Shown here: in pieces, positions 1-64,000 of the stretch
Layout of the letters: each line of letters begins with the position of its first letter
Numbering within the stretch: the first letter of the stretch is position 1
Source: Halomonas sp. HL-93
Lineage (GTDB): Bacteria; Pseudomonadota; Gammaproteobacteria; Pseudomonadales; Halomonadaceae
NCBI RefSeq assembly: GCF_900086985.1
Contig: NZ_LT593974.1
Coordinates: forward strand, 3,038,001 to 3,102,000
DNA length: 64,000 bases
Reading direction: 5' to 3'
The notes under the pieces: generated by a model
What the model was told of the DNA's origin: nothing
The model's input: the letters and a program-made list of their open reading frames with translations, nothing else
The model's database searches: none
Translations under genes and position numbers: made by a program

Positions 1-1
1 C

Positions 2-112
2 CTGCCTAATACCCTGTTCAATTCCAATACCATCGATACCCGCATGTTCAACGGCTACGAGGATGAAGTCGCCGAGCTATATGCAGGAATGGATCTAAGG
101 AAGCACTACTGA
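2..112 (+). CDS. msrP: MsrP, methionine sulfoxide reductase catalytic subunit (C-terminal end only)
   Basis: An open frame enters from the left edge and ends in TGA at 110-112. Its last residues read FNGYEDEVAELYAGMDLRKHY, apart from the final residues the usual close of the periplasmic molybdopterin protein MsrP (YedY), which repairs oxidised methionine in exported proteins. The stop overlaps the msrQ start (TGATG), as expected for the msrPQ operon. Only about 36 codons are visible, so the call rests on this tail and on the neighbour. Confidence 0.85.
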   Translation: MPNTLFNSNTIDTRMFNGYEDEVAELYAGMDLRKHY

Positions 113-729
113 TGGCGACACAGCACAAATGGCTCGCTTGGCGCGTGGCGGTCTTTCTGGCGGCGCTTTCGCCGCTGGTCTTCTGGGGCTGGCAGGTGGC
201 CAACAACGCCGCTGGCCCAGAACCAGGGCGCTATCTGTTGCTAAACATTGGTATTGGCGGGCTGTGGATGCTGCTGCTCACCCTCAGCCTGACGCCGTTG
301 ACCAAGCTCACCCGCTGGAAAGGCTTCGCGCTGATCCGGCGCCAGTTGGGTCTCTGGACGCTCGCCTACGCCACCCTGCACCTGCTCAGCTACGCGCTGT
401 TTATCCTGGGGCTTAACTGGGCACTGCTGGGCAGCGAAATCGTCAAACGGCCCTACATTATCGTCGGCATGATTGCGCTGATCGGCCTGGCCGTACTGGG
501 CGCGACGTCCAACAAGTGGTCTATGCGCCGCTTGGGCAAGCGCTGGAAATCGCTACACAAATTTTCCTACGTCATCTTGGGGTTGGTGCTACTGCACTTC
601 TTCTGGGTCGTACGTGCCGATATGAGCGAATGGGCTATGTATGCGGTTATTGGGGCGCTCCTCATGGCTACCCGTCTTCCACCCGTCTCGCGCACGTTGC
701 CTAAACTGCGTTATCGATTAAGTCGTTAA
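112..729 (+). CDS. msrQ: MsrQ, heme-binding membrane subunit of the MsrPQ system
   Basis: A 205-residue integral membrane protein of the ferric-reductase-like (YedZ) family that passes electrons from the respiratory chain or flavin reductase to periplasmic MsrP. The sequence has about six hydrophobic helices. The family core is visible: RRQLGLWTLAYATLHLLSY near residue 77 and a WKSLHKFSYVILGLVLLHFFW segment near residue 145, with the histidines that bind heme. Length is normal for MsrQ. The start overlaps the msrP stop, so the two are translationally coupled. Downstream is a decayed LysR gene, so the operon ends here. Confidence 0.93.
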   Translation: MATQHKWLAWRVAVFLAALSPLVFWGWQVANNAAGPEPGRYLLLNIGIGGLWMLLLTLSLTPLTKLTRWKGFALIRRQLGLWTLAYATLHLLSYALFILGLNWALLGSEIVKRPYIIVGMIALIGLAVLGATSNKWSMRRLGKRWKSLHKFSYVILGLVLLHFFWVVRADMSEWAMYAVIGALLMATRLPPVSRTLPKLRYRLSR

Positions 730-845
730 ATAAAGTAAAACGGTGTGCGCCAGGCAGTTCGGTACTGATATCGACTAGCACGGTTGCTGAGTTCCTTTAC
801 TTATAGGCAGCAGTCTCTCGGTTTACTTTATCATCGACGCCATGA

Positions 846-1532
846 TCCTTCCTGCAGATCGCGGAAGTCGAGGCGGCCGAAGCGCTGACGGACCAGGCCA
901 GGGCTACGCCACGGGGTCGCCTAAGAATCAATGCGCCCGTCACCTTTGGCAGTCAAAGCCTGGTTCCACTGGTTATCCGCTACCTTCGTCAGTACCCCGA
1001 GGTGGAGGTCGACCTCACCTTGTCAGATCGCTTGGTCGATCCTATCGAGGAGGGTTAGGAAGCCGTCATTCGCCTCGGGCCAATCAGCGAAAGTACGACA
1101 CTGGTGGCACGCCCACTTGCCCCCTATCGGCTTATCGCCTGTGCCTCGCCAGCCTATTTAGCTGAGCATGGTGAGCCTGAGACACCAGCGGATCTGCTGG
1201 CGCATGAGTGCCTGGGCTTTGCCTATTGGTTCGGCACTTTGGGCAGAACGTGGCGCTTCAGTCGCGACAGCTGCCTATATGACGCCCCCGTGCGCGGGCG
1301 GCTGCAAATCAACGACTGGAAAGGGCTGCTTCGCGCAGCACTGGAGAGGTTCGGCATTACATTGGGCTATGAAGCCGCACTGACTGAGGCGTTATCCGCC
1401 GGGCGGCTGGTGCGCATCTTGCCAGAATTTGAGGGGCCTTCGAGACCCATGCACCTACTCTACGCCGCTGATCAACGCATGACGCCGAAGCTACGTCATT
1501 TCATAGACGATATTGTGGCCACGTTTGCTTAA
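846..1532 (+). pseudogene. LysR-family regulator, 5'-truncated with an in-frame stop
   Basis: One continuous frame from about 846 to TAA at 1530-1532 encodes the effector-binding part of a LysR regulator: ARATPRGRLRINAPVTFGSQ, then LRQYPEVEVDLTLSDR, then LIACASPAYLAEHG and a normal C-terminus. The N-terminal DNA-binding helix-turn-helix (about 80 codons) is absent; a stop at 843-845 precedes the frame. An in-frame TAG at 1056-1058 sits where the family has an aromatic residue (EEG-stop-EAVIRLG). The truncation and the nonsense change together show a dead gene. An ATG at 1104 could give a 142-residue fragment, but it would have no DNA-binding domain. Confidence 0.85.
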
Positions 1533-1657
1533 ATAAAAATAAATATCCCGTAAAAAATTAAAAAAACCAATCAACTACGACCAAAAAATTAAAAACAGCA
1601 TGGAGAAAAAGCAACCAAAAAAACAAAATATAAAAAACCAAAACAGAGAAGACAAAC

Positions 1658-2287
1658 ATGCATTATCTAACACAAAGCATAGCCATTGGGTTTATGATAG
1701 CAGCACCTGTTGGTCCAATAGGATTACTCTGCATGCAGAGAACGTTAGCAGACGGCTGGAAACTTGGGTTTATAACAGGGCTAGGCGCGGCTTCAGCCGA
1801 CTTGCTATATGGCATCCTGGGTGCTCTCGGTTTTGCCGCCATCATTTCGCTTTTATCAACATCGCTACTATGGTTATCTATTGCGGGTGGGGTAATACTG
1901 ATTTATCTGGGAGTTTCTGCAGCCAAAAATAAAACAAATCATTCTGCAAAAAATAAAAATCCGCATTCACCATTAAAAGCCTACTTAACTACATTTTTTC
2001 TTACATTATCGAACCCAATGACAATCTTTGCATTTATTGCCATATTTTCAGCTATTGTCCCAAATGGCAACAGCCCCACAGACATTGGACTAGTGAAGTT
2101 GAGTATCATTTGCTTAGGGGTTTTTCTTGGCTCAATGGCTTGGTGGGTCTTTTTGACTTCTGCTGTGTATTTCTTGGCAGCCAAAATAAATGAGTCTAAA
2201 ATCAAAACTGTTAGTTGCCTGGCAGGCGTCTCAATAGCATTATTTGGCTGCCATACAGTTGTCACTACTATTATAAAAGTGCTATGA
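1658..2287 (+). CDS. LysE/RhtB-family amino-acid exporter
   Basis: A 209-residue inner-membrane protein with six predicted hydrophobic helices. The N-terminus carries the LysE family signature: APVGPIGLLCMQRTLADG near residues 16-33, followed by GLGAASADLLYG and LTLSNPMTIFAFIAIFSAI near 119. Members export amino acids such as lysine, threonine or homoserine; the substrate cannot be read from sequence. It is convergent with an Lrp-type regulator and overlaps its end by 6 bases. LysE exporters are often controlled by Lrp/AsnC or LysR regulators, so a link is plausible. Gene and upstream are more AT-rich than neighbours (runs of A at 1533-1655), suggesting transfer. Confidence 0.88.
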   Translation: MHYLTQSIAIGFMIAAPVGPIGLLCMQRTLADGWKLGFITGLGAASADLLYGILGALGFAAIISLLSTSLLWLSIAGGVILIYLGVSAAKNKTNHSAKNKNPHSPLKAYLTTFFLTLSNPMTIFAFIAIFSAIVPNGNSPTDIGLVKLSIICLGVFLGSMAWWVFLTSAVYFLAAKINESKIKTVSCLAGVSIALFGCHTVVTTIIKVL

Positions 2288-2749
2288 AGGATGCCTATTA
2301 CTCAAAAACCTATTCAACACATCATGACGGCTATCCATTGAAATAGGCTCCGAGAGAACAATCCTTGTTTTAGTTTCACCAAAAGTATTTACCTTTGCAA
2401 CAAACTCTTCGACATCCCGATTAGTGGGAACATATATTCGAATCAAATAGGAGTCTTCGCCGGTTACATGCAGACATTCCGCTACTTCGGGCAGAGAATC
2501 GAGCTTGGCTAGAAGTTTCTCTTTTTGTGGTTTAAACGCCGTAATACCAATTACAGCGGAGACAGCCAGCCCAATTTTTTCCAGATCCACTACCGCTGTG
2601 TAACCTTTTATAACGCCACTTTCCTCCAACTTTCTCATTCGCTCTGTCACCGCCGGTATTGAAAGGCCTACTTGCTGGGACAGCTTTGTAACTGAGATAC
2701 GGCCATCCTGGCGCAATGCACGAATAATTTTCAGATTCATTCTATCCAT
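2282..2749 (-). CDS. Lrp/AsnC-family transcriptional regulator
   Basis: 155 residues, the usual size. The N-terminal winged helix starts MDRMNLKIIRALRQDGRISV and continues KLSQQVGLSIPAVTERMRKLEESGVI (residues about 20-48), the typical AsnC helix-turn-helix. The second half is the RAM ligand-binding domain (GITAFKPQKEKLLAKLDSLPEV, then VTGEDSYLIRIYV). Such proteins sense amino acids and control their uptake, export or catabolism. The convergent LysE-type exporter is the obvious candidate target, but no divergent shared promoter exists here. Confidence 0.9.
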   Translation of the reverse strand: MDRMNLKIIRALRQDGRISVTKLSQQVGLSIPAVTERMRKLEESGVIKGYTAVVDLEKIGLAVSAVIGITAFKPQKEKLLAKLDSLPEVAECLHVTGEDSYLIRIYVPTNRDVEEFVAKVNTFGETKTRIVLSEPISMDSRHDVLNRFLSNRHPS

Positions 2750-2781
2750 TCAAACCTCTCAAAAAAATTTAACTTAAAGAA

Positions 2782-3621
2782 TTAACCCACCACCCACTCA
2801 TTAAAAGCATTCTTCTCGGTGTCGCTCCCCTGATGGGCATAATAAACCAACCGTAGGTGACGCTCCTCATCAACGGTGAGCGTGGTGTGTTCAAACGCGA
2901 TAGCGCCAATCCCATCCAGATTAAGATGGCGCACGCCCTGGCAAGGGGCGTTGACCTCCTGATTTTTCCACCATGCCTTAAACTCGGGCGCCACTTTGGT
3001 TAACTCTTCAACCAACCCATCGATAGAGGGATCTTCGGTCGCGCGGGCAAAGTCGCGTCGGAAGCTGGATAGCATTTGGCAAACCTGCTCCTCCCAGGGT
3101 GATAACCGCTGGCGCATGGCAGGATCGGTAAATAACAACCAGAGCATATTGCGGCGCTCGGGTGCATGGGCAGAGAAGTTGAACAGCTTATCGGCCGCAG
3201 CGTTCCAGGCCAGCACATCCCAGCGTAAATTAAGGATATAGGCAGGCCGTGTGGGCAGGTCGTCCATCAAGGTTTGCACCAGCGACGGCACGCTGCACCA
3301 GGTTTTGCCTAGCTCAGAGGGTAGCCGCTGATGGGCAAGTAAGAACAGATGGCGGCGCTCGGCCGCATCCAGCTTGAGCACTTTGGATAAGTTATCCAGA
3401 AACGTCGCCGATACGCTAATATCGCGGCCCTGCTCCAACCAGGTATACCAAGTCAGCCCCACGCCCGCTAAAGCGGCGACCTCTTCGCGTCTTAATCCTG
3501 GCGTTCGCCTTCGACGGCCACGTGGCAGCCCCATCTCTTCCGGGGCAATTTTCTCGCGATGCTTGCGTAGAAACGCAGCCAAGTCTTCCCGCGTTCGAGT
3601 TAGCGTCCGGGCAGCAGTCAT
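2782..3621 (-). CDS. XRE-family regulator with MmyB-like ligand-binding domain
   Basis: 279 residues with the start at the ATG at 3621, preceded by AAAGG with good spacing; an upstream GTG at 3639 is less likely. Residues about 10-75 form the helix-turn-helix (LAAFLRKHREKI, RTPGLRREEVAALAGVGLTW, YTWLEQGRDISVS). The rest matches the MmyB-type domain (RPAYILNLRWDVLAWNAAAD, RNMLWLLFTDPAMRQRL, LVYYAHQGSDTEKN), thought to bind a small hydrophobic ligand. It is divergent from the MFS pump at 3767 across a 145-bp gap, a layout that usually means the regulator controls the pump. Confidence 0.9.
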   Translation of the reverse strand: MTAARTLTRTREDLAAFLRKHREKIAPEEMGLPRGRRRRTPGLRREEVAALAGVGLTWYTWLEQGRDISVSATFLDNLSKVLKLDAAERRHLFLLAHQRLPSELGKTWCSVPSLVQTLMDDLPTRPAYILNLRWDVLAWNAAADKLFNFSAHAPERRNMLWLLFTDPAMRQRLSPWEEQVCQMLSSFRRDFARATEDPSIDGLVEELTKVAPEFKAWWKNQEVNAPCQGVRHLNLDGIGAIAFEHTTLTVDEERHLRLVYYAHQGSDTEKNAFNEWVVG

Positions 3622-3766
3622 TTTATTACCTTTAATCACTTATCACTTTTAGTAATAGCATAAACAGTTAAATTGTACCCCTTTAAAAGCCCCTCCAGAA
3701 TAGCCTCTCGCTGGCAGAACTACCGGCGATTTAAATCCTTTCTAATGCTTATTTCTGGAGCACGTA

Positions 3767-4930
3767 ATGGCTGATCAGTCTCGTTTATCGGTTTATTTAA
3801 TCGCCCTGGGGGCATTTGCACTGGGGATGGCTTCTTATGTCACTGCGGGGCTTATTCCTCTTATTGGCGATGCTTTTAGTGTCACGGCTGCTACGGCGGC
3901 TCAATTAGTCACGGCATTCACCTTAGCCTATGGCTTAGGCTCGCCCGTCGTCGTAGCACTACTGCCCGGCCAGCATCAACGCTTGGGCTTACTAGTGGCG
4001 TTGGCCGTTTTTATTGTGGCCAATATCGCTAGCGCACTGGCCACTAGCTTTATCGCCCTCGCTATATGGCGAGCGGTCGCAGGCGTGGGCGCTGGGGTTT
4101 ATCTTGCCATGGGCATTGCCGCCGCAGCCGCCATCACGCCAGAGGCCCAGCGCGGTAAAGCGATTGCGATCATCATGGGCGGCATGGCGAGCGGCACGGT
4201 ACTGGGGGTGCCTATCAGCCTGTTGCTGGCAGAGCGTTTAGGCTGGGCGTCAGCCATGTGGCTTATCGCAGGTCTTGGCTGCATCGCCTACGCCGGACTT
4301 CACACCAAACTGCCTGCACTGCCAGCCACACCGGTGCTTTCACTTGTTCGCAAACTGGCTATTTTGAAAAACCCTCATGCCATGGCCATTCTGACAGTTT
4401 CCTTATTGGCGGCCATTGCCAGCCTGGGCATGTACACCTTTATCGCCCCCTTTATGGCGGGCAGCGAGTCAGGCGCTGTTCAGTCGATTACCGGTTATTT
4501 ATGGGTATGGGGGATTGGTGGCGTGCTGGGTAGCTTTTTGGTTGGCCCATTGGTCGACAAATTTATCGGGCCCGTTATTACCTTGGCGATTATGCTGCTG
4601 CTTTCTATAGCCCTCATCTCGCTGCCCTTTGCTGTGTCGATTCATCCACTGCTAACGTTACTGCCGATTGCGCTTTGGGGCGCCGTGGGCTGGGCGCTGC
4701 AAGTGCCACAAAACAACGAGCTCGTTCGTACGAGACAAGCCCATGGCGACGGCAACTTGGCGGTCGCGCTCAATGAATCGGCGCTCTATTTAGGTAGTGC
4801 GCTAGGTGCGGGGGGCGGAGGGATTATGCTTGCTCTCCAACTGCCCGTTTCGGCATTAGCGGTGGTTGCCGGAGCTATCGCCACTGTAGGTGCGGCAGTT
4901 CAGCTCATCATCATGCGCACTATGCACTAA
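3767..4930 (+). CDS. MFS transporter, DHA1-like drug/sugar efflux type
   Basis: 387 residues with twelve hydrophobic segments, an inner-membrane proton-driven antiporter of the arabinose-efflux/multidrug type. Visible family features are the start LIALGAFALGMASYVTAGLI and AIWRAVAGVGAGVYLAMGIA near residue 105, then GGMASGTVLGVPISLLLAER (motif C) near 144. It is divergent from an MmyB-type regulator. The substrate is unknown. The gene ends 157 bp before a convergent LysR gene; no strong terminator was seen between them. Confidence 0.88.
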   Translation: MADQSRLSVYLIALGAFALGMASYVTAGLIPLIGDAFSVTAATAAQLVTAFTLAYGLGSPVVVALLPGQHQRLGLLVALAVFIVANIASALATSFIALAIWRAVAGVGAGVYLAMGIAAAAAITPEAQRGKAIAIIMGGMASGTVLGVPISLLLAERLGWASAMWLIAGLGCIAYAGLHTKLPALPATPVLSLVRKLAILKNPHAMAILTVSLLAAIASLGMYTFIAPFMAGSESGAVQSITGYLWVWGIGGVLGSFLVGPLVDKFIGPVITLAIMLLLSIALISLPFAVSIHPLLTLLPIALWGAVGWALQVPQNNELVRTRQAHGDGNLAVALNESALYLGSALGAGGGGIMLALQLPVSALAVVAGAIATVGAAVQLIIMRTMH

Positions 4931-5087
4931 TCCCGTTCGCACAGGCCAAGGGGCTCTCTTCAAGGGATCGTCTTTACGCCATTAAGATCAATGAAGACCA
5001 CTCCCGGCGAGCTTGAAACCAAGCATACGTAATCAAGCGACTTCACTGCGGCAACATATCAACCGCTGCCCCTGGAAGACGTAAATT

Positions 5088-6020
5088 TCAGCGTTTATAG
5101 CCAATCCGATCATCGACAGGCATATTCTGAGCCATCAACTCGACGACCCAGTCAATGAACACACGCAGCTTGGCGCTGACGTGGCGATTGGGTGGAAAAG
5201 CGACGTACATCGGCATGGGTTCCAACTGCCAATCATCAAATAGTCGTACCAGCTCGCCGCTGGCTACGTGCTCCCTGGCCATGTAATCCGGCAGCCAAAT
5301 GACGCCGAGCCCCGTCAGGGCCGCTGCAAGCCCCGCATTCCCGTCATCGACCGAGATCATACTGCGCCCCTGCACGGTGACACGCTCTTCGTTGCGGTGC
5401 AGGGCGTAAGGAAAGGCCAAGCCCGCGCGCGCCCATCTGAAACCGACAATGGCGTGCGGTGGGAGTGACAGCGCCTGCGGATGCGAAGGAACGCCGGCCT
5501 TTTCCAGATAGCTGGGCGCGGCGAAAACCCCAAGCGTCAGATCGCCCACGCGACGCGCCACCAAGGATAAATCGGTAAGCTCTCCACCGCGGATCACACA
5601 GTCCACGCCTTCATTGATGAGATCCACCCTGCGATCACTCACGCCCAAGTCGAGTTGAATATCGGGATACTGAGCGTGGAACGCGGGCAGGGCCGGAATC
5701 AGGATCATGCGTGCAAACGGGCTGGGGACGTCCACCCGGAGCCGCCCGCGGGGCAATATTGAGGCGTTGGACAGGCTGGTTTCGGCATCATCCATATCGG
5801 CCAGAAGCTTGATGACGCGCTCGTAGTAGGCCGCACCGTCCGCCGTGACGTTCACCTTGCGCGTGGTGCGGTTGAGCAGTTTGACACGTAGCCGGGCCTC
5901 TAGCTGTTGCACGAGTTGCGTCACGCTTGTCTTGCTCATGTGAAGTGTTTCGGCGGCCTTGGTAAAGCTGCCCGTCTCCACGACCCGGGCAAAGGCCTGC
6001 ATTGCGTTAAAACGATCCAT
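5088..6020 (-). CDS. LysR-family transcriptional regulator
   Basis: 310 residues from the ATG at 6020 (MDRFNAMQAFARVVETGSFT); the frame extends to a GTG at 6035 but the family alignment favours 6020. The helix-turn-helix is KAAETLHMSKTSVTQLVQQL with LLNRTTRKV. The effector domain follows (GRLRVDVPSPFARMILIPAL and onward). It is divergent from a RidA-family gene at 6161 with a 140-bp shared upstream region, so it probably controls that gene. A second RidA/LysR pair exists at 18483-19837. Confidence 0.9.
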   Translation of the reverse strand: MDRFNAMQAFARVVETGSFTKAAETLHMSKTSVTQLVQQLEARLRVKLLNRTTRKVNVTADGAAYYERVIKLLADMDDAETSLSNASILPRGRLRVDVPSPFARMILIPALPAFHAQYPDIQLDLGVSDRRVDLINEGVDCVIRGGELTDLSLVARRVGDLTLGVFAAPSYLEKAGVPSHPQALSLPPHAIVGFRWARAGLAFPYALHRNEERVTVQGRSMISVDDGNAGLAAALTGLGVIWLPDYMAREHVASGELVRLFDDWQLEPMPMYVAFPPNRHVSAKLRVFIDWVVELMAQNMPVDDRIGYKR

Positions 6021-6160
6021 GGTTGCGCCAAACACCTCGTGATTGTTTGCAAACTACAAACAATGTTGAACAGAATCCGCCGTTTATCCACCACCAATGC
6101 AGGCTTACAGTGAATCCATCGTAAACAAAGGTCGGCTTCGACCTACTGATGGAGATTCAT

Positions 6161-6553
6161 ATGGCTAAGCGTGACGTCGTTTTCCCCTCGGGCCGCCAGG
6201 CGCTCTATGACCAGAACACCTATTCCGCTGCCATCCGCTCGGGTGACTTTTTGTTTGTGTCGGGCCAGGTCGGCAGCCGTGAGGACGGCTCACCCGAGCC
6301 GGACTTCGCCGCTCAAGTGCAGCTTGCCTTCGACAATCTAGAGCGTGTCCTGGCAGCAGCGGGGGCAAGCTTCGATGATATCGTCGATGTGACGAGTTTT
6401 CATACCGACCCGGAAGCCCAATTCCCTATCTGGCTGGAAGCCAAGGCGCGCGCGTTTCCAGAAAAACCCTACCCGAACTGGACAGCGGTCGGCGTTACCT
6501 GGCTGGCGGGGTTTGACTTTGAAATCAAGGTGATCGCTAAACTTCCCAAGTAA
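6161..6553 (+). CDS. RidA-family (YjgF/YER057c) protein
   Basis: 130 residues from the ATG at 6161, which has GGAG six bases upstream; an in-frame ATG at 6149 contains that site and is less likely. RidA proteins deaminate reactive enamine/imine intermediates. Family marks: YSAAIRSGDFLFVSGQVGS near residue 22, QVQLAFDNLERVLAAAGASF near 59, and TAVGVTWLAGFDFEIKVIA at the end. It lacks the strict RidA arginine context (normally near residue 105 in an R-x-x-V/C context), so it may be one of the Rid subfamilies without confirmed deaminase activity. Divergent LysR and convergent AraC neighbours. Confidence 0.87.
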   Translation: MAKRDVVFPSGRQALYDQNTYSAAIRSGDFLFVSGQVGSREDGSPEPDFAAQVQLAFDNLERVLAAAGASFDDIVDVTSFHTDPEAQFPIWLEAKARAFPEKPYPNWTAVGVTWLAGFDFEIKVIAKLPK

Positions 6554-6567
6554 TCACGCCACACCTC

Positions 6568-7500
6568 TCAAGCGCCAATACGTTGCGACGTTGCGGCGCT
6601 TCTGTTGGCAACCTTGACAGTTTTCTGCAAGCGCAGCGCGTCGCGTTTCGGCGGCGCCTTGAAAAGGCGACCGTATTCGCGGGTGAACTGGGAGACGCTC
6701 TCGTACCCCACCTCGAAGGCAGCATTGCTTGCGGTAACCCCTTCATCCAGCATTAGTCGGCGCGCTTCGATCAAACGCAGCCGCTGCTGGTATTGGCCCG
6801 GTGTTAGGGACGTCATGTACTTGAAGTGCTTATGAAACGAGCTAAGGCTCATGCCTGCTTCTGCGGCCAACTTCTCCACCGGCACGCGTGACGTGTAGTT
6901 AGCCCTGAGCATCTCGATAGCAGCCGCAAGGCGGCTTGCGTAGCTATCCGGATCAGCGATCTCGCGCAAGGCAGTGCCATGAGGTCCCGAGAGCAGCCAA
7001 TAATGCAGCTCCTGCATGATACCGGGGCGTAGAAGCGGTTCGGACTCGGGACGATCCAGCAGTTTCATTAGCCGCGATGCGCAGTCAATCACCTCGGCGT
7101 CGGTGTCTACGGCGAACAGCGTCTGCATTTTCGATGCGCGCTGGGCGGGGGCACTGCCCATGTGCGCGGTAAGCTCGCGCAAGATTCGTCTATCCAGGTC
7201 AATCGCAACGGCCAGATAGGGCTCACTCTGGCTGGCTTGGACAATCCGCCCGACGACCGGCATATCCGCGCTCACAATCGCCGACTCCCCTCCAGCGACC
7301 ACGCGGGTCTGGTGCCCGACCGTCATCCGCTTTGCCCCCTGTAACACCAGGCAAACCATCGGCTTGTAGACCGATTGCAAATCACCGGCGGGGGTTTCGA
7401 CGCACATCATGCTAAGCCCCGGCACTGGGGATAACACCAAGCCATCGTGAGTGGCGTGGTGCTTGGCATAGGTTTGAACCGCCTGTTTGAGTGAGTTCAT
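6568..7500 (-). CDS. AraC-family transcriptional regulator (AraC_N type)
   Basis: 310 residues from the ATG at 7500, which has GAGGA six bases upstream. The N-terminal cupin-like domain reads VYKPMVCLVLQGAKRMTVG and ESAIVSADMPVVGRI, typical of the AraC_N group. The C-terminal double helix-turn-helix is KLAAEAGMSLSSFHKHFKYM and then AAFEVGYESVSQFTREYGRL. It is divergent from the SDR gene at 7706 with a 205-bp gap, a common arrangement in which this AraC group activates a dehydrogenase gene. Convergent with the upstream RidA gene. Confidence 0.9.
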   Translation of the reverse strand: MNSLKQAVQTYAKHHATHDGLVLSPVPGLSMMCVETPAGDLQSVYKPMVCLVLQGAKRMTVGHQTRVVAGGESAIVSADMPVVGRIVQASQSEPYLAVAIDLDRRILRELTAHMGSAPAQRASKMQTLFAVDTDAEVIDCASRLMKLLDRPESEPLLRPGIMQELHYWLLSGPHGTALREIADPDSYASRLAAAIEMLRANYTSRVPVEKLAAEAGMSLSSFHKHFKYMTSLTPGQYQQRLRLIEARRLMLDEGVTASNAAFEVGYESVSQFTREYGRLFKAPPKRDALRLQKTVKVANRSAATSQRIGA

Positions 7501-7705
7501 AGGCATTCCTCAAGCATCTCATCTCAACGTTAGCATGGCTGAGAGAGGGTTTCTCGACGCCTGCAGGATCAGGCAAGTTTTGCGCAAGGCTTGGCAAGAC
7601 CCGCCCTCACCGGATAGTTAACACTAGGATGACTCAGCCATGGTCGCAGACGCCTCAATGGCACTGAGTCCTACCGAATTATTCCGTTAGATGGAGGGTT
7701 TAAAA

Positions 7706-8449
7706 GTGAACACATCAGGCAATACCATGCTCATCACCGGCGGTGGTTCCGGCATTGGTCGTGAACTTGCACAACGCTTCAACGCACTGGGTAACACGGT
7801 GATCGTCGCAGGCCGGCACATGGAAACGCTGGAGGAAACCATTGCCAGTAAGCAAAATATGCACGCGATGGTCGTCGATGTCGAGGACCCAAAAGCCATT
7901 ACTGCCTTTGCCGAGCGCGTCGTCGCCGAACACCCCGACCTCAACGTGCTGATCAACAACGCAGGCATCATGCGCCGCGAGGACTTGACCAGCACCCGTG
8001 ACCTAGCTGATGCCGAACAAACAGTCGTCACCAATCTGCTCGGCCCGATCCGGCTGACCAACGCCCTGACCAACCACCTGGTCAATCAACCAGACGCCGC
8101 CATCGTGAACGTTTCGTCTGGCTTGGCGTTTGTGCCGTTAAGCGGCACGCCTACCTACAACGCCACCAAGGCAGCCATTCACTCCTATACGATTTCGCTC
8201 CGCCAGCAGCTCAAGGGCAAGGTCGAGCTTATCGAACTGGCGCCTCCCGCGGTGCAGACGGAGCTGACACCTGGCCAGTCGACTCGCGAAGGTTATATGC
8301 CGCTCAACGACTATATCGACGAGGTCATGACGTTGTTCCAAGAAAAGCCCACGCCCAAGGAAATTCTGGTGGAAAACGTCAACTTCCTTCGCTGGGCGGA
8401 GCGTGACGGCCACTTTGATGAAGCGGTCGAGATGCTCAGCAAGATGTGA
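7706..8449 (+). CDS. Short-chain dehydrogenase/reductase (DltE-like)
   Basis: 247 residues starting at GTG 7706, which has GGAGGG seven bases upstream; the ATG at 7691 contains that site and is unlikely. NAD(P)-binding motif TGGGSGIG lies at residues about 10-17, the NNAG motif (LINNAGIMRR) near 85, and the catalytic YNATK after PLSGTPT near 153. Homologues named DltE-like act on unknown small substrates; the name does not imply D-alanylation here. Divergent from an AraC regulator and convergent with the MBL-fold gene. Confidence 0.9.
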   Translation: MNTSGNTMLITGGGSGIGRELAQRFNALGNTVIVAGRHMETLEETIASKQNMHAMVVDVEDPKAITAFAERVVAEHPDLNVLINNAGIMRREDLTSTRDLADAEQTVVTNLLGPIRLTNALTNHLVNQPDAAIVNVSSGLAFVPLSGTPTYNATKAAIHSYTISLRQQLKGKVELIELAPPAVQTELTPGQSTREGYMPLNDYIDEVMTLFQEKPTPKEILVENVNFLRWAERDGHFDEAVEMLSKM

Positions 8450-8487
8450 ACGGCACGGCTTCATACCGACTGACGGGCTCCGCCGGA

Positions 8488-9486
8488 TCAAAACTGCCAA
8501 TTGGCTGGAACCCAGGCATAGCCGGTGTCGGTCTTGAGCATTCGGCCAAGCCCCGGGAAGGGAAAGTGGAAGCCGAGTACGGGTAGCCGGTCTGCCGCGG
8601 CCATATCGAAGATCCGGCGGCGGGAGGCCAACGCCTCTTCCTTGTCACGGTCCGGCCCGGGCACCCATGAGTGATCAATATTGACGATGGGATGATAGGC
8701 CAGGTCGGCGGTCAGCAATAGCTGATCATTTCCAGAGTGGACAAGGAAGTTCGCCATGCCGGGGGTGTGGCCCAATGCCGGAAGCGTGGTCAAGCCGGGA
8801 ACGATTTCTGTGCCGGCTTCGTACAATTCGATATCGTTAGCGACCGGCTCAAGGCTCTGGCGGATCGCGGCGGCGAAATTGCGACGAAAATCCTCGGGTA
8901 CCGGCATGTAGGAAAGGTCTGGATCGTTAGCGATGAAAAAGTCCCAATCGGCACGAGGCGCAAACACGGTTGCCCGCGGAAATGCCTTGCCCCCATCGGC
9001 CGTTCGCAGGTTGCCGACATGATCCGGGTGCGTGTGCGAGATAACCACAGTGTCGATATCCTCGGGCCGTAAACCAATAGCGGCCAGATTATCGAAAATG
9101 CGCCCGCCCAGCGGCCCCATGGTCTGCCCGGCGCCGGCTTCGAGAAGAATTCGCCGGCCATTCGTTTCAATAAGAAGTGTGTTGAGATACAGCGTCATGT
9201 GGTCGGTCGGCAGGAAGGCTTGCCTCAGCACCTCCTCCAGTTCTGCCTCAGGCGCATCGCTGGCGTAAACCTGCGGTGGGCCGCCTATCAGCCCGTCGCT
9301 CAACACCGTGGCAGAGATGTCGCCAACGCGAAAACGATAATAGCCGACATTGCCATCCGCATTGATACTCTGGGCCGTGGAAGCCGACTGTGCAAAGGCG
9401 ATGCTGCCGGTCGGCAAGATCATGCCCGCCGTTACCGACGCCGCTGTCAATATCACCTGCCGACGATTCACTGTGATTCCGCTCAT
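8488..9486 (-). CDS. Tat-exported metallo-beta-lactamase-fold hydrolase
   Basis: 332 residues from the ATG at 9486. The first 34 residues form a twin-arginine signal (NRRQVILTAASVTAGMI, ending AFAQSA), so a folded, metal-loaded periplasmic enzyme is expected. The metal site HTHPDH is at residues 151-156, with further ligands in LGHTPGM (about 243) and LLTADLAYHP (about 260). This subgroup includes lactonases and alkyl-sulfatase-like enzymes; the substrate is unknown. It is divergent from the LysR gene at 9660. A longer start at 9543 would place extra residues before the Tat signal. Confidence 0.87.
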   Translation of the reverse strand: MSGITVNRRQVILTAASVTAGMILPTGSIAFAQSASTAQSINADGNVGYYRFRVGDISATVLSDGLIGGPPQVYASDAPEAELEEVLRQAFLPTDHMTLYLNTLLIETNGRRILLEAGAGQTMGPLGGRIFDNLAAIGLRPEDIDTVVISHTHPDHVGNLRTADGGKAFPRATVFAPRADWDFFIANDPDLSYMPVPEDFRRNFAAAIRQSLEPVANDIELYEAGTEIVPGLTTLPALGHTPGMANFLVHSGNDQLLLTADLAYHPIVNIDHSWVPGPDRDKEEALASRRRIFDMAAADRLPVLGFHFPFPGLGRMLKTDTGYAWVPANWQF

Positions 9487-9659
9487 GTTGTTCACCCCGT
9501 TCGAGTCTCTGGTTGCAGGAGTCGTACTTGGTTTCAGCGCCATGCAAGACCAGGGATAGCTAAAACCGAGTCCTTGCGACGCGCTTTTAAAGGATGACCC
9601 AGAACGGGCTTGCAGATAAGCTAACCAAAACGGATCAGCTTATTAAGCAGGGCTTTGCA

Positions 9660-10556
9660 ATGCGCCAACTACGCCTTGATAGCTTAGAGATATTTGAAGA
9701 TGTGGTGCGCTGCGGTGGCTTTAGAGCCGCCGCACTTGGCAGGGGTGTGTCATCGTCCGCTATTAGCCAGTCGATCAGCGCACTTGAGGAAGCGCTGAAC
9801 ATCCGGCTTTTAAACCGAACGACACGCAGCGTCGCGCCCACTGAAGCAGGCGAGCAGCTGCTTGAAAGGCTCAGGCCCGCTCTTCACGATATCAGGACAG
9901 CGATCGACGACCTCAATCAACTGCGAGAACGCCCATCTGGCAGCGTGCGGATCAATGCCCCAGGGCCGGCGGCCGACCACGTGCTGTGCCCGCTGGCCTT
10001 TGAATTCATGAAAATGTATCCCGATATCAACGTTGAGATCGTAAGCGACGCGGCGATCGTCGATATTGTGGAACAGGGCTTCGATGCGGGTGTTCGCTTT
10101 GGTAAGCAGCTCGCTCAGGACATGATCGCCCTGCCCTTGGGCCCCTCCTTGCGCTATGCGATCGTGGCTTCGCCCGATTATCTTCGCGAGCATGGCCGCC
10201 CCGACGCACCGCGCGATCTCTTGCAGCATGACTGTATTCGCCGCCGTTTCCCAGGCGGCACCATGGTGACGTGGACCTTCGAGAAGGACGGTGACGAAGT
10301 CGAGATCACGCCGCAAGGCCGGTTGACGCTGAGTTCAGCACACCAAGAACGCCAGGCAGCGATGGCGGGCTCGGGCATCGCGCATCTGTTTGAGGATTAT
10401 GTCCGCGCCGATCTCGAACAGGGCAACGTGATTGAATTGCTCAGTGACTGGAAGAAGACGCTGCCGAGTTGGTATCTGTATTATCCGAACAGGCGGCATA
10501 CCAGCGCGGCCATGCGGGCCTTTCTCGACTATATCCGCCATAACCGCGGCCCTTAA
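9660..10556 (+). CDS. LysR-family transcriptional regulator
   Basis: 298 residues from the ATG at 9660 ([20 protein letters not shown]), preceded by AGCAGGG. The frame opens at 9594, but there AAAGG abuts the ATG and the family usually starts close to the HTH. Helix-turn-helix: [20 protein letters not shown] with LLNRTTRSV. The effector domain has [19 protein letters not shown] and the FDAGVRFG motif. It is divergent from the Tat-exported MBL hydrolase, its most likely target, and overlaps the 3' end of the convergent acetyltransferase gene by 4 bases. Confidence 0.9.
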
Positions 10557-11110
10557 ACGTCGATCGTTTTAATAACCTTGGCGGGATTACCGCCTACTAC
10601 AACATTATCAGGCACATCCTTAATAACGACGGCCCCCGACGCTATAACCACGTTATTGCCTACGCTAACGCCTGGGTTAATGATGGCACCGCCGCCAATC
10701 CAGACGTTATTTCCAAACCTAATCGGCTTTGCGTACTCTTTACCCGTATTACGCTCATGCGGATCAAGGGGATGGGTGGCCGTATAAATCTGCACATTGG
10801 GCCCCAGCATACAGTTATCGCCAAAGCGGATTTCACAAACATCCAGCAGCGTGCAGTCGAAGTTGGCAAAGAAGTTTTCACCGACATGAATATTATATCC
10901 ATAGTCCAGGCGAATATTTGGCTCTACATAAAGACACTTCCCCGTAGAGCCAAATAAATCTTTTAACGCTTTCAAGCGCTGAGCGTCGGTTTCCAGCACT
11001 TGATTGTATTGCCTCACTTTGCGTCTTGTTTCTTCATGCTCTTTTCGCAATACCGGATCAGCAGGATTGTAGAGCTCTCCTGCCAGCATCTTGTCTTTTT
11101 CTGATCGCAT
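10553..11110 (-). CDS. Maa/NodL-type sugar O-acetyltransferase
   Basis: 185 residues from the ATG at 11110 with AAGGAAGG upstream, the usual length for maltose/galactoside acetyltransferases. The N-terminal part is the Mac domain ([20 protein letters not shown]). The rest is a left-handed beta-helix of hexapeptide repeats; the catalytic histidine is in [17 protein letters not shown] and the acetyl-CoA loop in [15 protein letters not shown]. It uses acetyl-CoA to acetylate sugars, probably for detoxification. Immediately downstream of the RND permease on the same strand, possibly co-transcribed with it. Confidence 0.9.
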
Positions 11111-11138
11111 TAGTTGCCTTCCTTGACAGAACCCCAGG

Positions 11139-14100
11139 TTATTCAAGCCCAGCCGTTTTTGTCTCGCTCCGGTTCGGCGTCAAGCGTCGCAGCCCGCTCA
11201 CAATATCATCGACGCTACTGTAGACAACCGGAATCACCAGCAGGCTTAAAAGCGTCGAGGTGATCAACCCGCCAATGACCACAAAGGCCATGGGGGCCCG
11301 GAAGCTGGGATCGCCCGCCCACCCCAAGGCGATCGGCATCATGCCCGCCCCCATGGCGATCGTCGTCATCACGATGGGCCGGACACGCTTCTTGCAGGCA
11401 TCAAGAGTAGCGTCCAAGCGTTCTAACCCATGCGCCCGACGGGCGATGATGATGTAGTCCACCAGCAGGATCGAGTTCTTGGTGGCAATCCCCATCAGCA
11501 TAATCAATCCGATCATGGCAGGCAGCGACACGGGCGTCTGCGTGAGGAACAACGCCAGGAAAGCCCCGGGGATGGAGAGTACCAGTGCCACCAGAATGGT
11601 GATCGGCTGCATGAAATCCTTGAGCAGCAGCACCAGCACCATATAGATACACAACACGCCGGTCAGCATGGCAATCCCGAAGCTTGAGGCAAGCTCCTCC
11701 ATTTCCTCTGCATCGCCTTCTGCTGCCTGAAACACGCCGCGCGGCAACTGACGTAAACTGGGCAGTGCCTGCACGGCCTGTTCGATTTCTCCCAAAGGCT
11801 GCCCTTGCAGGCTTACCTCGAAATTGACGTTGCGCAGACGATTATGCCGGGTGATTTCCGAAGGGCCACTGCTCCACTCAAAAGAGGCCACGCTCTCGAG
11901 TGGCACCATCCCATTAGCACCCGGGACAGGCAGTCGTTTAAGGGTCGCCATATCCTCCCGAGCCGCATCCGCCAGTCGGATCATCACTGGCACTTGGCGT
12001 GAGCTTAGGTTCAGCTTAGGCAGATCCTCGTCGTCATCTCCCACGGTCGCGATGCGCAGCGTATCGGCAATAGCTTGTGCAGAGACCCCAAGGTCGGCGG
12101 CGCGAGCAAAATCAGGGCGTACAATAAGTTCAGGCCTAACAAGGCTGGCCGTCGAACTCACCGCGCCGATGCCGGGAATGGAACGCATCTCCCGCTCGAC
12201 TTGGCGGGCATGCTGTTCAAGTACCCGGCTATCCTCACCGGCGAGGACTAACTCATAGCCATCCCCCTCGTCGCCTACGCGAGTTCGCACGCCGGGAAGC
12301 GTGGCGAGTGCAGCGCGCAACTGCTGCTCTATGTCTTGCTGCGTAACGCCCGAGCGGGTTGCGCGATCCGCCAAACCAACGGTCAGCTCAACCGAGGTCA
12401 CACCGCTGTCACTGCTGCCGGAGTCCTCACCGACGGCCGCGAAGACGCTGACGACATGGCGTTGCGTCACCAGTCGTGAGCGTGCCTGCTCGGCAAGCGC
12501 CTCCGCTTCAGACAAGGTACTGCCGGGCGGCAAGGTGAGCGTTGCCTGCGTTTGGGAATTATCATCCGGGGGTATGAAGGTACCCGGCAGGGTCGAGGCC
12601 AGCCAGATACCTCCTGCAAAGCAGGCCGTCGCCGCGATAATCGTTGTCTTACGGTGGTGCAGGCACCCGTTAGCAACAATCAAGTAGTAGCTAATCCACG
12701 CTGGATCGCGCGGGGGATGCTGGGGTTTACGTAGAAGATACGCAGCCAGCATGGGCGTCAGCAGGCGCGCCACCAACAGCGAAAACAGCACCGCTACCGA
12801 GGCCGTCCAACCGAACTGAACGAAGAATTTCCCGACGGTGCCGCTCATGAAGGCCGTGGGCAGAAAAACGGCAATCAACGTGAAGGTCGTGGCAACCACG
12901 GCCAAGCCGATTTCTGCCGCCGCATCCATGGCGGCCCGGCGCGGGGGCTTGCCCATTAGCAGATGCCGCTCGATATTCTCAATCTCGACGATGGCATCGT
13001 CCACCAGCACCCCGATCACCAGCGAGAGCGCCAGCAACGTCACCACATTGAGTGAGAAGCCCATCAGCTGCATGAAAGCGAAGGTGGGGATGATCGACAG
13101 CGGAAGCGTAACCGCCGCAATCAGTGTGGCACGCCAATTGCGCAGGAAGCAGAACACCACCACCACCGCCAGCGCCATGCCCTCGAATAACATCTGCATG
13201 GAGCCCTGGTAGTTCTCCACCACCTCCCCAACGAAATTGAAGGCTTCTTCGATCTCTATATGGGGATATTGCGCCTGCAATTCCGCGAGCGCAGACTGCA
13301 CGCCCTCGGCCACATCCACCTCGCCGTATCCCTCGGCACGGGTCATCTCGAAGCCGACCACGGGCGCCCCATCCATCAATGCAATCGAACGCCGCTCGGC
13401 CACGGTATCGGTAACCGTCGCCACTTCATCAAGTCGAATGCGCCGACCGTCACTGAGCGCCAGCTCCATCGTCGCAAGCTCGGCGGCGGATTCAGCATTG
13501 GCGATGATGCGCACGGCCTGTTCGGCGCCGCCGACATCCACACGGCCACCGGGCGCCTCCAACTGCGCTTGGCGCAGCTGGCGGGAGATATCCAGCGCTG
13601 TCGTGTTTAACGCCAGCAGGCGATCCGGATCCAATGCCACGCGGACTTCGCGATCGACCCCACCGATGCGCCGAACCGAACCAACACCGGGCACCGCCAA
13701 GACGGCCTTGGTCATTTTGTCATCGACGAACCAGGAGATGGCCTCATCGTCTAGATCGGAGGAAGTCACCGTGTAGCGTACAATCGGCTCACTGGAAAAC
13801 TCACCCTTCTGAATCACTGGATCACGCAGGTCGGCGGGTAGATCCGAGCGGATGCGAGCAACAGCGTCGCGCACATCATCAATAGCCTCTTGCACGGACT
13901 TTTCCAGCCGGAATTCGATAGCGATATCGGCATTACCATCCGTCAGCGTTGTAGAGATATTTTTGACGCCGGAGACGGTAGCGATGGAGTCCTCGATCTT
14001 GCGAGCAACCTCGTTCTCCATTAAGGCGGGGGCCGCACCGGGCAACGAGGCGGAGACCTCCACGAGGGGCAGCTGTACATCCGGCAAGTCCTGAATAAAC

Positions 14101-14201
14101 AAGCCTCGGAAGGAGATGAGCCCCCAGAAGGTCAATAGAATAAAGAGCAGGATCACCGGAATAGGATTGCGAATCGCCCAGGATGAGGCATTAAGCGTCA
14201 T
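11139..14201 (-). CDS. RND-family efflux permease
   Basis: 1020 residues, inner-membrane proton-driven pump subunit. The N-terminus is [20 protein letters not shown] after a short cytoplasmic stretch. Two large periplasmic domains, each followed by a transmembrane bundle, are visible; TM4-like segments include [19 protein letters not shown] near residue 397 with the paired aspartates of the proton relay. The second half has [18 protein letters not shown]. The adaptor gene ends inside its start (ATGA, 4-base overlap), so the pair is one operon. No outer-membrane factor gene is adjacent; a shared TolC/OMF elsewhere, or the one at 28805, would be needed. Confidence 0.93.
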
Positions 14202-15355
14202 ACCCCCTCCTCCTCAACGTCGGTATCGTTCGTTTGGGGTGAATGAGCCGGCTCTCCTTCAATCACCCGAACCTGGTCACCATTGCCCAGAAAAGCACCG
14301 CCCGAGGCGACCACCTTGGCATCGGGCTCAAGACCGTCGCGAATTTCGATGCGATCATCCGTTTGCTGGCCAAGGGCAACTTTCTGCTCCGTTATCTGGC
14401 CTTCATCGCTGACGCGATGGACATAGCCAAAGCCATCGCGTCGTTGCACCGCAGCTCGGGGTAGCGTCATTACTTGGCGGCTGCCCAGTTCAAACTCTCC
14501 CCGCGCAAACATTCCCGCCCGAGCGACGTCGCTTGCTGGAAGATCGACGTAGACCAGGCCATTTCGGGTAGCGGCATCGACTAGCGGCGCAATTGTGCGC
14601 AAACGCCCGTCGAGTTCGTAGCCACCTGATAGGGTGACTCTGGCAGTCTGACCGGGCCGCAGCTTGTTCAGATCAGAAGCGGCGACTTCGGCCCGCCATT
14701 CCAGCCGACCGTTGCGCGTCAATCGGAACAATTCCTGATCGGCGCCGGTAACAGCGCCTACAGTGGCCGTGCGGGAGGTAATCAAACCGTCGTCTGGGAC
14801 GACCACCTCCGTCTGAGCCAAGCGTATCGCTTGAGCTTCATTCTCTGCTTGTGCAACCTCTAGCCGCGCTCGTGCGGTCAGTTCGGCGGTTTCGTATTGC
14901 TGGATCTGCTGTTCTGAAAGCGACCCGGTGGTTTTCAAACCCCGGCCACGCTGGGCGTTTGCCGTGGCTTCCGCAAGCGTTGCTTCGGCTTCCGCCACGG
15001 CGGCGCGGCTTCTTGCAAGCTCTGCGCGCACCGTCCTGTCGTTATAAACGGCCAGCACCTGCCCTTCTGTGACCTCATCACCCACGTCTACCTTGACGTC
15101 GACCAGCCGCAGGCCGCTTATTTCGCTGCCGACACTGATCTCCTGCCACGCGGCAATATCACCATTGGCTTCAATCGTCGTCGGAAGCGTCTGAGATTTT
15201 AAGGTCGTCACATTGACCGATAGTGAGGGCTGCGCCGTGGGTTCGTCAGTTGTATCGCTTTCTGACGAGACAGCCTGTATACACGCCAGCGCGGCAACGC
15301 TGGCGGTCACGACAAGCATAATGCCGAGATACATTTTTCTGGTCGGAGGTGACAT
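14198..15355 (-). CDS. RND efflux periplasmic adaptor (HlyD/MFP family)
   Basis: 385 residues. The N-terminal hydrophobic segment (MYLGIMLVVTASVAALACIQ) has a cysteine in a possible lipobox (AALAC), so the protein may be a lipoprotein. The lipoyl-like domain (GSEISGLRLVDVKVDVGDEV, then EGQVLAVYNDRTVRAEL), a coiled coil at about 110-175 and the beta-barrel (ASDLNKLRPGQTARVTLSGG) follow in order. It bridges the RND permease to an outer-membrane channel. First gene of the minus-strand operon and divergent from the MipA/two-component operon at 15567. Confidence 0.9.
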   Translation of the reverse strand: MSPPTRKMYLGIMLVVTASVAALACIQAVSSESDTTDEPTAQPSLSVNVTTLKSQTLPTTIEANGDIAAWQEISVGSEISGLRLVDVKVDVGDEVTEGQVLAVYNDRTVRAELARSRAAVAEAEATLAEATANAQRGRGLKTTGSLSEQQIQQYETAELTARARLEVAQAENEAQAIRLAQTEVVVPDDGLITSRTATVGAVTGADQELFRLTRNGRLEWRAEVAASDLNKLRPGQTARVTLSGGYELDGRLRTIAPLVDAATRNGLVYVDLPASDVARAGMFARGEFELGSRQVMTLPRAAVQRRDGFGYVHRVSDEGQITEQKVALGQQTDDRIEIRDGLEPDAKVVASGGAFLGNGDQVRVIEGEPAHSPQTNDTDVEEEGV

Positions 15356-15566
15356 AATTCAGGCCTGTTCCAAATGGTTCAGTTCGTTGATGAAAAACGA
15401 CATCAAGCATTTCTGTTGAACCACTATCGGCCTGTCTTCCTTTCTCATTTCTTACTGAGGTAACTTTTTAAAAAAATTGGGATCAGTAAGAAACCCGTAA
15501 GATAGCGCTCCTGATGATGGCACTTCCATAACGCTCTCACTTACACACAATGCTAGGAGTGCAACC

Positions 15567-16382
15567 ATGAATTCTCATCAGTCGCTATTGCTGAACGGCC
15601 GCCTCACCACTATAAGATTGGCGACAACCGCATTTATCGGTGGTCTTGTTATTGCCTCTCCGTTGGCGTTCGCTGACGAAGAGAATTCAGACGGAACCAC
15701 CTGGGGATTGGGCGTAGGCGCAATAAGCGAGCAGGAACCCTATGCCGGTATCGATCGGGATAACAGCGCCCTTCCCCTACTCCAGGTCGAGAACCGGTAC
15801 TTTAGTCTCTTCGGCCCGGAAATCGAATTCAAACTGCCGAGTCTCATAATCAGCGACTCGCAACAGCTCAATTTCGGTATCGTCGCCGAGTACGATGAAA
15901 GCGGCTACGAAGAAGGCGACGCCCCGATTCTCAACGGCATGAGTGAACGCGAGGGCGGCTTCTGGGCGGGGGCAAAGGTGGAGTGGAAAAGCGATATCGT
16001 TGATGTCGGCGCTGAATGGCTCTCCGACGTCTCCGGCAACAGCGACGGGCAGCGCTTCGATCTTGGCCTGGAGAGAACGTGGGAATTCGGCGAACATGTA
16101 ATGCTAACCCCACATTTGGGGGCGTCCTGGCAGGACGACAAGAACGTCGATTACTATTTCGGCGTTCGCGATAATGAGGTTCGCTTCGATCGCCCTGCCT
16201 ATTCAGGGGAATCGGCTATCAATATCGAGGCGGGGGTGCGCGGCGTGTACCAGTTTGACGAGCATCACTCTGTGCTAATAGGTGTTGAGGTCACAAGTCT
16301 GGCGGACGAAATCAAAGATAGTCCGCTGGTGGATCGTTCGACCCAAAATGCCGTATTAGCTGGCTATCTTTATACATTCTGA
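15567..16382 (+). CDS. MipA/OmpV-family outer-membrane protein
   Basis: 271 residues with a signal peptide (GGLVIASPLAFADEEN, cleavage near residue 36) and a C-terminal phenylalanine (AGYLYTF), typical of an outer-membrane beta barrel. MipA-family marks: TWGLGVGAISEQEPYAGIDR near residue 46 and the LTPHLGASWQDDKNVDYYFG stretch near 180. In E. coli MipA scaffolds murein enzymes, and MipA-like genes often respond to polymyxin or metals. Its stop overlaps the start of the response-regulator gene by one base, so the regulators and this target are in one operon. Confidence 0.9.
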   Translation: MNSHQSLLLNGRLTTIRLATTAFIGGLVIASPLAFADEENSDGTTWGLGVGAISEQEPYAGIDRDNSALPLLQVENRYFSLFGPEIEFKLPSLIISDSQQLNFGIVAEYDESGYEEGDAPILNGMSEREGGFWAGAKVEWKSDIVDVGAEWLSDVSGNSDGQRFDLGLERTWEFGEHVMLTPHLGASWQDDKNVDYYFGVRDNEVRFDRPAYSGESAINIEAGVRGVYQFDEHHSVLIGVEVTSLADEIKDSPLVDRSTQNAVLAGYLYTF

Positions 16383-17068
16383 TGAGCCGCATACTGCTGA
16401 TCGAGGACCACGACCGGCTGGCTCATTTAATGTGCAATGGGTTGGTAGCCGCTGGTATCGCCGTTGATATGGTCGACCGCATCGATTCGGCTTGGGTAGC
16501 TATCCAGCAGATGCCCTATCAGGCGCTGGTGCTTGATCGTGGCTTGCCAGATGGGGACGGACTGCTATTGCTGAAGAAGCTGCGCAACGCGGGGCTCAGC
16601 GTTCCCTGCCTGGTGTTGACGGCCCGCGATGCGCTGCATGACCGGCTAGAAGGTCTTGAATCCGGTGCCGATGACTACCTGCCCAAGCCATTTGCCATGG
16701 ACGAGATGGTGGCACGGGTTAAGGCCTTGCTACGCCGCCCGGTGGAGTTCCACCCCATCGATACCAGTCATGGCGACCTGAGACTGCATACGGAAAGCGG
16801 CGTTCTGTTCAGCGGTAACGAGAGTATTACCCTTGCCTCGGCGGAGCTGCACATTATGCAGTTGTTGTTATACAAGCACGATGAGGTGGTCCGGCGCAGT
16901 GCGCTGGAAGCGGCGGCCTGGGGGTTAAGCGAGGCAGTGACGCCGAATGCCCTGGATGTGGCGCTGCACCGCTTACGCCGCAAGCTGCTTGCCATCGGTT
17001 CGCGCCAGCGAATCGCCAACGTCAGAGGGATGGGGTATGCGCTTCGTCAAGCGGATGACGCTAAATAG
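16382..17068 (+). CDS. OmpR-family response regulator
   Basis: 228 residues. Receiver domain: acidic pocket in LLIEDHDRL, phospho-acceptor aspartate in QALVLDRGLPDGDG (about residue 51), threonine in CLVLTARD and lysine in YLPKPF. The C-terminal winged helix ends HRLRRKLLAIGSRQRI and VRGMGYALR. It belongs to the QseB/PmrA/TctD-like branch. The start overlaps the mipA-like stop (TGATG-type) and the kinase start lies inside its 3' end. With the divergent RND pump this suggests an envelope-stress circuit. Confidence 0.93.
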   Translation: MSRILLIEDHDRLAHLMCNGLVAAGIAVDMVDRIDSAWVAIQQMPYQALVLDRGLPDGDGLLLLKKLRNAGLSVPCLVLTARDALHDRLEGLESGADDYLPKPFAMDEMVARVKALLRRPVEFHPIDTSHGDLRLHTESGVLFSGNESITLASAELHIMQLLLYKHDEVVRRSALEAAAWGLSEAVTPNALDVALHRLRRKLLAIGSRQRIANVRGMGYALRQADDAK

Positions 17069-18440
17069 CCTGAGGCTGAAAGTGCTGCTGGCCTATTTGG
17101 CGGGTATGGTGCTGAGTATCACACTGCTGGTAATTGCCGCAGCTGTGATGCTTCAGAGTGATCTACTGCCTCGTATGGATCTGGCCGACGCGGCCGAGGG
17201 GATGGCGAACAATATCGAGTTCGACAGTCGTGGCCGGCCCGTCGGTTTCGACGCCAGCATGAACGACCGCGCTTGGCTATACGAAGGCCCACAACGCGAG
17301 ACGGCGTACCGAATTCTGGATGATGCCGGGAACGTAGCGGTGGCCTCGAGTGCCGGAGAAGCTTTCTGGCCAGCCGACGGCGAGGTTCTACGTTTGGCGC
17401 GTGGCACCTTTTCCTTTGAGTATGATGACAGAACTTTCTACGGTGCCACGGAGCCCTTTGAGCATGGTGGAAGAACGTGGTATCTGCAGTTCGTCGCCAG
17501 TTCAAGATTCGTTGATGTTCTCTATCTCGTAGCCTTTCCACTGGTGGTAGCGGGCGTACTGGTGTTTGGCTTTGTCATGTTCGTTGCCTTCGGTCTATGC
17601 GCCTACATTACCTTGCGCTTAACCCTCAAGCCGCTGCGCGATGTTTCCAAATCGGCGGCGGCTATCTCGCCGCACTCTATCGATGCCCGGCTCGATACGG
17701 AAGCGGTACCTGTGGAAATTGCGCCCCTGGTGGATAGTTTCAATCACGCCCTGGCGCGCCTTGAGCGGGGTTATCGTCTCCAGCAGGAGTTTCTCGCCCA
17801 TGCAGCGCACGAGTTAAAAACACCACTGGCCTTGATTCGTGCACAGATTGAATTGATCGCGGATGGTAAGAATGATCGCGAGGCGCTATTGAGCGATGTC
17901 GAGTACATGACGCGGCAGGTGCAACAACTGCTACTGCTGGCCGAAGCGAGCGAGGCGCACAACTACCAGTTTAGCGTTGTTCGGATGCAGGACATCGCCC
18001 ACGAAACTTCCACCTACTTGCAACGTATGGCGGAGTCCACCGACGTGCATTTAACCGTTCTCGCCGCTAATGATGGGGTGACATGGAAGGCTGATCGTGG
18101 GGCATGCTTCACCTTGCTCAAAAACTTGCTGGAGAACGCTATCCAGCATGCTCCCAAGCAGAGCCTCGTCAGCATTGAGATCCAGGAAAACAGTATAACC
18201 GTGCGAGACCGGGGGCCTGGCGTCGCGCCAGAACAGCTGCCTCTGCTGTTCTCTCGTTTCTGGCGAGGTGCGCATCGACGCGACCACGGCGCCGGTTTGG
18301 GGCTGGCGATCTGCCAGGAGATTGCCATGGCGCACGGTTGGGAGCTCTCGGCCCACAACGCCCACCCTGGGTTGATTATGGCGCTAAACAGAGAATACGG
18401 GACCAGTGAAAGCGGTAAGCAGGGCATCGCACGCAATTGA
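17037..18440 (+). CDS. Two-component sensor histidine kinase
   Basis: 467 residues with the start at ATG 17037 (MRFVKRMTLNSLRLKVLLAY), overlapping the regulator by 32 bases; the frame is open further upstream. It has two transmembrane helices (about 13-38 and 160-190) around a periplasmic sensor domain, then a HAMP linker. The phospho-accepting histidine is in LAHAAHELKTPLALIRAQIE, the N box in LKNLLENAIQHAP, and the ATP lid in DHGAGLGLAICQEIA. It pairs with the response regulator just upstream. The stimulus is unknown. Confidence 0.92.
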   Translation: MRFVKRMTLNSLRLKVLLAYLAGMVLSITLLVIAAAVMLQSDLLPRMDLADAAEGMANNIEFDSRGRPVGFDASMNDRAWLYEGPQRETAYRILDDAGNVAVASSAGEAFWPADGEVLRLARGTFSFEYDDRTFYGATEPFEHGGRTWYLQFVASSRFVDVLYLVAFPLVVAGVLVFGFVMFVAFGLCAYITLRLTLKPLRDVSKSAAAISPHSIDARLDTEAVPVEIAPLVDSFNHALARLERGYRLQQEFLAHAAHELKTPLALIRAQIELIADGKNDREALLSDVEYMTRQVQQLLLLAEASEAHNYQFSVVRMQDIAHETSTYLQRMAESTDVHLTVLAANDGVTWKADRGACFTLLKNLLENAIQHAPKQSLVSIEIQENSITVRDRGPGVAPEQLPLLFSRFWRGAHRRDHGAGLGLAICQEIAMAHGWELSAHNAHPGLIMALNREYGTSESGKQGIARN

Positions 18441-18482
18441 TCAAGGGATCGTCATAACCAAACGTTTACCAACGAGGTGGTC

Positions 18483-18908
18483 ATGCAAATTTTAAGACGT
18501 AAGCCCCTAAACCCGTCTAATCTGCCCGATACCCTGGCCGAAGGCCATAGCCAAGCCGTGTTGGTACAGGGAGGCAACTGGGTGCTGATGTCCAGCCAAG
18601 TGGGGGTGGATTCGTCGGGCGAGCTGGCGGGTCCCGAGCTTGCCGAGCAGACCGATGCGGCGCTGGACAATGTTGAACAGTTGCTAACAGGCCTCGGTGG
18701 CGATCTTTCGCGAGTGGTAATGTTGAGAATTTACCTGGCCGAATCCGCGCGTTACGACCAGCACGTGGTGATGGAAGCGTTGAAGCACCGCTTCCCCGTC
18801 GCGCCGCCGGCGGCTACTTGGCTGATTGTGTACGGCCTTGCCGAGCCGGAATGGCTGGTTGCCTTCGAGGCCGAGGCGGTACTGCCAGCATTCACCGAGA
18901 ATGGCTAA
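18483..18908 (+). CDS. RidA-family (YjgF/YER057c) protein
   Basis: 141 residues from the ATG at 18483 (GAGG nearby); an upstream in-frame GTG at 18477 is less likely. Family features: GHSQAVLVQGGNWVLMSSQV near residue 21, EQTDAALDNVEQLLTGLGGD near 54 and ATWLIVYGLAEPEWLVAFEA near the end. The arginine needed for imine deamination in classical RidA is absent from its usual site, so activity is uncertain. It is 42 bp downstream of the kinase gene and convergent with a LysR gene. Confidence 0.83.
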   Translation: MQILRRKPLNPSNLPDTLAEGHSQAVLVQGGNWVLMSSQVGVDSSGELAGPELAEQTDAALDNVEQLLTGLGGDLSRVVMLRIYLAESARYDQHVVMEALKHRFPVAPPAATWLIVYGLAEPEWLVAFEAEAVLPAFTENG

Positions 18909-18943
18909 GCGCTTATCACGTCACGACCATGCGCAAACGCACA

Positions 18944-19837
18944 CTAGCCCCGCAGCTCTCGCAATAGATCAATAAAAGCCCGCAGGCTCGGTGGAACATG
19001 CCGGTTATTCGGGTAGTAAAGACACAGCCCTGGAATGGGCGGGCACCACGCTTCCAGCACGGTCATCAGCCTCCCATCGCGCAAATAGGCATGTGCATAG
19101 GACTCTGGCACGTAGGCAATCCCCAACCCATCCGCCGCAGCCTCCACCATCAGTTGGCTACTGTCCAAGGTCAACGCGCCAGGCACGTCTACCGCCACGT
19201 CCTGGCCGTTTTGCTGAAACTCCCAGCGGTAGAGTTTACCGCTCGGCAGCCGTTGCCTTATGCACTGGTGAGTGGCCAGGTCGTCCGGGCTCTTTGGTGC
19301 CGCCCGGCCACGTAGATAGTCAGGGGAGGCAACGGCAAGAAAACGCAGCTCATTACCCACAGGGATGGCGATCATATCCTGAGGAACCGCCTCTCTCAGC
19401 CTGACACCCGCATCAAACCCCTGCTCGACAATATCCACCAGCCGCCCCTCGGCCACGAGATCAAGCTCGACGCCCTCATGAAGGGCGAGAAAACGCGGCA
19501 CCACGGTTTGCAGTAACAGCCGAATGGCCCCTTCGCTGCCGTTGATACGCAGCCGACCCGTAATTTTCCCCTCGGCGCTGGACGCATCCTCCAGAATCGA
19601 CTCCAAGTCGCTCAATAGCGGGCTCAGCCGCTGGAGCAGGCGCTCGCCGCTCTCGGTCAGCGAGACGCTGCGTGTGGTTCGGTGCAGTAGCCGGGTGCCC
19701 AACCGTTGTTCAAGCGTGCGCAGGGTATGGCTGAGTGAAGAGCGGCTGACGCCCATCAGGTCGGCTGCGCGGCGAAAGCTGCGGTGTTCCGCCACGGCCT
19801 GAAACGCCTTGAGGTCGGTTAGCGTTGACTTGCCCAT
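18944..19837 (-). CDS. LysR-family transcriptional regulator
   Basis: 297 residues from the ATG at 19837 (MGKSTLTDLKAFQAVAEHRS); a TTG at 19867 is also open. Helix-turn-helix: RRAADLMGVSRSSLSHTLRT with LLHRTTRSV. The effector-binding part has GRLRINGSEGAIRLLLQTVV and the FDAGVRLREAVPQDMIAIPV motif. The same motif and overall shape recur in the LysR proteins at 9660 and in the dead gene at 846, so these are close paralogues. It is divergent from the SDR gene at 19948, the likely target. Confidence 0.9.
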   Translation of the reverse strand: MGKSTLTDLKAFQAVAEHRSFRRAADLMGVSRSSLSHTLRTLEQRLGTRLLHRTTRSVSLTESGERLLQRLSPLLSDLESILEDASSAEGKITGRLRINGSEGAIRLLLQTVVPRFLALHEGVELDLVAEGRLVDIVEQGFDAGVRLREAVPQDMIAIPVGNELRFLAVASPDYLRGRAAPKSPDDLATHQCIRQRLPSGKLYRWEFQQNGQDVAVDVPGALTLDSSQLMVEAAADGLGIAYVPESYAHAYLRDGRLMTVLEAWCPPIPGLCLYYPNNRHVPPSLRAFIDLLRELRG

Positions 19838-19947
19838 TGGTGAATTACTTTCACCTCTTCGTGCCAATTGATGAGTATTCTCTTACCAGTATTACTGCCC
19901 TAGCCTTTGTCTTGCAACACTTGATGAATGACTTAGGAGTTAATCTC

Positions 19948-20781
19948 ATGGCTAAAACCTGGCTTATCACAGGCACTTCCACCGGCCTTGGCCGCCTGCT
20001 CACTGAACGGCTGCTAGAACGCGGCGACCACGTTATAGCAACGCTACGCCGTAAGGGGGCGCTGGACGACTTGCTCGCCTTGCACGGTGATCGTTTGCAG
20101 ATACTAACCTTCGACGTGACGGATACACAGACGATGAGAGATGCCGTTTCGCAAGCGTTCACGACGTTCGGTCGAATCGATGTGGTCGTCAGCAATGCGG
20201 GGTATGGACTCTTTGGCGCTGCCGAGGAAGCCAGCGATGAACAGATTGAGCGGCAAATCGCGACTAACCTCACAGGCTCCATACAGTTCATTCGCGCTGT
20301 ACTGCCCCATTTACGCGAACAAGGGGGTGGCCGCATCGTTCAGGTATCGTCAGAGGGCGGCCAGATCGCCTATCCAAGCTTCAGCCTATATCACGCCACG
20401 AAGTGGGGCATCGAGGGGTTCGTCGAATCCGTGGCGAAGGAGGTCGCGCCTTTTGGTATTGATTTCGTTATCGCCGAGCCGGGTCCCACTGCCACCCACT
20501 TTGCTGAAGGGCTGGATCGCACACTCACGACGCCAATCTATGAAGATACCCCCGCAGGCGAGCTGCGTAGGGCACTGGCGTCAGGTGACTTAGCCATTAA
20601 GGGCGATGCAGGCAACACCGTTGATGCCATGATTAATATAACCGACATGCCGAACCCACCGCTGCGAATTACGTTAGGCAGCACGGCCTATGACTCCATT
20701 CGCCATGCGCTAAAAGCGCGGCTTGAGTCGCTTGAAACGTACAAGGAGGTAGCGCTATCTGCCGACAGGAAGGAGGTTTAA
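19948..20781 (+). CDS. Short-chain dehydrogenase/reductase
   Basis: 277 residues from the ATG at 19948, with AGGAG upstream; the frame opens earlier at 19825 but the SDR fold begins with MAKTWLITGTSTGLGRLLTE. Nucleotide-binding TGTSTGLG is at residues 9-16, NAG in VVSNAGYGLFGAAE near 83, catalytic serine in QVSSEGGQIAYPSF near 140 and YHATKWG near 154. This type (oxidoreductase, SDR family, classical) commonly sits beside LysR regulators. The substrate is unknown. Divergent from LysR 18944-19837. Confidence 0.9.
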   Translation: MAKTWLITGTSTGLGRLLTERLLERGDHVIATLRRKGALDDLLALHGDRLQILTFDVTDTQTMRDAVSQAFTTFGRIDVVVSNAGYGLFGAAEEASDEQIERQIATNLTGSIQFIRAVLPHLREQGGGRIVQVSSEGGQIAYPSFSLYHATKWGIEGFVESVAKEVAPFGIDFVIAEPGPTATHFAEGLDRTLTTPIYEDTPAGELRRALASGDLAIKGDAGNTVDAMINITDMPNPPLRITLGSTAYDSIRHALKARLESLETYKEVALSADRKEV

Positions 20782-20864
20782 GGCCACCTGTCGCAACAGC
20801 TGGTTTATCGCCTCGCAGAGAATGATCATTGATGATGTAAAATGATCGTTTTACACTACTAAGC

Positions 20865-21392
20865 ATGGATACCAAGACAAAGCTTATTTCAGCAGCAGAG
20901 CAGCTTTTCGACCGGCACGGCTTTACCGCCACTGGGATGGACAAGCTCACTAAGGCAGCCAGCATGTCGAGCCGAACGCTCTACAAACATGCGGGCAGTA
21001 AAACATCGCTAATCACGAACGTGCTCAACGAGCGCCACCGGCGCTTCCACCAGCTCATGGACGTGGATAGCGTCGACGCGTTGTTTGACGCGCTGGAGGA
21101 ATGGATACGGATCGAGAGTGCGAGAGGATGCCTTTTCCTACGCGCTTACGGTGAAACCGGGGGTGACACGCCGGAAATCACCGAGGCCGTTTTGGTTCAC
21201 AAAGCGAAGCTCTATGAAAAAATCCAGCACATTGTCGCGCTGGAGACCGGTGGCAAGGAGACGCCGGAACTCGCTGAACAGCTTCTTATCCTCTACGAAG
21301 GCGCCACCGCAGCCGCGATTTACCGTGGCCCGCAGGCGATAACCTCGGCTCGCAAAGCCGCATTATCACTTATCAAGCAGGCACGCTCATGA
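20865..21392 (+). CDS. TetR/AcrR-family transcriptional regulator
   Basis: 175 residues. Helix-turn-helix: KLISAAEQLFDRHGFTATGM, LTKAASMSSRTLYKHAGSK (residues about 6-45). The C-terminal ligand domain is of the short TetR type (EEWIRIESARGCLFLRAYGE). The stop overlaps the start of the MFS gene (ATGA), so the regulator and pump form one operon, probably autoregulated. Upstream at 20827-20850 there is an AT-rich partly symmetrical stretch (TGATGATGTAAAATGATCGT) that could be its operator. Confidence 0.9.
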   Translation: MDTKTKLISAAEQLFDRHGFTATGMDKLTKAASMSSRTLYKHAGSKTSLITNVLNERHRRFHQLMDVDSVDALFDALEEWIRIESARGCLFLRAYGETGGDTPEITEAVLVHKAKLYEKIQHIVALETGGKETPELAEQLLILYEGATAAAIYRGPQAITSARKAALSLIKQARS

Positions 21393-22525
21393 ATCCGAGC
21401 TTATATCTTGGTGCGGCGGGGTTTGGCCTGATTGCGGTATGCTACGGCTTTGCCCGCTTTGCCTTTGGGCTCTTCCTACCCCAGATCGATACCGACCTTG
21501 CGCTATCGCCTACGTTAAGTGGCTTCATATCGGGTGGGTCTTTTCTGGGCTACTGCATTGCCATCATTCTATCGGCCTACCTGACCGAACGCATCGGTGC
21601 CCGCGCCGTCGCTGTTGGGGCGGCCCTGGTCGCAGCAGGGGGCATGGCAGGCATCGCCATGGCGCCCTCGCCACTGCTGCTCGCCAGCGCGGTGATGCTG
21701 GCAGGCTCAAGCACCGGGCTTGCCTCACCGCCCATGGCGGCAGCGGTGGCTACCGCTGTCCGGCCTGATCAACAAAGTACCACCAATACCATCATTAATG
21801 CGGGCACCAGTGCTGGCGTGGTGCTTTCCGGGCCCGTCGCGTTACTCATGGGAGGCCAATGGCGATTAGCCTTCGCGTGTTTTGCAGCGGCCGCTTTTGT
21901 GATGGCGGTGGCCACCGCGCTAAGCGTACCCAGCGGCACCAAAGCGACTCAGACCGCAGGCGGTTTGCCTCCCTTTGACCGCGCAATTGTCCGCTTGATT
22001 ACAGCCTCTTTTCTGATGGGGGCGTCCAGCACCGCTATTTGGTCGTTCGGCGGCAAACTTGCCGCGCTGCAGTTAGGCTGGGGCAACACCGGCGCTGGGC
22101 TGCTCTGGATCGCCATCGGGGCAGCGGGTATTGCGGGAGCAGGCGCAGGAACATTGGTAGCGCGGTTCGGGATCGACCGCGTGCATTGGCTGTTCCTTGC
22201 CGCATTGGCGATAGGCATTGTGCTGGTCGGCAACAGCGCCACGACTCCCCTATTAACGCTCGGCGGCGGCATGCTTTTTGGCGCGGCGTATATCATGCTG
22301 ACAGGCGTTTATCTGGTATGGGGCGTTACGGCACTACCCGACCGTCCTGCCACAGGCTTGATGGTCGGATTTTTGACCATCGCCATCGGCCAGACCGCTG
22401 GTGCCCCCATTTTCGGCTTTTTACTGGGGTGGCTGACACCCGACGTCGCCGTGTTGGTGTTTGCGTGCCTTGCCTTTACCGCCGGATTGGCGAGGGCTGG
22501 TACCGCTACGCTCAAGCCTGCGTAG
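21389..22525 (+). CDS. MFS transporter (YbfB/CynX-like)
   Basis: 378 residues, about twelve hydrophobic segments. The start GAAGFGLIAVCYGFARFAFG and GFISGGSFLGYCIAIILSAY are typical of the YbfB/CynX-like branch of major facilitator proteins. The substrate is unknown; the TetR partner suggests inducible efflux. Translationally coupled to the TetR gene. Followed after 109 bp by the DUF697-like gene, which has its own Shine-Dalgarno. Confidence 0.88.
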   Translation: MNPSLYLGAAGFGLIAVCYGFARFAFGLFLPQIDTDLALSPTLSGFISGGSFLGYCIAIILSAYLTERIGARAVAVGAALVAAGGMAGIAMAPSPLLLASAVMLAGSSTGLASPPMAAAVATAVRPDQQSTTNTIINAGTSAGVVLSGPVALLMGGQWRLAFACFAAAAFVMAVATALSVPSGTKATQTAGGLPPFDRAIVRLITASFLMGASSTAIWSFGGKLAALQLGWGNTGAGLLWIAIGAAGIAGAGAGTLVARFGIDRVHWLFLAALAIGIVLVGNSATTPLLTLGGGMLFGAAYIMLTGVYLVWGVTALPDRPATGLMVGFLTIAIGQTAGAPIFGFLLGWLTPDVAVLVFACLAFTAGLARAGTATLKPA

Positions 22526-22634
22526 AAAAATAAAGCCGATTTTTAGCCAACTGAGAAACGGCAACACCACCTTATCGAATTTCAGGCAACTATCGACTAC
22601 GGTTATCTCACATCACTTGCCAAAGGAGCTGCAC

Positions 22635-23168
22635 ATGATCGAGACCAGGGAAGAACTCGACGCCATCAAAGCGTCATGCCAGTCGATGGTCACGAAGAGC
22701 TCAGGCCTTTCAGCCGGGGCGGCGATCATTCCCATTCCAGGCGTGGACCTCGGTTCGGACGTGGCTATATTGACCCGGTTAATTCCCAACATTAATCAAA
22801 AATTCGGCTTAACCCCTGAGCAAATCGAAAGCCTGGATACCGAATCCAAGCTCTTTGTCATGACCGCCATTTCCAATACCGGCAGCAAACTGGCGGGCAA
22901 ATACATCACCAAGAAGCTGATCGTGGCGCTGCTACAGAAGATGGGCGTCAAGGTAGCCGCTAAAGGCGTGACAAAGTTCGTTCCTTTTATCGGTAGCGCT
23001 GTGGCAGGCAGTATTAGCTTCACTGCCATGAAGATGATGGGCAACCGTCATATCGAAGATTGTTATCAAATTGCCCTGGCGGCTCTGGAAAATGAGCGGC
23101 TAGAGCAAGACATTGTGCTTGAGCCAGAGCCACTCGTTGCTGATAATTTACCCACGAAAGCCAAGTAG
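22635..23168 (+). CDS. DUF697/YcjF-like hydrophobic protein, function unknown
   Basis: 177 residues from the ATG at 22635 (AAAGGAG six bases upstream). The centre has hydrophobic, glycine-rich stretches (GLSAGAAIIPIPGVDLGSDV, then GVTKFVPFIGSAVAGSISFT). The PIPGVD-type motif followed by an amphipathic helix resembles DUF697/EcsC-type membrane-associated proteins; the family call is tentative. A close paralogue, about 85% identical in inspected stretches of DNA, lies at 26590 but is cut by an IS5 relic at residue about 137. A DUF1330 relic follows directly. C-terminal part (residues 137-177) is charged and probably cytoplasmic. Confidence 0.65.
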   Translation: MIETREELDAIKASCQSMVTKSSGLSAGAAIIPIPGVDLGSDVAILTRLIPNINQKFGLTPEQIESLDTESKLFVMTAISNTGSKLAGKYITKKLIVALLQKMGVKVAAKGVTKFVPFIGSAVAGSISFTAMKMMGNRHIEDCYQIALAALENERLEQDIVLEPEPLVADNLPTKAK

Positions 23169-23192
23169 CGGCCTGTATTGGCCCCTTCTATT

Positions 23193-23255
23193 GACCACCG
23201 TTGCCAAGGTGCCGGCTACCGCGTCTTTATCGTTGATGGCCTAACAGACGCCTAA
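23193..23255 (+). pseudogene. 3' relic of a DUF1330 gene
   Basis: The frame from 23193 reads DHRCQGAGYRVFIVDGLTDA and stop. The intact DUF1330 gene at 26259 ends HRFQGADYRVFIVDGIKGV, so this is the last 20 codons of a lost copy. It lies just after the intact DUF697-like gene, in the opposite order to the 26-kb cassette, where DUF1330 precedes its DUF697-like partner. No start or other part of the gene is visible. Confidence 0.8.
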
Positions 23256-23260
23256 AAAGC

Positions 23261-23285
23261 AACCCCCGCCTAAAAAGCGGGGGTT
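23261..23285. terminator. Bidirectional rho-independent terminator
   Basis: Perfect 9-base arms AACCCCCGC and GCGGGGGTT with a short loop, followed by TTTT on the plus strand and by a T run on the minus strand (AAAAAGC before the stem). It separates the plus-strand DUF697-like gene from the convergent TonB-dependent receptor gene. Confidence 0.85.
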
Positions 23286-23315
23286 TTCAATTTTGCCAGG
23301 AGCCTTGATAGTGCC

Positions 23316-25454
23316 TTACCAGCGATAGCTGACTTTGGCCACGACTTCACGGCCCTGATTGTAAAAGTCAGCCGTACCGGAGCCCACCACGTGCTGCTCG
23401 TCAAGCAGGTTGCTGACGTTGACGGTAAGATCGGTGTCTTGATTAAGCTGATAGCTGAAAGACGCATCAAACAGCGTTGCCGCATCGCTCTTGGACGTAT
23501 TGGCGGCATCAAAGTAGTAGGCATCCGTATAGCGGGCACCCAGGCCAACACTCATATCCTGATTTGGCAGCGCGTAATGCGTCCAGATTGAGGCCGTATG
23601 TTTCGGTGCCTCAGTGAACTCATTGCCCTCGAGCGAAGTGCCATCCTGGAGCGTACCGCGCTTCACTTCAGACTCCATATAGGAATAGCCACCCGTCAGG
23701 CTCAGGTTATCGGTTAGCTCGGCCTTGGCTTCCAAATCCAGGCCGTGAACCTGAGATTCGCCAATGTTTTCGCGCTCGATAGTGCCGTTATCCTGCACAA
23801 CCGCGATGGTGACATCGTCCTTGTTCAGCTCATAGACCGACGCTGAGAACAACGCATTCATGCCAAACGGCGCATATTTCACGCCAACCTCATACTGCTC
23901 GCCGCGTTCGGGCGTTACACCCACCTCGGGTGGCGCGACCGATTCCACCATGCTGACATAGGTAGAAACTTCATCGGTGACACGGTAGGTCAATGCCCCC
24001 CGAACGGAGGTTTCCGAGAAGTCGTCGGAAGAAGTCGTGTCACTGAGCAAATCGGTGCTGGAAAGATCGAGAGCGTCGTTGCGTAGCCCACCCGTGACGA
24101 TAAAGCGGTCGAAGAACGACAGGTTCTGTTGGACGAACACTGAACGGGTCTCGTAGTCCTGCTCCTCGCTGTTGTAAACCGTCAGGCTACTTGGAGCACC
24201 GCTGTAAACCGGGTTCGAGATATCGATCGAGCTCCCCGGTGCGTAAACGGACGTCCCTTCACTTGATGCATCACGATACTCGACACCCGCCAGCGTACTA
24301 CTGTCGACCTCACCGAACCGGGCATCGTATTGCAAGATGGCATTGCCGATCAGTTCCTGGGCTTCGCTGTCTGAACCGAGATAGCCGCGGTTTACTACTG
24401 TGCCGACACGGTCAACACTGTCCGTCAAATAAACATAACCATAGTCGTCGGTTAGATCGCTATAGCGCAGGTTGCCACGCAGGGTTAACCCATTATCGAA
24501 ATCATGGGTGAGCTGGCCGGTCATGCTGGTTCGCTCAACATCGTGAAAGTTGTAGTCCGGCTCACCGAAGAATTCGCTGCGACTGTATTCCCGGTCGAAT
24601 GGATAACCGCCACTGTTGGGGGTACTGTCACGGCTCAGATGATCCAGCATCACTGTCGCTGTGGTGTAGTCCGTCGGTTCCCAGGTCAAGCCGCCCATCA
24701 GGAACTCGTTATCATCTTCGGAATGATCGTATTCGCGATCACTATCCTGGATTTTGCCGGTGAAGCGATAGGCAAGCGTCTCGCTATCATTCAACGTGTC
24801 GCCTACATCTAGCCCAGCCTCTTTACGATCAAATGAGCCATAGGATAGATAGCCTTCTCCAAAACGCTCAAACTTTGGCCGTTTGCTCACGAAGTTTACC
24901 GAGCCGCCCGGATCGGCGGGGCCAAACAAGGTAGAGTTGGCGCCACGCAGCACTTCAACACGCTCATAGGCGTAGGGTTCCTCGCGAACACCGCGCATGG
25001 AGCCCAGCGTCAGCCCGTCGCGGTAAGTAGTCGCCTGGAAGCCGCGGATCTTGAAATAATCGTTACGGTCATCAGTTGCGTAGTACTCGGTGATAACCCC
25101 TGGCGTATATTGAAGAACGTCCTCGGTGGTATTAGCGTCCCGCTGCTCAATCTCCTTTTCCGTAATGACCGACACAGAAGCGGGAGTATCGAGAATACTG
25201 GTCGCGACTTTGCCGCCCACCCACAGCTCTTGGGCCATTATCGAGTTTGCATCATCATCCGCGTAGGCCTGGGCGTTAACGATAATGGGGGAGAGACGAT
25301 AATCCTCGTTACTGTCACTGCCGTCGGCTGTCTCTTGGGCACTCCCAATCATGGGAAGAGTGAACAGCGTCGTGCCGCACAAAATGGCGGCAGTGGTCTG
25401 CTGCCACCGTAAGCGATTCGCATGGCATCGGACGCGGCTACTGCTATCAGTCAT
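23316..25454 (-). CDS. TonB-dependent siderophore receptor
   Basis: 712 residues from the ATG at 25454 (AAGGG nine bases upstream); the frame opens at 25550. A signal peptide ends at about GSAQE. A TonB-box-like stretch (YRLSPIIVNAQAY) precedes the plug domain (SVSVITEKEIEQRDANTTED, YFKIRGFQATTYRDGLTLGS, EVLRGANSTLFGPADPGGSV). The rest is a 22-strand barrel ending in an aromatic residue (VSYRW). It takes up a ferric siderophore across the outer membrane using TonB energy. A Fur-box-like palindrome lies about 105 bp upstream. No adjacent siderophore synthesis or ABC genes. Confidence 0.93.
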   Translation of the reverse strand: MTDSSSRVRCHANRLRWQQTTAAILCGTTLFTLPMIGSAQETADGSDSNEDYRLSPIIVNAQAYADDDANSIMAQELWVGGKVATSILDTPASVSVITEKEIEQRDANTTEDVLQYTPGVITEYYATDDRNDYFKIRGFQATTYRDGLTLGSMRGVREEPYAYERVEVLRGANSTLFGPADPGGSVNFVSKRPKFERFGEGYLSYGSFDRKEAGLDVGDTLNDSETLAYRFTGKIQDSDREYDHSEDDNEFLMGGLTWEPTDYTTATVMLDHLSRDSTPNSGGYPFDREYSRSEFFGEPDYNFHDVERTSMTGQLTHDFDNGLTLRGNLRYSDLTDDYGYVYLTDSVDRVGTVVNRGYLGSDSEAQELIGNAILQYDARFGEVDSSTLAGVEYRDASSEGTSVYAPGSSIDISNPVYSGAPSSLTVYNSEEQDYETRSVFVQQNLSFFDRFIVTGGLRNDALDLSSTDLLSDTTSSDDFSETSVRGALTYRVTDEVSTYVSMVESVAPPEVGVTPERGEQYEVGVKYAPFGMNALFSASVYELNKDDVTIAVVQDNGTIERENIGESQVHGLDLEAKAELTDNLSLTGGYSYMESEVKRGTLQDGTSLEGNEFTEAPKHTASIWTHYALPNQDMSVGLGARYTDAYYFDAANTSKSDAATLFDASFSYQLNQDTDLTVNVSNLLDEQHVVGSGTADFYNQGREVVAKVSYRW

Positions 25455-25556
25455 GTTAAAGATCCCTTGAAATGAATAAAACTGCCCTGCTCGCCTTGTG
25501 GTTTTGGTTTGAAAGACGCGGGGAGCATCAGAGCGACTACCACGTATCAATAGCGG

Positions 25557-25579
25557 TAATGCTAATCATAATCATTAGT
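25557..25579. promoter_or_regulatory. Fur-box-like site
   Basis: The sequence AATGCTAATCATAATCATTA at this position matches most of the repeated NAT(A/T)AT hexamers of the Fur consensus on both strands. It lies between the siderophore receptor (minus) and the cupin gene (plus), so iron control of the receptor is expected. The site is about 105 bp from the receptor start. Confidence 0.6.
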
Positions 25580-25667
25580 TTTATCGGATTTCTATATTAG
25601 TGCAACGCCGGCCTATGCGCTAGCCTTTGCTAAATAACGACGTTCAACGCAGCATCAGGAGGCCTTG

Positions 25668-26186
25668 ATGACTAACCCAGAACCCGAAACATTCCATTGC
25701 GACAGCGATGAAACGACCGGCTACCCCAACTCCCCACTGCCGGTACTGATCTACCGAGACGTTATCGACACACCTGATCCAGAGGCACGCGCCGCCACGT
25801 TCGAAGCCATGTTCAAGCGCCACGGCTGGCCGCCGTCCTGGCGCTACCATCTGTATGACTTTGACCACTTCCACTCCACCGCCCATGAGGTATTGGGCAT
25901 TTTTCGGGGGCAGGCCCGTGCTCGGCTGGGCGGCCCCAACGGCCGCGAACTGATGCTTTGTGAAGGGGATGTACTGGTGCTGCCCGCAGGCGTTGGGCAT
26001 GCCAGCCTGGAGGCGGACGATGACTTCTGTATGGTAGGCGCCTACCCACCAGGCCAAAAGCCGGAAATAGAGCGCGGCGACCCGGAACAGCTTGAAGCCG
26101 CGCTGAAACGGGTGGCAAACGTGGCGATGCCAGAAAGCGACCCGGTAGGAGGCTCACTCACATCGCTTTGGAGGCAAGACGCTTAA
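25668..26186 (+). CDS. Cupin-domain protein
   Basis: 172 residues from the ATG at 25668 (AGGAGG five bases upstream; a TTG at 25665 is in frame). The cupin fold is seen in YDFDHFHSTAHEVLGIFRGQ (metal-ligand histidines) and VLVLPAGVGHASLEADDDFC. The start (YRDVIDTPDPEARAATFEAM) and end (VGAYPPGQKPEIERGDPEQL) suit the YjlB-like cupin group of unknown function. It begins a cassette with DUF1330 and the DUF697-like gene. A 51-codon relic of a paralogue is at 36545. Confidence 0.85.
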   Translation: MTNPEPETFHCDSDETTGYPNSPLPVLIYRDVIDTPDPEARAATFEAMFKRHGWPPSWRYHLYDFDHFHSTAHEVLGIFRGQARARLGGPNGRELMLCEGDVLVLPAGVGHASLEADDDFCMVGAYPPGQKPEIERGDPEQLEAALKRVANVAMPESDPVGGSLTSLWRQDA

Positions 26187-26258
26187 AACGGGCAGACCCC
26201 TCCCCATAGACGGTATGATGCCCAGAGACCCACATTTCAAACCGACCAGGAGCCTCAT

Positions 26259-26555
26259 ATGACCGCTTATGTGGTAATGATCAAAGAGCACACCCACGAC
26301 AGTGACGAAATGGAGCGCTACAGCGAAAAGGCCAAAGCCGCCCGCGAAGGCCACGACCCGGAACCGCTCGCGTTCTACGGCGATTTTAAAGTGCTCGAAG
26401 GTAGCGCCATGGAAGGGGCCGTCATTCTACGCTTTCCCGATATGGCCGCCGCCCGCGCCTGGTATGAAAGCCCCGCCTACCAGGAAGCCCGCCAGCACCG
26501 TTTTCAGGGGGCAGACTATCGGGTGTTTATCGTGGATGGCATCAAGGGCGTCTAG
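26259..26555 (+). CDS. DUF1330 protein
   Basis: 98 residues with AGGAG upstream. The frame starts TAYVVMIKEHTHDSDEMERY and shows the family's FKVLEGSAMEGAVILRFPDM and AARAWYESPAYQEARQHRFQ. DUF1330 proteins are small ferredoxin-like-fold (dimeric alpha-beta barrel) proteins of unknown role. Fits an operon with the cupin gene 72 bp upstream and the DUF697-like gene 34 bp downstream. Confidence 0.9.
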   Translation: MTAYVVMIKEHTHDSDEMERYSEKAKAAREGHDPEPLAFYGDFKVLEGSAMEGAVILRFPDMAAARAWYESPAYQEARQHRFQGADYRVFIVDGIKGV

Positions 26556-26589
26556 AAGCCCCCATCGCCCATTAAAGGAGGACCGCATC

Positions 26590-27000
26590 ATGATCGAGTC
26601 ACGTGAAGACCTCGACGCCATCAAGCAGGCGTGCCATTCGTTGGTCACAAGGAGTTCAGGCCTCTCTGCCGGGGCGGCGATCATTCCCATCCCCGGGGTG
26701 GATCTTGGCTCAGACGTGGCCATCTTGATGCGGTTGATTCCCCGAATTAATGAAAAATTTGGCTTATCGCCTGAACAAATCGAAAGCCTGGATACCGAAT
26801 CCAAGCTCTTTGTGATGACCGCCATCTCCAACACCGGCAGCAAGCTTGCCGGGAAATACATTACTAAAAAGCTTATCGTGACGGTGCTCAACAAGATGGG
26901 CATCAAGGTCGCCGCAAAGGGCGTGACTAAGTTCGTCCCGCTGATCGGCAGCGCCGTGGCAGGCAGCATTAGCTTCACCGCCACGAAGGTGATGGGCAAC
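26590..27000 (+). pseudogene. DUF697-like gene cut by an IS5 relic
   Basis: The first 137 codons match the intact paralogue at 22635 almost residue for residue (SSGLSAGAAIIPIPGVDLGS, then GVTKFVPLIGSAVAGSISFT) up to KVMGN. There the paralogue continues RHIEDCYQIALAA, but here the frame runs into antisense IS5 transposase DNA and stops at 27207, giving a chimeric 205-residue ORF. The original last 40 codons are missing. The product might still fold, as the hydrophobic core is complete, but the charged tail is replaced by junk. Confidence 0.85.
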
Positions 27001-27251
27001 TATCGTAGATGGCATCTTCGAGGGCCTCGTCGGCAAGGGCATACCACTGTTGCAGGAAGTAAATCCGCAGCATGCACTCCAGGCCGGTTGGCGGCCGGCC
27101 CCGCTTGCCTGCCGAATTCGGAAAGTAGGACGGCGACAGTGCGTCGATCAGGTGTTGCCATGGCACCAGAGCATTCATCTGGGCCAGGAACCGCTCTCGG
27201 CGGGTAACCTTCGCCGAGGCTAAAACCGCATGGATGTGCCAGTGCCCGACC
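27001..27251 (-). mobile_element. IS5-family transposase relic (N-terminal part)
   Basis: On the minus strand the frame reads TRRERFLAQMNALVPWQHLI, then GRPPTGLECMLRIYFLQQWY and ADEALEDAIYDS, the standard start of IS5-group transposases. The DDE catalytic region is entirely absent: the reading frame stops being transposase exactly at the junction with the DUF697-like gene at 27000/27001. The visible ORF runs 26975-27259. No terminal inverted repeats could be assigned, so this is a deletion derivative, not an active element. Confidence 0.8.
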
Positions 27252-27255
27252 AACA

Positions 27256-28770
27256 TCACCCATGAGCACCTATCTTGTCTGGGTGGCTACCAAGTATCAG
27301 AAACACTGCCACAGAAAGCAGGGCGATGAGCATTGCAGCGGCCGTCAACAGAATCGAATGCGTGGTAGAGAATGCCGCCTTCGCGGCCGTGATGAGCGCG
27401 TCAGCCCGGGCTGCGTCGAGCCGTTGCGCCACGACGATGCTGTCGCTGATCGAGCGCGTAGCCTGTGCACCGAGGGCAGACTCCAAGTGTGGAGGCAGCA
27501 CAATGGTTCTGGTGTACACGCTGGTCATGAAAACCCCGAACAAGGTAATGCCAAGCCCACTGCCCAATTCATAGCCGGTGGCTTCCAAAGCCCCCGCCGA
27601 CCCGCCCTTACTGGCATCCACGGCTCCCATGATCGCGATCGAGGATGCCGTCAGACCGATGCTGAGGGTCAGCCCCAGCACGGCCAGCGCTGACGGTACT
27701 GGCCAGCCAGGCGCATGGAGGTCGGCATGCGCCAGATAGGCCAGAGAGGCTGCCGCGAGCGCCATCGACATGCTGGCGACCAGCCGTAAGCCAAACCGGT
27801 TGGACAGATCGCCCGCAACGGGACCACCGACCGCAGCGGCCGCCATGATCGGTACCATGAAAACGCCCGCCTGCAACGGCGTCTTGTCCAGTACATACTG
27901 CAGCTCTTGCGCCAGCGTCAGCTCGACACCTGCCAAGGCGCCGGACGCTACTAGCGCCATCACCATGCCGGCGACGATGGCCGGATGACGAAATAGCGAC
28001 AAATCCAGCATCGGCATCGCCGAACGCAACTGGATACGTGTAAACCAGGCCAGCATCGCCAAACCCAAGGAGAGCACCAACCCTACGCGCCACAGCGGCT
28101 GCCCCGCCCCCACCCCAGACTTGATGCCATAGACCACCGCGATGATACCAACAAGCAGGATCAGGGCCTGACCTAACGCCCATTTTCCTGGTGTCGTATC
28201 CTCGAGGCGTGGCAGCAGTGCATAGGCGACCGGTGCCACCACTAGCATGATGGGCACATTGATGAGGAACACCGAGCCCCACCAGTAATGTTCCAGCAAG
28301 ACGCCGCCAATCAATGGGCCGACTGCCGCACCTGCGGCACCGACCGTTCCCCATAGGCCAAGCGCCATCGCGCGTTCGCGCTCGTCCTCGAAGGTCTTGC
28401 GGATGACGCCCAGAACACAGGGCATGATCATCGATCCTCCCATGGCAAGCAGCACTCGAGCACCGATCAACATGCTGGGTGTCGTCGAGAATGCCGCCAG
28501 TAGCGACGCCACCCCGAACACAACGAGACCGGTCAGCAGCACACGGCGCGTGCCGACGCGATCGGCCAACGTGCCCATCGGCACCAGCAGGCCCGCCATC
28601 AGCAACGGGTAGATGTCGATGATCCACAGCACCTCGGTGCCCGTGGCACCGAGCGCCGGCGTCAGCGAGGGCATGGCGATGTGCAGGATCGTCATGTCGA
28701 TGACAACGGGCAAAAAAGCCAGCATTACGGCAAACAGGACCAGCCAACGTCTTGGGATAGCAAAAAGCAT
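27256..28770 (-). CDS. MFS transporter, DHA2 family (SmvA/QacA-like)
   Basis: 504 residues from the ATG at 28770 (MLFAIPRRWLVLFAVMLAFL), with AAGGA upstream at slightly long spacing; the open frame extends to 28851 inside the outer-membrane-factor gene. About fourteen hydrophobic segments. DHA2 marks: VVIDMTILHIAMPSLTPALG near residue 23, LLVPMGTLADRVGTRRVLLT near 60, GTVGAAGAAVGPLIGGVLLE near 138. Relatives export quaternary ammonium compounds and methyl viologen. It is the last gene of a four-gene efflux operon. Its 3' end abuts the IS5 relic. Confidence 0.88.
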   Translation of the reverse strand: MLFAIPRRWLVLFAVMLAFLPVVIDMTILHIAMPSLTPALGATGTEVLWIIDIYPLLMAGLLVPMGTLADRVGTRRVLLTGLVVFGVASLLAAFSTTPSMLIGARVLLAMGGSMIMPCVLGVIRKTFEDERERAMALGLWGTVGAAGAAVGPLIGGVLLEHYWWGSVFLINVPIMLVVAPVAYALLPRLEDTTPGKWALGQALILLVGIIAVVYGIKSGVGAGQPLWRVGLVLSLGLAMLAWFTRIQLRSAMPMLDLSLFRHPAIVAGMVMALVASGALAGVELTLAQELQYVLDKTPLQAGVFMVPIMAAAAVGGPVAGDLSNRFGLRLVASMSMALAAASLAYLAHADLHAPGWPVPSALAVLGLTLSIGLTASSIAIMGAVDASKGGSAGALEATGYELGSGLGITLFGVFMTSVYTRTIVLPPHLESALGAQATRSISDSIVVAQRLDAARADALITAAKAAFSTTHSILLTAAAMLIALLSVAVFLILGSHPDKIGAHG

Positions 28771-28804
28771 TAGACGGATGGTTCCTTGATGATGGTGGGG
28801 GCCA

Positions 28805-30242
28805 CTATCGACGTCTCCCATCTGATGCGCCTGACGTCGCACTCTGTTCATCGCTCAGGCCGCCGCCAAGCGCCTTGTATAACGCCACCGCATTGCTGAA
28901 TTCGTTGCGGCGCAAATCCAGCAGTGTCTGCCGTGACGCGTATAGCTGGCGTTGGGCATCCAGCCATTCGAGCCGACTTTCGACACCTGACCGGTAACGC
29001 AGATTGGATAGCTCAGCTCGCCGTTCGGCGCTTCCGACAACTCGCGCTTGTGCATCGATTTGACGGGCAAAGGTCTCTCGTCCCGCCAGCCCGTCGGCGA
29101 CTTCCCGGAATGCGATCTGGATGGCACGTTCATACTCGACAACCGCACTCGACTTGCGCACTTCGGAGACTCGCAGCTCGGCACGCAACCGCCCATTCTG
29201 GAACAAGGGTTGAGTGATCTGCGGCGAGAAACTCCAGACACGATGCTGGCCATCGAACAGACCGCTCATGGCCGGGCTGGCATAGCCGAGCGATGCGGTC
29301 AGCGATATACGGGGGAAGAACGCCGCGCGGGCCGCGCCGATGTCGGCATTGGCTGCGACCATCAGTTGCTCCGCCTGCCGAATATCGGGTCGGCGAGTCA
29401 GCAGATCCGATGGCAGTCCTGCGGGCAGCTGCGTCATCACCGGCTGGCCTTCCAGTGGCATGGCTTCAGGCAGGTCGGCCGGCAGTTCCGCGCCGACCAG
29501 TAACCGGAGGGCGTTTCGAGCCTGCCTCACCGCGCGATTTCGGGCTTCCAGATCCGCCTCCGCCGTGGCTACCTGGCCTTCCGCCTGCACCACTTCCAGT
29601 TCACCGGTCTGCCGGGCCTGCCTGAGCAAGCGGGCCAGTTCCAGCGATTGCCGCCAATCCGCCAGCGTCCGTTCGGCAAGGTCGCGCTGTTCCAGGGCCA
29701 GTCGTTCAGTGAGATAGGCGTCAGCGACGGCCGCGACCAGCGAAATACGGGCCGCGCGACGCCCCTCCTCGCTGGCTAGATAGCGCGCCAGGGCAGCTTG
29801 CGACAGGGCCCGCACCCGGCCGAACAGGTCGACTTCGAATACGCTCAAGCCGACATTCACGCCTACCTGTTCAGTCACAATGGATGACTGAGCCGGCGTC
29901 GTTTCTCCATTGGCCGCAGTACGCTGGCGCGTGCCGCTGCCGGTAGCCTCAATGCTGGGCAAAACGGCAGCGTGCTGAATACGGTACCGGGCCTGTACGG
30001 ACTCGACGTTCAGCGTCGCCAGGCGCAAATCCCGGTTATTGTGCAATGCCAGCTCGATCAGGCGCTGCAAGCGCGGATCTCGGAACATCGTGCGCCACCC
30101 GATATCGCTCGCTTGCACGGACGCGTTTTCAGATGATGCCACTGGAAAGGCGTCCGGCACGGGTGGCGCCGGTTCGATCAATTCCGGTGTCAGTGAGCAT
30201 CCCGACAGAGCCAGCACGATGGGAAGAATCAAGCGCCGCATG
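28805..30242 (-). CDS. Outer-membrane factor lipoprotein (NodT/OprM family)
   Basis: 478 residues from the ATG at 30242 (MRRLILPIVLALSGCSLTPE), giving a lipobox LALSGC with the acylated cysteine. Two OEP repeats follow: DIGWRTMFRDPRLQRLIELA near residue 44, and LTRRPDIRQAEQLMVAANAD with IGAARAAFFPRISLTASLGY in the second half. It forms the trimeric channel for the RND pump encoded 4 bp upstream. The ORF can be extended to 30307, but that would overlap the permease and lose the signal. It could also serve the incomplete RND pair at 11139-15355. Confidence 0.9.
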
Positions 30243-30245
30243 GCA

Positions 30246-33200
30246 TCAACGTTCCTTGTCATTATGGGGTTGCAATGATCCGGTGCGACGGGAAGAACGC
30301 CACTCATTGAAGCGTTCCTGAAGGCCCATCACGAACACGAAGAACACCGGAACAAAGAGGATCACCAGCAGCGTTCCGCTGACCATGCCGCCGAACACGC
30401 CCGTGCCTATTGCATGTTGGGTTTTGGCGCTGGCGCCAAACGCAACCATCAACGGCACCACCCCAAGACCGAAAGCGAGGGAGGTCATGAGAATCGGGCG
30501 CAGGCGCAGTCTGGCGGCCTCTACCGCCGCTTCCATCAATCCACTACCTTGCTCACGCAGCTGTTTCGCGAACTCCACGATCAGGATCGCGTTCTTGGTG
30601 GACAAGCCGATCACGGTGACCATCCCGACCTTGAAAAAGACATCGTTGGGCAGGTCGCGCAGCAACATGGCAACCACCGCCCCCAGCAGACCCAGCGGCA
30701 CCACCAGGATGACCGACAGCGGAATGGACCAGCTCTCATAAAGAGCGGCCAACACCAGAAATACCGCCAGGATCGACAGCGCAACCAGCATCGGCGCCTG
30801 GGCAGCGGACTGCCGTTCCTGAAGAGACTGCCCCGTCCAGGCCACGGCGAAACCGGGCGGCAGTTGCTGGGCCAGACGCTCCATTTCAGCCATCGCTTCC
30901 CCTGTGGAGGTGCCCGCCGCCGCACTGCCGGAAATGCTGGCGGCGGGATAGCCCAGGTAGCGCACCATTTGCAGCGGCGTTTCGTCCCACACTGGCATGA
31001 CCATCTCTGACAAGGGCACCATGTCTCCCCTGCTGTTTCGTACCTGCAGCTTGAGCACGTCGTCGACCTGCATGCGTGCGGCCGCATCCGCTTGCATAAT
31101 CACCTGCTGCATCCGGCCCTCATTCGGAAAATCGTTGATGTAGGACGACCCCATCGCGGTCGACAGAATTTCACTGATGTTCGCGAACGAGACGCCGAGC
31201 GCTTCGGCCTTCTGGCGATCGATATCAAGACGAATGCTCGCTCCCTCGGGAAGCCCGTCGGAATAGACGTCGCTGACTGCCTTGCTGTGCGCCGCCAGTT
31301 CAAGAAGCTTCGTCTCGGCAGCCTTGAGGGCCGCCGGCCCCTGGTTGCGCCGGTCCTGCAGGAACATCGTGAAACCGGATTTGGTGCCCAGTTCATCGAT
31401 GGCCGGCGGCAACATGCTCATCACCGTCCCTTCGTTCAGTTCACCCATGGCTTGTTGCGCCAGTTCCGCTTCGCCCGCCGCCGTGGCGCCGTCGCGCTGT
31501 CCCCAGTCCTTTAGGGTGGTGAACGCCAACGCCGTATTCGCGCCGGACCCCGAGAACCCGAAGCCCAGAATCGACATATTCCCGTCCACCGCAGGGCGCG
31601 ACATCACGTACGACTCATACGCCTTGACCACGTCCAGGGTACGCTCGCTTGTGGCATTGGCGGGCAACTGGATGCTGGTCATGAAATAGCCTTGATCCTC
31701 TTCCGGCAGAAAAGCCGAAGGCAACTGACGGAAGGCGAACACCAGCACGCCCGCGATGACCACAAACACCAGCATGACCCGACCGCTGCGGGCGACCAGC
31801 CTCCCCACACGCGATTCGTAACGGCCGGTCATACGATCAAGCGCCTGGTTGAACCAGCCGAAGAAACCGCCTTTGTCGTGGTGCCCCGGCTCAATGGGCT
31901 TGAGAAGGCTCGCGCACAGTGCCGGCGTCAACGTCAGGGCCAGAAACGCCGAGAACAGAATCGAGACCCCCATCGCCAGCGCGAATTGCTTGTAGATCGC
32001 GCCCACCGAGCCACTCGAAAAGGCCATGGGAATGAACACCACCGTCAGTACCAGCGTGATGCCCACCACCGCGCCAGTGATTTCCTTCATCGCCTTGATG
32101 GTGGCGTCCTTTGGCGACAACCTTTCCTTGGCCATGATGCGCTCGACGTTCTCGACCACCACGATCGCGTCATCGACGATGATGCCAATCGCCAACACCA
32201 TGCCGAACATCGTCAGGACGTTGATCGAGAAACCCGCCAGCAGCATTACCGTGAACGTCCCCAGCAACGCGATCGGCGCCACCAGCGCAGGGATCAGCGT
32301 GTAACGGATCTTCTGCAGGAACAGCAACATCACCAGAAAGACCAGCACCATCGCCTCGACGAGGGTATGGATGACCTTCTCGATGGAAACCTTGACGAAC
32401 GGAGCCGTATTGAAGGGAATCGAATAGTTCATGCCCGCCGGCAAGCTTTGACTTAACTCGGCGAGCCGAGCCTGTACACCTTCGGCGGTACGGACCGCAT
32501 TGGCGCCGGGTGCCAGCTGTACAGCCGCTGCCGTGGCCGGCTGGCCATCCTCGCGATTGGAAAAACCGTAGGATTGGGCGCCCAACTCAATGCGAGCCAC
32601 ATCACCCAAGACCACTTTGGAACCGTCGACATTCGCGCGAAGGACGATGGCGGCGAACGCTTCCGGCGTCTTCAATTGCCCTTGCGCGGTCAACAGCGTG
32701 GTGACTTTTTGTCCTGGCACGGCCGGAGACGTCCCCATACTGCCCGGCACGATCTGTGCGTTCTGCTCCTTGATCGCATCGGAGAGATCGTTGACCGACA
32801 AGTCATAAGCAATCAGCTTGTCCGGGTCTATCCAAATCCGCATCGCCTGCTCGGCACCGAACAGCTGCACACGACCGACTCCGTCGATGCGTCGCAACTC
32901 CTCGACGATATTGCGTGCCATATAATCGTTGAGAGCGAGCTCATCAAAACGGCCATCATCGGAATTCAGCCCCACGATCATCAGAAAACTGGATGACGCC
33001 GATTCGACGCTCAGCCCATCCTGTCGAACCGCTTGCGGTAACCGAGGCTCGATCGCCTTGAGCTTGTTCTGCACATCCACTTGCGCCAGCTCCGGGTCGG
33101 TGCCTGGCTTGAAGGTGGCGGTAACAGACGCCGAGCCGGAAGAATCCGCCGACGACTCGAAGTACAGCAGCTTCTTGACGCTGGACAGTTCACGTTCGAT

Positions 33201-33392
33201 GAGACCGAGCACGGCATCGTTCATGGTCTTCGGCGTGGCACCAGGATAAGTCGCGGTGATGGTCACCGAAGGAGGCGCGACCGAGGGGTAGTGAGAGACC
33301 GGCAACTTCGGAATGGCCATCACGCCCAGCAAAACGATGAACAGCGCGACCACCCATGCAAAGACCGGACGCTGGATAAAAAACTGCGGCAT
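30246..33392 (-). CDS. RND multidrug efflux permease, HAE1 family (AcrB/AdeB-like)
   Basis: 1048 residues, the AcrB length. N-terminus MPQFFIQRPVFAWVVALFIV, then KLPVSHYPSVAPPSVTITAT and the SSVKKLLYFESSADSSGSAS stretch. Transmembrane helix 4 carries GMVLAIGIIVDDAIVVVENV with the two proton-relay aspartates; the second half has GMVTVIGLSTKNAILIVEFA. It captures amphiphilic drugs from the periplasm. Located between the adaptor (18 bp upstream) and the outer-membrane factor (3 bp downstream), so a full tripartite pump is encoded. Confidence 0.95.
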   Translation of the reverse strand: MPQFFIQRPVFAWVVALFIVLLGVMAIPKLPVSHYPSVAPPSVTITATYPGATPKTMNDAVLGLIERELSSVKKLLYFESSADSSGSASVTATFKPGTDPELAQVDVQNKLKAIEPRLPQAVRQDGLSVESASSSFLMIVGLNSDDGRFDELALNDYMARNIVEELRRIDGVGRVQLFGAEQAMRIWIDPDKLIAYDLSVNDLSDAIKEQNAQIVPGSMGTSPAVPGQKVTTLLTAQGQLKTPEAFAAIVLRANVDGSKVVLGDVARIELGAQSYGFSNREDGQPATAAAVQLAPGANAVRTAEGVQARLAELSQSLPAGMNYSIPFNTAPFVKVSIEKVIHTLVEAMVLVFLVMLLFLQKIRYTLIPALVAPIALLGTFTVMLLAGFSINVLTMFGMVLAIGIIVDDAIVVVENVERIMAKERLSPKDATIKAMKEITGAVVGITLVLTVVFIPMAFSSGSVGAIYKQFALAMGVSILFSAFLALTLTPALCASLLKPIEPGHHDKGGFFGWFNQALDRMTGRYESRVGRLVARSGRVMLVFVVIAGVLVFAFRQLPSAFLPEEDQGYFMTSIQLPANATSERTLDVVKAYESYVMSRPAVDGNMSILGFGFSGSGANTALAFTTLKDWGQRDGATAAGEAELAQQAMGELNEGTVMSMLPPAIDELGTKSGFTMFLQDRRNQGPAALKAAETKLLELAAHSKAVSDVYSDGLPEGASIRLDIDRQKAEALGVSFANISEILSTAMGSSYINDFPNEGRMQQVIMQADAAARMQVDDVLKLQVRNSRGDMVPLSEMVMPVWDETPLQMVRYLGYPAASISGSAAAGTSTGEAMAEMERLAQQLPPGFAVAWTGQSLQERQSAAQAPMLVALSILAVFLVLAALYESWSIPLSVILVVPLGLLGAVVAMLLRDLPNDVFFKVGMVTVIGLSTKNAILIVEFAKQLREQGSGLMEAAVEAARLRLRPILMTSLAFGLGVVPLMVAFGASAKTQHAIGTGVFGGMVSGTLLVILFVPVFFVFVMGLQERFNEWRSSRRTGSLQPHNDKER

Positions 33393-33410
33393 TTCGAGTA
33401 CTCCGAAAAC

Positions 33411-34571
33411 TCAGAAAGAGGATGCCGCCGAGGCACTCGGTGACACGGACATCTTCACGTCGCGGGCGTTGACACGGATGCCGTCGGAAAGACGCGCCGT
33501 CCCCTCGACCACGACGTTTTGCCCTTCTTTCAGTCCCGACCGAACCCGATAGCTCCCATTCGTCAACTCCCCAAGTTGCACCGCCACCATTTTCACCGTA
33601 TCGCCGGCATCGACCACCCAAACGTAGGGCTTCCCCCCGATCCGCACCACGGACTGTTGCGGCACCGTCAACGCATTGGCATAGCTTGCAGAGGGCACCC
33701 GGGCGCGCACGAACATACCGGGGAGAAGACGATGCTGCGGGTTGTCCACAATCACACGCAGCAAGACACCTCCCGTACTGGCATCCACGTTGATACTCGA
33801 AAAGAGAACGCGTCCGGTGACATCGTAGGGCGTGCCATTGCTACGCAAGATGTTGACCGGTAGCCCTTTTTCGAGGGAGGCGTGCGTCGCTAGCGTGTCT
33901 TGTAGCGTTTCGAGCGAGGAAGCCGGGCGCTGAATATCGACATACACCTTATCGATCTGCTGTACACGGGCCATTGGCTTACTATCGCTGCTGGCGACAA
34001 GCGCACCCTCCGTGACCAGTTCCTGGTCGATGCGCCCGGCAATGGGCGATTTCACCGTGGAGAATTCCAGGTCGAGACGGCGGCGCGACAGCGTGGCGCG
34101 CGCCTCGGCAACGTCAGCGGCTGCCGTCTGACGTTTGGATACGGCATCGTCATAGACCTGACGGCTGATCGCCTCTGCCCTGACAAGGGGCTCCAGTCGG
34201 GCAGCGTGCTTACGTGCACTCGCCAGCTCGGCCTCGGCTTTCTGCAAGGCCGCTTCCGCGGTTTCCACCTCGGCACGGAACGGCGCCGGGTTGATTTCGA
34301 ACAATGGCTGACCGGCTCGTACGCCTTCCCCCTGTTCAAAAAGTCGGCGCTGAACGATCCCGCTGACCTGAGGGCGAATTTCCGCCAGGCGAAAGGGTGC
34401 CACCCGGGCCGGCAAGTCCTCGGTCAGCTCCAGGCTGACAGGCGCTATCGTGACGATGGAGACGCGGGGAGGAGGTGAATCGACTTCCTGCCCAGCAGGC
34501 CCGCAACCGACCAAAACGGCCAGCAACATGGCACAGAAGACAAAATTCCGGCATAAATGTCGGATTTTCAT
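33411..34571 (-). CDS. RND efflux periplasmic adaptor (MexA/AdeA-like lipoprotein)
   Basis: 386 residues from the ATG at 34571 (AAGGAG eight bases upstream); the frame opens at 34613. Signal MKIRHLCRNFVFCAMLLAVL with lipobox LVGC. Domains in order: lipoyl (RLAEIRPQVSGIVQRRLFEQ, GVRAGQPLFEINPAPFRAEV), coiled-coil hairpin about 105-170, beta-barrel (SIAGRI-type loop seen as KSPIAGRIDQELVTEGALV), membrane-proximal domain. It starts the minus-strand operon and is divergent from the two-component genes at 34712. Confidence 0.92.
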   Translation of the reverse strand: MKIRHLCRNFVFCAMLLAVLVGCGPAGQEVDSPPPRVSIVTIAPVSLELTEDLPARVAPFRLAEIRPQVSGIVQRRLFEQGEGVRAGQPLFEINPAPFRAEVETAEAALQKAEAELASARKHAARLEPLVRAEAISRQVYDDAVSKRQTAAADVAEARATLSRRRLDLEFSTVKSPIAGRIDQELVTEGALVASSDSKPMARVQQIDKVYVDIQRPASSLETLQDTLATHASLEKGLPVNILRSNGTPYDVTGRVLFSSINVDASTGGVLLRVIVDNPQHRLLPGMFVRARVPSASYANALTVPQQSVVRIGGKPYVWVVDAGDTVKMVAVQLGELTNGSYRVRSGLKEGQNVVVEGTARLSDGIRVNARDVKMSVSPSASAASSF

Positions 34572-34711
34572 GGATTTATCTCCTTCAGGCACGGGCAGAC
34601 TTTCTGCCTGCAAATGGCATGAAGGGAACTATATCCATGAGGAATGGCGTTTACGTCGATATTGTGTGTAGATACGATGGAGATAATAATAAATCTTTTA
34701 TCGGGCTCTCC

Positions 34712-35446
34712 ATGACCACCACGAATCAGCTATCCTCTGCCTCGTCCGACTCCCAAGCCCTGGTTCTCATCGCCGAAGACGAGCCTGAGATCGCCGATAT
34801 TCTACAGGCCTACCTGAGACGTGCGGGGCTGCGGACCCTTTGCGCCGAAGATGGACGTAAGGCATTGCAGATGCACTTATCCATGAAACCGGATATCGTG
34901 CTGCTTGATGTGAAAATGCCGAAACTGGATGGCTGGCAGGTGCTGTCGGAGATTCGCCATCGTGGAGGAACCCCTGTCATCATGTTGACCGCGATGGATC
35001 AGGATATCGACAAACTGATGGGCCTGCGTTGCGGTGCCGATGACTATGTCGTCAAGCCATTCAATCCAGCCGAAGTCGTCGCCCGCACTCAGGCAGTATT
35101 AAGGCGCACCATGGGTGATGATGGTCACCAGCCTAGTATCCTGAGAGTCGCCCCCTTCGAAATCGACCTGGACCAGCATGAAGCCTGCGTACAGGTGGCG
35201 GACGAGTTGCACAGCCTCCCACTGACGCTCACCGAATTCAGATTATTGACACATCTTGCGCGTTCACCCAAGAAAGTGTGCACCCGCGCCGAGCTATTGG
35301 CTGCCTGTCTGCCCGAAGGCGATGCGCTCGAGCGCACGGTAGATAGCCATATAAGCAAGCTGCGTAAAAAACTGGAAGAACTCGGATTGAAAGGTATTCC
35401 CGTCGGCATACGCGGTGTCGGGTACCGCCTGTGGAGTGCGGAATGA
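34712..35446 (+). CDS. OmpR-family response regulator (AdeR/BaeR-like)
   Basis: 244 residues from the ATG at 34712 (weak ribosome site; the frame is open upstream to 34475, with an ATG at 34637). Receiver: LIAEDEPEIADILQAYLRRA, phospho-aspartate in IVLLDVKMPKLDGW (about residue 67), VIMLTAMD and YVVKPFNP. Winged helix: SLPLTLTEFRLLTHLARSPK, then DSHISKLRKKL and GIRGVGYRLW. Divergent from the RND operon, as adeRS is from adeABC in Acinetobacter, so it probably activates the pump. Confidence 0.92.
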   Translation: MTTTNQLSSASSDSQALVLIAEDEPEIADILQAYLRRAGLRTLCAEDGRKALQMHLSMKPDIVLLDVKMPKLDGWQVLSEIRHRGGTPVIMLTAMDQDIDKLMGLRCGADDYVVKPFNPAEVVARTQAVLRRTMGDDGHQPSILRVAPFEIDLDQHEACVQVADELHSLPLTLTEFRLLTHLARSPKKVCTRAELLAACLPEGDALERTVDSHISKLRKKLEELGLKGIPVGIRGVGYRLWSAE

Positions 35447-36522
35447 AACTCATTGGATTGAGCCGCACAATCGCGTTGACAATGGCAGCGATGGCTTTTG
35501 GCATAACGCTGTTAGTCGTGGTGACCTCTTATGTTTTCTATTTCATTACCTTCCGTTTTTGGCAGGGGTCGATTAACGAACCCAACATGTTCCCGTCGGG
35601 GCTAGAGTGGGCTTGGCTCGTTAGCACTACGCTGGTTGGGCTGGCGTTCGCCGTGATAGTGGGCATGCACTTGGCACGTCGCATTCTGGTTCCCCTAAAC
35701 TCCGTAACAGAAAGCATGCGCCGCGTCGCGCAAGGCAACCTGGACGTACGCGCCACGACGGGTGATCGCTCGTTAGGCGAAGCCGCCGTGTTAGCCAACG
35801 ACTTCAATGCCTTGGCAGACCAATTACAGCGAATGTCCAAGGAAATGACATTCTGGAATGCGGCCATTGCTCATGAGCTGCGTACGCCCGTTACTATTTT
35901 ACGCGGACGCCTACAGGGCTTGGCAGAAGGTGTATTCCCTCCCGAAAAACCCCAGTTTCTGAGCCTTCTTACCCAAATCGACGGCATGGCACAACTGATT
36001 GAAGACCTTCGCGCCGTAAGCTTGGCCGAAAGCGGCCATCTAAACCTTGAGGTCAAGAAATGTGATCTTTCGACTGACATTGAATCAGTCGTAGAATTTT
36101 GTAGACATGCCCTAAACGCATCAAATCATTATCCAATTCTTGATCTGCAATCTAGCGCTGTGTACTGCGATCCTGTCCGTATTCGTCAGGCATTGCTTGC
36201 ACTGCTGGAAAACGCTCGCCAGCATGCATCACCAGGGTCGCTTATCATCCAAACGCGCCAGGATGACGGGGGGTATGTGTTGCGTGTTGTGGATTCTGGC
36301 CCGGGGATTCCTCAGGAATATGCCTCTCATATTTTCACGGCATTCCGGCACGCACGGGAGACTGGCAGTGGCATGCCAAGCGACACGCGAGGAAGTGGGC
36401 TCGGATTGGCGGTGGTGGCGGCTATTGCAAGCGCCCACCGTGGCGAGGCCAGATGTTATCCCTCTGATGAGGGGGGATCTTGTTTCGAATTGCGCTGGCC
36501 TACTCCATCACATAGGGCGTGA
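35443..36522 (+). CDS. Sensor histidine kinase (AdeS/BaeS-like)
   Basis: 359 residues; the ATG at 35443 overlaps the regulator stop (ATGA). Two transmembrane helices (about 9-32 and 60-82) enclose a short, roughly 25-residue periplasmic loop, then HAMP (RRILVPLNSVTESMRRVAQG). Histidine box: NAAIAHELRTPVTILRGRLQ; N box LLALLENARQHASPG; ATP lid GSGLGLAVVAAIASAHRGEA. The short sensor loop suggests that membrane perturbation or a pump substrate within the bilayer is sensed. Followed at once by a cupin relic. Confidence 0.92.
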   Translation: MKLIGLSRTIALTMAAMAFGITLLVVVTSYVFYFITFRFWQGSINEPNMFPSGLEWAWLVSTTLVGLAFAVIVGMHLARRILVPLNSVTESMRRVAQGNLDVRATTGDRSLGEAAVLANDFNALADQLQRMSKEMTFWNAAIAHELRTPVTILRGRLQGLAEGVFPPEKPQFLSLLTQIDGMAQLIEDLRAVSLAESGHLNLEVKKCDLSTDIESVVEFCRHALNASNHYPILDLQSSAVYCDPVRIRQALLALLENARQHASPGSLIIQTRQDDGGYVLRVVDSGPGIPQEYASHIFTAFRHARETGSGMPSDTRGSGLGLAVVAAIASAHRGEARCYPSDEGGSCFELRWPTPSHRA

Positions 36523-36544
36523 TGACATAGCGCGTGATTGCTGA

Positions 36545-36700
36545 ATGGTTGGCACCTATCCACCAGGCCAAAAGCCGGAAATAGAGCGCGGCGACCCCGC
36601 ACAGCTTGCGGCAGCAAAAGACCGGGTGGCTGCCGTTGGCTTACCCGAGGATTATCCGGTAGGTGGGTCTCTAGCAGAGTTGTGGGGGAAAGCTATTTAG
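36545..36700 (+). pseudogene. 3' relic of a cupin gene
   Basis: The frame from ATG 36545 reads MVGTYPPGQKPEIERGDPAQ and ends PVGGSLAELWGKAI and TAG. The intact cupin at 25668 has MVGAYPPGQKPEIERGDPEQ and PVGGSLTSLW at the same place, so these 51 codons are the tail of a paralogue. The cupin fold itself (first 120 codons) is missing. The identity begins at a methionine codon by chance; there is no ribosome site. Confidence 0.88.
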
Positions 36701-36807
36701 AATACAAGGCCCTGCAGACAAGTACCCACTGAACCCTCACTTATCGCCCCCTCTGCTGTCCGGTACACGGCCGTTGCCTAGGCAGAGCGATGCTTCGCAA
36801 CGTGGTA

Positions 36808-37731
36808 CTACAGCTCACGGCTCCACACCTGACCGACAAGATCCTTACCGAAGCTGTGATGGGGCGTTTCCTCAACCAGTTCGAAACCCGCCCTTTCATA
36901 GATCTTTCGCGCACCGACAAGAACACTGTTTGTCCACAAGATGATTTTTTTATAGCCAGCTTGGCGGGCGAACCTTAGGCATTCATCGACGAGACGACCG
37001 CCTATTCCAAGACCTCGGGCGCAGGGATCGACATAGAGTAATCGCAGCTTTGCGGTCGCTTCGTCTTCCCTAACGACGAACACGGAGCCAACGACACTTC
37101 CTTGCTTCTCGACGACCCAGCACCGTTCCCATTGCGGGTCATAATCACGCAGATACTTGGCGACGATGTCTGCTGTCAGTGCTTCATATTCACTGTTCCA
37201 GCCGTACTCCTGGGCATACAGAACCGCCTGCCGATGGACGATCCATCCCATATCGCCCGGCTGCGGATCGCGCAGCATATAATTCGCATCCGTATCGCCA
37301 AGCAGGCTCTCGATTTGATGCATCGCCTCGATCAACTGGTTTTGCTCAGGCTCCGAAAGCCGCTTGAGCATGGCAACAACTTCGCGCTGCGACGCATCAC
37401 TCAACGGCAGGTAAGTTTCCCGCCCATGATCAGTCAATTGCAGTTGCGCCGCCCGGCGATCGGAGGGCAAGGGGATCCTGGTGATGAGCCCCTTCTTCTC
37501 GAAGCCTTTCAGCACCCGGCTCACGTAACCGGCATTGAGCCCCAGCTCCCGGCAAATATCCGAGCTGGTAAGCATCGGCCGATGCGCCAGCTCATACAGA
37601 ATGCGAACCTCCGTTAGCGAGAATGAGCTTTCCAGCAGATGCTCGTGCAGCACACCGATCTGACGCGTGTAGAAACGGTTGAAGCTTCGCACCATTCCGG
37701 CTCGCTCATGCAAGCGTTGTTCTGCGGCCAT
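36808..37731 (-). CDS. MarR-family regulator fused to GNAT acetyltransferase
   Basis: 307 residues from the ATG at 37731 (GGAGG seven bases upstream). Residues about 1-140: MarR winged helix (FSLTEVRILYELAHRPMLTS, LGLNAGYVSRVLKGFEKKGL, PLPSDRRAAQLQLTDHGRET). Residues about 150-307: GNAT domain with the acetyl-CoA loop in LLYVDPCARGLGIGGRLVDE and YKKIILWTNSVLVGARKIYE. This known fusion likely couples sensing with acetylation of a small molecule or protein. An inverted repeat GTTGCCA...TGGCAAC lies just upstream. Confidence 0.92.
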   Translation of the reverse strand: MAAEQRLHERAGMVRSFNRFYTRQIGVLHEHLLESSFSLTEVRILYELAHRPMLTSSDICRELGLNAGYVSRVLKGFEKKGLITRIPLPSDRRAAQLQLTDHGRETYLPLSDASQREVVAMLKRLSEPEQNQLIEAMHQIESLLGDTDANYMLRDPQPGDMGWIVHRQAVLYAQEYGWNSEYEALTADIVAKYLRDYDPQWERCWVVEKQGSVVGSVFVVREDEATAKLRLLYVDPCARGLGIGGRLVDECLRFARQAGYKKIILWTNSVLVGARKIYERAGFELVEETPHHSFGKDLVGQVWSREL

Positions 37732-37748
37732 GTAGAGACCTCCAATTA

Positions 37749-37784
37749 GTTGCCATAAGCACATAATTAATTGCTTTTGGCAAC
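37749..37784. promoter_or_regulatory. Possible MarR-type operator
   Basis: GTTGCCA at 37749-37755 and TGGCAAC at 37778-37784 form an inverted repeat with an AT-rich 22-base centre containing ATAATTAATTGC. It lies 18 bp before the start of the MarR-GNAT gene, where autorepression would be expected. Inferred from position and symmetry only. Confidence 0.45.
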
Positions 37785-37891
37785 CATGTCAACAAGGTCT
37801 CATAAGAAACTACTGACAAAAGAAATGAAGTTCACTCGACTGCGAGACGACCTGCATATCAAGCGCCCCACATCTCCCAAGCAAGCAACAC

Positions 37892-38701
37892 TCAACGTAC
37901 CAAAACCATCACCACAAGCACCATGGTCAGCAATAGCAAGTACACCCCGGCATGGATGCGGTCAGGGATGCGTCCGATCCAGGTCGACGCCAGGCGGATA
38001 CCGAGCCATGAGCCAACTGCGAGTACCAGCAAGGCGCGGAGATCCACATAGCCCGCATACCAATCGCCCAAAGCGGTATCACTTGCCGACAACAACACAT
38101 ACGTCGCGGTGCCACTTACCGCCATCGGCAACGACAACGGATTGGCCATAGCGGTGGCCGCTGTCATACTCGCGCCTCTCCGACACATGAGCGGTACAGT
38201 CATCACGCTGCCACCAACACCCAACAAAGCGGCCACCGCACCAATCAATGTCCCCGTCATCGCCGTTACCCCAGGCCCCATAGGACGCACATTACTCCCC
38301 GCCTGATGCAGACAACCAGGCCGCAGAACGGCATCCGCAATCGTAATACCCAAATAGCCAATGAACACCCAGCGCACCCAATCCCCACTTAACGACACCG
38401 CGGCTGCCGCGCCTAGCACAGCGCCCATGGCGATATAGCCGACCAGCGGACGCACCAGATGCCATTGCACGGTCTGTCGCCGATGGTGACGCCAAGTCGC
38501 TAATGAGGCAGCAAACACCATCAACGCCGTCGAGGTGGCCACCGCGATATGCATGGCCGCCTGACCGATACCACTATCCGGCCCATGCACAGAAATCAGT
38601 AAGGTATACAGCAAAGGAACCACCACAAACCCACCACCGAAACCAAACAGCACAGTGGTGACTCCCGCCAACCCGCCACAAAGAAGCAATATGCTATACA
38701 C
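37892..38701 (-). CDS. TauE/SafE-family sulfite/sulfonate exporter-like membrane protein
   Basis: 269 residues with a GTG start at 38701 (AGGAG six bases upstream); the longer frame from 38776 has no good start. About eight hydrophobic segments with the two TauE repeats: GGLAGVTTVLFGFGGGFVVV at the N-terminus and GTLIGAVAALLGVGGSVMTV in the middle. Family members move sulfur-containing organic anions; the substrate here is unknown. Divergent from an AraC regulator with a 106-bp gap. Confidence 0.87.
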   Translation of the reverse strand: MYSILLLCGGLAGVTTVLFGFGGGFVVVPLLYTLLISVHGPDSGIGQAAMHIAVATSTALMVFAASLATWRHHRRQTVQWHLVRPLVGYIAMGAVLGAAAAVSLSGDWVRWVFIGYLGITIADAVLRPGCLHQAGSNVRPMGPGVTAMTGTLIGAVAALLGVGGSVMTVPLMCRRGASMTAATAMANPLSLPMAVSGTATYVLLSASDTALGDWYAGYVDLRALLVLAVGSWLGIRLASTWIGRIPDRIHAGVYLLLLTMVLVVMVLVR

Positions 38702-38807
38702 CGGCACTCTCCTAATTAATCCAACAGGAGGAACGATATTCCGGCAAGGGCTGGCCGACATTAGCCATTTGGACAATAATCAGTGTGTTTCGGCCAAGTT
38801 GACGATA

Positions 38808-39590
38808 ATGCTCAATACTCCACTGTCAGACGTAGACCAGGTAGCAAGGCCCCTGGTAGCTATCGGCACTGGCTACCGCCCCGGCACACTGCTCGACTTT
38901 CATACCCATCGCCGCGCCCAGTTTCTCTATGGCATGACCGGCGTGATGGAAGTCAATACGGATGATGGCACCTGGATGGTGCCCCCGTTCAGCGGCGTCT
39001 GGCTGCCGGCGGGCAAGCGGCACCAAGTGCACATGAATGGGGTGAGTACCCGAAGCCTGTATATCGAGCCTCACGTCGCGCCACGTACTTCGCTCAACTG
39101 CGAGGTGCTAGTCGTAACACCTCTCTTACATCACTTGCTGCTGGCTTCCGCCCACATCCCCGCGCTCTATGACGAAAACGGCCGCGACGGCGCCCTGGCT
39201 CAACTACTCCTATACGAACTGGAACAGGCTCAGGCCCTGCCTCTATTTGCACCCCTGCCCCAAGACCTTCCCCTCGCCCGCCTGTGCAAAGAGTTTCTTG
39301 GCCAACCGAGCATTCACACCCTTCCGGAGGAGTGGGCGCGGCAGTTACATTGCAGTCAGCGCACCTTCAATCGCCTGTTCCGTCAGCAGACCGGGCTCTC
39401 CTTTGCCGTATGGCGCCAACAGGCCTGCCTGATGGCGGCTATTCCCAGGCTACTGTCCGGCAGTTCCGTTACCCGAACCGCGCTGGAACTGGGCTACGAC
39501 AGCCCAGCCGCTTTCTCCAGCATGTTTCGCAAGGTACTTGGCCAATCCCCAACGGCCTTCGTCCGGGCGGCTAGCCGCCAAAAGGAATAA
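38808..39590 (+). CDS. AraC-family regulator with cupin sensor domain
   Basis: 260 residues from the ATG at 38808 (MLNTPLSDVDQVARPLVAIG); the frame opens at 38655, but the cupin domain starts soon after 38808. Sensor: DFHTHRRAQFLYGMTGVMEV and VWLPAGKRHQVHMNGV. DNA-binding: WARQLHCSQRTFNRLFRQQT and ALELGYDSPAAFSSMFRKVL. Proteins of this layout often control a divergent transporter, here the TauE/SafE gene. Ends at a stretch of gene relics. Confidence 0.88.
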   Translation: MLNTPLSDVDQVARPLVAIGTGYRPGTLLDFHTHRRAQFLYGMTGVMEVNTDDGTWMVPPFSGVWLPAGKRHQVHMNGVSTRSLYIEPHVAPRTSLNCEVLVVTPLLHHLLLASAHIPALYDENGRDGALAQLLLYELEQAQALPLFAPLPQDLPLARLCKEFLGQPSIHTLPEEWARQLHCSQRTFNRLFRQQTGLSFAVWRQQACLMAAIPRLLSGSSVTRTALELGYDSPAAFSSMFRKVLGQSPTAFVRAASRQKE

Positions 39591-39605
39591 CTGCCTCAAC
39601 AGACC

Positions 39606-39645
39606 TGGGAACGCTTCCAAGGTGCCGACTACCGAGCCGTTGCCC
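39606..39645 (+). pseudogene. Short relic of a DUF1330 gene
   Basis: The frame reads TWERFQGADYRAVAQ, matching RQHRFQGADYRVFIV near the end of the intact DUF1330 at 26259. About 13 codons only. A second possible trace, resembling the DUF1330 start (GAGAACACACCCACGAC), lies at 40413-40455. Both are weak alone but fit the other scattered cassette relics. Confidence 0.5.
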
Positions 39646-39752
39646 AAACAGTTCGGTTGCCTCGCCTTTGGCGATTAAGGTTTTCTTTAACTCACCAATG
39701 GCTCTCAAGGCTTCTTCCAACTCCAGCGAGTGCATAACGGGCTGTTTGATGT

Positions 39753-39872
39753 TTAGCTCAGTTGCTCGGCAATCTGCGCTTGGCTTAACCAAACGGTCTC
39801 TTGCTCTAGCGCCACCTCCAGGTGTGCTTGTCCATCTTCGCTGGTGAATATCTGTATTTGCTGGTCATTCAT
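39753..39872 (-). pseudogene. N-terminal relic of a RhuM-family gene
   Basis: From ATG 39872 the frame reads MNDQQIQIFTSEDGQAHLEV, then ETVWLSQAQIAEQL and stops after 39 codons. The ETVWLSQAQIAELF-type motif opens RhuM/virulence-protein-like and Fic-linked DNA-binding proteins, normally over 300 residues. The sequence then continues into an unrelated frame (KQPVMHSLELEEALRAIGEL) that may be a relic of another gene. So this is a truncated fusion point. Confidence 0.65.
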
Positions 39873-39922
39873 CGACTGCCGCCTCCATTTTATTGCGGCC
39901 AACACATCGCTAACGCAATCCC

Positions 39923-40354
39923 TTAATTAGCCGACATCAACACGCGCCGACAGTAGGCAACATGCAGAAATGACACCAACAGCGGCATGGTGTACACGCC
40001 TGCCGCCATGACGACGACCCACTCGGCAGGCTCCCAGCCCAACAAAATCAAACCATAAAGCAGCAACGGAACACCCAAAAGCCCAGCCCCCAAACAGGCC
40101 GCGCGCCACCACCATGCACTGTAAACCGGCCGCTGCTGACGCGGCCATGTCGTGGCCAACGCCACTCGCCAAAGGCCCGCCATACCCACCAAGCCCAACA
40201 ACACAAAGTGGATAACCACTATCTGCTCCCACCAGGGAAATGCGTTGGCAAGCACTACCCCCACACCAAGCAACCCGCAAAGTAGCGTAATTGGCAGTGC
40301 CAATAAGAGCATTTCAGCAGCAAGCAGCATGCGGTGGGGCAGCATCCTCGTCAT
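39923..40354 (-). CDS. Small four-helix membrane protein, unknown
   Basis: 143 residues from the ATG at 40354 (AAGGA seven bases upstream). Four strongly hydrophobic segments (for instance MLLLALPITLLCGLLGVGVV and IVVIHFVLLGLVGMAGLWRV) joined by short, tryptophan-rich loops. No family recognised. The neighbours are relics of RhuM and Fic genes and DUF1330, with no sign of an operon partner. Base composition is like the core genome. Confidence 0.6.
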   Translation of the reverse strand: MTRMLPHRMLLAAEMLLLALPITLLCGLLGVGVVLANAFPWWEQIVVIHFVLLGLVGMAGLWRVALATTWPRQQRPVYSAWWWRAACLGAGLLGVPLLLYGLILLGWEPAEWVVVMAAGVYTMPLLVSFLHVAYCRRVLMSAN

Positions 40355-40471
40355 GGTGTTTTCCTTAACCATAAGCTTTGAAGGTTATGAGTGGTTAGCA
40401 TAACGATGCTCTCGAGGTAATCCTTATCGAGAACACACCCACGACCGTGGCAAAAGAATTAGGCATTTGGC

Positions 40472-40638
40472 TCACCCAAGCAGCACCGAATAACGCGTGC
40501 TGCGCCCACCGCCGGGTAGCTTCTAAAGGCAGCCCTTTTCTACCAGATCAGCCAAATCACGTGTTGCGGTGGCCTTACTTACCTTGGCTAGCGATTGGTA
40601 TTTACGCGCATTGATGCCCTGTTCAAATGCCCCACTGC
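40472..40638 (-). pseudogene. C-terminal relic of a Fic-family gene
   Basis: On the minus strand the frame reads AFEQGINARKYQSLAKVSKA, then TATRDLADLVEKGCL, an in-frame TAG, and KLPGGGRSTRYSVLLG before TGA. This is the winged helix that ends many Fic-domain (AMP-transferase) proteins: NRKYQSLTGVSRATATRDL-like followed by GGGRSTRY. The Fic catalytic core is entirely missing, and the nonsense codon shows decay. Confidence 0.75.
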
Positions 40639-40663
40639 TGTGTCAATTATTCAGATCATATCG

Positions 40664-40692
40664 TGAGCCGATTATGGTTAATATTCGGCTCA
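40664..40692. repeat. Inverted repeat TGAGCCGAttat/atatTCGGCTCA
   Basis: Two 12-base arms (one mismatch) separated by GGTTA. It lies between the Fic relic and parDE, at the upstream end of the lost Fic gene, where such palindromes often serve as operators for the gene's winged-helix domain. A related half-site (CATGAGCCGAGTATCGG) is at 50157-50173, at the 3' end of a LysR gene. Confidence 0.55.
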
Positions 40693-40811
40693 TGATTAGG
40701 ATTAGTTTCAGTAGTATACATACGCATCGGCCCTCGTTAGCTGGCTCTCTTGCCTTTCTTGCCCGCCCCCTCTATATTCAAATTTGTTACTTTTGAATAA
40801 AGGAAGCACTC

Positions 40812-41060
40812 ATGGCGACGACAAGCCTTAGCCTCGGAGAGCACTGGGAAGTCTTCATCAGAAACGAGGTCTCCAGCGGTCGCTACGGCTCCGCAAGTGA
40901 GGTTGTGCGTGACGCGTTGCGTGCCATGGAGGAACGCAAAAGCAAACTTGAAGCGCTACGTACTCATCTAGCCCAAGGTGCCGAGCAAGCAAGGGCTGGT
41001 GAATTCGTGGGTGATTTCTCGATGGATTCACTAATCAACGATTTGGATAGTGAAACGTAA
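40812..41060 (+). CDS. parD: ParD-type antitoxin
   Basis: 82 residues, AAAGGAAG upstream. Ribbon-helix-helix DNA-binding domain at the N-terminus: SLSLGEHWEVFIRNEVSSGR and YGSASEVVRDALRAMEERKS, typical of the CC2985/ParD family. The acidic C-terminal tail (FSMDSLINDLDSET) would wrap the toxin. It overlaps parE by one base and would repress its own promoter. Confidence 0.93.
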   Translation: MATTSLSLGEHWEVFIRNEVSSGRYGSASEVVRDALRAMEERKSKLEALRTHLAQGAEQARAGEFVGDFSMDSLINDLDSET

Positions 41061-41359
41061 TGCCCACGTTTCATATCACACCTAGAGCGAGGGACGATTT
41101 AAAGAATATTGGCCGCTATACGGAGCGGCAATGGGGCAGGAGCCAACGTAATATCTATCTAAAAGATTTTGAAAAACGATTTCACTGGCTCGCAGAAAAT
41201 CCACTATTAGGAAAATATCGCTCGGATATCAGCGAGAGTTATTACAGCTACCCCCAGGGCCAGCACGTTATCTTTTACCTGATTGGCCAAGGGGGCATTG
41301 AGATAATCGGCATTCCTCATAAAGAGATGGATATCGTCTCTTATTTTCTGCCTGATTGA
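41060..41359 (+). CDS. parE: ParE-type toxin (RelE/ParE superfamily)
   Basis: 99 residues. Starts PTFHITPRARDDLKNIGRYT, then ERQWGRSQRNIYLKDFEKRF and LLGKYRSDISESYYSYPQGQ, ending in VIFYLIGQ and IIGIPHKEMDI, a complete ParE fold. ParE toxins act on DNA gyrase. The start lies in the parD stop (TAATG). No frameshift or stop: the system appears functional. Confidence 0.93.
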   Translation: MPTFHITPRARDDLKNIGRYTERQWGRSQRNIYLKDFEKRFHWLAENPLLGKYRSDISESYYSYPQGQHVIFYLIGQGGIEIIGIPHKEMDIVSYFLPD

Positions 41360-41440
41360 TCAGAGCCAATCATTTTGATACTGGGACACACTGGCGGGCA
41401 ACCGAACAGAGCGCAGATGAACAGCTTTGGCGACAGTACT

Positions 41441-41516
41441 GATTGTGGCGGGAAGTGGTTAAACAACCACAACCGTAGGAATAGCAAACAGCCTAGCTAT
41501 TAGCCTAGATATCAGA
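41441..41516 (+). pseudogene. 3' relic of an EamA transporter gene
   Basis: GATTGTGGCGGGAAGTGGTT followed by AAACAACC and a further 45 bases (ending CTAGATATC) match the end and downstream region of the intact EamA gene at 51183-52022 (52001-52082). The relic covers the codons IVAGSG and stop. It lies next to a LysR/EamA pair of a different type, so the two LysR/EamA loci exchanged or shared DNA. Confidence 0.75.
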
Positions 41517-41529
41517 CCAAACCCTAGCA

Positions 41530-42438
41530 TCACCTCTCACCCAACACCTCACGCAGCCAACCAAGTAACGCTTCGCTGCCTGCGCGTTGAGGTGCACCCT
41601 GCCGAGTGTATAGGGCGATGGCATCATGCTGAGGCAAGCTCTCCGCCACCGGGCGGATCAGCTCACCACTTTCAATCATACGCTGCGTCGTCCGCCGCCA
41701 TCCCAAGGCAATACCGTGACCAGCAACAGCCGCTTGAAGCAGCAGCGGGTAACTGTCGAAAACGGCACCCTCTGCTGATGAGGGTTCAAAGTACCCCATG
41801 GCACGAAACCAGTCATCCCACTCCAGCCAATCCGGCGGTTCAGCGTGGTGGTGCAGCAATCGATGGTTGAGTAACGCATTGAGACTCAGCGGCGGGGAGG
41901 CCCCGTTCAGGTAAGCGGGGCTGCAGACCGGAAAGATCTCGTCCTCGGCGCTAAACACCAATCGATGGCTGCCGCTGGGTCGTCCGTTGGTTTGCAGTGC
42001 AATGTCGAAGTTGCCACTAAATTCGGTAATCGGCCTTGTCGACGTCGCCAGCTGTATCTCAATTTCAGGGTAGCGACGATTAAAGTCAGCCAACTGAGGC
42101 ATCAGCCAATAGAACGCTTCGCATAACTGGCAGAACAATACGACGCGCTTATCGTCGGGGTCGCCACGTAATTCCTGAGCGCCCGTGGCGATACTTTCCA
42201 GCGCCTGGGAGACCGTACGGCCAAACTCACGCCCCTCACGGGTAAGAAACACCCCGCGATTACGGCGCTCGAAAAGCGTCACACCAAGGTCTTCCTCCAG
42301 CGCACGGATCTGTCGGCTGATAGCCGCCTGGGTCAGGTGGAGCTCATCCGCCGCGCGTGAAAAACTCTCAAGCCTGGCCGCTGCCTCGAAGGGGCGCAGC
42401 GTCGCCAGTGGTGGAAGAGACTTGATGAAATTATCCAT
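41530..42438 (-). CDS. LysR-family regulator (GcvA-like)
   Basis: 302 residues. Helix-turn-helix LESFSRAADELHLTQAAISR and IRALEEDLGVTLFERRNRGV are typical of the GcvA branch. The effector domain includes LADFNRRYPEIEIQLATSTR and IFPVCSPAYLNGA. Divergent from the EamA transporter at 42532 with a 93-bp shared region, so it likely controls it. Confidence 0.9.
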   Translation of the reverse strand: MDNFIKSLPPLATLRPFEAAARLESFSRAADELHLTQAAISRQIRALEEDLGVTLFERRNRGVFLTREGREFGRTVSQALESIATGAQELRGDPDDKRVVLFCQLCEAFYWLMPQLADFNRRYPEIEIQLATSTRPITEFSGNFDIALQTNGRPSGSHRLVFSAEDEIFPVCSPAYLNGASPPLSLNALLNHRLLHHHAEPPDWLEWDDWFRAMGYFEPSSAEGAVFDSYPLLLQAAVAGHGIALGWRRTTQRMIESGELIRPVAESLPQHDAIALYTRQGAPQRAGSEALLGWLREVLGER

Positions 42439-42531
42439 AATCTGAGCTCATGCATCGTAACGTATAAGTCGTTTGAAGCACTGCGAGAGGCAGCGGCATT
42501 CTAGAGCGGAATTCATCACTGGAATGCGCCA

Positions 42532-43452
42532 ATGAAGGCCACCCCTGAACACGAAGATAATATCCTACAGGGCATAAGCCTTATCGTGGGGGCTGTCTTT
42601 CTGCTGGCGTTGACCGACGCCCTGGTTAAGTATCTGAGTGCCAGTATGTCGTTATGGCAACTCTATGTCATCGCCTCAACACTATCGCTACCGATACTAC
42701 TTGGGTTGCTTATTGGTCATTCCGGAGCCCGTCCCAATGTAAAATCGCCACGTTGGGTGGCAATCAGAAGCTTGCTTCTATTGCTGATGTGGATAGCCTA
42801 CTACACAGCTCTACCGCTGATTCCCCTCTCGGTGGCGGCGGTCGCCATTTACACCACGCCGCTGTTTATTGCCGTGCTGGCTGCTTTTGGGGCGGGCGAG
42901 TATCTCTCGCGGTTGGCATGGTTAGGCATCTTCTGCGGTTTTCTGGGTGTGGTGGTGGTATTACGCCCCGGCGACGACACCTTCACCCCTGCCACCCTTC
43001 TACCGATGCTCGCCGCCATCTTTTATGCGCTGGCTATGCTGGTGACACGCCACCACTGCCAAACAGAGCATCCTTTCATACTCACCTTGGGACTAAATCT
43101 AGCCTTTCTTACGGCAGGCAGTGTTTTCAGTGTGCTGGTCGCCATCAACAGCACCGCATCGCTCGCTGAACGCGCGCCCTTCCTGTTTACCGGTTGGCAA
43201 CCGCTTGATGCCACAACGCTTGCGATCATCGGCGCATACGCCCTACTGCTGATTACTGTGAATACCGGTGTCGCCAGGGCTTATCAAATTGCCCCTTCGG
43301 CGTTGATTGGCACCTTTGATTACGCCTACCTCATCTTTGCCAGCCTTTGGGGCTACCTGCTATTCAGTGAAGTGCCCGATGCCATGACTTGGCTGGGTAT
43401 GGGCATGATCTTAATGAGCGGTTTAATGGTGTTGCGCCAACGGCATACCTAA
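42532..43452 (+). CDS. EamA-family (DMT) transporter
   Basis: 306 residues with ten hydrophobic segments in two EamA repeats: GAVFLLALTDALVKYLSASM with AIYTTPLFIAVLAAFGAGEY, and ALIGTFDYAYLIFASLWGYL in the second. It exports metabolites or amino acids; the substrate is unknown. Divergent LysR. A truncated copy of its last 90 codons is at 52578. Confidence 0.88.
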   Translation: MKATPEHEDNILQGISLIVGAVFLLALTDALVKYLSASMSLWQLYVIASTLSLPILLGLLIGHSGARPNVKSPRWVAIRSLLLLLMWIAYYTALPLIPLSVAAVAIYTTPLFIAVLAAFGAGEYLSRLAWLGIFCGFLGVVVVLRPGDDTFTPATLLPMLAAIFYALAMLVTRHHCQTEHPFILTLGLNLAFLTAGSVFSVLVAINSTASLAERAPFLFTGWQPLDATTLAIIGAYALLLITVNTGVARAYQIAPSALIGTFDYAYLIFASLWGYLLFSEVPDAMTWLGMGMILMSGLMVLRQRHT

Positions 43453-43543
43453 ACGATGCTCAAACAGGCGAACCATCAGCGGTGAACTCTCCGGAATGTC
43501 CAGGTAGTTCATCGTTCATACTTTACAAGCACATTTTCAGGCT

Positions 43544-43600
43544 CTTCGACGTTGGGTGTGGAATTCCCGTATCAACTAGATGATCCACCACAGAAAGCAG
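43544..43600 (-). repeat. Copy 1 of a segment repeated beside two AbiE-type loci
   Basis: CTTCGACGTTGGGTGTGGAA at this place matches CTTCGACATTGGGTGTGGAA at 49783, and the following CTAGATGATCCACCACAGA matches CTAGACGCTCCACCACAGA. On the minus strand both could encode a short similar peptide (SVVDHLVDTG and SVVERLGDMG). Each copy lies just 3' of an AbiEii relic, so it is probably the trace of a gene that followed AbiEii in both. Confidence 0.6.
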
Positions 43601-43626
43601 ATATGGAGTATTAAATTTGGTTCTGG

Positions 43627-43849
43627 CTAACTGAGCAGTGTCTCAAGTTCGCGTCGTTGAGCCGCATGCTTAGCAACGTTTTCGTTCTTAAGCTTTTCCA
43701 GATTGATGAGCTTCCAGCGCACGGCTGGCAGGTCCGCCGCCTGAGGGCGATCAATGGCATCAAAATCTGGGGAACACATCCTCCTTTGCAACATGCGGGA
43801 GAATGCGCACAAGTAGTTCGACCTGTGCTTGATAGGTTTCATGCGCCAT
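43627..43849 (-). pseudogene. AbiEii-type toxin with large internal deletion
   Basis: From ATG 43849 the frame reads MAHETYQAQVELLVRILPHV, AKEDVFPRF and stop: the N-terminus of AbiEii nucleotidyltransferases. The next frame continues DFDAIDRPQAADLPAVRWKL, INLEKLKNENVAKHAAQRRE, LETLLS and stop at 43627, the AbiEii C-terminus. About 200 central codons, including the GS-x10-DXD nucleotidyltransferase core, are missing and the join is out of frame. The start overlaps the AbiEi stop, as in intact AbiE operons, so the deletion removed only the toxin core. Confidence 0.85.
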
Positions 43850-44657
43850 CTCTGGCCTCCGCCGTTACAAACGCTTCAGGCACCATGATGCGATAGCGCG
43901 GATGTATCTTGCCCCCTTTCACCAGTGCGCGATCGCCACTGCCAAGGTTGAACTCTGCAGGATCGAGGCGCTTGCGCCAAGGATGGTCGTGACGATCCGC
44001 AAAGACAAAGAACAGCCGCTTGACCTTGATTTTCTTGCAACTGTGCAGCAACGCCGACAGTACTTTCGGCCGCAGTGTCGTCAAGCTCTCGAACACCATA
44101 TCAAGGTTATGAAAACTTTCATGATTGGGTAATTCGTCCATGACTTCCATGACCGCCCGTTCAGGTGCCGACATCTTGAGCGTCCAGTCCCATGGCAACG
44201 CGTCTTCATCGTTGATGTTATTTTTAGCAAGCCCTACTAACGGGTCAGCGAACAGTGAGGTGCTGCGGGTCACGATGGGTGCGTTTAGCAGCTTGCTGAG
44301 CCAGTTGGGTGTGGCGTCGCCATATACCCAGACAGGCGCACTGCTGCCCAACCGCAGATAGTGATCGTAGCCCTGTTGGGCAAGTGCTGTTGTGCCACCG
44401 ACATAGCTGTCGTAACCCATTATATGCTGCATGGATAGCAGGCAGGTTTTCCAATCAATTGGGGCCGACGTTGTTGTGTTCGGCGCGGGGCGTCGGAAGA
44501 CGCCGCGGTTAACACGCTCCAGCCAGCCGTTATCAACGTATTTGCGAGCAAGGAAACGGCTGACACCGTGGCGTTCAAGCCATGCAGTATCGACCATGTA
44601 CCCTGACGGTATGGCTTCAAGCATTCGCTTTAGTATTGCTTCTTTATGTGTACTCAT
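43839..44657 (-). CDS. AbiEi-type antitoxin (intact, toxin lost)
   Basis: 272 residues. N-terminal winged helix of the AbiEi_4 type: GYMVDTAWLERHGVSRFLAR, KYVDNGWLERVNRGVFRRP. The C-terminal antitoxin domain has SMQHIMGYDSYVGGTTALAQ, YDHYLRLGSSAPVWVYGDAT and the KIKVKRLFFVFADRHDHPW stretch. In a type IV system it represses its operon and protects against AbiEii. Here the toxin is deleted, so the antitoxin stands alone. Two direct repeats lie upstream at 44659 and 44733. Confidence 0.88.
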   Translation of the reverse strand: MSTHKEAILKRMLEAIPSGYMVDTAWLERHGVSRFLARKYVDNGWLERVNRGVFRRPAPNTTTSAPIDWKTCLLSMQHIMGYDSYVGGTTALAQQGYDHYLRLGSSAPVWVYGDATPNWLSKLLNAPIVTRSTSLFADPLVGLAKNNINDEDALPWDWTLKMSAPERAVMEVMDELPNHESFHNLDMVFESLTTLRPKVLSALLHSCKKIKVKRLFFVFADRHDHPWRKRLDPAEFNLGSGDRALVKGGKIHPRYRIMVPEAFVTAEARDGA

Positions 44658-44658
44658 G

Positions 44659-44760
44659 GTTCACAAATTAGCATTTAACTAAAGAAACCGCCACAACACC
44701 TCTTTGTTATCATCATATTTTGTGTACTTTTAGTTCACAAATAACTTATTTATTAAAGAA
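44659..44760. promoter_or_regulatory. Paired 28-bp direct repeats upstream of AbiEi
   Basis: GTTCACAAATTAGCATTTAA followed by CTAAAGAA at 44659-44686, and GTTCACAAATAACTTATTTA followed by TTAAAGAA at 44733-44760: same ends, diverged centres, spacing 74 bp. AbiEi proteins repress their promoters by binding repeats in this position. The rest of the gap 44761-44974 holds no gene I can support. Confidence 0.5.
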
Positions 44761-44974
44761 CCGCGGCAAGGTGGGTCGCCAGCTTAACCGCCGTTAAAAT
44801 CAGCGCCCGCTTGTACCCTAGATATGACCGAACTCCGGGAGCGCAGGGCAAACCCGCCTCCTGCAATAGCTCGATTTATGTCAGTTTGCGGATATCAAAT
44901 ACGAACGAGACGGCAGCAAGTCAAAACCGGAAGCGCCGCCTACTTTGAATATATGAATCTTCTGGAGACTGGCA

Positions 44975-45166
44975 ATGGAACAACTAACAGGTGGCTGTCT
45001 CTGCGGTAAGATCCGAATCGTGGCCAATGGAGAGCCGCTCCGGGTAGGTATTTGCCACTGTATGGATTGTCGCAAGCATCACGGGGCGCTTTTCTATGCG
45101 GCGGCGGATTACCCCAAGCAAGCTGTCGTTATCGAAGGCGAACCACACAGTTACCGCCGGAGCTGA
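44975..45166 (+). pseudogene. Truncated GFA (CENP-V/GFA domain) protein
   Basis: From ATG 44975 the frame reads MEQLTGGCLCGKIRIVANGE, then GICHCMDCRKHHGALFYAAA, the zinc-cysteine start of glutathione-dependent formaldehyde-activating-enzyme-like proteins (normally about 130 residues), and ends after 63 residues at SYRRS. The second cysteine pair is missing. The sequence changes to a different gene relic at about 45154. Confidence 0.8.
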
Positions 45167-45423
45167 CCGGGCCGGACGCCGATCAGTACGACATCATCGG
45201 TACCAAGACCACCTACCGGCTGGCCCAGCGGGCCTCAAGCTACGTAGTGCTCAAATACGAGCACCCGGTGTTTCGTCGTAAGGGCACGAACCAAAAACCG
45301 GTAGTCTACAACGTCTTCCAGTGGTGCCGCGATCAACTGGAACAGGGTGAACTGCTCAGCCGCGAAGCGAGCCTGCCGGTGTTAATGGAGGCTCGGTGGA
45401 CACCCACCCTAAAAAATAGCTAA
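45154..45423 (+). mobile_element. Probable relic of an IS66-group transposase
   Basis: The frame reads PPELTGPDADQYDIIGTKTT, YRLAQRASSYVVLKYEHPVF, a pattern close to the IS66 transposase zinc-finger region (DYEVIGEKVTYRLAQRPASYVVLKY-like), then VYNVFQWCRDQLEQGELLSR, which resembles a later part of such proteins. If so, a large internal deletion joined the two. It is different from the intact IS66 element at 54863. Assignment from remembered motifs only. Confidence 0.45.
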
Positions 45424-45454
45424 CCGCTATTGTTCCAGTAAGCTTGATAGCGTC

Positions 45455-46684
45455 TTATCGTGCATGTCCTGTTTGCCTGCTGTTTGCCTGGCTTGGCCAG
45501 AGCGAACCGAGCGTCGATCGCGCCCAACCGGTCTCCGGTGCTCGCTCGACAAAACGCTGCCCTATCAACTGGTGCGCTTCCGGGCCAGGGTGCAACGCAT
45601 CCGGCAGCGGCCAGCGCTGATGATCATCCGGACCATAAAGCTCGCAACCGTCAAGATAAAACAGCTGTTTGTCGGTGCTCATCCGTCGGTGGATCAACCC
45701 AGCCAACTGAGTACGGATCGATTGCAAGGTCAGCTTGCCGGTCGCGCTATCCTCATCGTTACCTGTCGCCTGAAAGCGAATCTGGCCCTGCGCCAACGCC
45801 TGGGCGTCGAATGCGCCCGGCCCCGGTGTGGTTTCGTGAATCGGGCAATACAGCGGTGATATCACCAACAGCGGCGTATACGGTTGCCGGTCACGGATCA
45901 CATCGAGGAATCCCAGCACCGCCGGTCCAAAGGCACGCGCCCGCATCACATCGCTGTTCACCAAGTTGATACCCAGCTTCAAACTGATCAGGTCGGCTTC
46001 GCTCTGGGCAATTACCCGAGCGATAAAGGGATCCAGTAATGCACTGCCGCTGAAACCGAGATTGACCAAATCGAGCCCCGTCTGCATCGCCACCTGCGCC
46101 GGCCAGATGCCCGCGGCACTGGCGGCATTGGAACCCTGGCTGATAGAGCTGCCGTAATGTAACCAGATGGGTTGGTCCGATTCGGCATCGGTCAGCAATT
46201 CAGCATCGCTGCGCAGGTCGAACAGTTCAACGGTTTCGTTGTACGGCAGCCAGATGTCGACCTTTTTGTCGCCCTCGGGCAAACCATCAAAACGCAAACT
46301 GTTGATGTCGCCGCTTTGCTGGTGAGTCTTGCCGCTGCTTAGATCAAAACTGATTTCCGTGGCGCTCTTCGGTGTCGCCAGAGAATAGCATTGACCGTCG
46401 ACGCACAGCTCAAACTGCCCCTCGGGTCGGCGCGGCATGCCGACATAACCAAAACGGGTGACCCGGGTATTCAGCTCTATCCACCTGGCTCGGGTGCGCA
46501 GGGTAAGACGCACACCGGCTGGCATGGACTCGGCCATGGCAAGGCCCGGGTCTGAATAATAATCACGCGCCCAGTTCGGCAAGCGATGCGGCACCAAAGC
46601 CTCACCGCGATATTCAATATCGGCGGCGCCTTTGATAAAGGCGGATTGCATGGGGGTAACCCAATCGGCAGAAGACGTTGTCAT
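45455..46684 (-). CDS. SGNH/GDSL-type hydrolase
   Basis: 409 residues from the ATG at 46684 (GGAG five bases upstream); the frame opens at 46843. The N-terminal 180 residues form a beta-rich domain of carbohydrate-esterase type (ARWIELNTRVTRFGYVGMPR). The catalytic part has the serine in WLHYGSSISQGSNAASAAG (about residue 195), the glycine/asparagine blocks VNLGFSGSALLDP and LKLGINLVNSD, and the DALHPGPEAH motif with the catalytic Asp/His near 375. It probably de-esterifies a lipid or sugar ester. The TetR gene 31 bp upstream is its likely regulator. Confidence 0.85.
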   Translation of the reverse strand: MTTSSADWVTPMQSAFIKGAADIEYRGEALVPHRLPNWARDYYSDPGLAMAESMPAGVRLTLRTRARWIELNTRVTRFGYVGMPRRPEGQFELCVDGQCYSLATPKSATEISFDLSSGKTHQQSGDINSLRFDGLPEGDKKVDIWLPYNETVELFDLRSDAELLTDAESDQPIWLHYGSSISQGSNAASAAGIWPAQVAMQTGLDLVNLGFSGSALLDPFIARVIAQSEADLISLKLGINLVNSDVMRARAFGPAVLGFLDVIRDRQPYTPLLVISPLYCPIHETTPGPGAFDAQALAQGQIRFQATGNDEDSATGKLTLQSIRTQLAGLIHRRMSTDKQLFYLDGCELYGPDDHQRWPLPDALHPGPEAHQLIGQRFVERAPETGWARSTLGSLWPSQANSRQTGHAR

Positions 46685-46715
46685 CTTGGCTCCAAAGCGA
46701 AACTGGAACATGAAA

Positions 46716-47285
46716 TCAGACCGGCCAATGTCGTAACGCTTGGTCGAGCGCGTCCAGAGTGCGTTCCCAGGAGATCTGCGCCTCGACTGCGGTGTGTGCA
46801 AAACCACCGGCCGATTCGAGTGTGGTGTAACCCAGGAAAACACTGCCCAGAAAGCGGATGGCGTGAGTCTGTTCGTTATCGCTCAGACCATAGGCTTGTA
46901 ACACGGCACCCAGCATGCGCGACAACTTAACCCCAGAACTGCTGGCGGCCACGGCATCGCTCAGTGGATAACGAGCGGCGACAAAACGTCCCGGATGCGC
47001 CTGAGCATAATCGCGATAAGCGTTGGCGAGCGCGATCAACGCATTTTTACCGGAGCGGCCGGCAATGGCTTCGCTAGCGCGGTCGGCTAGCTCATCAAGC
47101 GCCAATAGCGCCAAGCGGACTTTCAGGTCTTCAGAGTTTTTTAGGTGGGAATAAAGACTGGCGACTTTGACGTCAAACCGACGGGCGAGCGCCGACAGTG
47201 TGACCTGCTCAAAACCCAGATCATCGGCCATTTCGGCACCGGCCTGAGTCAACTTGAATGCTGTTAAACCTGCGCGACCGGCCAT
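46716..47285 (-). CDS. TetR-family transcriptional regulator
   Basis: 189 residues. Helix-turn-helix: GFEQVTLSALARRFDVKVAS and LYSHLKNSEDLKVRLALLAL. The C-terminal WHG/TetR_C_33-like domain includes RDYAQAHPGRFVAARYPLSD and FLGYTTLESAGGFAHT. First gene of an operon with the SGNH hydrolase. Upstream, CTATAGCCATTAG and TTATAGCTTCTAG (47321-47362) form an imperfect repeat that may be its operator. Confidence 0.87.
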   Translation of the reverse strand: MAGRAGLTAFKLTQAGAEMADDLGFEQVTLSALARRFDVKVASLYSHLKNSEDLKVRLALLALDELADRASEAIAGRSGKNALIALANAYRDYAQAHPGRFVAARYPLSDAVAASSSGVKLSRMLGAVLQAYGLSDNEQTHAIRFLGSVFLGYTTLESAGGFAHTAVEAQISWERTLDALDQALRHWPV

Positions 47286-47702
47286 AACACCGTCTCCTGA
47301 ATCAACCGGCGTGCAGGATATCCTATAGCCATTAGGTTTTCAATTAATACTTATAGCTTCTAGCGAAAGGCTCCGGAGACACCCATGCCTTATGAGCTTC
47401 GGAATATTCGACGTGAACATTGGTTGCCACCCTTCCCTGCCGTGGAGCGATATGACCGGGATCGGGAAGATTGTGCAGGTTCAAGGGCTGCCGCTTAGGT
47501 CAGAAGGCAAGCGGGTAATACTTTTGCAATACCAGATGCTGACAGCTCAATGGAGTGTATTAATGACTGGGATCGCCTACCTACTCTATTAAAATAAAGA
47601 CTCTCTCATTCTAACTAATCCGAGCAAAGCCGCGTCTACACTTGCTCTAATTGCAGCCTACTCTGCCCGACGCTTATCCTCGAAACGCTTGCGGTATAGC
47701 GT
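47286..47702. other. Intergenic stretch with possible gene fragment
   Basis: Between TetR and the AbiEi relic. At 47384 a plus-strand frame reads MPYELRNIRREHWLPPFPAV, ERYDRDREDCAGSRAAA and stops after about 37 codons; it may be the 5' end of a lost gene, family not recognised. Nothing else is supportable. Confidence 0.3.
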
Positions 47703-48232
47703 TTATCCCAAGTGCTCATCCAAGTCCCTCGGTAACGTGATCTGATAAGTCGGGTGTAGACGACCACCGGGCACCAGAACGCGTTTACCGCTGCCGAGCA
47801 CCCCATCTAACGAGATTCGATTTAGCCATGCATGCTGGTGCCGATTCGCCAAGTCGAGAAACAGTCGCTTAGCCTTGATGCTGCTGCAATGGCGCAGCAG
47901 CGCCGTCACGCGCCTTGGGCCCAGTGTTGCCAAACTCTGCATAAGCGTATCCGCAGTGAAATCAGGTACCGGCCAGTCAAACGGGGGCTTGCCGCAGAAC
48001 TCAAATCGACCAGACATAGACAACTGACCAAGCCAACCAGGCGGTCGAGTAGACCCGTAAATCGTTACCGTGGCAGCTCCACCGAGCCGGAGATACCAGC
48101 CAACCGCTGGCGACATAGCGCGCCACAAGGCTTCTCGAATAGCCATGCGCCTGCAGCCAGCGGCTGGAGACTAAATCAGAGTCTCCTAGGCTGGCTAGCA
48201 AGTGGTTTAATTTTGATGATTTTGCTCACTCA
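47703..48232 (-). pseudogene. Second AbiEi-type gene, decayed
   Basis: The minus strand has an N-terminal piece (DLVSSRWLQAHGYSRSLVAR, YVASGWLVSPAR) like the AbiEi winged helix and, in another frame, a C-terminal piece (YLRLGGAATVTIYGSTRPPG, then SSIKAKRLFLDLANRHQHAW and KRVLVPGGRLHPTYQITLP). The region between (about 30-40 codons with the LGGTALE-type part) is deleted with a frame change at about 48095. The expected start ATG at about 48232 (MSEQNH) is also out of frame. No toxin gene follows. Confidence 0.8.
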
Positions 48233-48441
48233 TAGTGAACATAATGCGGCTTTAAAAAACTCTGTCCTGTGAACGCAAGGTTTACCTAAAGGACTGTTTG
48301 ATCACTATAGGTGAGCCTATTAGCTATATCCTGAACCCACGATATTACGCCTGCGTAAAAAGGGGCGTTTTCAACACTCACTCAAGAGTTGCTTACCCAC
48401 GGAATTCAAAGGAATGTCTGCCATCCTCTGCACATAGACGC

Positions 48442-48470
48442 AAAAAGGGCAGTCACTTGGACTGCCCTTT
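48442..48470 (-). terminator. Rho-independent terminator
   Basis: Arms AAAGGGCAGTC (48444-48454) and GACTGCCCTTT (48460-48470) with a 5-base loop; on the minus strand the stem is followed by a T run (CCCTTTTTG). It would end transcription of the membrane-protein gene at 48552-49562. The rest of 48233-48551 has no gene. Confidence 0.85.
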
Positions 48471-48551
48471 CATTGGCTAACGGCCATTCTGATGATCAGC
48501 AGCCATGCTCGATGCGTTTGTTAAGCTGGGCTTGGTTGCTTGATTATGGCG

Positions 48552-49562
48552 TTAGGTATCGAACTGCGGTGAAGTGACGGGTGCCTGCGTTGACGGCTCT
48601 GCCATTGCCACCTCTGCGGAGGAAAGCTGTTTCGAAGGCTTGGTTAACAAATAAATCTGAGCGCCAATGCTGATAGGCAATAGGCTGAGCCCGATTGTTT
48701 TGGCCAGTAGAAACAGCCACTTATTATCATAAAACTCGTTTATTGCCAGCCAGAGCGTACCGCCTTCGATGACGACTATCAGGCCTATACCCCAGCATAA
48801 AATTGCCGCCGTAGCATCGGTAAAACTGTTCAATCGCTTGGCGACTAGCGTGAGGATCCAGATGCCTCCCAGGACACCCAGTAGCAGCAGACAAAAGCCA
48901 CCGATCTGTAATATTGAATTGCCTGCCCCGTAGTAGTACGTACCATATAGGTTATTGAGACGCCAAACCGTGATGCCGCTAATTGCGACGCCCATCACGC
49001 CGATCACCAAGTGGGCTAACAGGTAACGGCGCAAGAAAGCCAGGCAGTCCAGTTGCTTCTCCGCAGGCATGTCCGGCCGCTGGCGCATGAGCGCATGTGA
49101 CGGTTCATCATCGCGAAGAGAACGTAACGTGAACCCCATGAACAGTGCCACGATGCCTATTGTTGCCAACACCACTATCGATAGTAGCGGATACCCCAAC
49201 TGCTCCTCCATACCATTCGTTGCCACCCAATGGATCATTTTGGCAATAGCCCCCAATGAGTAGGTGCCGATCCCGGCGAGACTACCCCAGCCTCGGCCGA
49301 AGGCATTGATACCCACGATGATGTGCAGAACGATCAACGCGAGATCAATGGATACGTACGGGGTGAAATAGCTAGTCCAAAAATCAACGTCAGAAAAGTA
49401 GCGTGGCGTCATGTCCCATAAGAAATATTCTTGACGCCAAAGAAGAGCATTACCTACCTGTATGCTCAATAACAGGTAGGCAGCCAGCCAGTAGCGGTGC
49501 CGGTCCAGGCGCGGCTCGTTTATAGAGCGGAACCAGTAAAGTTCTTTCAAGATGTGAAACAT
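48552..49562 (-). CDS. Polytopic membrane protein, unknown
   Basis: 336 residues with about eight hydrophobic helices in two groups of four, split by a charged loop (LRSLRDDEPSHALMRQRPDM) near residue 150. Starts LYWFRSINEPRLDRHRYWLA. Phenylalanine/tyrosine-rich first loop (LWRQEYFLWDMTPRYFSDVD). Ends with a proline-rich tail. No family recognised; the two halves could be an internal duplication. Single-gene unit with its own terminator. Possibly a sensor or a channel; no function is inferred. Confidence 0.75.
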   Translation of the reverse strand: MFHILKELYWFRSINEPRLDRHRYWLAAYLLLSIQVGNALLWRQEYFLWDMTPRYFSDVDFWTSYFTPYVSIDLALIVLHIIVGINAFGRGWGSLAGIGTYSLGAIAKMIHWVATNGMEEQLGYPLLSIVVLATIGIVALFMGFTLRSLRDDEPSHALMRQRPDMPAEKQLDCLAFLRRYLLAHLVIGVMGVAISGITVWRLNNLYGTYYYGAGNSILQIGGFCLLLLGVLGGIWILTLVAKRLNSFTDATAAILCWGIGLIVVIEGGTLWLAINEFYDNKWLFLLAKTIGLSLLPISIGAQIYLLTKPSKQLSSAEVAMAEPSTQAPVTSPQFDT

Positions 49563-49782
49563 ATCATTCCCTTGGAATTACAGTGACATTAGAGGTGGGC
49601 GTACAGTTGTTGAACAGCAAAACTGATAGTGACCAACAGTCGTTAAACCGAGTTTAAAAAATTTTCCAAACTTTAAAACCTCGACCACGCCCTCCCCAAT
49701 AATACTTTGTCGCTACTATCCTTTGTAGCCTAATTATAATTATTTAAATACAATGACGCTTTATGCATTTATTAAGCGCTTC

Positions 49783-49842
49783 GACATTGGGTGTGGAATT
49801 CGTCTGCTCTACCCATATCACCTAGACGCTCCACCACAGACA
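49783..49842 (-). repeat. Copy 2 of the segment repeated beside AbiE-type loci
   Basis: Starts CTTCGACATTGGGTGTGGAA and ends CTAGACGCTCCACCACAGA; the copy at 43544-43600 has the same two blocks. The middle differs in length by about 7 bases. Lies 3' of the second AbiEii relic. Upstream 49563-49782 is AT-rich with no gene. Confidence 0.6.
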
Positions 49843-50067
49843 AAGATCGCGCGGATGCTGGCGATCCACGGCTGTGTGCAACTTGCCGCCGAACAGGTCT
49901 TCGAAAGAGACGATCTGCATGTCTGCATAGCCGAACTCATCTTCAACGGCTTCGAAGACGGTAAGCGTTTCAGGATCGTGCAAGATGCCGTGTGTAACCG
50001 GCGAGGTTTCGACCTTGATCTCAGCACCGCCCATGCAAGCAAGAAGATCGGGGCTTGGTGGGCGCAT
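49822..50067 (-). pseudogene. AbiEii-type toxin, internal fragment
   Basis: The frame reads GAEIKVETSPVTHGILHDPE, EAVEDEFGYADMQIVSFEDL, FGGKLHTAVDRQHPRDL and then runs out at WWSV. These are central blocks of AbiEii nucleotidyltransferase toxins (VETSPV..., VSFEDLYGGKLHAALDRQHPRDLFD). Both ends are missing. It complements the deletion at 43627-43849, which lost just this part, but they are separate copies. Upstream lies a scrap of AbiEi. Confidence 0.8.
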
Positions 50068-50097
50068 TTAGTGGCAGCTTGCTGAGCCAGTTGGGTA
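50065..50097 (-). pseudogene. Scrap of an AbiEi-type gene
   Basis: GGCAGCTTGCTGAGCCAGTT followed by GGGT matches the stretch around 44289-44312 in the intact AbiEi gene (codons for NWLSKLL). Same orientation and order as AbiEi-AbiEii, so this is the remains of a third locus. Confidence 0.55.
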
Positions 50098-50127
50098 GGC
50101 CTACTGCTACCGCTAGCCAAATCAAAC

Positions 50128-50157
50128 AAATCAAATCAAATCAAATCAAATCAAATC
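50128..50157. repeat. Six tandem copies of AAATC
   Basis: AAATC is repeated six times perfectly at 50128-50157, preceded by an imperfect AAATCAAAC. It covers the stop codon of the LysR gene on the minus strand (TGA at 50151-50153), so copy-number slippage would not alter the protein, but could alter the 3' end of its mRNA. Confidence 0.9.
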
Positions 50158-51083
50158 ATGAGCCGAGTATCGGTATGCTGAGTCATCTCACTCAGCACAT
50201 GTCGGCCTACCTGATTCAACGGCTGCTTTTTAGGCCAGAAGGCAATCAGGTTCCGGTAACGTCGGGGGGATAACGGCAACGTCACCACGTTGGCCGTCGG
50301 CTTATTATTTAACGCCAATGTGGGCACCAGGCTCACGCCCACATCTCCAGCGACCATCTGCAATAACGTTCGCGTATCGCGTACCCAGAAATCCACCTGG
50401 AAGGTATCGACCTCCTCCAACGAGTGAGCAAATATCTGCTGGATCAGCGCCTCACAACCGCCTGACGACATAACAAGCGGGTGCTCCGACAGTTCCGCCA
50501 CCGTCACGCTGGCTTGTTTGCTGAGTGGATGGCTTGCGGGCAGCACGGCAACAATCTCGTCCTTCTTTAATAGCTGCCAATCAAAGTGCTCACGCCAATA
50601 GGTTGGGTTCAACTGGGTGACATCGGTTGTGACGCCCATATTGATCACGCCGCTTTCCACCCACTCCTTTATCTCTTCTTCCATGCCCTCCAGTACAAGA
50701 CTGATGGCGTCCGGGTAGCGGCTTGCAAAGTTCGCAAGCTGGAGCGACAACCAGCCAGATAAGGCGCTGGGAATAACGCCTATTTTCAGTGATTCATCCG
50801 CCTCATTATGAAACTGCCCCACCTGCTGGCTTAATACCTGAAGCTCACCCACAACCTTCCTGGCGCTAGTAAGCACTAACTCTCCTAACGCGGTGGGCAC
50901 CAGCCCTTCTGGGCTTTTTATGATCAGCGGGCCGCCCGCCAGCTTCTCCAGCGCCTGCATGGAGTGACTCACACCCGACTGGCTAACGCCAAGGCGCTCC
51001 GCCGCACGGGTATAAGACTGTTCTTCCGCCACGGCCATCAGCGCGCGAAGTTGGGCAATGGAGATATCCGCCCCTCTGATCAT
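50151..51083 (-). CDS. LysR-family transcriptional regulator
   Basis: 310 residues from the ATG at 51083 (AGGAG five bases upstream). Helix-turn-helix: SYTRAAERLGVSQSGVSHSM, QALEKLAGGPLIIKSPEGLV. The effector domain has ANFASRYPDAISLVLEGMEE and DVGVSLVPTLALNNK. Divergent from the EamA transporter at 51183 (99-bp gap), which it probably regulates. Its stop lies within the AAATC repeats. Confidence 0.9.
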   Translation of the reverse strand: MIRGADISIAQLRALMAVAEEQSYTRAAERLGVSQSGVSHSMQALEKLAGGPLIIKSPEGLVPTALGELVLTSARKVVGELQVLSQQVGQFHNEADESLKIGVIPSALSGWLSLQLANFASRYPDAISLVLEGMEEEIKEWVESGVINMGVTTDVTQLNPTYWREHFDWQLLKKDEIVAVLPASHPLSKQASVTVAELSEHPLVMSSGGCEALIQQIFAHSLEEVDTFQVDFWVRDTRTLLQMVAGDVGVSLVPTLALNNKPTANVVTLPLSPRRYRNLIAFWPKKQPLNQVGRHVLSEMTQHTDTRLMI

Positions 51084-51182
51084 CACAACTCCTCATGGCG
51101 ACCATGACCTAATCGAGTTTCCAGCGGCATGTAAGCGGCTTCTATGCTGGCCCTTCCCTTATCATCGTGACCCGGAGCCCGC

Positions 51183-52022
51183 ATGTCTATCGCCCTTGCG
51201 TTAAGCGCCATGGTACTGCTCGGCAGTACGCACTTTATCAATGGTTTGCTCGCCCGTTTTTACCCACCGCTCAACATTGCGTTTTATACCCATCTGGGCG
51301 GCGCGCTTGTCGGTTTTGCAGGCGCACTGCTCTTTTCCAACTGGGAGCCAAACGTGTGGATATGGGGCGCGCTGGCGGGCATCGGCTCCGCCCTTGGAGG
51401 ATGGCTGCTTTACCAAGGGTTATCGGGGGCGCCCTTCGCCATCGTGGTGCCTGTTAGCGCTGTCGCGATGGTGACCATCGCCCTTGGACTCTCGCTGATT
51501 TTCCTGGGCGAGCGACCCAACGCGTGGGTATGGCTAGGCGTGATGATTGCCCTACCCGCCATATGGTTAACCGCGGGCGGGGGCAAACCGAGCAAAATGC
51601 GGATGAATAGCGGCACCAAAACGGGCCTGCTATTGGGTTTAGGCGCAGGCTTAGGATTTGCCTTGCAGCTTCACTTCCTTGGCCAAGTGCCTGAGCGAAG
51701 CGCTATCTATGGCATCGCCCTCTGCATGCTCAGCGGCGGCGTATGTTGTCTGCCCTTTTATCAACACGCACACCCAGTAAGAAAGCGCTTCCCACTGCTG
51801 GCAACCACAGCGGGCGGCATCAGTGCACTGGGGCTCACGCTGTATGCGCTATCACGGGAAGGACAACTTGCCATCATCAGCATCGTGATTGTGTCGATGT
51901 ACCCGCTGATACCGGTCGTGTTTGGCTCGTTGGTGCGTAGGGAAAGGGTTAGCGGCGCCGGTATGGCAGGCGTGGCGCTTTCAATTTTGGCGATGGTGTT
52001 GATTGTGGCGGGCAGTGATTAA
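51183..52022 (+). CDS. EamA-family (DMT) transporter
   Basis: 279 residues with about ten hydrophobic segments: SIALALSAMVLLGSTHFING at the start, GALAGIGSALGGWLLYQGLS near 60, GLLLGLGAGLGFALQLHFLG near 147 and LAIISIVIVSMYPLIPVVFG near 228, followed by the conserved LVRRERVSGAGMAGVALSIL end. Inner-membrane exporter of unknown substrate. Its 3' end and trailing 60 bp recur at 41441. Confidence 0.88.
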   Translation: MSIALALSAMVLLGSTHFINGLLARFYPPLNIAFYTHLGGALVGFAGALLFSNWEPNVWIWGALAGIGSALGGWLLYQGLSGAPFAIVVPVSAVAMVTIALGLSLIFLGERPNAWVWLGVMIALPAIWLTAGGGKPSKMRMNSGTKTGLLLGLGAGLGFALQLHFLGQVPERSAIYGIALCMLSGGVCCLPFYQHAHPVRKRFPLLATTAGGISALGLTLYALSREGQLAIISIVIVSMYPLIPVVFGSLVRRERVSGAGMAGVALSILAMVLIVAGSD

Positions 52023-52130
52023 ACAACCGCAACGGGAGAAGTAGCGAATAGCCAAGCTATTAACCCAAGAAGTCTAGATATCGATTGGCTTGGCGCGAGC
52101 ACGTAGCGCACGGGCCACCGCTGCAAGCGC

Positions 52131-52535
52131 TTATTGGACTTGTACACGCAACGACGCGCCGCCACCTACGTTGAACGAGTCTTCAATGCGTTCAACATGA
52201 CGAGGCAGTGTGTTGGGGGGAAGGTCGCATCTGTGGAAACACCGAATATCGTCGGCTTCATCGCTAAGGCGAATAGCGCCGCCCGTTCGAGTGCATAGAA
52301 AAGCAAACGCCACGGTTTCCTGCTCGGGCACAGAATAAACACCGACAAGGTAGTCGACTCTCACAACAAGGCCAACTTCTTCCAGAACTTCACGCTGTGC
52401 GGCTTTCCACGGCGCTTCCAGGCGTTCAACTTTTCCGCCAGGTAAATTCCATGCATCAAAATCTGTTCGATGACAAAGCAAAACCCTTGATGCATCGTCC
52501 AGAATGACTGCGAATGCCCCGAGATTATGCATCAT
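52131..52535 (-). CDS. NUDIX hydrolase
   Basis: 134 residues from the ATG at 52535 (GGGAG upstream); the frame opens at 52622. The Nudix box GKVERLEAPWKAAQREVLEE followed by VGL matches G-x5-E-x7-R-E-x2-E-E-x-G with all metal-binding glutamates. It hydrolyses a nucleoside diphosphate linked to X; the substrate is unknown. The gene sits between the intact EamA gene and a relic of the other EamA gene, so it came with a rearrangement. Confidence 0.9.
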   Translation of the reverse strand: MMHNLGAFAVILDDASRVLLCHRTDFDAWNLPGGKVERLEAPWKAAQREVLEEVGLVVRVDYLVGVYSVPEQETVAFAFLCTRTGGAIRLSDEADDIRCFHRCDLPPNTLPRHVERIEDSFNVGGGASLRVQVQ

Positions 52536-52577
52536 AAATCTCCCTAGGTTTTGTACGAAAAGTTGGCTCTTAAGCAA

Positions 52578-52860
52578 TGTCCGTCGAACGCGCGCCTTTC
52601 CTGTTCGCCGGTTGACAACCAAAGCGATATTGATCGTGGGCGCCTACGCCCCACAGCTGATCATTGTGAATACCAGGGTGGCAAGGGCCTATCAAATTGC
52701 CCCTTCGGCGTTGATCGGCATCTTTGATTACGCCTACCTCATCTTTGCCAGCCTTTGGAGCTACCTGCTATTCAGTGAAGTGCCCGATGCCATGGCTTGG
52801 CTGGGTATGGGCATGATTTCAATAGCGGGGGTGATGGTGTTACGGCAACGGCGTATTTAA
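52578..52860 (+). pseudogene. 3' relic of the other EamA transporter gene
   Basis: VERAPFLFAG, an in-frame TGA, then ILIVGAYAPQLIIVNTRVAR, AYQIAPSALIGIFDYAYLIF and LLFSEVPDAMAWLGMGMI match the last 95 codons of the gene at 42532 (ERAPFLFTGWQPLDATTLAI and on). A stop replaces W and a few codons are missing at about 52614. The rest of the gene is absent. Confidence 0.88.
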
Positions 52861-53064
52861 AGCTGCAAAAGAATTGCACCGTCAGTCGGCCATTGCATCC
52901 ACGCAGAACTCGATAGGTGCACAGTAGACATGCTATTCAGCCCTAAAAAACTTGATCATTTTAGCGGCGATTTCATCCGGTTGTTCCTCTAGAAAGTCTA
53001 TTATTAAAAAATTGACAAAAAAGTCAATTTAAATTAAATATAAGAAAACCTTGGAGATCTTTAT

Positions 53065-53709
53065 ATGCCTGATGAGCCATTAACACCAATCACCTTCATA
53101 TCTACTGCTATTGGTGGCATTGCTGCCGCTTTATTTGCTTGGACTAGAATCCTTTTACACCAAATTCCTGATTGGAAATATAAAAAGCAAAAACATAATT
53201 TAGATATTTTCGAAAAAATATGTTTAGCCTACGATGAATATAAGAAAAACTCCAGCAATGGCTTAACAAAAGCAAAATTAGAGTATTTTACTAACATCTA
53301 CTGCGGATATTACATTCATAGCCGTCTGATAGACTTAGCATTTAAATCCGATAGCACAATAAAAACATTAGAGACTTTAACAAAACTAAAGGGAGAAATA
53401 ATATACGAAGAAGGGAAAATAAAAAGAAGGTTTTGGACTTATTTTCCAGATAAAAAGACTTCAACTAAATGGCGGTGGATTTCGTTTGCTTTTTATGTTT
53501 TAGCAGCAGTAATGTTTTTTGGTTCTTTACCCATTCAAAATATAGGATTAATACCCTTACCGACTGCAATTGTACTCACCTTAGCAAGTTTAGTACCCGC
53601 ATGGTTATGTTACGAAACAATGCAGCAATGCTTGAGACTTCAGAGACTTGATCATATAAAAATGATAATAAAAAAACATAAACCAAGCCTTTTACCAACA
53701 AAGTGTTAA
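53065..53709 (+). CDS. AT-rich unknown membrane protein
   Basis: 214 residues, GGAG at 53052 upstream. One hydrophobic segment at the N-terminus (ITFISTAIGGIAAALFAWTR), then a charged, lysine-rich middle of 110 residues (LDIFEKICLAYDEYKKNSSN), then two hydrophobic segments (WISFAFYVLAAVMFFGSLPI and TAIVLTLASLVPAWLCYETM). Codon use is strongly AT-rich, unlike the GC-rich neighbours to the left, so it marks the start of the transferred island. No family recognised. Membrane-anchored cytoplasmic domains like this occur in defence effectors, but nothing here proves such a role. Confidence 0.65.
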   Translation: MPDEPLTPITFISTAIGGIAAALFAWTRILLHQIPDWKYKKQKHNLDIFEKICLAYDEYKKNSSNGLTKAKLEYFTNIYCGYYIHSRLIDLAFKSDSTIKTLETLTKLKGEIIYEEGKIKRRFWTYFPDKKTSTKWRWISFAFYVLAAVMFFGSLPIQNIGLIPLPTAIVLTLASLVPAWLCYETMQQCLRLQRLDHIKMIIKKHKPSLLPTKC

Positions 53710-54099
53710 AAGTAAGCTATCATTTTTTAAACTATGGCCTAATTTTTCAAAAATTATGTAATTTTATGCCCACCCTTTAGAGCTGACTATAGCCTTTGCA
53801 GCTCTAAAATAAATTACTTTATGGCTACAACTACTTAAATCGATTGCAAAGTCAGAACGATCATCGAAAGTTGGTATCTGGCAATACAGTGAAAAATGAC
53901 TAGATGAGCATTTGGTCTACTTAGCATCCGAAATAGCACGCGGTGTTAGCTGCGTAGAGTGCGCATATATTTCAACTCGCCCAAACGGACGATAGCCAAT
54001 GACCTCAAATAAAACTTGCATACATGAGAACACTCTCGGTGTGGCACAACTGTCGCCTTAACTGAGCATATAGCCTCTTTACAAAAAATATCTTTAATC
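53710..54099. other. AT-rich gene-free stretch
   Basis: No open frame, RNA gene or clear terminator can be supported here. It separates two AT-rich ORFs facing each other. Confidence 0.5.
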
Positions 54100-54549
54100 T
54101 TAATAACCTCTGAAAGAATGAAGCTGACTGCTTAATTCGTTGTTATCTCGAATAAACTTAAGAAGAAACTCTTCCGTTATATACTCTTGCTTCCCGTTTT
54201 TATACTTTGTGGCCAAGATTTGATTATCTTTATCGTCAGACATACTGCTGCCTTCAGGTGCCGTAACCTGAAAGCTATGCATTATTCTATTTCTTGTTTG
54301 TATGATATTACTGAAATTATTGGCAATTTTGGTATTTGATTTTTTTGTGATGGTATCTTTTATAGGTTTGGAAAGCTCACCAGACGTGCAGTCTATCAAA
54401 TTATACCAACTATATACACCTGAGGCATCATTTTTAAGTATATTTTCAATTATAAAACTATTATTAGAATTAAAAACGCAAACAGCACTCCCTAATAGCT
54501 CTCTATATTTTTTAGATGGCAGAGACTGTCGACTGTATGTTTCATACAT
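54100..54549 (-). CDS. Small HEPN-like protein, possible RNase toxin
   Basis: 149 residues, AT-rich. The single strong motif is TRNRIMHSF with R86-N87-x3-H91, the R(N)-x4-H signature of HEPN ribonucleases, following a helical stretch (DTITKKSNTKIANNFSNIIQ). Before it is a predicted helix with LGSAVCVFNSNNSFIIENIL. HEPN domains are the effector in many toxin-antitoxin and abortive-infection systems. No antitoxin (MNT) gene is adjacent, and the protein is small. Could also be a HEPN-like fold without activity. Ribosome site GGGTG upstream is weak. Confidence 0.55.
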   Translation of the reverse strand: MYETYSRQSLPSKKYRELLGSAVCVFNSNNSFIIENILKNDASGVYSWYNLIDCTSGELSKPIKDTITKKSNTKIANNFSNIIQTRNRIMHSFQVTAPEGSSMSDDKDNQILATKYKNGKQEYITEEFLLKFIRDNNELSSQLHSFRGY

Positions 54550-54775
54550 TTTTATAGCACCCTTTTAACACAAATAGGAATTTCATACTATTCACAAAAA
54601 AAATAACCACAGAATAAAATTTAGAAAATATTCACTGCTACAGGATATGTAATTCTTATCATGTTAATAACGACAGTTTAATTAAATATTACTTAATAAT
54701 ATCAAACACTATACAAAATTACAATAAAGCCCCCGCGTTAAGCAGGTTTTTATAGATTTAAATACCTAACACACC

Positions 54776-54862
54776 TACCCATTCGTAGTGGAGGCCGTCG
54801 CCTACTACTCCAACGAATTTCACCGGCAGGAAGACCGCAAAGGCTTGGCTAGTTTTTCGTAC
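54776..54862 (-). pseudogene. Displaced guaA fragment, left part
   Basis: ACCCATTCGTAGTGGAGGCC followed by GTCGCCTACTACTCC, ATTTCACCGGCAGGAA and TTTTTCGTAC aligns base for base with guaA 61050-61135 (about 80% identical). Together with 57188-57246 it equals one stretch of guaA codons about 421-468; the IS66 element interrupts it. Same orientation as guaA. The remaining 3' end of guaA is not recognisable to its left. 54550-54775 has no gene. Confidence 0.88.
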
Positions 54863-54899
54863 GTAAGCGCTCCACTAACCCCATCTATTCACGCGTCGC

Positions 54900-56495
54900 T
54901 TAGACCGGCAATGTCTCTTTCCACTGCCAGGGCAGCAGCGTGTGGAGCTCATCATCGTCGAGGGCGGGCAGTGTCGCAAAGACGTACTGCAAGTAGTCGT
55001 AAGGCGAGAGGCCATTGGCTTTGGCGGTTTCGATCAGGCTGTAGATCGCCGCGCTGGCGTGAGCACCGCTCGGGGTGTGGCTGAACAGCCAGTTTTTACG
55101 CCCCACCACGAACGGGCGGATAGCGTTCTCTGCCGGATTGTTGTCGAACGGGATCAGGCCATCGTCCAGGAACCGGGTCAGGCGAGGCCACTGGTTATCT
55201 AGATAGTGTAGGGCTTTCCCCAGCGCGCTTTTGGGCAACACCTGGGCCAGTGACTTGTCGAGCCAGGTGCGCAGTTGATCGATCAGTGGGCGGCTCTTCT
55301 GGTCACGCAGCGCGTGACGCGTCTCAGGCTCAAGGGCCTTCGCCTGTTTTTCCACGCCGTACAGCTTACGGATCTGGTTCAGCGCCCAGTCGGCTTTGCC
55401 AGTTTTGCCTTTGGGCTGCACCTTCTGGGCCTCGATGAACTTGCGCCGGGCATGCGCCCAGCAGCCCGCATGGGTGATCCCATTGCGACGCACGATCTCG
55501 GCGTAGCCTTCATAGCCATCGGTGATTAAGCGCCCCGCATAGTCGCCCAGCAGGTCAACGGGCACCCGTCCGGCGCGGCTGGCGGCGTAGTCGAACAGAA
55601 CGACTTGTTGTCCCGGCGGACCACCGCGCTGCACCCACATATACGAGGTGGCACTGGCGGCACGATCCGCTTCTTGATTCACCTGGAGCGTCGTCTCATC
55701 CATGTGGATCAGCGGGGCGTTTAAGAGGTGATGGCGCAACGTGTCGATCAACGGGGTGATCCGTTCTCCCGCCTGCACCATCCAGCGTGCCAGGGTATTG
55801 CGGGGGATCTCGGCGCCATGGCGGGCAAAGATCTGGCTTTGCCGATAAAGCGGTAGCGCGTCCTGGTATTTAGCCGTCGCGATATAGGCGAGCAGCGTGG
55901 CGCTGGCATTACTCTTGGGCAACAGTTTGGCGGGTGCTGGGGCTGTGTTGACGCCCTCTTCGCACGTCGGGCAGGCATATTTGTGTCGCACATGGCGGAT
56001 CACCTCGATCCGCGCGGGCACCACATGCAACTCCTCGCTGACCTCCTCACCGATCACCTTTAGCGCGGTGCCGTCATCGTGGCAGTGGCGAGCATCGTCG
56101 GGCAGTTCATGGACGATCTCGACACGCGGTAGCTCTGGCGGTAGCGCAATACGCCCGCCGCGTGTACGACGCTTAGCAGGCGTGGCAGTGTCGATCGTCG
56201 CGTCATCAGCGGTGGCGTCGCACTCCGGTGCAGCATCGTTGTCTTCCTCGTCAACCGACACTTCCGCTTCATTGATAAGCAGATCTTGCTGGTCGACACG
56301 GTACTTCTCGGTGGAAGGGCCGAACTGACGCTCCAGGGCAAGCCGGAACTGTTCAAATAGCGACTGTTTGGTGGCTTCCCACTGCGCTTCCTTTTTTTCC
56401 ATCAACGCCAATAGCCGCGCATTTTCAGCGTCAGCAGCGGCCAGCTTGCGCTCAAGCTGGGTAACCGTCGTCGAGGAAGAGGCCGTGTTTTTCAT
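54900..56495 (-). CDS. tnpC: IS66 transposase TnpC
   Basis: 531 residues from the ATG at 56495; the frame is open to 56549. N-terminal coiled coil (QLERKLAAADAENARLLALM), LZ-like region, zinc-binding block (VIGEEVSEELHVVPARIEVI, HKYACPTCEEG) and DDE-type catalytic core (PLIHMDETTLQVNQEADRA, GRLITDGYEGYAEIVRRNGI, ending PFDNNPAENAIRPFVVGRKN and WLFSHTPSGAHASAAIYSLI). This is the catalytic protein of the element. Intact. Confidence 0.96.
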   Translation of the reverse strand: MKNTASSSTTVTQLERKLAAADAENARLLALMEKKEAQWEATKQSLFEQFRLALERQFGPSTEKYRVDQQDLLINEAEVSVDEEDNDAAPECDATADDATIDTATPAKRRTRGGRIALPPELPRVEIVHELPDDARHCHDDGTALKVIGEEVSEELHVVPARIEVIRHVRHKYACPTCEEGVNTAPAPAKLLPKSNASATLLAYIATAKYQDALPLYRQSQIFARHGAEIPRNTLARWMVQAGERITPLIDTLRHHLLNAPLIHMDETTLQVNQEADRAASATSYMWVQRGGPPGQQVVLFDYAASRAGRVPVDLLGDYAGRLITDGYEGYAEIVRRNGITHAGCWAHARRKFIEAQKVQPKGKTGKADWALNQIRKLYGVEKQAKALEPETRHALRDQKSRPLIDQLRTWLDKSLAQVLPKSALGKALHYLDNQWPRLTRFLDDGLIPFDNNPAENAIRPFVVGRKNWLFSHTPSGAHASAAIYSLIETAKANGLSPYDYLQYVFATLPALDDDELHTLLPWQWKETLPV

Positions 56496-56541
56496 ACCGC
56501 GTAGTATACCAAAAGCGCCACCAAAATAGGAGGCGATTTTG

Positions 56542-56898
56542 TTAGCCAACTCGCTGAAAATACAGCGCTTTGTGAGGCTTCATGGCCTTCAGGTCGTAGC
56601 CATCCAGCAGCCAGTTAAGCTCTTGGCCGGTTAACGTCACGGTCTCGCCATTAAGGTGCGTTGGCCATTTAAACCGCTCACGCTCCAAGCGCTTGTACCA
56701 CACCACAAAACCGTTACGTTCCCAGAACAGCAGTTTCACTTTATCCCGCTGGCGATTACCGAACACGAACAGCGCTTGATCGAACGGGTTCAAGGCCATG
56801 GCTTCCTGAACCAGCAGTGCCAAGCCATCGATTTGCTTACGCATATCCACGGGCTCTCGGCACAGGTAAACCTTTAGGTCAGTGCCTGGACGAATCAT
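56542..56898 (-). CDS. tnpB: IS66 accessory protein TnpB
   Basis: 118 residues. Reads GTDLKVYLCREPVDMRKQID, LFVFGNRQRDKVKLLFWERN, GFVVWYKRLERERFKWP: the standard IS66 Orf2 sequence at full length. Needed for IS66 transposition, role not settled. Its start overlaps the tnpA stop. Confidence 0.96.
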   Translation of the reverse strand: MIRPGTDLKVYLCREPVDMRKQIDGLALLVQEAMALNPFDQALFVFGNRQRDKVKLLFWERNGFVVWYKRLERERFKWPTHLNGETVTLTGQELNWLLDGYDLKAMKPHKALYFQRVG

Positions 56899-57107
56899 GC
56901 GACCACCTCCACCGCGACAAACCGGGCGGGACGACAACGCGGTGGCACGGGGAAGCCTTGCACGATTAACCGATTTTCCCACGCCATCAGGTCGGCTAAC
57001 GTCACTGCCTGTGCGTTGGCATATTCACTTAACGGCATCTGCAACGCGGCAGCATAAGACAGATGCCCTAACCAAAACGCTTGAGTGGGATTGAGTTCGC
57101 GGCTCAT
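56895..57107 (-). CDS. tnpA: IS66 accessory protein TnpA
   Basis: 70 residues from the ATG at 57107. Short IS66 first-ORF protein (ELNPTQAFWLGHLSYAAALQ, YANAQAVTLADLMAWENRLI), normally a helix-turn-helix DNA-binding protein; this one is at the short end of the range. Overlaps tnpB by 4 bases (ATGA). Confidence 0.85.
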   Translation of the reverse strand: MSRELNPTQAFWLGHLSYAAALQMPLSEYANAQAVTLADLMAWENRLIVQGFPVPPRCRPARFVAVEVVA

Positions 57108-57187
57108 GATGATCTCCAAAGCAAAAGAGACCATCAGTGTGATCAGACAACGTTAATGTGGGTAGATGGGGTTTATGGCGCGCTTAC

Positions 57188-57246
57188 TTTCGTACCAGCC
57201 GGAGGCGCGTAGTTCTTCGATGCAGATGGCGTCACGGAGGATGTCT
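57188..57246 (-). pseudogene. Displaced guaA fragment, right part
   Basis: TTTCGTACCAGCCGGAGGCG followed by CGTAGTTCTTCGATG and GGAGGATGTC aligns with guaA 61128-61190, with one 6-base deletion. It continues the left part at 54776-54862 when the IS66 element is removed. It ends exactly where the palindrome begins. Confidence 0.9.
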
Positions 57247-57304
57247 GAAGTGACCCCCTCCAGAGCTGCACAGGCTATAGTGCAGCTCTGGAGGGGGTCA
57301 CTTC
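57247..57304. repeat. 58-bp palindrome at the island edge
   Basis: Perfect 25-base arms: GAAGTGACCCCCTCCAGAGC followed by TGCAC (57247-57271) and the reverse complement at 57280-57304, with an 8-base loop AGGCTATA. It sits between the guaA scar and the end of the three-gene ATPase operon. It could be two abutted insertion-sequence ends (the TGACCCC start is like several IS ends), a MITE, or a strong bidirectional terminator; a poly-A after the right arm but no T run on either side argues against a plain terminator. Confidence 0.9.
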
Positions 57305-57347
57305 AAAAATAGGCTAATTAAAATTTACACAAGGATGGTATAATCTA

Positions 57348-58169
57348 CTATAGAGCACAGAACTTATAGCCAGTATCTTTATATGGTGGCTCACCAAATA
57401 CTCTTTTGATTCTATTGATAAACACATTATTCCCAGGCGTGCCAATAGGGTATCCATGATAGCGACCATCCACATGCTGTGGAAACTCATACCATTGCTC
57501 ATTAGTAAAGAAGTATACATATTTACTATGCAAAACTTGAAACCCATTATTCAAACAGTCTTGAGCTACAGAATCACTCAGATCCATTTTTGAATGTAGT
57601 TTTCCTGCTATCACTTTATCTTTTTTAATTTTATGTTTAGGGCTAGACTCATATCTTCGGGTATAATTTTCACAACAGGCATCAGTGATAATATTTATAA
57701 CCTTAACTACTCTCAGGCCAGGAACTTCAATTTCAAAATATGAAGAATTATATGCTCCAGAATTTTCTGCCGATATTAAAGCATGAATAGATTCTCTTTC
57801 TTTTGACAAATAATAATGTAGAGAACTACCGTCAACGGGTTCTTTACAAACACTTTGAATTTCCTTTACATCTGCATTCAACTCAGAATTGTCTATAAAT
57901 GGGCCTTGAACAACATTCGTTAACAAGACCGTTAACAAAGTCTGATCTTCTGGTTTTTTTGACTTAAGGAGTTCTATTTTAAATTGATCAATTGTCTTGT
58001 CGCCGATAAAAGGTCTACTTGCAAGTAGTCTAGTCCTTCGAACCGGTTCGTTTCCGGTTAGTTTTTTAGAGGCTAAGGAAGCAAACGCTATTTTTTTTAC
58101 ACAATATTTTGCCTCATCTAATGATTTAAATTGACCTTTAAAAGACAAGTCGTTAATAGATATTTCCAT
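57348..58169 (-). CDS. Unknown third protein of the DUF262/AAA operon
   Basis: 273 residues, no family recognised. Starts MEISINDLSFKGQFKSLDEA; middle has a cysteine pair in NIITDACCENYTRRYESSPK and a lysine-rich stretch; the C-terminal third has aromatic-rich blocks (YVYFFTNEQWYEFPQHVDGR, YHGYPIGTPGNNVFINRIKR). The one-base overlap with the AAA ATPase gene shows translational coupling and joint function. In comparable ATPase operons the last gene is often the effector, which would make this the candidate toxin or nuclease; no nuclease motif is visible by eye. AT-rich. Confidence 0.7.
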   Translation of the reverse strand: MEISINDLSFKGQFKSLDEAKYCVKKIAFASLASKKLTGNEPVRRTRLLASRPFIGDKTIDQFKIELLKSKKPEDQTLLTVLLTNVVQGPFIDNSELNADVKEIQSVCKEPVDGSSLHYYLSKERESIHALISAENSGAYNSSYFEIEVPGLRVVKVINIITDACCENYTRRYESSPKHKIKKDKVIAGKLHSKMDLSDSVAQDCLNNGFQVLHSKYVYFFTNEQWYEFPQHVDGRYHGYPIGTPGNNVFINRIKRVFGEPPYKDTGYKFCAL

Positions 58170-59257
58170 TAGAACAGCCTCATCAAATCTTTATTAATTT
58201 GATCAAAGAACCCATCATCTAAAGCAGTGAGATTTCCATCTGAATCAATATGAATTTCTTTTACACTTCTTTTTCCTGAGTTCTCTGTAACGGAATAAAC
58301 AATATTATCTCTTTCAGAAAAAATATTGTCTTTCGCAAACACCCTTACACCGTTAATAATATGATCGCTGTGAGTCTCTATAATAACCTGAACACCAGTC
58401 TTTGACAGTTCACATAAAATTTTAATCAAATCAGATTGTGCTCTAGGATGTAAATGAACTTCAGGATTCTCTATTATCAAAGTGCCTCCTGGTTTAATTA
58501 ATGAAGCACTGATAATAATGGGAAGAACATAACTCACACCAAAACCAATATTTATTGGTCTGATACTTTCGGAGCCAGAGGTATACATATTGTATACTCT
58601 ATCAATCTCATCCGCCTCTATAACTTTCATTGAAAAACCGGGGCATACTCGCCGCATTGCCTCTCTAACTAGTGCATCTGTAAATATTACTTCATCTATC
58701 TTTTTTTCAGGGTTAATTAAATGAGAACATATATTTCTAGCAAACTTTTGATTATTGGCTGGTTTATCTTGATTATCATGGTAAGAGGATAAAGAAAATT
58801 GACCAAATATACCAATTTCGAGTCTATCTTTCTTAGGCCCCAACTCAAAACTAGATCTTGGCCCAAATCTTTCTGCGCACAAATAAACAAAATCATTTAA
58901 AAATAAATTTTCAATATCTGAAAGACCAGTCACACTATCAGATTGCAGTAAAAACTCTTTATCATCTAACTGTTTTGCAAAGAGTTTAATTTTGAACTCA
59001 TTGATTTCAACTTTTATTTCATTATCAACTGGGTTATGGGTCAACAAATCTTTTATTTTCCCAAAACTGAACAACTCACCATCTAGCCTAAAAACACCTT
59101 CAGAAATATGTTCTAAGTTTTGCTTTATACTCAGTATCGATTGTATCGCTGTTGATTTACCTGCGGAGTTAGAACCGCAGAATATAGTCAAAGGCGACAA
59201 TTGAAAAGATTGCTCACTAAAGCATTTAAAATTTTTAACATGTAATTTTTTAATCAT
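58169..59257 (-). CDS. AAA ATPase, DUF3696/OLD-like
   Basis: 362 residues. Walker A GSNSAGKST at residues 28-36, just after the ABC-type start KLHVKNFKCFSEQSFQLSPL; Walker B with catalytic glutamate in GGTLIIENPEVHLHP (257-271) and switch histidine in ETHSDH (294-299). The C-terminus (VYSVTENSGKRSVKEIHIDS, then GFFDQI) matches DUF3696. This is an SMC/OLD-like ATPase without a TOPRIM nuclease. Such ATPases gate effectors in anti-phage systems. Overlaps its upstream gene by 8 bases and its downstream gene by 1. Confidence 0.9.
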   Translation of the reverse strand: MIKKLHVKNFKCFSEQSFQLSPLTIFCGSNSAGKSTAIQSILSIKQNLEHISEGVFRLDGELFSFGKIKDLLTHNPVDNEIKVEINEFKIKLFAKQLDDKEFLLQSDSVTGLSDIENLFLNDFVYLCAERFGPRSSFELGPKKDRLEIGIFGQFSLSSYHDNQDKPANNQKFARNICSHLINPEKKIDEVIFTDALVREAMRRVCPGFSMKVIEADEIDRVYNMYTSGSESIRPINIGFGVSYVLPIIISASLIKPGGTLIIENPEVHLHPRAQSDLIKILCELSKTGVQVIIETHSDHIINGVRVFAKDNIFSERDNIVYSVTENSGKRSVKEIHIDSDGNLTALDDGFFDQINKDLMRLF

Positions 59258-60287
59258 TTCCTAACCGCTCCATTAAACTGCCAATTGTTGTTGACTCATT
59301 TACTCTTAAAGAAACATTAACGTTCAGAAATGAATTGCACACAAGATCTAAAAGACTATGTTTATATTTTTCATATCTATAGCTCTTAGACAAGTTCTTA
59401 CCTATGGTATCAACATCAACAGAATAAACATTAAAAACATCATTCACTATTTCTTTTAATAAACTAATCTCTTCATTCAATCTGTAATCATCAAACTCCA
59501 GCATGAACATTAGTTTATTTATAGCAATTTCAAAACTATCTTCTAGTTTAATGTCAATATTTTCATAGCTTGGGTAACTGGATATATGGCTGCGAGAATA
59601 TGAATAACTTTCCAGACTCATATTATAATCAATCACTTTTTTTTGCCGAACCATATATATTATTAACAAACAAAAAAGAACCTCAGCCTGAAGTTTCAAA
59701 TAATTACTAAACGAGTGCCTTTTGTTTGAATTTCTATTTGATTTAAATCTATCAAAGACGCTTCCAACATATTTATCTAAATCGTTTGAAGCTCGCTTAA
59801 AAATAATATTTCTTGCTAATTGCGCGGCGTTACTACCATACTCATCTCTATTAATGCTTTCAACAAACAAACACTTCAACATTGGGTCTGAATCATATTG
59901 AATGACACTAAAACCTATTTCCATTTGCATAAAATGCTTTTGCTCAGCATAATAAACTTCCGAAAAACGCAAACCTTCAAGATGTTTCAAAATCCTCATT
60001 CCACTCAGACGCAAGCGATCATTTCTAAAAGCCAGTATATTAGATAATACCTCGAACCCGGATAATAACTGAGTTTTACCCAGAGCATCTTGCTCAGCCC
60101 AAATCATTTCTATAGGCAAGCCTAAGATTAAAGATTCTACAATTTTAGATTTCTTGATTCGGGACAATTGATGAGAAGATTCAATATATGGTTTAGGGTT
60201 TAGCCGACCTATCTCCACCATATGAATAAGGTAGTCTACAGACACCAAGCGTGTTTCTTGCTGTATACGAGAAGAACTATATCTCAT
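59250..60287 (-). CDS. DUF262-like protein lacking the DGQQR motif
   Basis: 345 residues from the ATG at 60287; a GTG at 60332 is also in frame. The N-terminal 120 residues follow the DUF262 (GmrSD N-domain, ParB-like) pattern: RLVSVDYLIHMVEIGRLNPK, IVESLILGLPIEMIWAEQ, then LLSGFEVLSNILAF where the family has a DGQQR-L-x2-L block. The Q-R-x3-W block is also replaced (IESSHQL). So the NTP-linked ParB-like site is degenerate. The C-terminal half is helical and has no recognised domain. First gene of the operon; AT-rich. Confidence 0.7.
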   Translation of the reverse strand: MRYSSSRIQQETRLVSVDYLIHMVEIGRLNPKPYIESSHQLSRIKKSKIVESLILGLPIEMIWAEQDALGKTQLLSGFEVLSNILAFRNDRLRLSGMRILKHLEGLRFSEVYYAEQKHFMQMEIGFSVIQYDSDPMLKCLFVESINRDEYGSNAAQLARNIIFKRASNDLDKYVGSVFDRFKSNRNSNKRHSFSNYLKLQAEVLFCLLIIYMVRQKKVIDYNMSLESYSYSRSHISSYPSYENIDIKLEDSFEIAINKLMFMLEFDDYRLNEEISLLKEIVNDVFNVYSVDVDTIGKNLSKSYRYEKYKHSLLDLVCNSFLNVNVSLRVNESTTIGSLMERLGND

Positions 60288-60822
60288 CACTAGGCTCTTT
60301 TTTGTCTTAGTTGACAGAAAATTAAACACCAAAAATAGCTCAATAGAAGATGCAGTAAATTATGCCCTAAGACGCATGGAATTAAGCTAAATAATTTTCA
60401 TTATTTTGCTAATGTGGGCCGATGCTCATTTAGATTGCACACCTGCCTGTTGATTTTATTCGTTAGAGGCTCTACCTTTTCATTTTTCATCTAATTTATT
60501 TCCTGGCGTAAGGCATTTAACACCGCTCGGAAGCTAAGCAAACAGAATGTAAGAAAACCGCGCTCACCTATTAAAGTTTTTTAAAGCACGTTCAGAACTT
60601 CTACATTATGTAATCGTAATAGTTCTATATGTGTTAGACAGGCCGCTGCTAACAAGCTAAAGAACTAGTCATCTCACTATTAAGTATACAACATACACCT
60701 ATAATCTCGGTGATCTCTTTGGATAATCATATCACTGCCTCTCAGTATGTGACTAGCGAGCACTGCATTCCTAGTCCTTAATGGGATAATTTCTGAGCTA
60801 ATTGATTTTTTCAGTAAGGTTC
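60288..60822. other. AT-rich gene-free stretch between the island operon and guaA
   Basis: No ORF or RNA gene can be supported. The promoter of the three-gene operon must lie within, but no clear -35/-10 pair stands out. Confidence 0.5.
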
Positions 60823-60849
60823 AAAACCCGCCTTTTCCAGCGGGTTTTT
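60823..60849. terminator. Terminator after guaA, bidirectional
   Basis: AAACCCGC (60824-60831) and GCGGGTTT (60840-60847) form a stem with an 8-base loop; a T run follows on the plus strand and a shorter one on the minus strand. It ends the guaBA operon and insulates the island operon. Confidence 0.8.
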
Positions 60850-60873
60850 GCAAACGTCACTTACGATTATCCC

Positions 60874-62451
60874 TCACTCCCACTCAATAGTAGCAGGCGG
60901 CTTACTGGAGACATCATAAGTCACCCGCGAAACCCCAGCCAACTCATTGATAATACGGTTAGAGACCTTCTCCAGCAGCTCATAGGGCAGGTGGGCCCAG
61001 CGGGCGGTCATGAAGTCGATGGTTTCTACCGCGCGTAGCGCGATGACCCATTCGTAACGGCGGCCGTCGCCGACGACGCCTACGGATTTCACCGGCAGGA
61101 ACACGGCGAATGCCTGGCTGGTTTTTTCGTACCAGCCGGAGTTGCGCAGCTCTTCGATGAAGATGGCGTCGGCTTCGCGGAGGATGTCGGCGTATTCTTT
61201 TTTGACTTCACCCAGAATACGCACGCCCAGGCCTGGCCCCGGGAAGGGGTGGCGGTAGACCATGTCGTAGGGCAGGCCGAGTTCCAGGCCGAGTTTGCGG
61301 ACTTCGTCCTTGAACAGTTCGCGCAGCGGCTCGACCAGCTTGAGCTTCATGGTTTCCGGCAGGCCGCCGACGTTGTGGTGAGATTTGATCACGTGGGCCT
61401 TGCCGGTTTTGGAGGCCGCGGATTCGATCACGTCCGGGTAGATGGTGCCCTGGGCGAGGAAGTCGACGCCTTCAATTTTGCTAGCTTCTTCATCGAATAC
61501 GTCGATAAAGGTGTTGCCGATGATCTTGCGCTTCAGTTCCGGGTCGTTTTCGCCTTTCAGCTTACCGAGGAACAGGTCTTCGGCGTCCACACGAATGACC
61601 TTCACGCCCATGTGCTTGGCGAAGGTTTCCATTACCTGGTCGCCTTCCGCTTTGCGCAGCAGGCCGTTATCGACGAATACGCAGGTCAGTTGGGTGCCAA
61701 TCGCTTTGTGCAGCAGCGCGGCGACGACGGACGAATCCACGCCGCCGGAGAGGCCAAGCAGTACGTGGCGGTCGCCGACCTGCTCGCGAACACGCTGTAC
61801 CTGGTCTTCGATGATTTGCGCGGGCGTCCAGAGTTTTTCGGCTTTACAGATATCCAGCACGAAGTGCTCAAGAATGCGCTGGCCCTGCAGCGTATGGGTG
61901 ACTTCCGGGTGGAACTGCACACCGTAGAACTGCTTGTCTTCCCAGGCCATGGCAGCAATCGGGCAGCTGGGTGTGGAGGCCGTCACGGTGAACTGGGCGG
62001 GCACTTCGGCCACCTTGTCGCCGTGGCTCATCCATACGTCCAGCAGCGCTTTGCCGGTGGCGGCGTCTACGTGGTCTTTAATGCCGTTGAACAGCGCGTT
62101 GTCGGCGTCGATTTGAATCTGTGCGTAGCCGAACTCGCTCTGATTGGAACCGGCCACGCTGCCACCCAGCTGCTCGGCCATGGTCTGCATGCCGTAGCAG
62201 ATACCCAACACCGGCAGGCCCATCTCAAACGCGCACTTAGGTGCGCGCGGTGAGTCCAATTCGGTCACGGATTCCGGCCCACCGGCAAGGATAATGCCGT
62301 TGGGGTTGTACTCACGGATCTCTTCTTCGGTGATATCGAAGGCGCGGACTTCGGAATAAACGCCGATCTCGCGCACCCGGCGGGCGATCAGTTGGGTGTA
62401 CTGGGAGCCAAAGTCGAGAATCAGAATCTTATGGGCGTGAATGTCACTCAT
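60874..62451 (-). CDS. guaA: GMP synthase (glutamine-hydrolysing)
   Basis: 525 residues from the ATG at 62451, the same length as E. coli GuaA. It converts XMP, glutamine and ATP to GMP. Class I amidotransferase domain: [20 protein letters not shown], catalytic cysteine in [20 protein letters not shown], and [11 protein letters not shown]-pyrophosphatase P-loop [20 protein letters not shown] near residue 230. The C-terminal dimerisation domain ends [17 protein letters not shown]. Second gene of guaBA, 92 bp after guaB. A decayed copy of codons about 421-468 lies 4-6 kb downstream. Confidence 0.98.
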
Positions 62452-62543
62452 GGCAGGGTCTCGGTTAAGCGGTGCAGGGCCGCAGGTAAGGCCAAAAAGC
62501 AAGCGGCGAGCAATGCCCGCCGCGATGTATCTAAACGTGCTGG

Positions 62544-64000
62544 TTAGCTCACCCGGTAATTGGGGGCTTCTTTGGTGATCTGCACGTCGTGGACGTGGGA
62601 CTCGTTAAAGCCAGCGCCGGTAATTTGGACGAATTCGGGCTTGGTACGCATTTCCTGGATATCGCGGCAGCCGGTGTAGCCCATGGAGGCGCGTAGGCCG
62701 CCCATCATCTGATGAACGATAGCGCTCATCATGCCTTTATAAGGAACGCGGCCTTCAATGCCTTCCGGCACCAGTTTTTCAGCGCCTTCGCTCTTATCCT
62801 GGAAGTAGCGGTCGGCGCTGCCTTGATTCTGCGACATCGCCCCCATGGAGCCCATACCGCGGTAGGCTTTGTAGGTACGGCCCTGATAAAGCTCGACTTC
62901 GCCGGGGGCTTCTTCGGTGCCGGCCAACAGGCCACCGACCATCACTGCACTGGCGCCCGCCGCAATCGCTTTGGCCAAATCGCCGGAGTAGCGGATGCCG
63001 CCGTCGGCGATCACCGGTACGTCTAACTCTTTCAGTGCTTCCGCCACATTGGAAACCGCGGTGATTTGCGGCACGCCAACACCTGCAACAACGCGGGTGG
63101 TGCAGATAGAACCCGGGCCAATGCCGACTTTAACGCCATCCGCACCGGCGTCGGCCAGTGCTTTGGCGGCCGCGGCAGTGGCGATGTTACCGCCAATCAC
63201 TTGAATGGCCGGGAAATGCTCTTTGATCCAGCGAACGCGCTCAATCACGCCTTGGGAGTGGCCGTGGGCGGTATCCACAATGATCACATCCACGCCGGCT
63301 TCGGCGAGGGCTGCGACGCGGTCCGGGGTTTCCGGGCCGGTGCCTACCGCCGCACCCACTAGCAAGCGGCCGTCGCTGTCTTTGGCGGCCATCGGGTAGG
63401 TGCGGGCTTTTTCGATATCCTGGAAGGTCACCAAGCCACGCAGGTGGAAGGCGTCGTCAACGATCAGCATTTTTTCGATGCGGTGTTCGCGCATTTTGGC
63501 TTTGCTGGTTTCGAGATCGGTGCCTTCCTTGACGGTAATCAGCCGCTCGCGGGGCGTCATGATCGCTTCAACGCTGTCGCCGTGGTTGGGCTGGAAACGC
63601 ATATCGCGCTCGGTCACAATGCCCACCAGGGTTTCGCCTTCAACCACCGGGAAGCCAGAAAAACCGTATTCGCGCGCCATGGCCAACAGGTCTTCGAGCT
63701 TGGCTTTGGGGCTGACGGTGACCGGGTCTTTTACAATCACGCTTTCGTGCTTTTTCACCTTGCGCACTTCAGCGGCTTGCTGGGTCATCGCCATACTTTT
63801 ATGGATAATGCCAATGCCGCCTTCCTGTGCCATCGCAATCGCCAGACGCGCTTCGGTTACCGTATCCATTGCAGCGGAAACCAGCGGAATATTGAGGGTG
63901 AGATGGCGAGTCAGGCGGGTTTTAAGGCTCACATCCTTGGGGAGAACGTCGGAGAAGCCGGGCAGGAGGAGTACGTCGTCGAACGTAAGTGCTTCTTGGG
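62544..64000 (-). CDS. guaB: IMP dehydrogenase (start outside the window)
   Basis: About 485 residues visible; the frame runs to the right edge, reading [20 protein letters not shown] just before [20 protein letters not shown], so only the first few codons are missing. IMP to XMP with NAD. Two CBS domains at about 90-200 ([40 protein letters not shown]). Catalytic cysteine loop [15 protein letters not shown], phosphate-binding [14 protein letters not shown] and flap [10 protein letters not shown] are intact. An internal ATG-like start at 63932 is not the true start. Confidence 0.97.

Follow-up and report, generated by a model that had tools for sequence, protein, structure and literature searches.

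A Menshen operon beside guaA in which NsnA lacks the DGxQR nucleotide loop

The operon adjacent to guaA

Three co-directional genes were found next to guaA in a 64,000-nt stretch of the Halomonas sp. HL-93 genome (the window), to which all coordinates refer. The genes, their principal motifs and the borders of the segment are as follows.

59250..60287, minus strand: nsnA, DUF262 (ParB/Srx-fold) protein, 345 aa, presumed sensor; PADLOC NsnA PDLC03877, 99 bits, residues 3-326
60048..60062, minus strand: NsnA residues 76-80, SGFEV replacing the DGxQR nucleotide loop, from alignment with relatives
58169..59257, minus strand: nsnB, OLD/DUF3696-type AAA ATPase, 362 aa; PADLOC NsnB PDLC03878, 329 bits, full length; Pfam AAA_15, AAA_21 and DUF3696
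59150..59176, minus strand: NsnB Walker A GSNSAGKST (K34), from the sequence; K34 invariant in 9/9 aligned NsnB
57348..58169, minus strand: nsnC, two-domain presumed effector, 273 aa; PADLOC NsnC PDLC03883, 457 bits, residues 1-272
57684..58169, minus strand: N-terminal PIN-like portion of NsnC (residues 1-162), probably without catalytic activity
57381..57662, minus strand: putative BECR-like RNase domain of NsnC (residues 170-263), in which K178, H179 and H238 are invariant
60288..60873, no strand: AT-rich spacer between nsnA and guaA (37% GC), presumed promoter region
54777..57248, minus strand: decayed second guaA copy (nt ~1333-1457) interrupted by IS66, forming the distal border of the Menshen segment

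The operon has a GC content of 32-34%, compared with 54.5% for the whole window, and all three frames and the overlaps between them are intact. The original prediction had described three AT-rich genes with 8-base and 1-base overlaps, the motifs and the adjacency to guaA, and all of these were confirmed. As each of the three proteins matches its PADLOC Menshen model, and as NsnA-NsnB-NsnC is the standard Menshen order, the operon is, on sequence grounds, a Menshen anti-phage system, a kind already described. Protection against phage is predicted from this membership, and Menshen appears among the systems tested for phage resistance in the relevant part of PMC10952713. Hence, the proposal of a defence operon, possibly a divergent Menshen, was borne out. 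The other proposal, a new type whose third protein would be novel, was not, as that protein is NsnC. None of the three proteins matched a housekeeping or metabolic family, the ATPase being only weakly similar, far below cut-offs, to other ATP-binding families. Membership of Septu, PARIS or type IV restriction was also considered and was rejected, as a partner or domain was not found using PADLOC and Pfam.

NsnA and the loss of the nucleotide loop

DUF262 proteins recur across several defence systems. NsnA has the DUF262 fold, and a Pfam search with it returned no family at E <= 1. The (I/V)DGxQR loop of an active DUF262 NTPase of the GmrS type is not present in the window NsnA, where the D, Q and R have all gone, a loss that the original prediction did not mention. 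In the GmrS family, the corresponding DGQQR is conserved in nearly 100% of sequences, as stated in one section of PMC4619093. A regular-expression search over whole proteins, with near-identical copies retained, showed the loop in 116 of 120 assessable proteins at the NsnA position (124 upstream proteins minus L093, L105 and L109, which have no DUF262 match, and L104, which ends before the motif). The four that lack it, namely the window NsnA, L156, L076 and L158, all fall within one NsnB clade, and parsimony requires two changes to explain the loss across the NsnB tree. That tree includes 50 NsnB sequences chosen from 129 (the window, 16 and 112). No upstream ORF was present on the stretches of L078, L148, L152, L173 and L177, and of these L078 and L177 are in the tree and excluded from its motif count.

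Among the relatives, the loop forms a series, DGLQR to DGTQR to DGSHI to SGFEV. The window NsnA retains the family-wide positions E51, P58, G77, N146, Q156 and R159, together with the ES of the (R)LIES segment. Its PADLOC score is low when compared with the 351-465 bits of the NsnA in L045-L050, six three-gene genome loci found with PDLC03877. NsnA also diverges faster than its partner, with 41% identity to L156 versus 65% for NsnB, and for nsnA in this pair dN is 0.53 and dS is 2.1 (NG86), though dS is near saturation. It is somewhat probable that the NsnA of the window clade is a non-hydrolysing DUF262 protein with a degenerate sensor site, a reading that stands together with the overall explanation given below. 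A literature search of titles and abstract openings, conducted largely outside subscription journals and with Li et al. 2025 covered by its title alone, returned nothing on loop loss in NsnA. Menshen itself is already known, and the loop loss in this NsnA clade would appear to be the unusual part, a claim of novelty limited by Li et al. 2025 being seen as a title only.

NsnB and NsnC

In addition to its Menshen model, NsnB resembles AriA of PARIS (PADLOC PDLC02979, 102.7 bits; AriA chains at E 5e-6).

K178, H179 and H238 of NsnC were found in 13/13 aligned NsnC sequences, and are the predicted catalytic residues. BECR clades with two histidines are described in a section of PMC3482391, and NsnC looks like an RNA-cutting toxin, its BECR and PIN-like similarity being to toxin-antitoxin (TA) and CDI toxins. 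An acidic PIN active site is not present in the N-terminal part, as D/E occurs in at least 9 of the 13 sequences only at columns 7 and 19 within residues 1-165, and this part is probably catalytically inactive. All ten PADLOC matches of the third protein were to NsnC, whereas Pfam gave only a sub-threshold match to DUF6119, and a TIGR04141 match was likewise below cut-off. A PDB sequence search with the NsnC alignment gave no match, and Foldseek comparison of an NsnC model with the PDB and with viral models gave nothing at E <= 0.001.

Third proteins vary among the relatives. Profiles of the N- and C-terminal parts of NsnC, built from 13 proteins that were themselves among the 126 third proteins searched, matched 51 and 15 of these, respectively (38 and 2 further matches), with 14 matching both. 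A different C-terminus, 'type 1', was found in 62/126 using a loose regular expression. Homology of the NsnC C-terminal domain to this commoner type is not claimed, as profile comparison of the two gave a probability of 0.2%. The C-terminal NsnC type requires five changes on the NsnB tree. The third proteins of L039 (HDRYIIVD) and L042 (HDRYLLIE) include an HDRY motif, which we take to be PLD-like in appearance, and the NsnB of these two loci form a separate long branch. Swapping of NsnC is probably already in print, as Li et al. 2025 name domain polymorphism in Menshen in their title.

Distribution of relatives

NsnC (PDLC03883) was detected in 1/275 family genomes and 1/369 class genomes; both sets include the window's genome, and it is the single hit in each. 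The operon is therefore not present in all relatives, the other 274 of the 275 family genomes having no NsnC. NsnA was detected at E <= 1e-15 in 28/369 class genomes, and not every locus found with the NsnA model is Menshen. In seven loci (L052, L055, L056, L057, L058, L060 and L061) the DUF262 protein adjoins a HEPN-matching protein of ~210-250 aa (PF18737/PF18735), which is above the Pfam cut-off in 6/7. No NsnB match was found alongside in these seven loci, and none of the five HEPN proteins compared with PADLOC had a match at E <= 0.001.

Relatives of the operon occur on plasmids and viral contigs. Around NsnB relatives, 9 of 11 plasmid loci have a DUF262 gene followed by a DUF3696 ATPase and a third gene; the record of L042 ends after nsnB, and L044 (Nostoc) has an NsnB-like ATPase and no annotated DUF262 neighbour. 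In 112 contig loci, neighbouring ORFs were picked mechanically, taking the longest on the plus strand up to a fixed distance. An upstream ORF is present in 107 of the loci and matches NsnA in 104; in 101, such a DUF262 (NsnA) match upstream is accompanied by a downstream ORF. NsnC peptide patterns gave 31 stretches in genome_contigs, none of them confirmed, and no relative in viral_contigs, where NsnA patterns gave 4 stretches, also with none confirmed. A tblastn search of plasmids and phages with NsnC found nothing at E <= 1e-3. In L157, L158 and L159, close relatives on viral contigs, the operon lies between a P2-type gpA and the portal/terminase, a site identified in part of PMC9122126 as a defence hotspot of P2-like phages.

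Genomic context

The operon sits between guaA and a decayed duplicate of the guaA 3' end, which is split by an IS66 element (54863-57187) with an 8-bp target duplication, TTTCGTAC. As the only long ORFs between guaA and the remnant are the three operon genes, no integrase is present there. Fragments of guaA likewise occur ~30 kb (G210) and ~16 kb (G207) downstream of guaA, so that, with the window's genome counted, at least three of the 41 genus genomes have them. This suggests that guaA is an integration hotspot, and the guaA 3' end is a known integration site for GIsul2 (in the portion of PMC9376610 that deals with it). The GIsul2 core site, GAGTGGGA, is present at the guaA end (60878). As the other copies in the window are at 57083, inside IS66, and at 41816, no convincing second attachment site was found there. 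The operon is sporadic and apparently horizontally acquired.

The spacer between nsnA and guaA contains 17 promoter-like matches compared with 14.8 (sd 3.6) in shuffles, i.e. no excess, and neither the promoter scan nor the terminator scan stood out from shuffles. A palindrome at 57241-57310, on the border of nsnC and the guaA remnant, has an 8-nt loop between the arms of a 31-nt inverted repeat (94% complementary) and may act as a terminator or mark the end of an element.

Elsewhere in the window, an AT-rich ORF pair (53065-53706 and 54100-54549), one weakly SLATT-like (PF18181, sub-threshold) and the other weakly HEPN-like (PADLOC CARF_HEPN, 17 bits), is perhaps what remains of another defence locus. 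By eye, the C-terminus encoded by 52504-52860 closely resembles the one of the EamA-like transporter encoded by 42532-43452, and this may perhaps be a truncated second copy of the transporter gene, ~10 kb away.

Comparison with known systems

The operon shares with Menshen the order and all three models, and differs in the absence of the DGxQR loop and the low score of NsnA. The ptuXYZ system (Gerdes 2025, PMC11980606) is described, in the part of that paper concerned, as having a DUF262 protein (PtuX, a putative ParB/Srx nuclease), a PtuA-like ATPase and a third protein with PIN-like and BECR domains. The word Menshen is absent from the main text of PMC11980606; however, ptuXYZ is most likely Menshen under another name, a match of descriptions rather than of compared sequences.

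PARIS (AriA-AriB) is similar in that NsnB resembles AriA, but the window has no match to AriB, the TOPRIM effector, and has an additional DUF262 protein. AriA works by a caged-toxin logic, which by analogy may be common to PARIS and this operon. GmrSD, BrxU and SspE share the DUF262 fold with NsnA but, unlike them, NsnA has neither the DUF1524 HNH domain nor DGQQR, and no DUF1524 HNH domain was found in NsnA, NsnB or NsnC (Pfam, E <= 1). BrxU can act only after it has bound and hydrolysed NTP, and its hydrolysis mutant Q101A loses defence.

Proposed mechanism and alternatives

Given the Menshen membership, the gene order, the loop loss, the NsnB Walker A and the conservation of K178/H179/H238 read from the sequences, the explanation we favour, with some reservation, is a Menshen clade with a non-hydrolysing NsnA, an NsnB switch and an NsnC RNase. 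NsnA would bind an infection cue, either nucleic acid or something made by the phage, and hydrolyse no NTP, leaving NsnB, the OLD-like ATPase, as the only NTP-powered switch, which would hold or release NsnC. The proposed ATP-gated release by NsnB is modelled on AriA, a relative of NsnB. Freed NsnC would cut RNA (tRNA or mRNA) via a two-histidine BECR site that needs no metal, and the infected cell would be stopped (an abortive outcome). The more specific proposal, that hydrolysis of NTP by the DUF262 sensor was given up in this clade, probably on two occasions, so that NsnA senses by binding only and its signal is powered by NsnB alone and paid out by the two-histidine BECR RNase, seems to us evenly balanced between true and false.

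The same genes in the same order, and the retention of the other family-wide NsnA positions including the ES, would also fit a Menshen of the usual kind, whose NsnA uses substitute residues to hydrolyse NTP and works by the mechanism of other members. However, with D, Q and R all lost from a loop conserved almost without exception in the GmrS family (PMC4619093, in the section cited above), this is unlikely. The intact frames and overlaps, the sharing of the loss with the intact operons of L156 and L076, and the dN and dS values (the latter near saturation) argue against a decaying, non-functional operon in an old island with NsnA becoming a pseudogene. Such decay is unlikely, despite the decayed, IS66-split guaA duplicate alongside and the faster divergence of NsnA than of NsnB. 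A toxin-antitoxin addiction module of a mobile element, in which an NsnC toxin is silenced by NsnB/NsnA and immunity plays no part, would be consistent with the likeness of NsnC to TA and CDI toxins and with relatives on plasmids and viral contigs. It is nonetheless rather improbable, as three relatives occupy the P2 defence hotspot and tests of phage resistance have included Menshen (PMC10952713, as above).

Apart from the NsnA loop, the locus is an ordinary Menshen operon. If this clade has indeed turned NsnA into a sensor that only binds, sensing would be uncoupled from hydrolysis, although in the same fold family the hydrolysis mutant Q101A of the related BrxU loses defence. A clade in which fold, operon and partners are retained and the loop is lost would make the need for hydrolysis in Menshen sensing directly testable, with DGLQR, DGTQR, DGSHI and SGFEV as natural comparisons.
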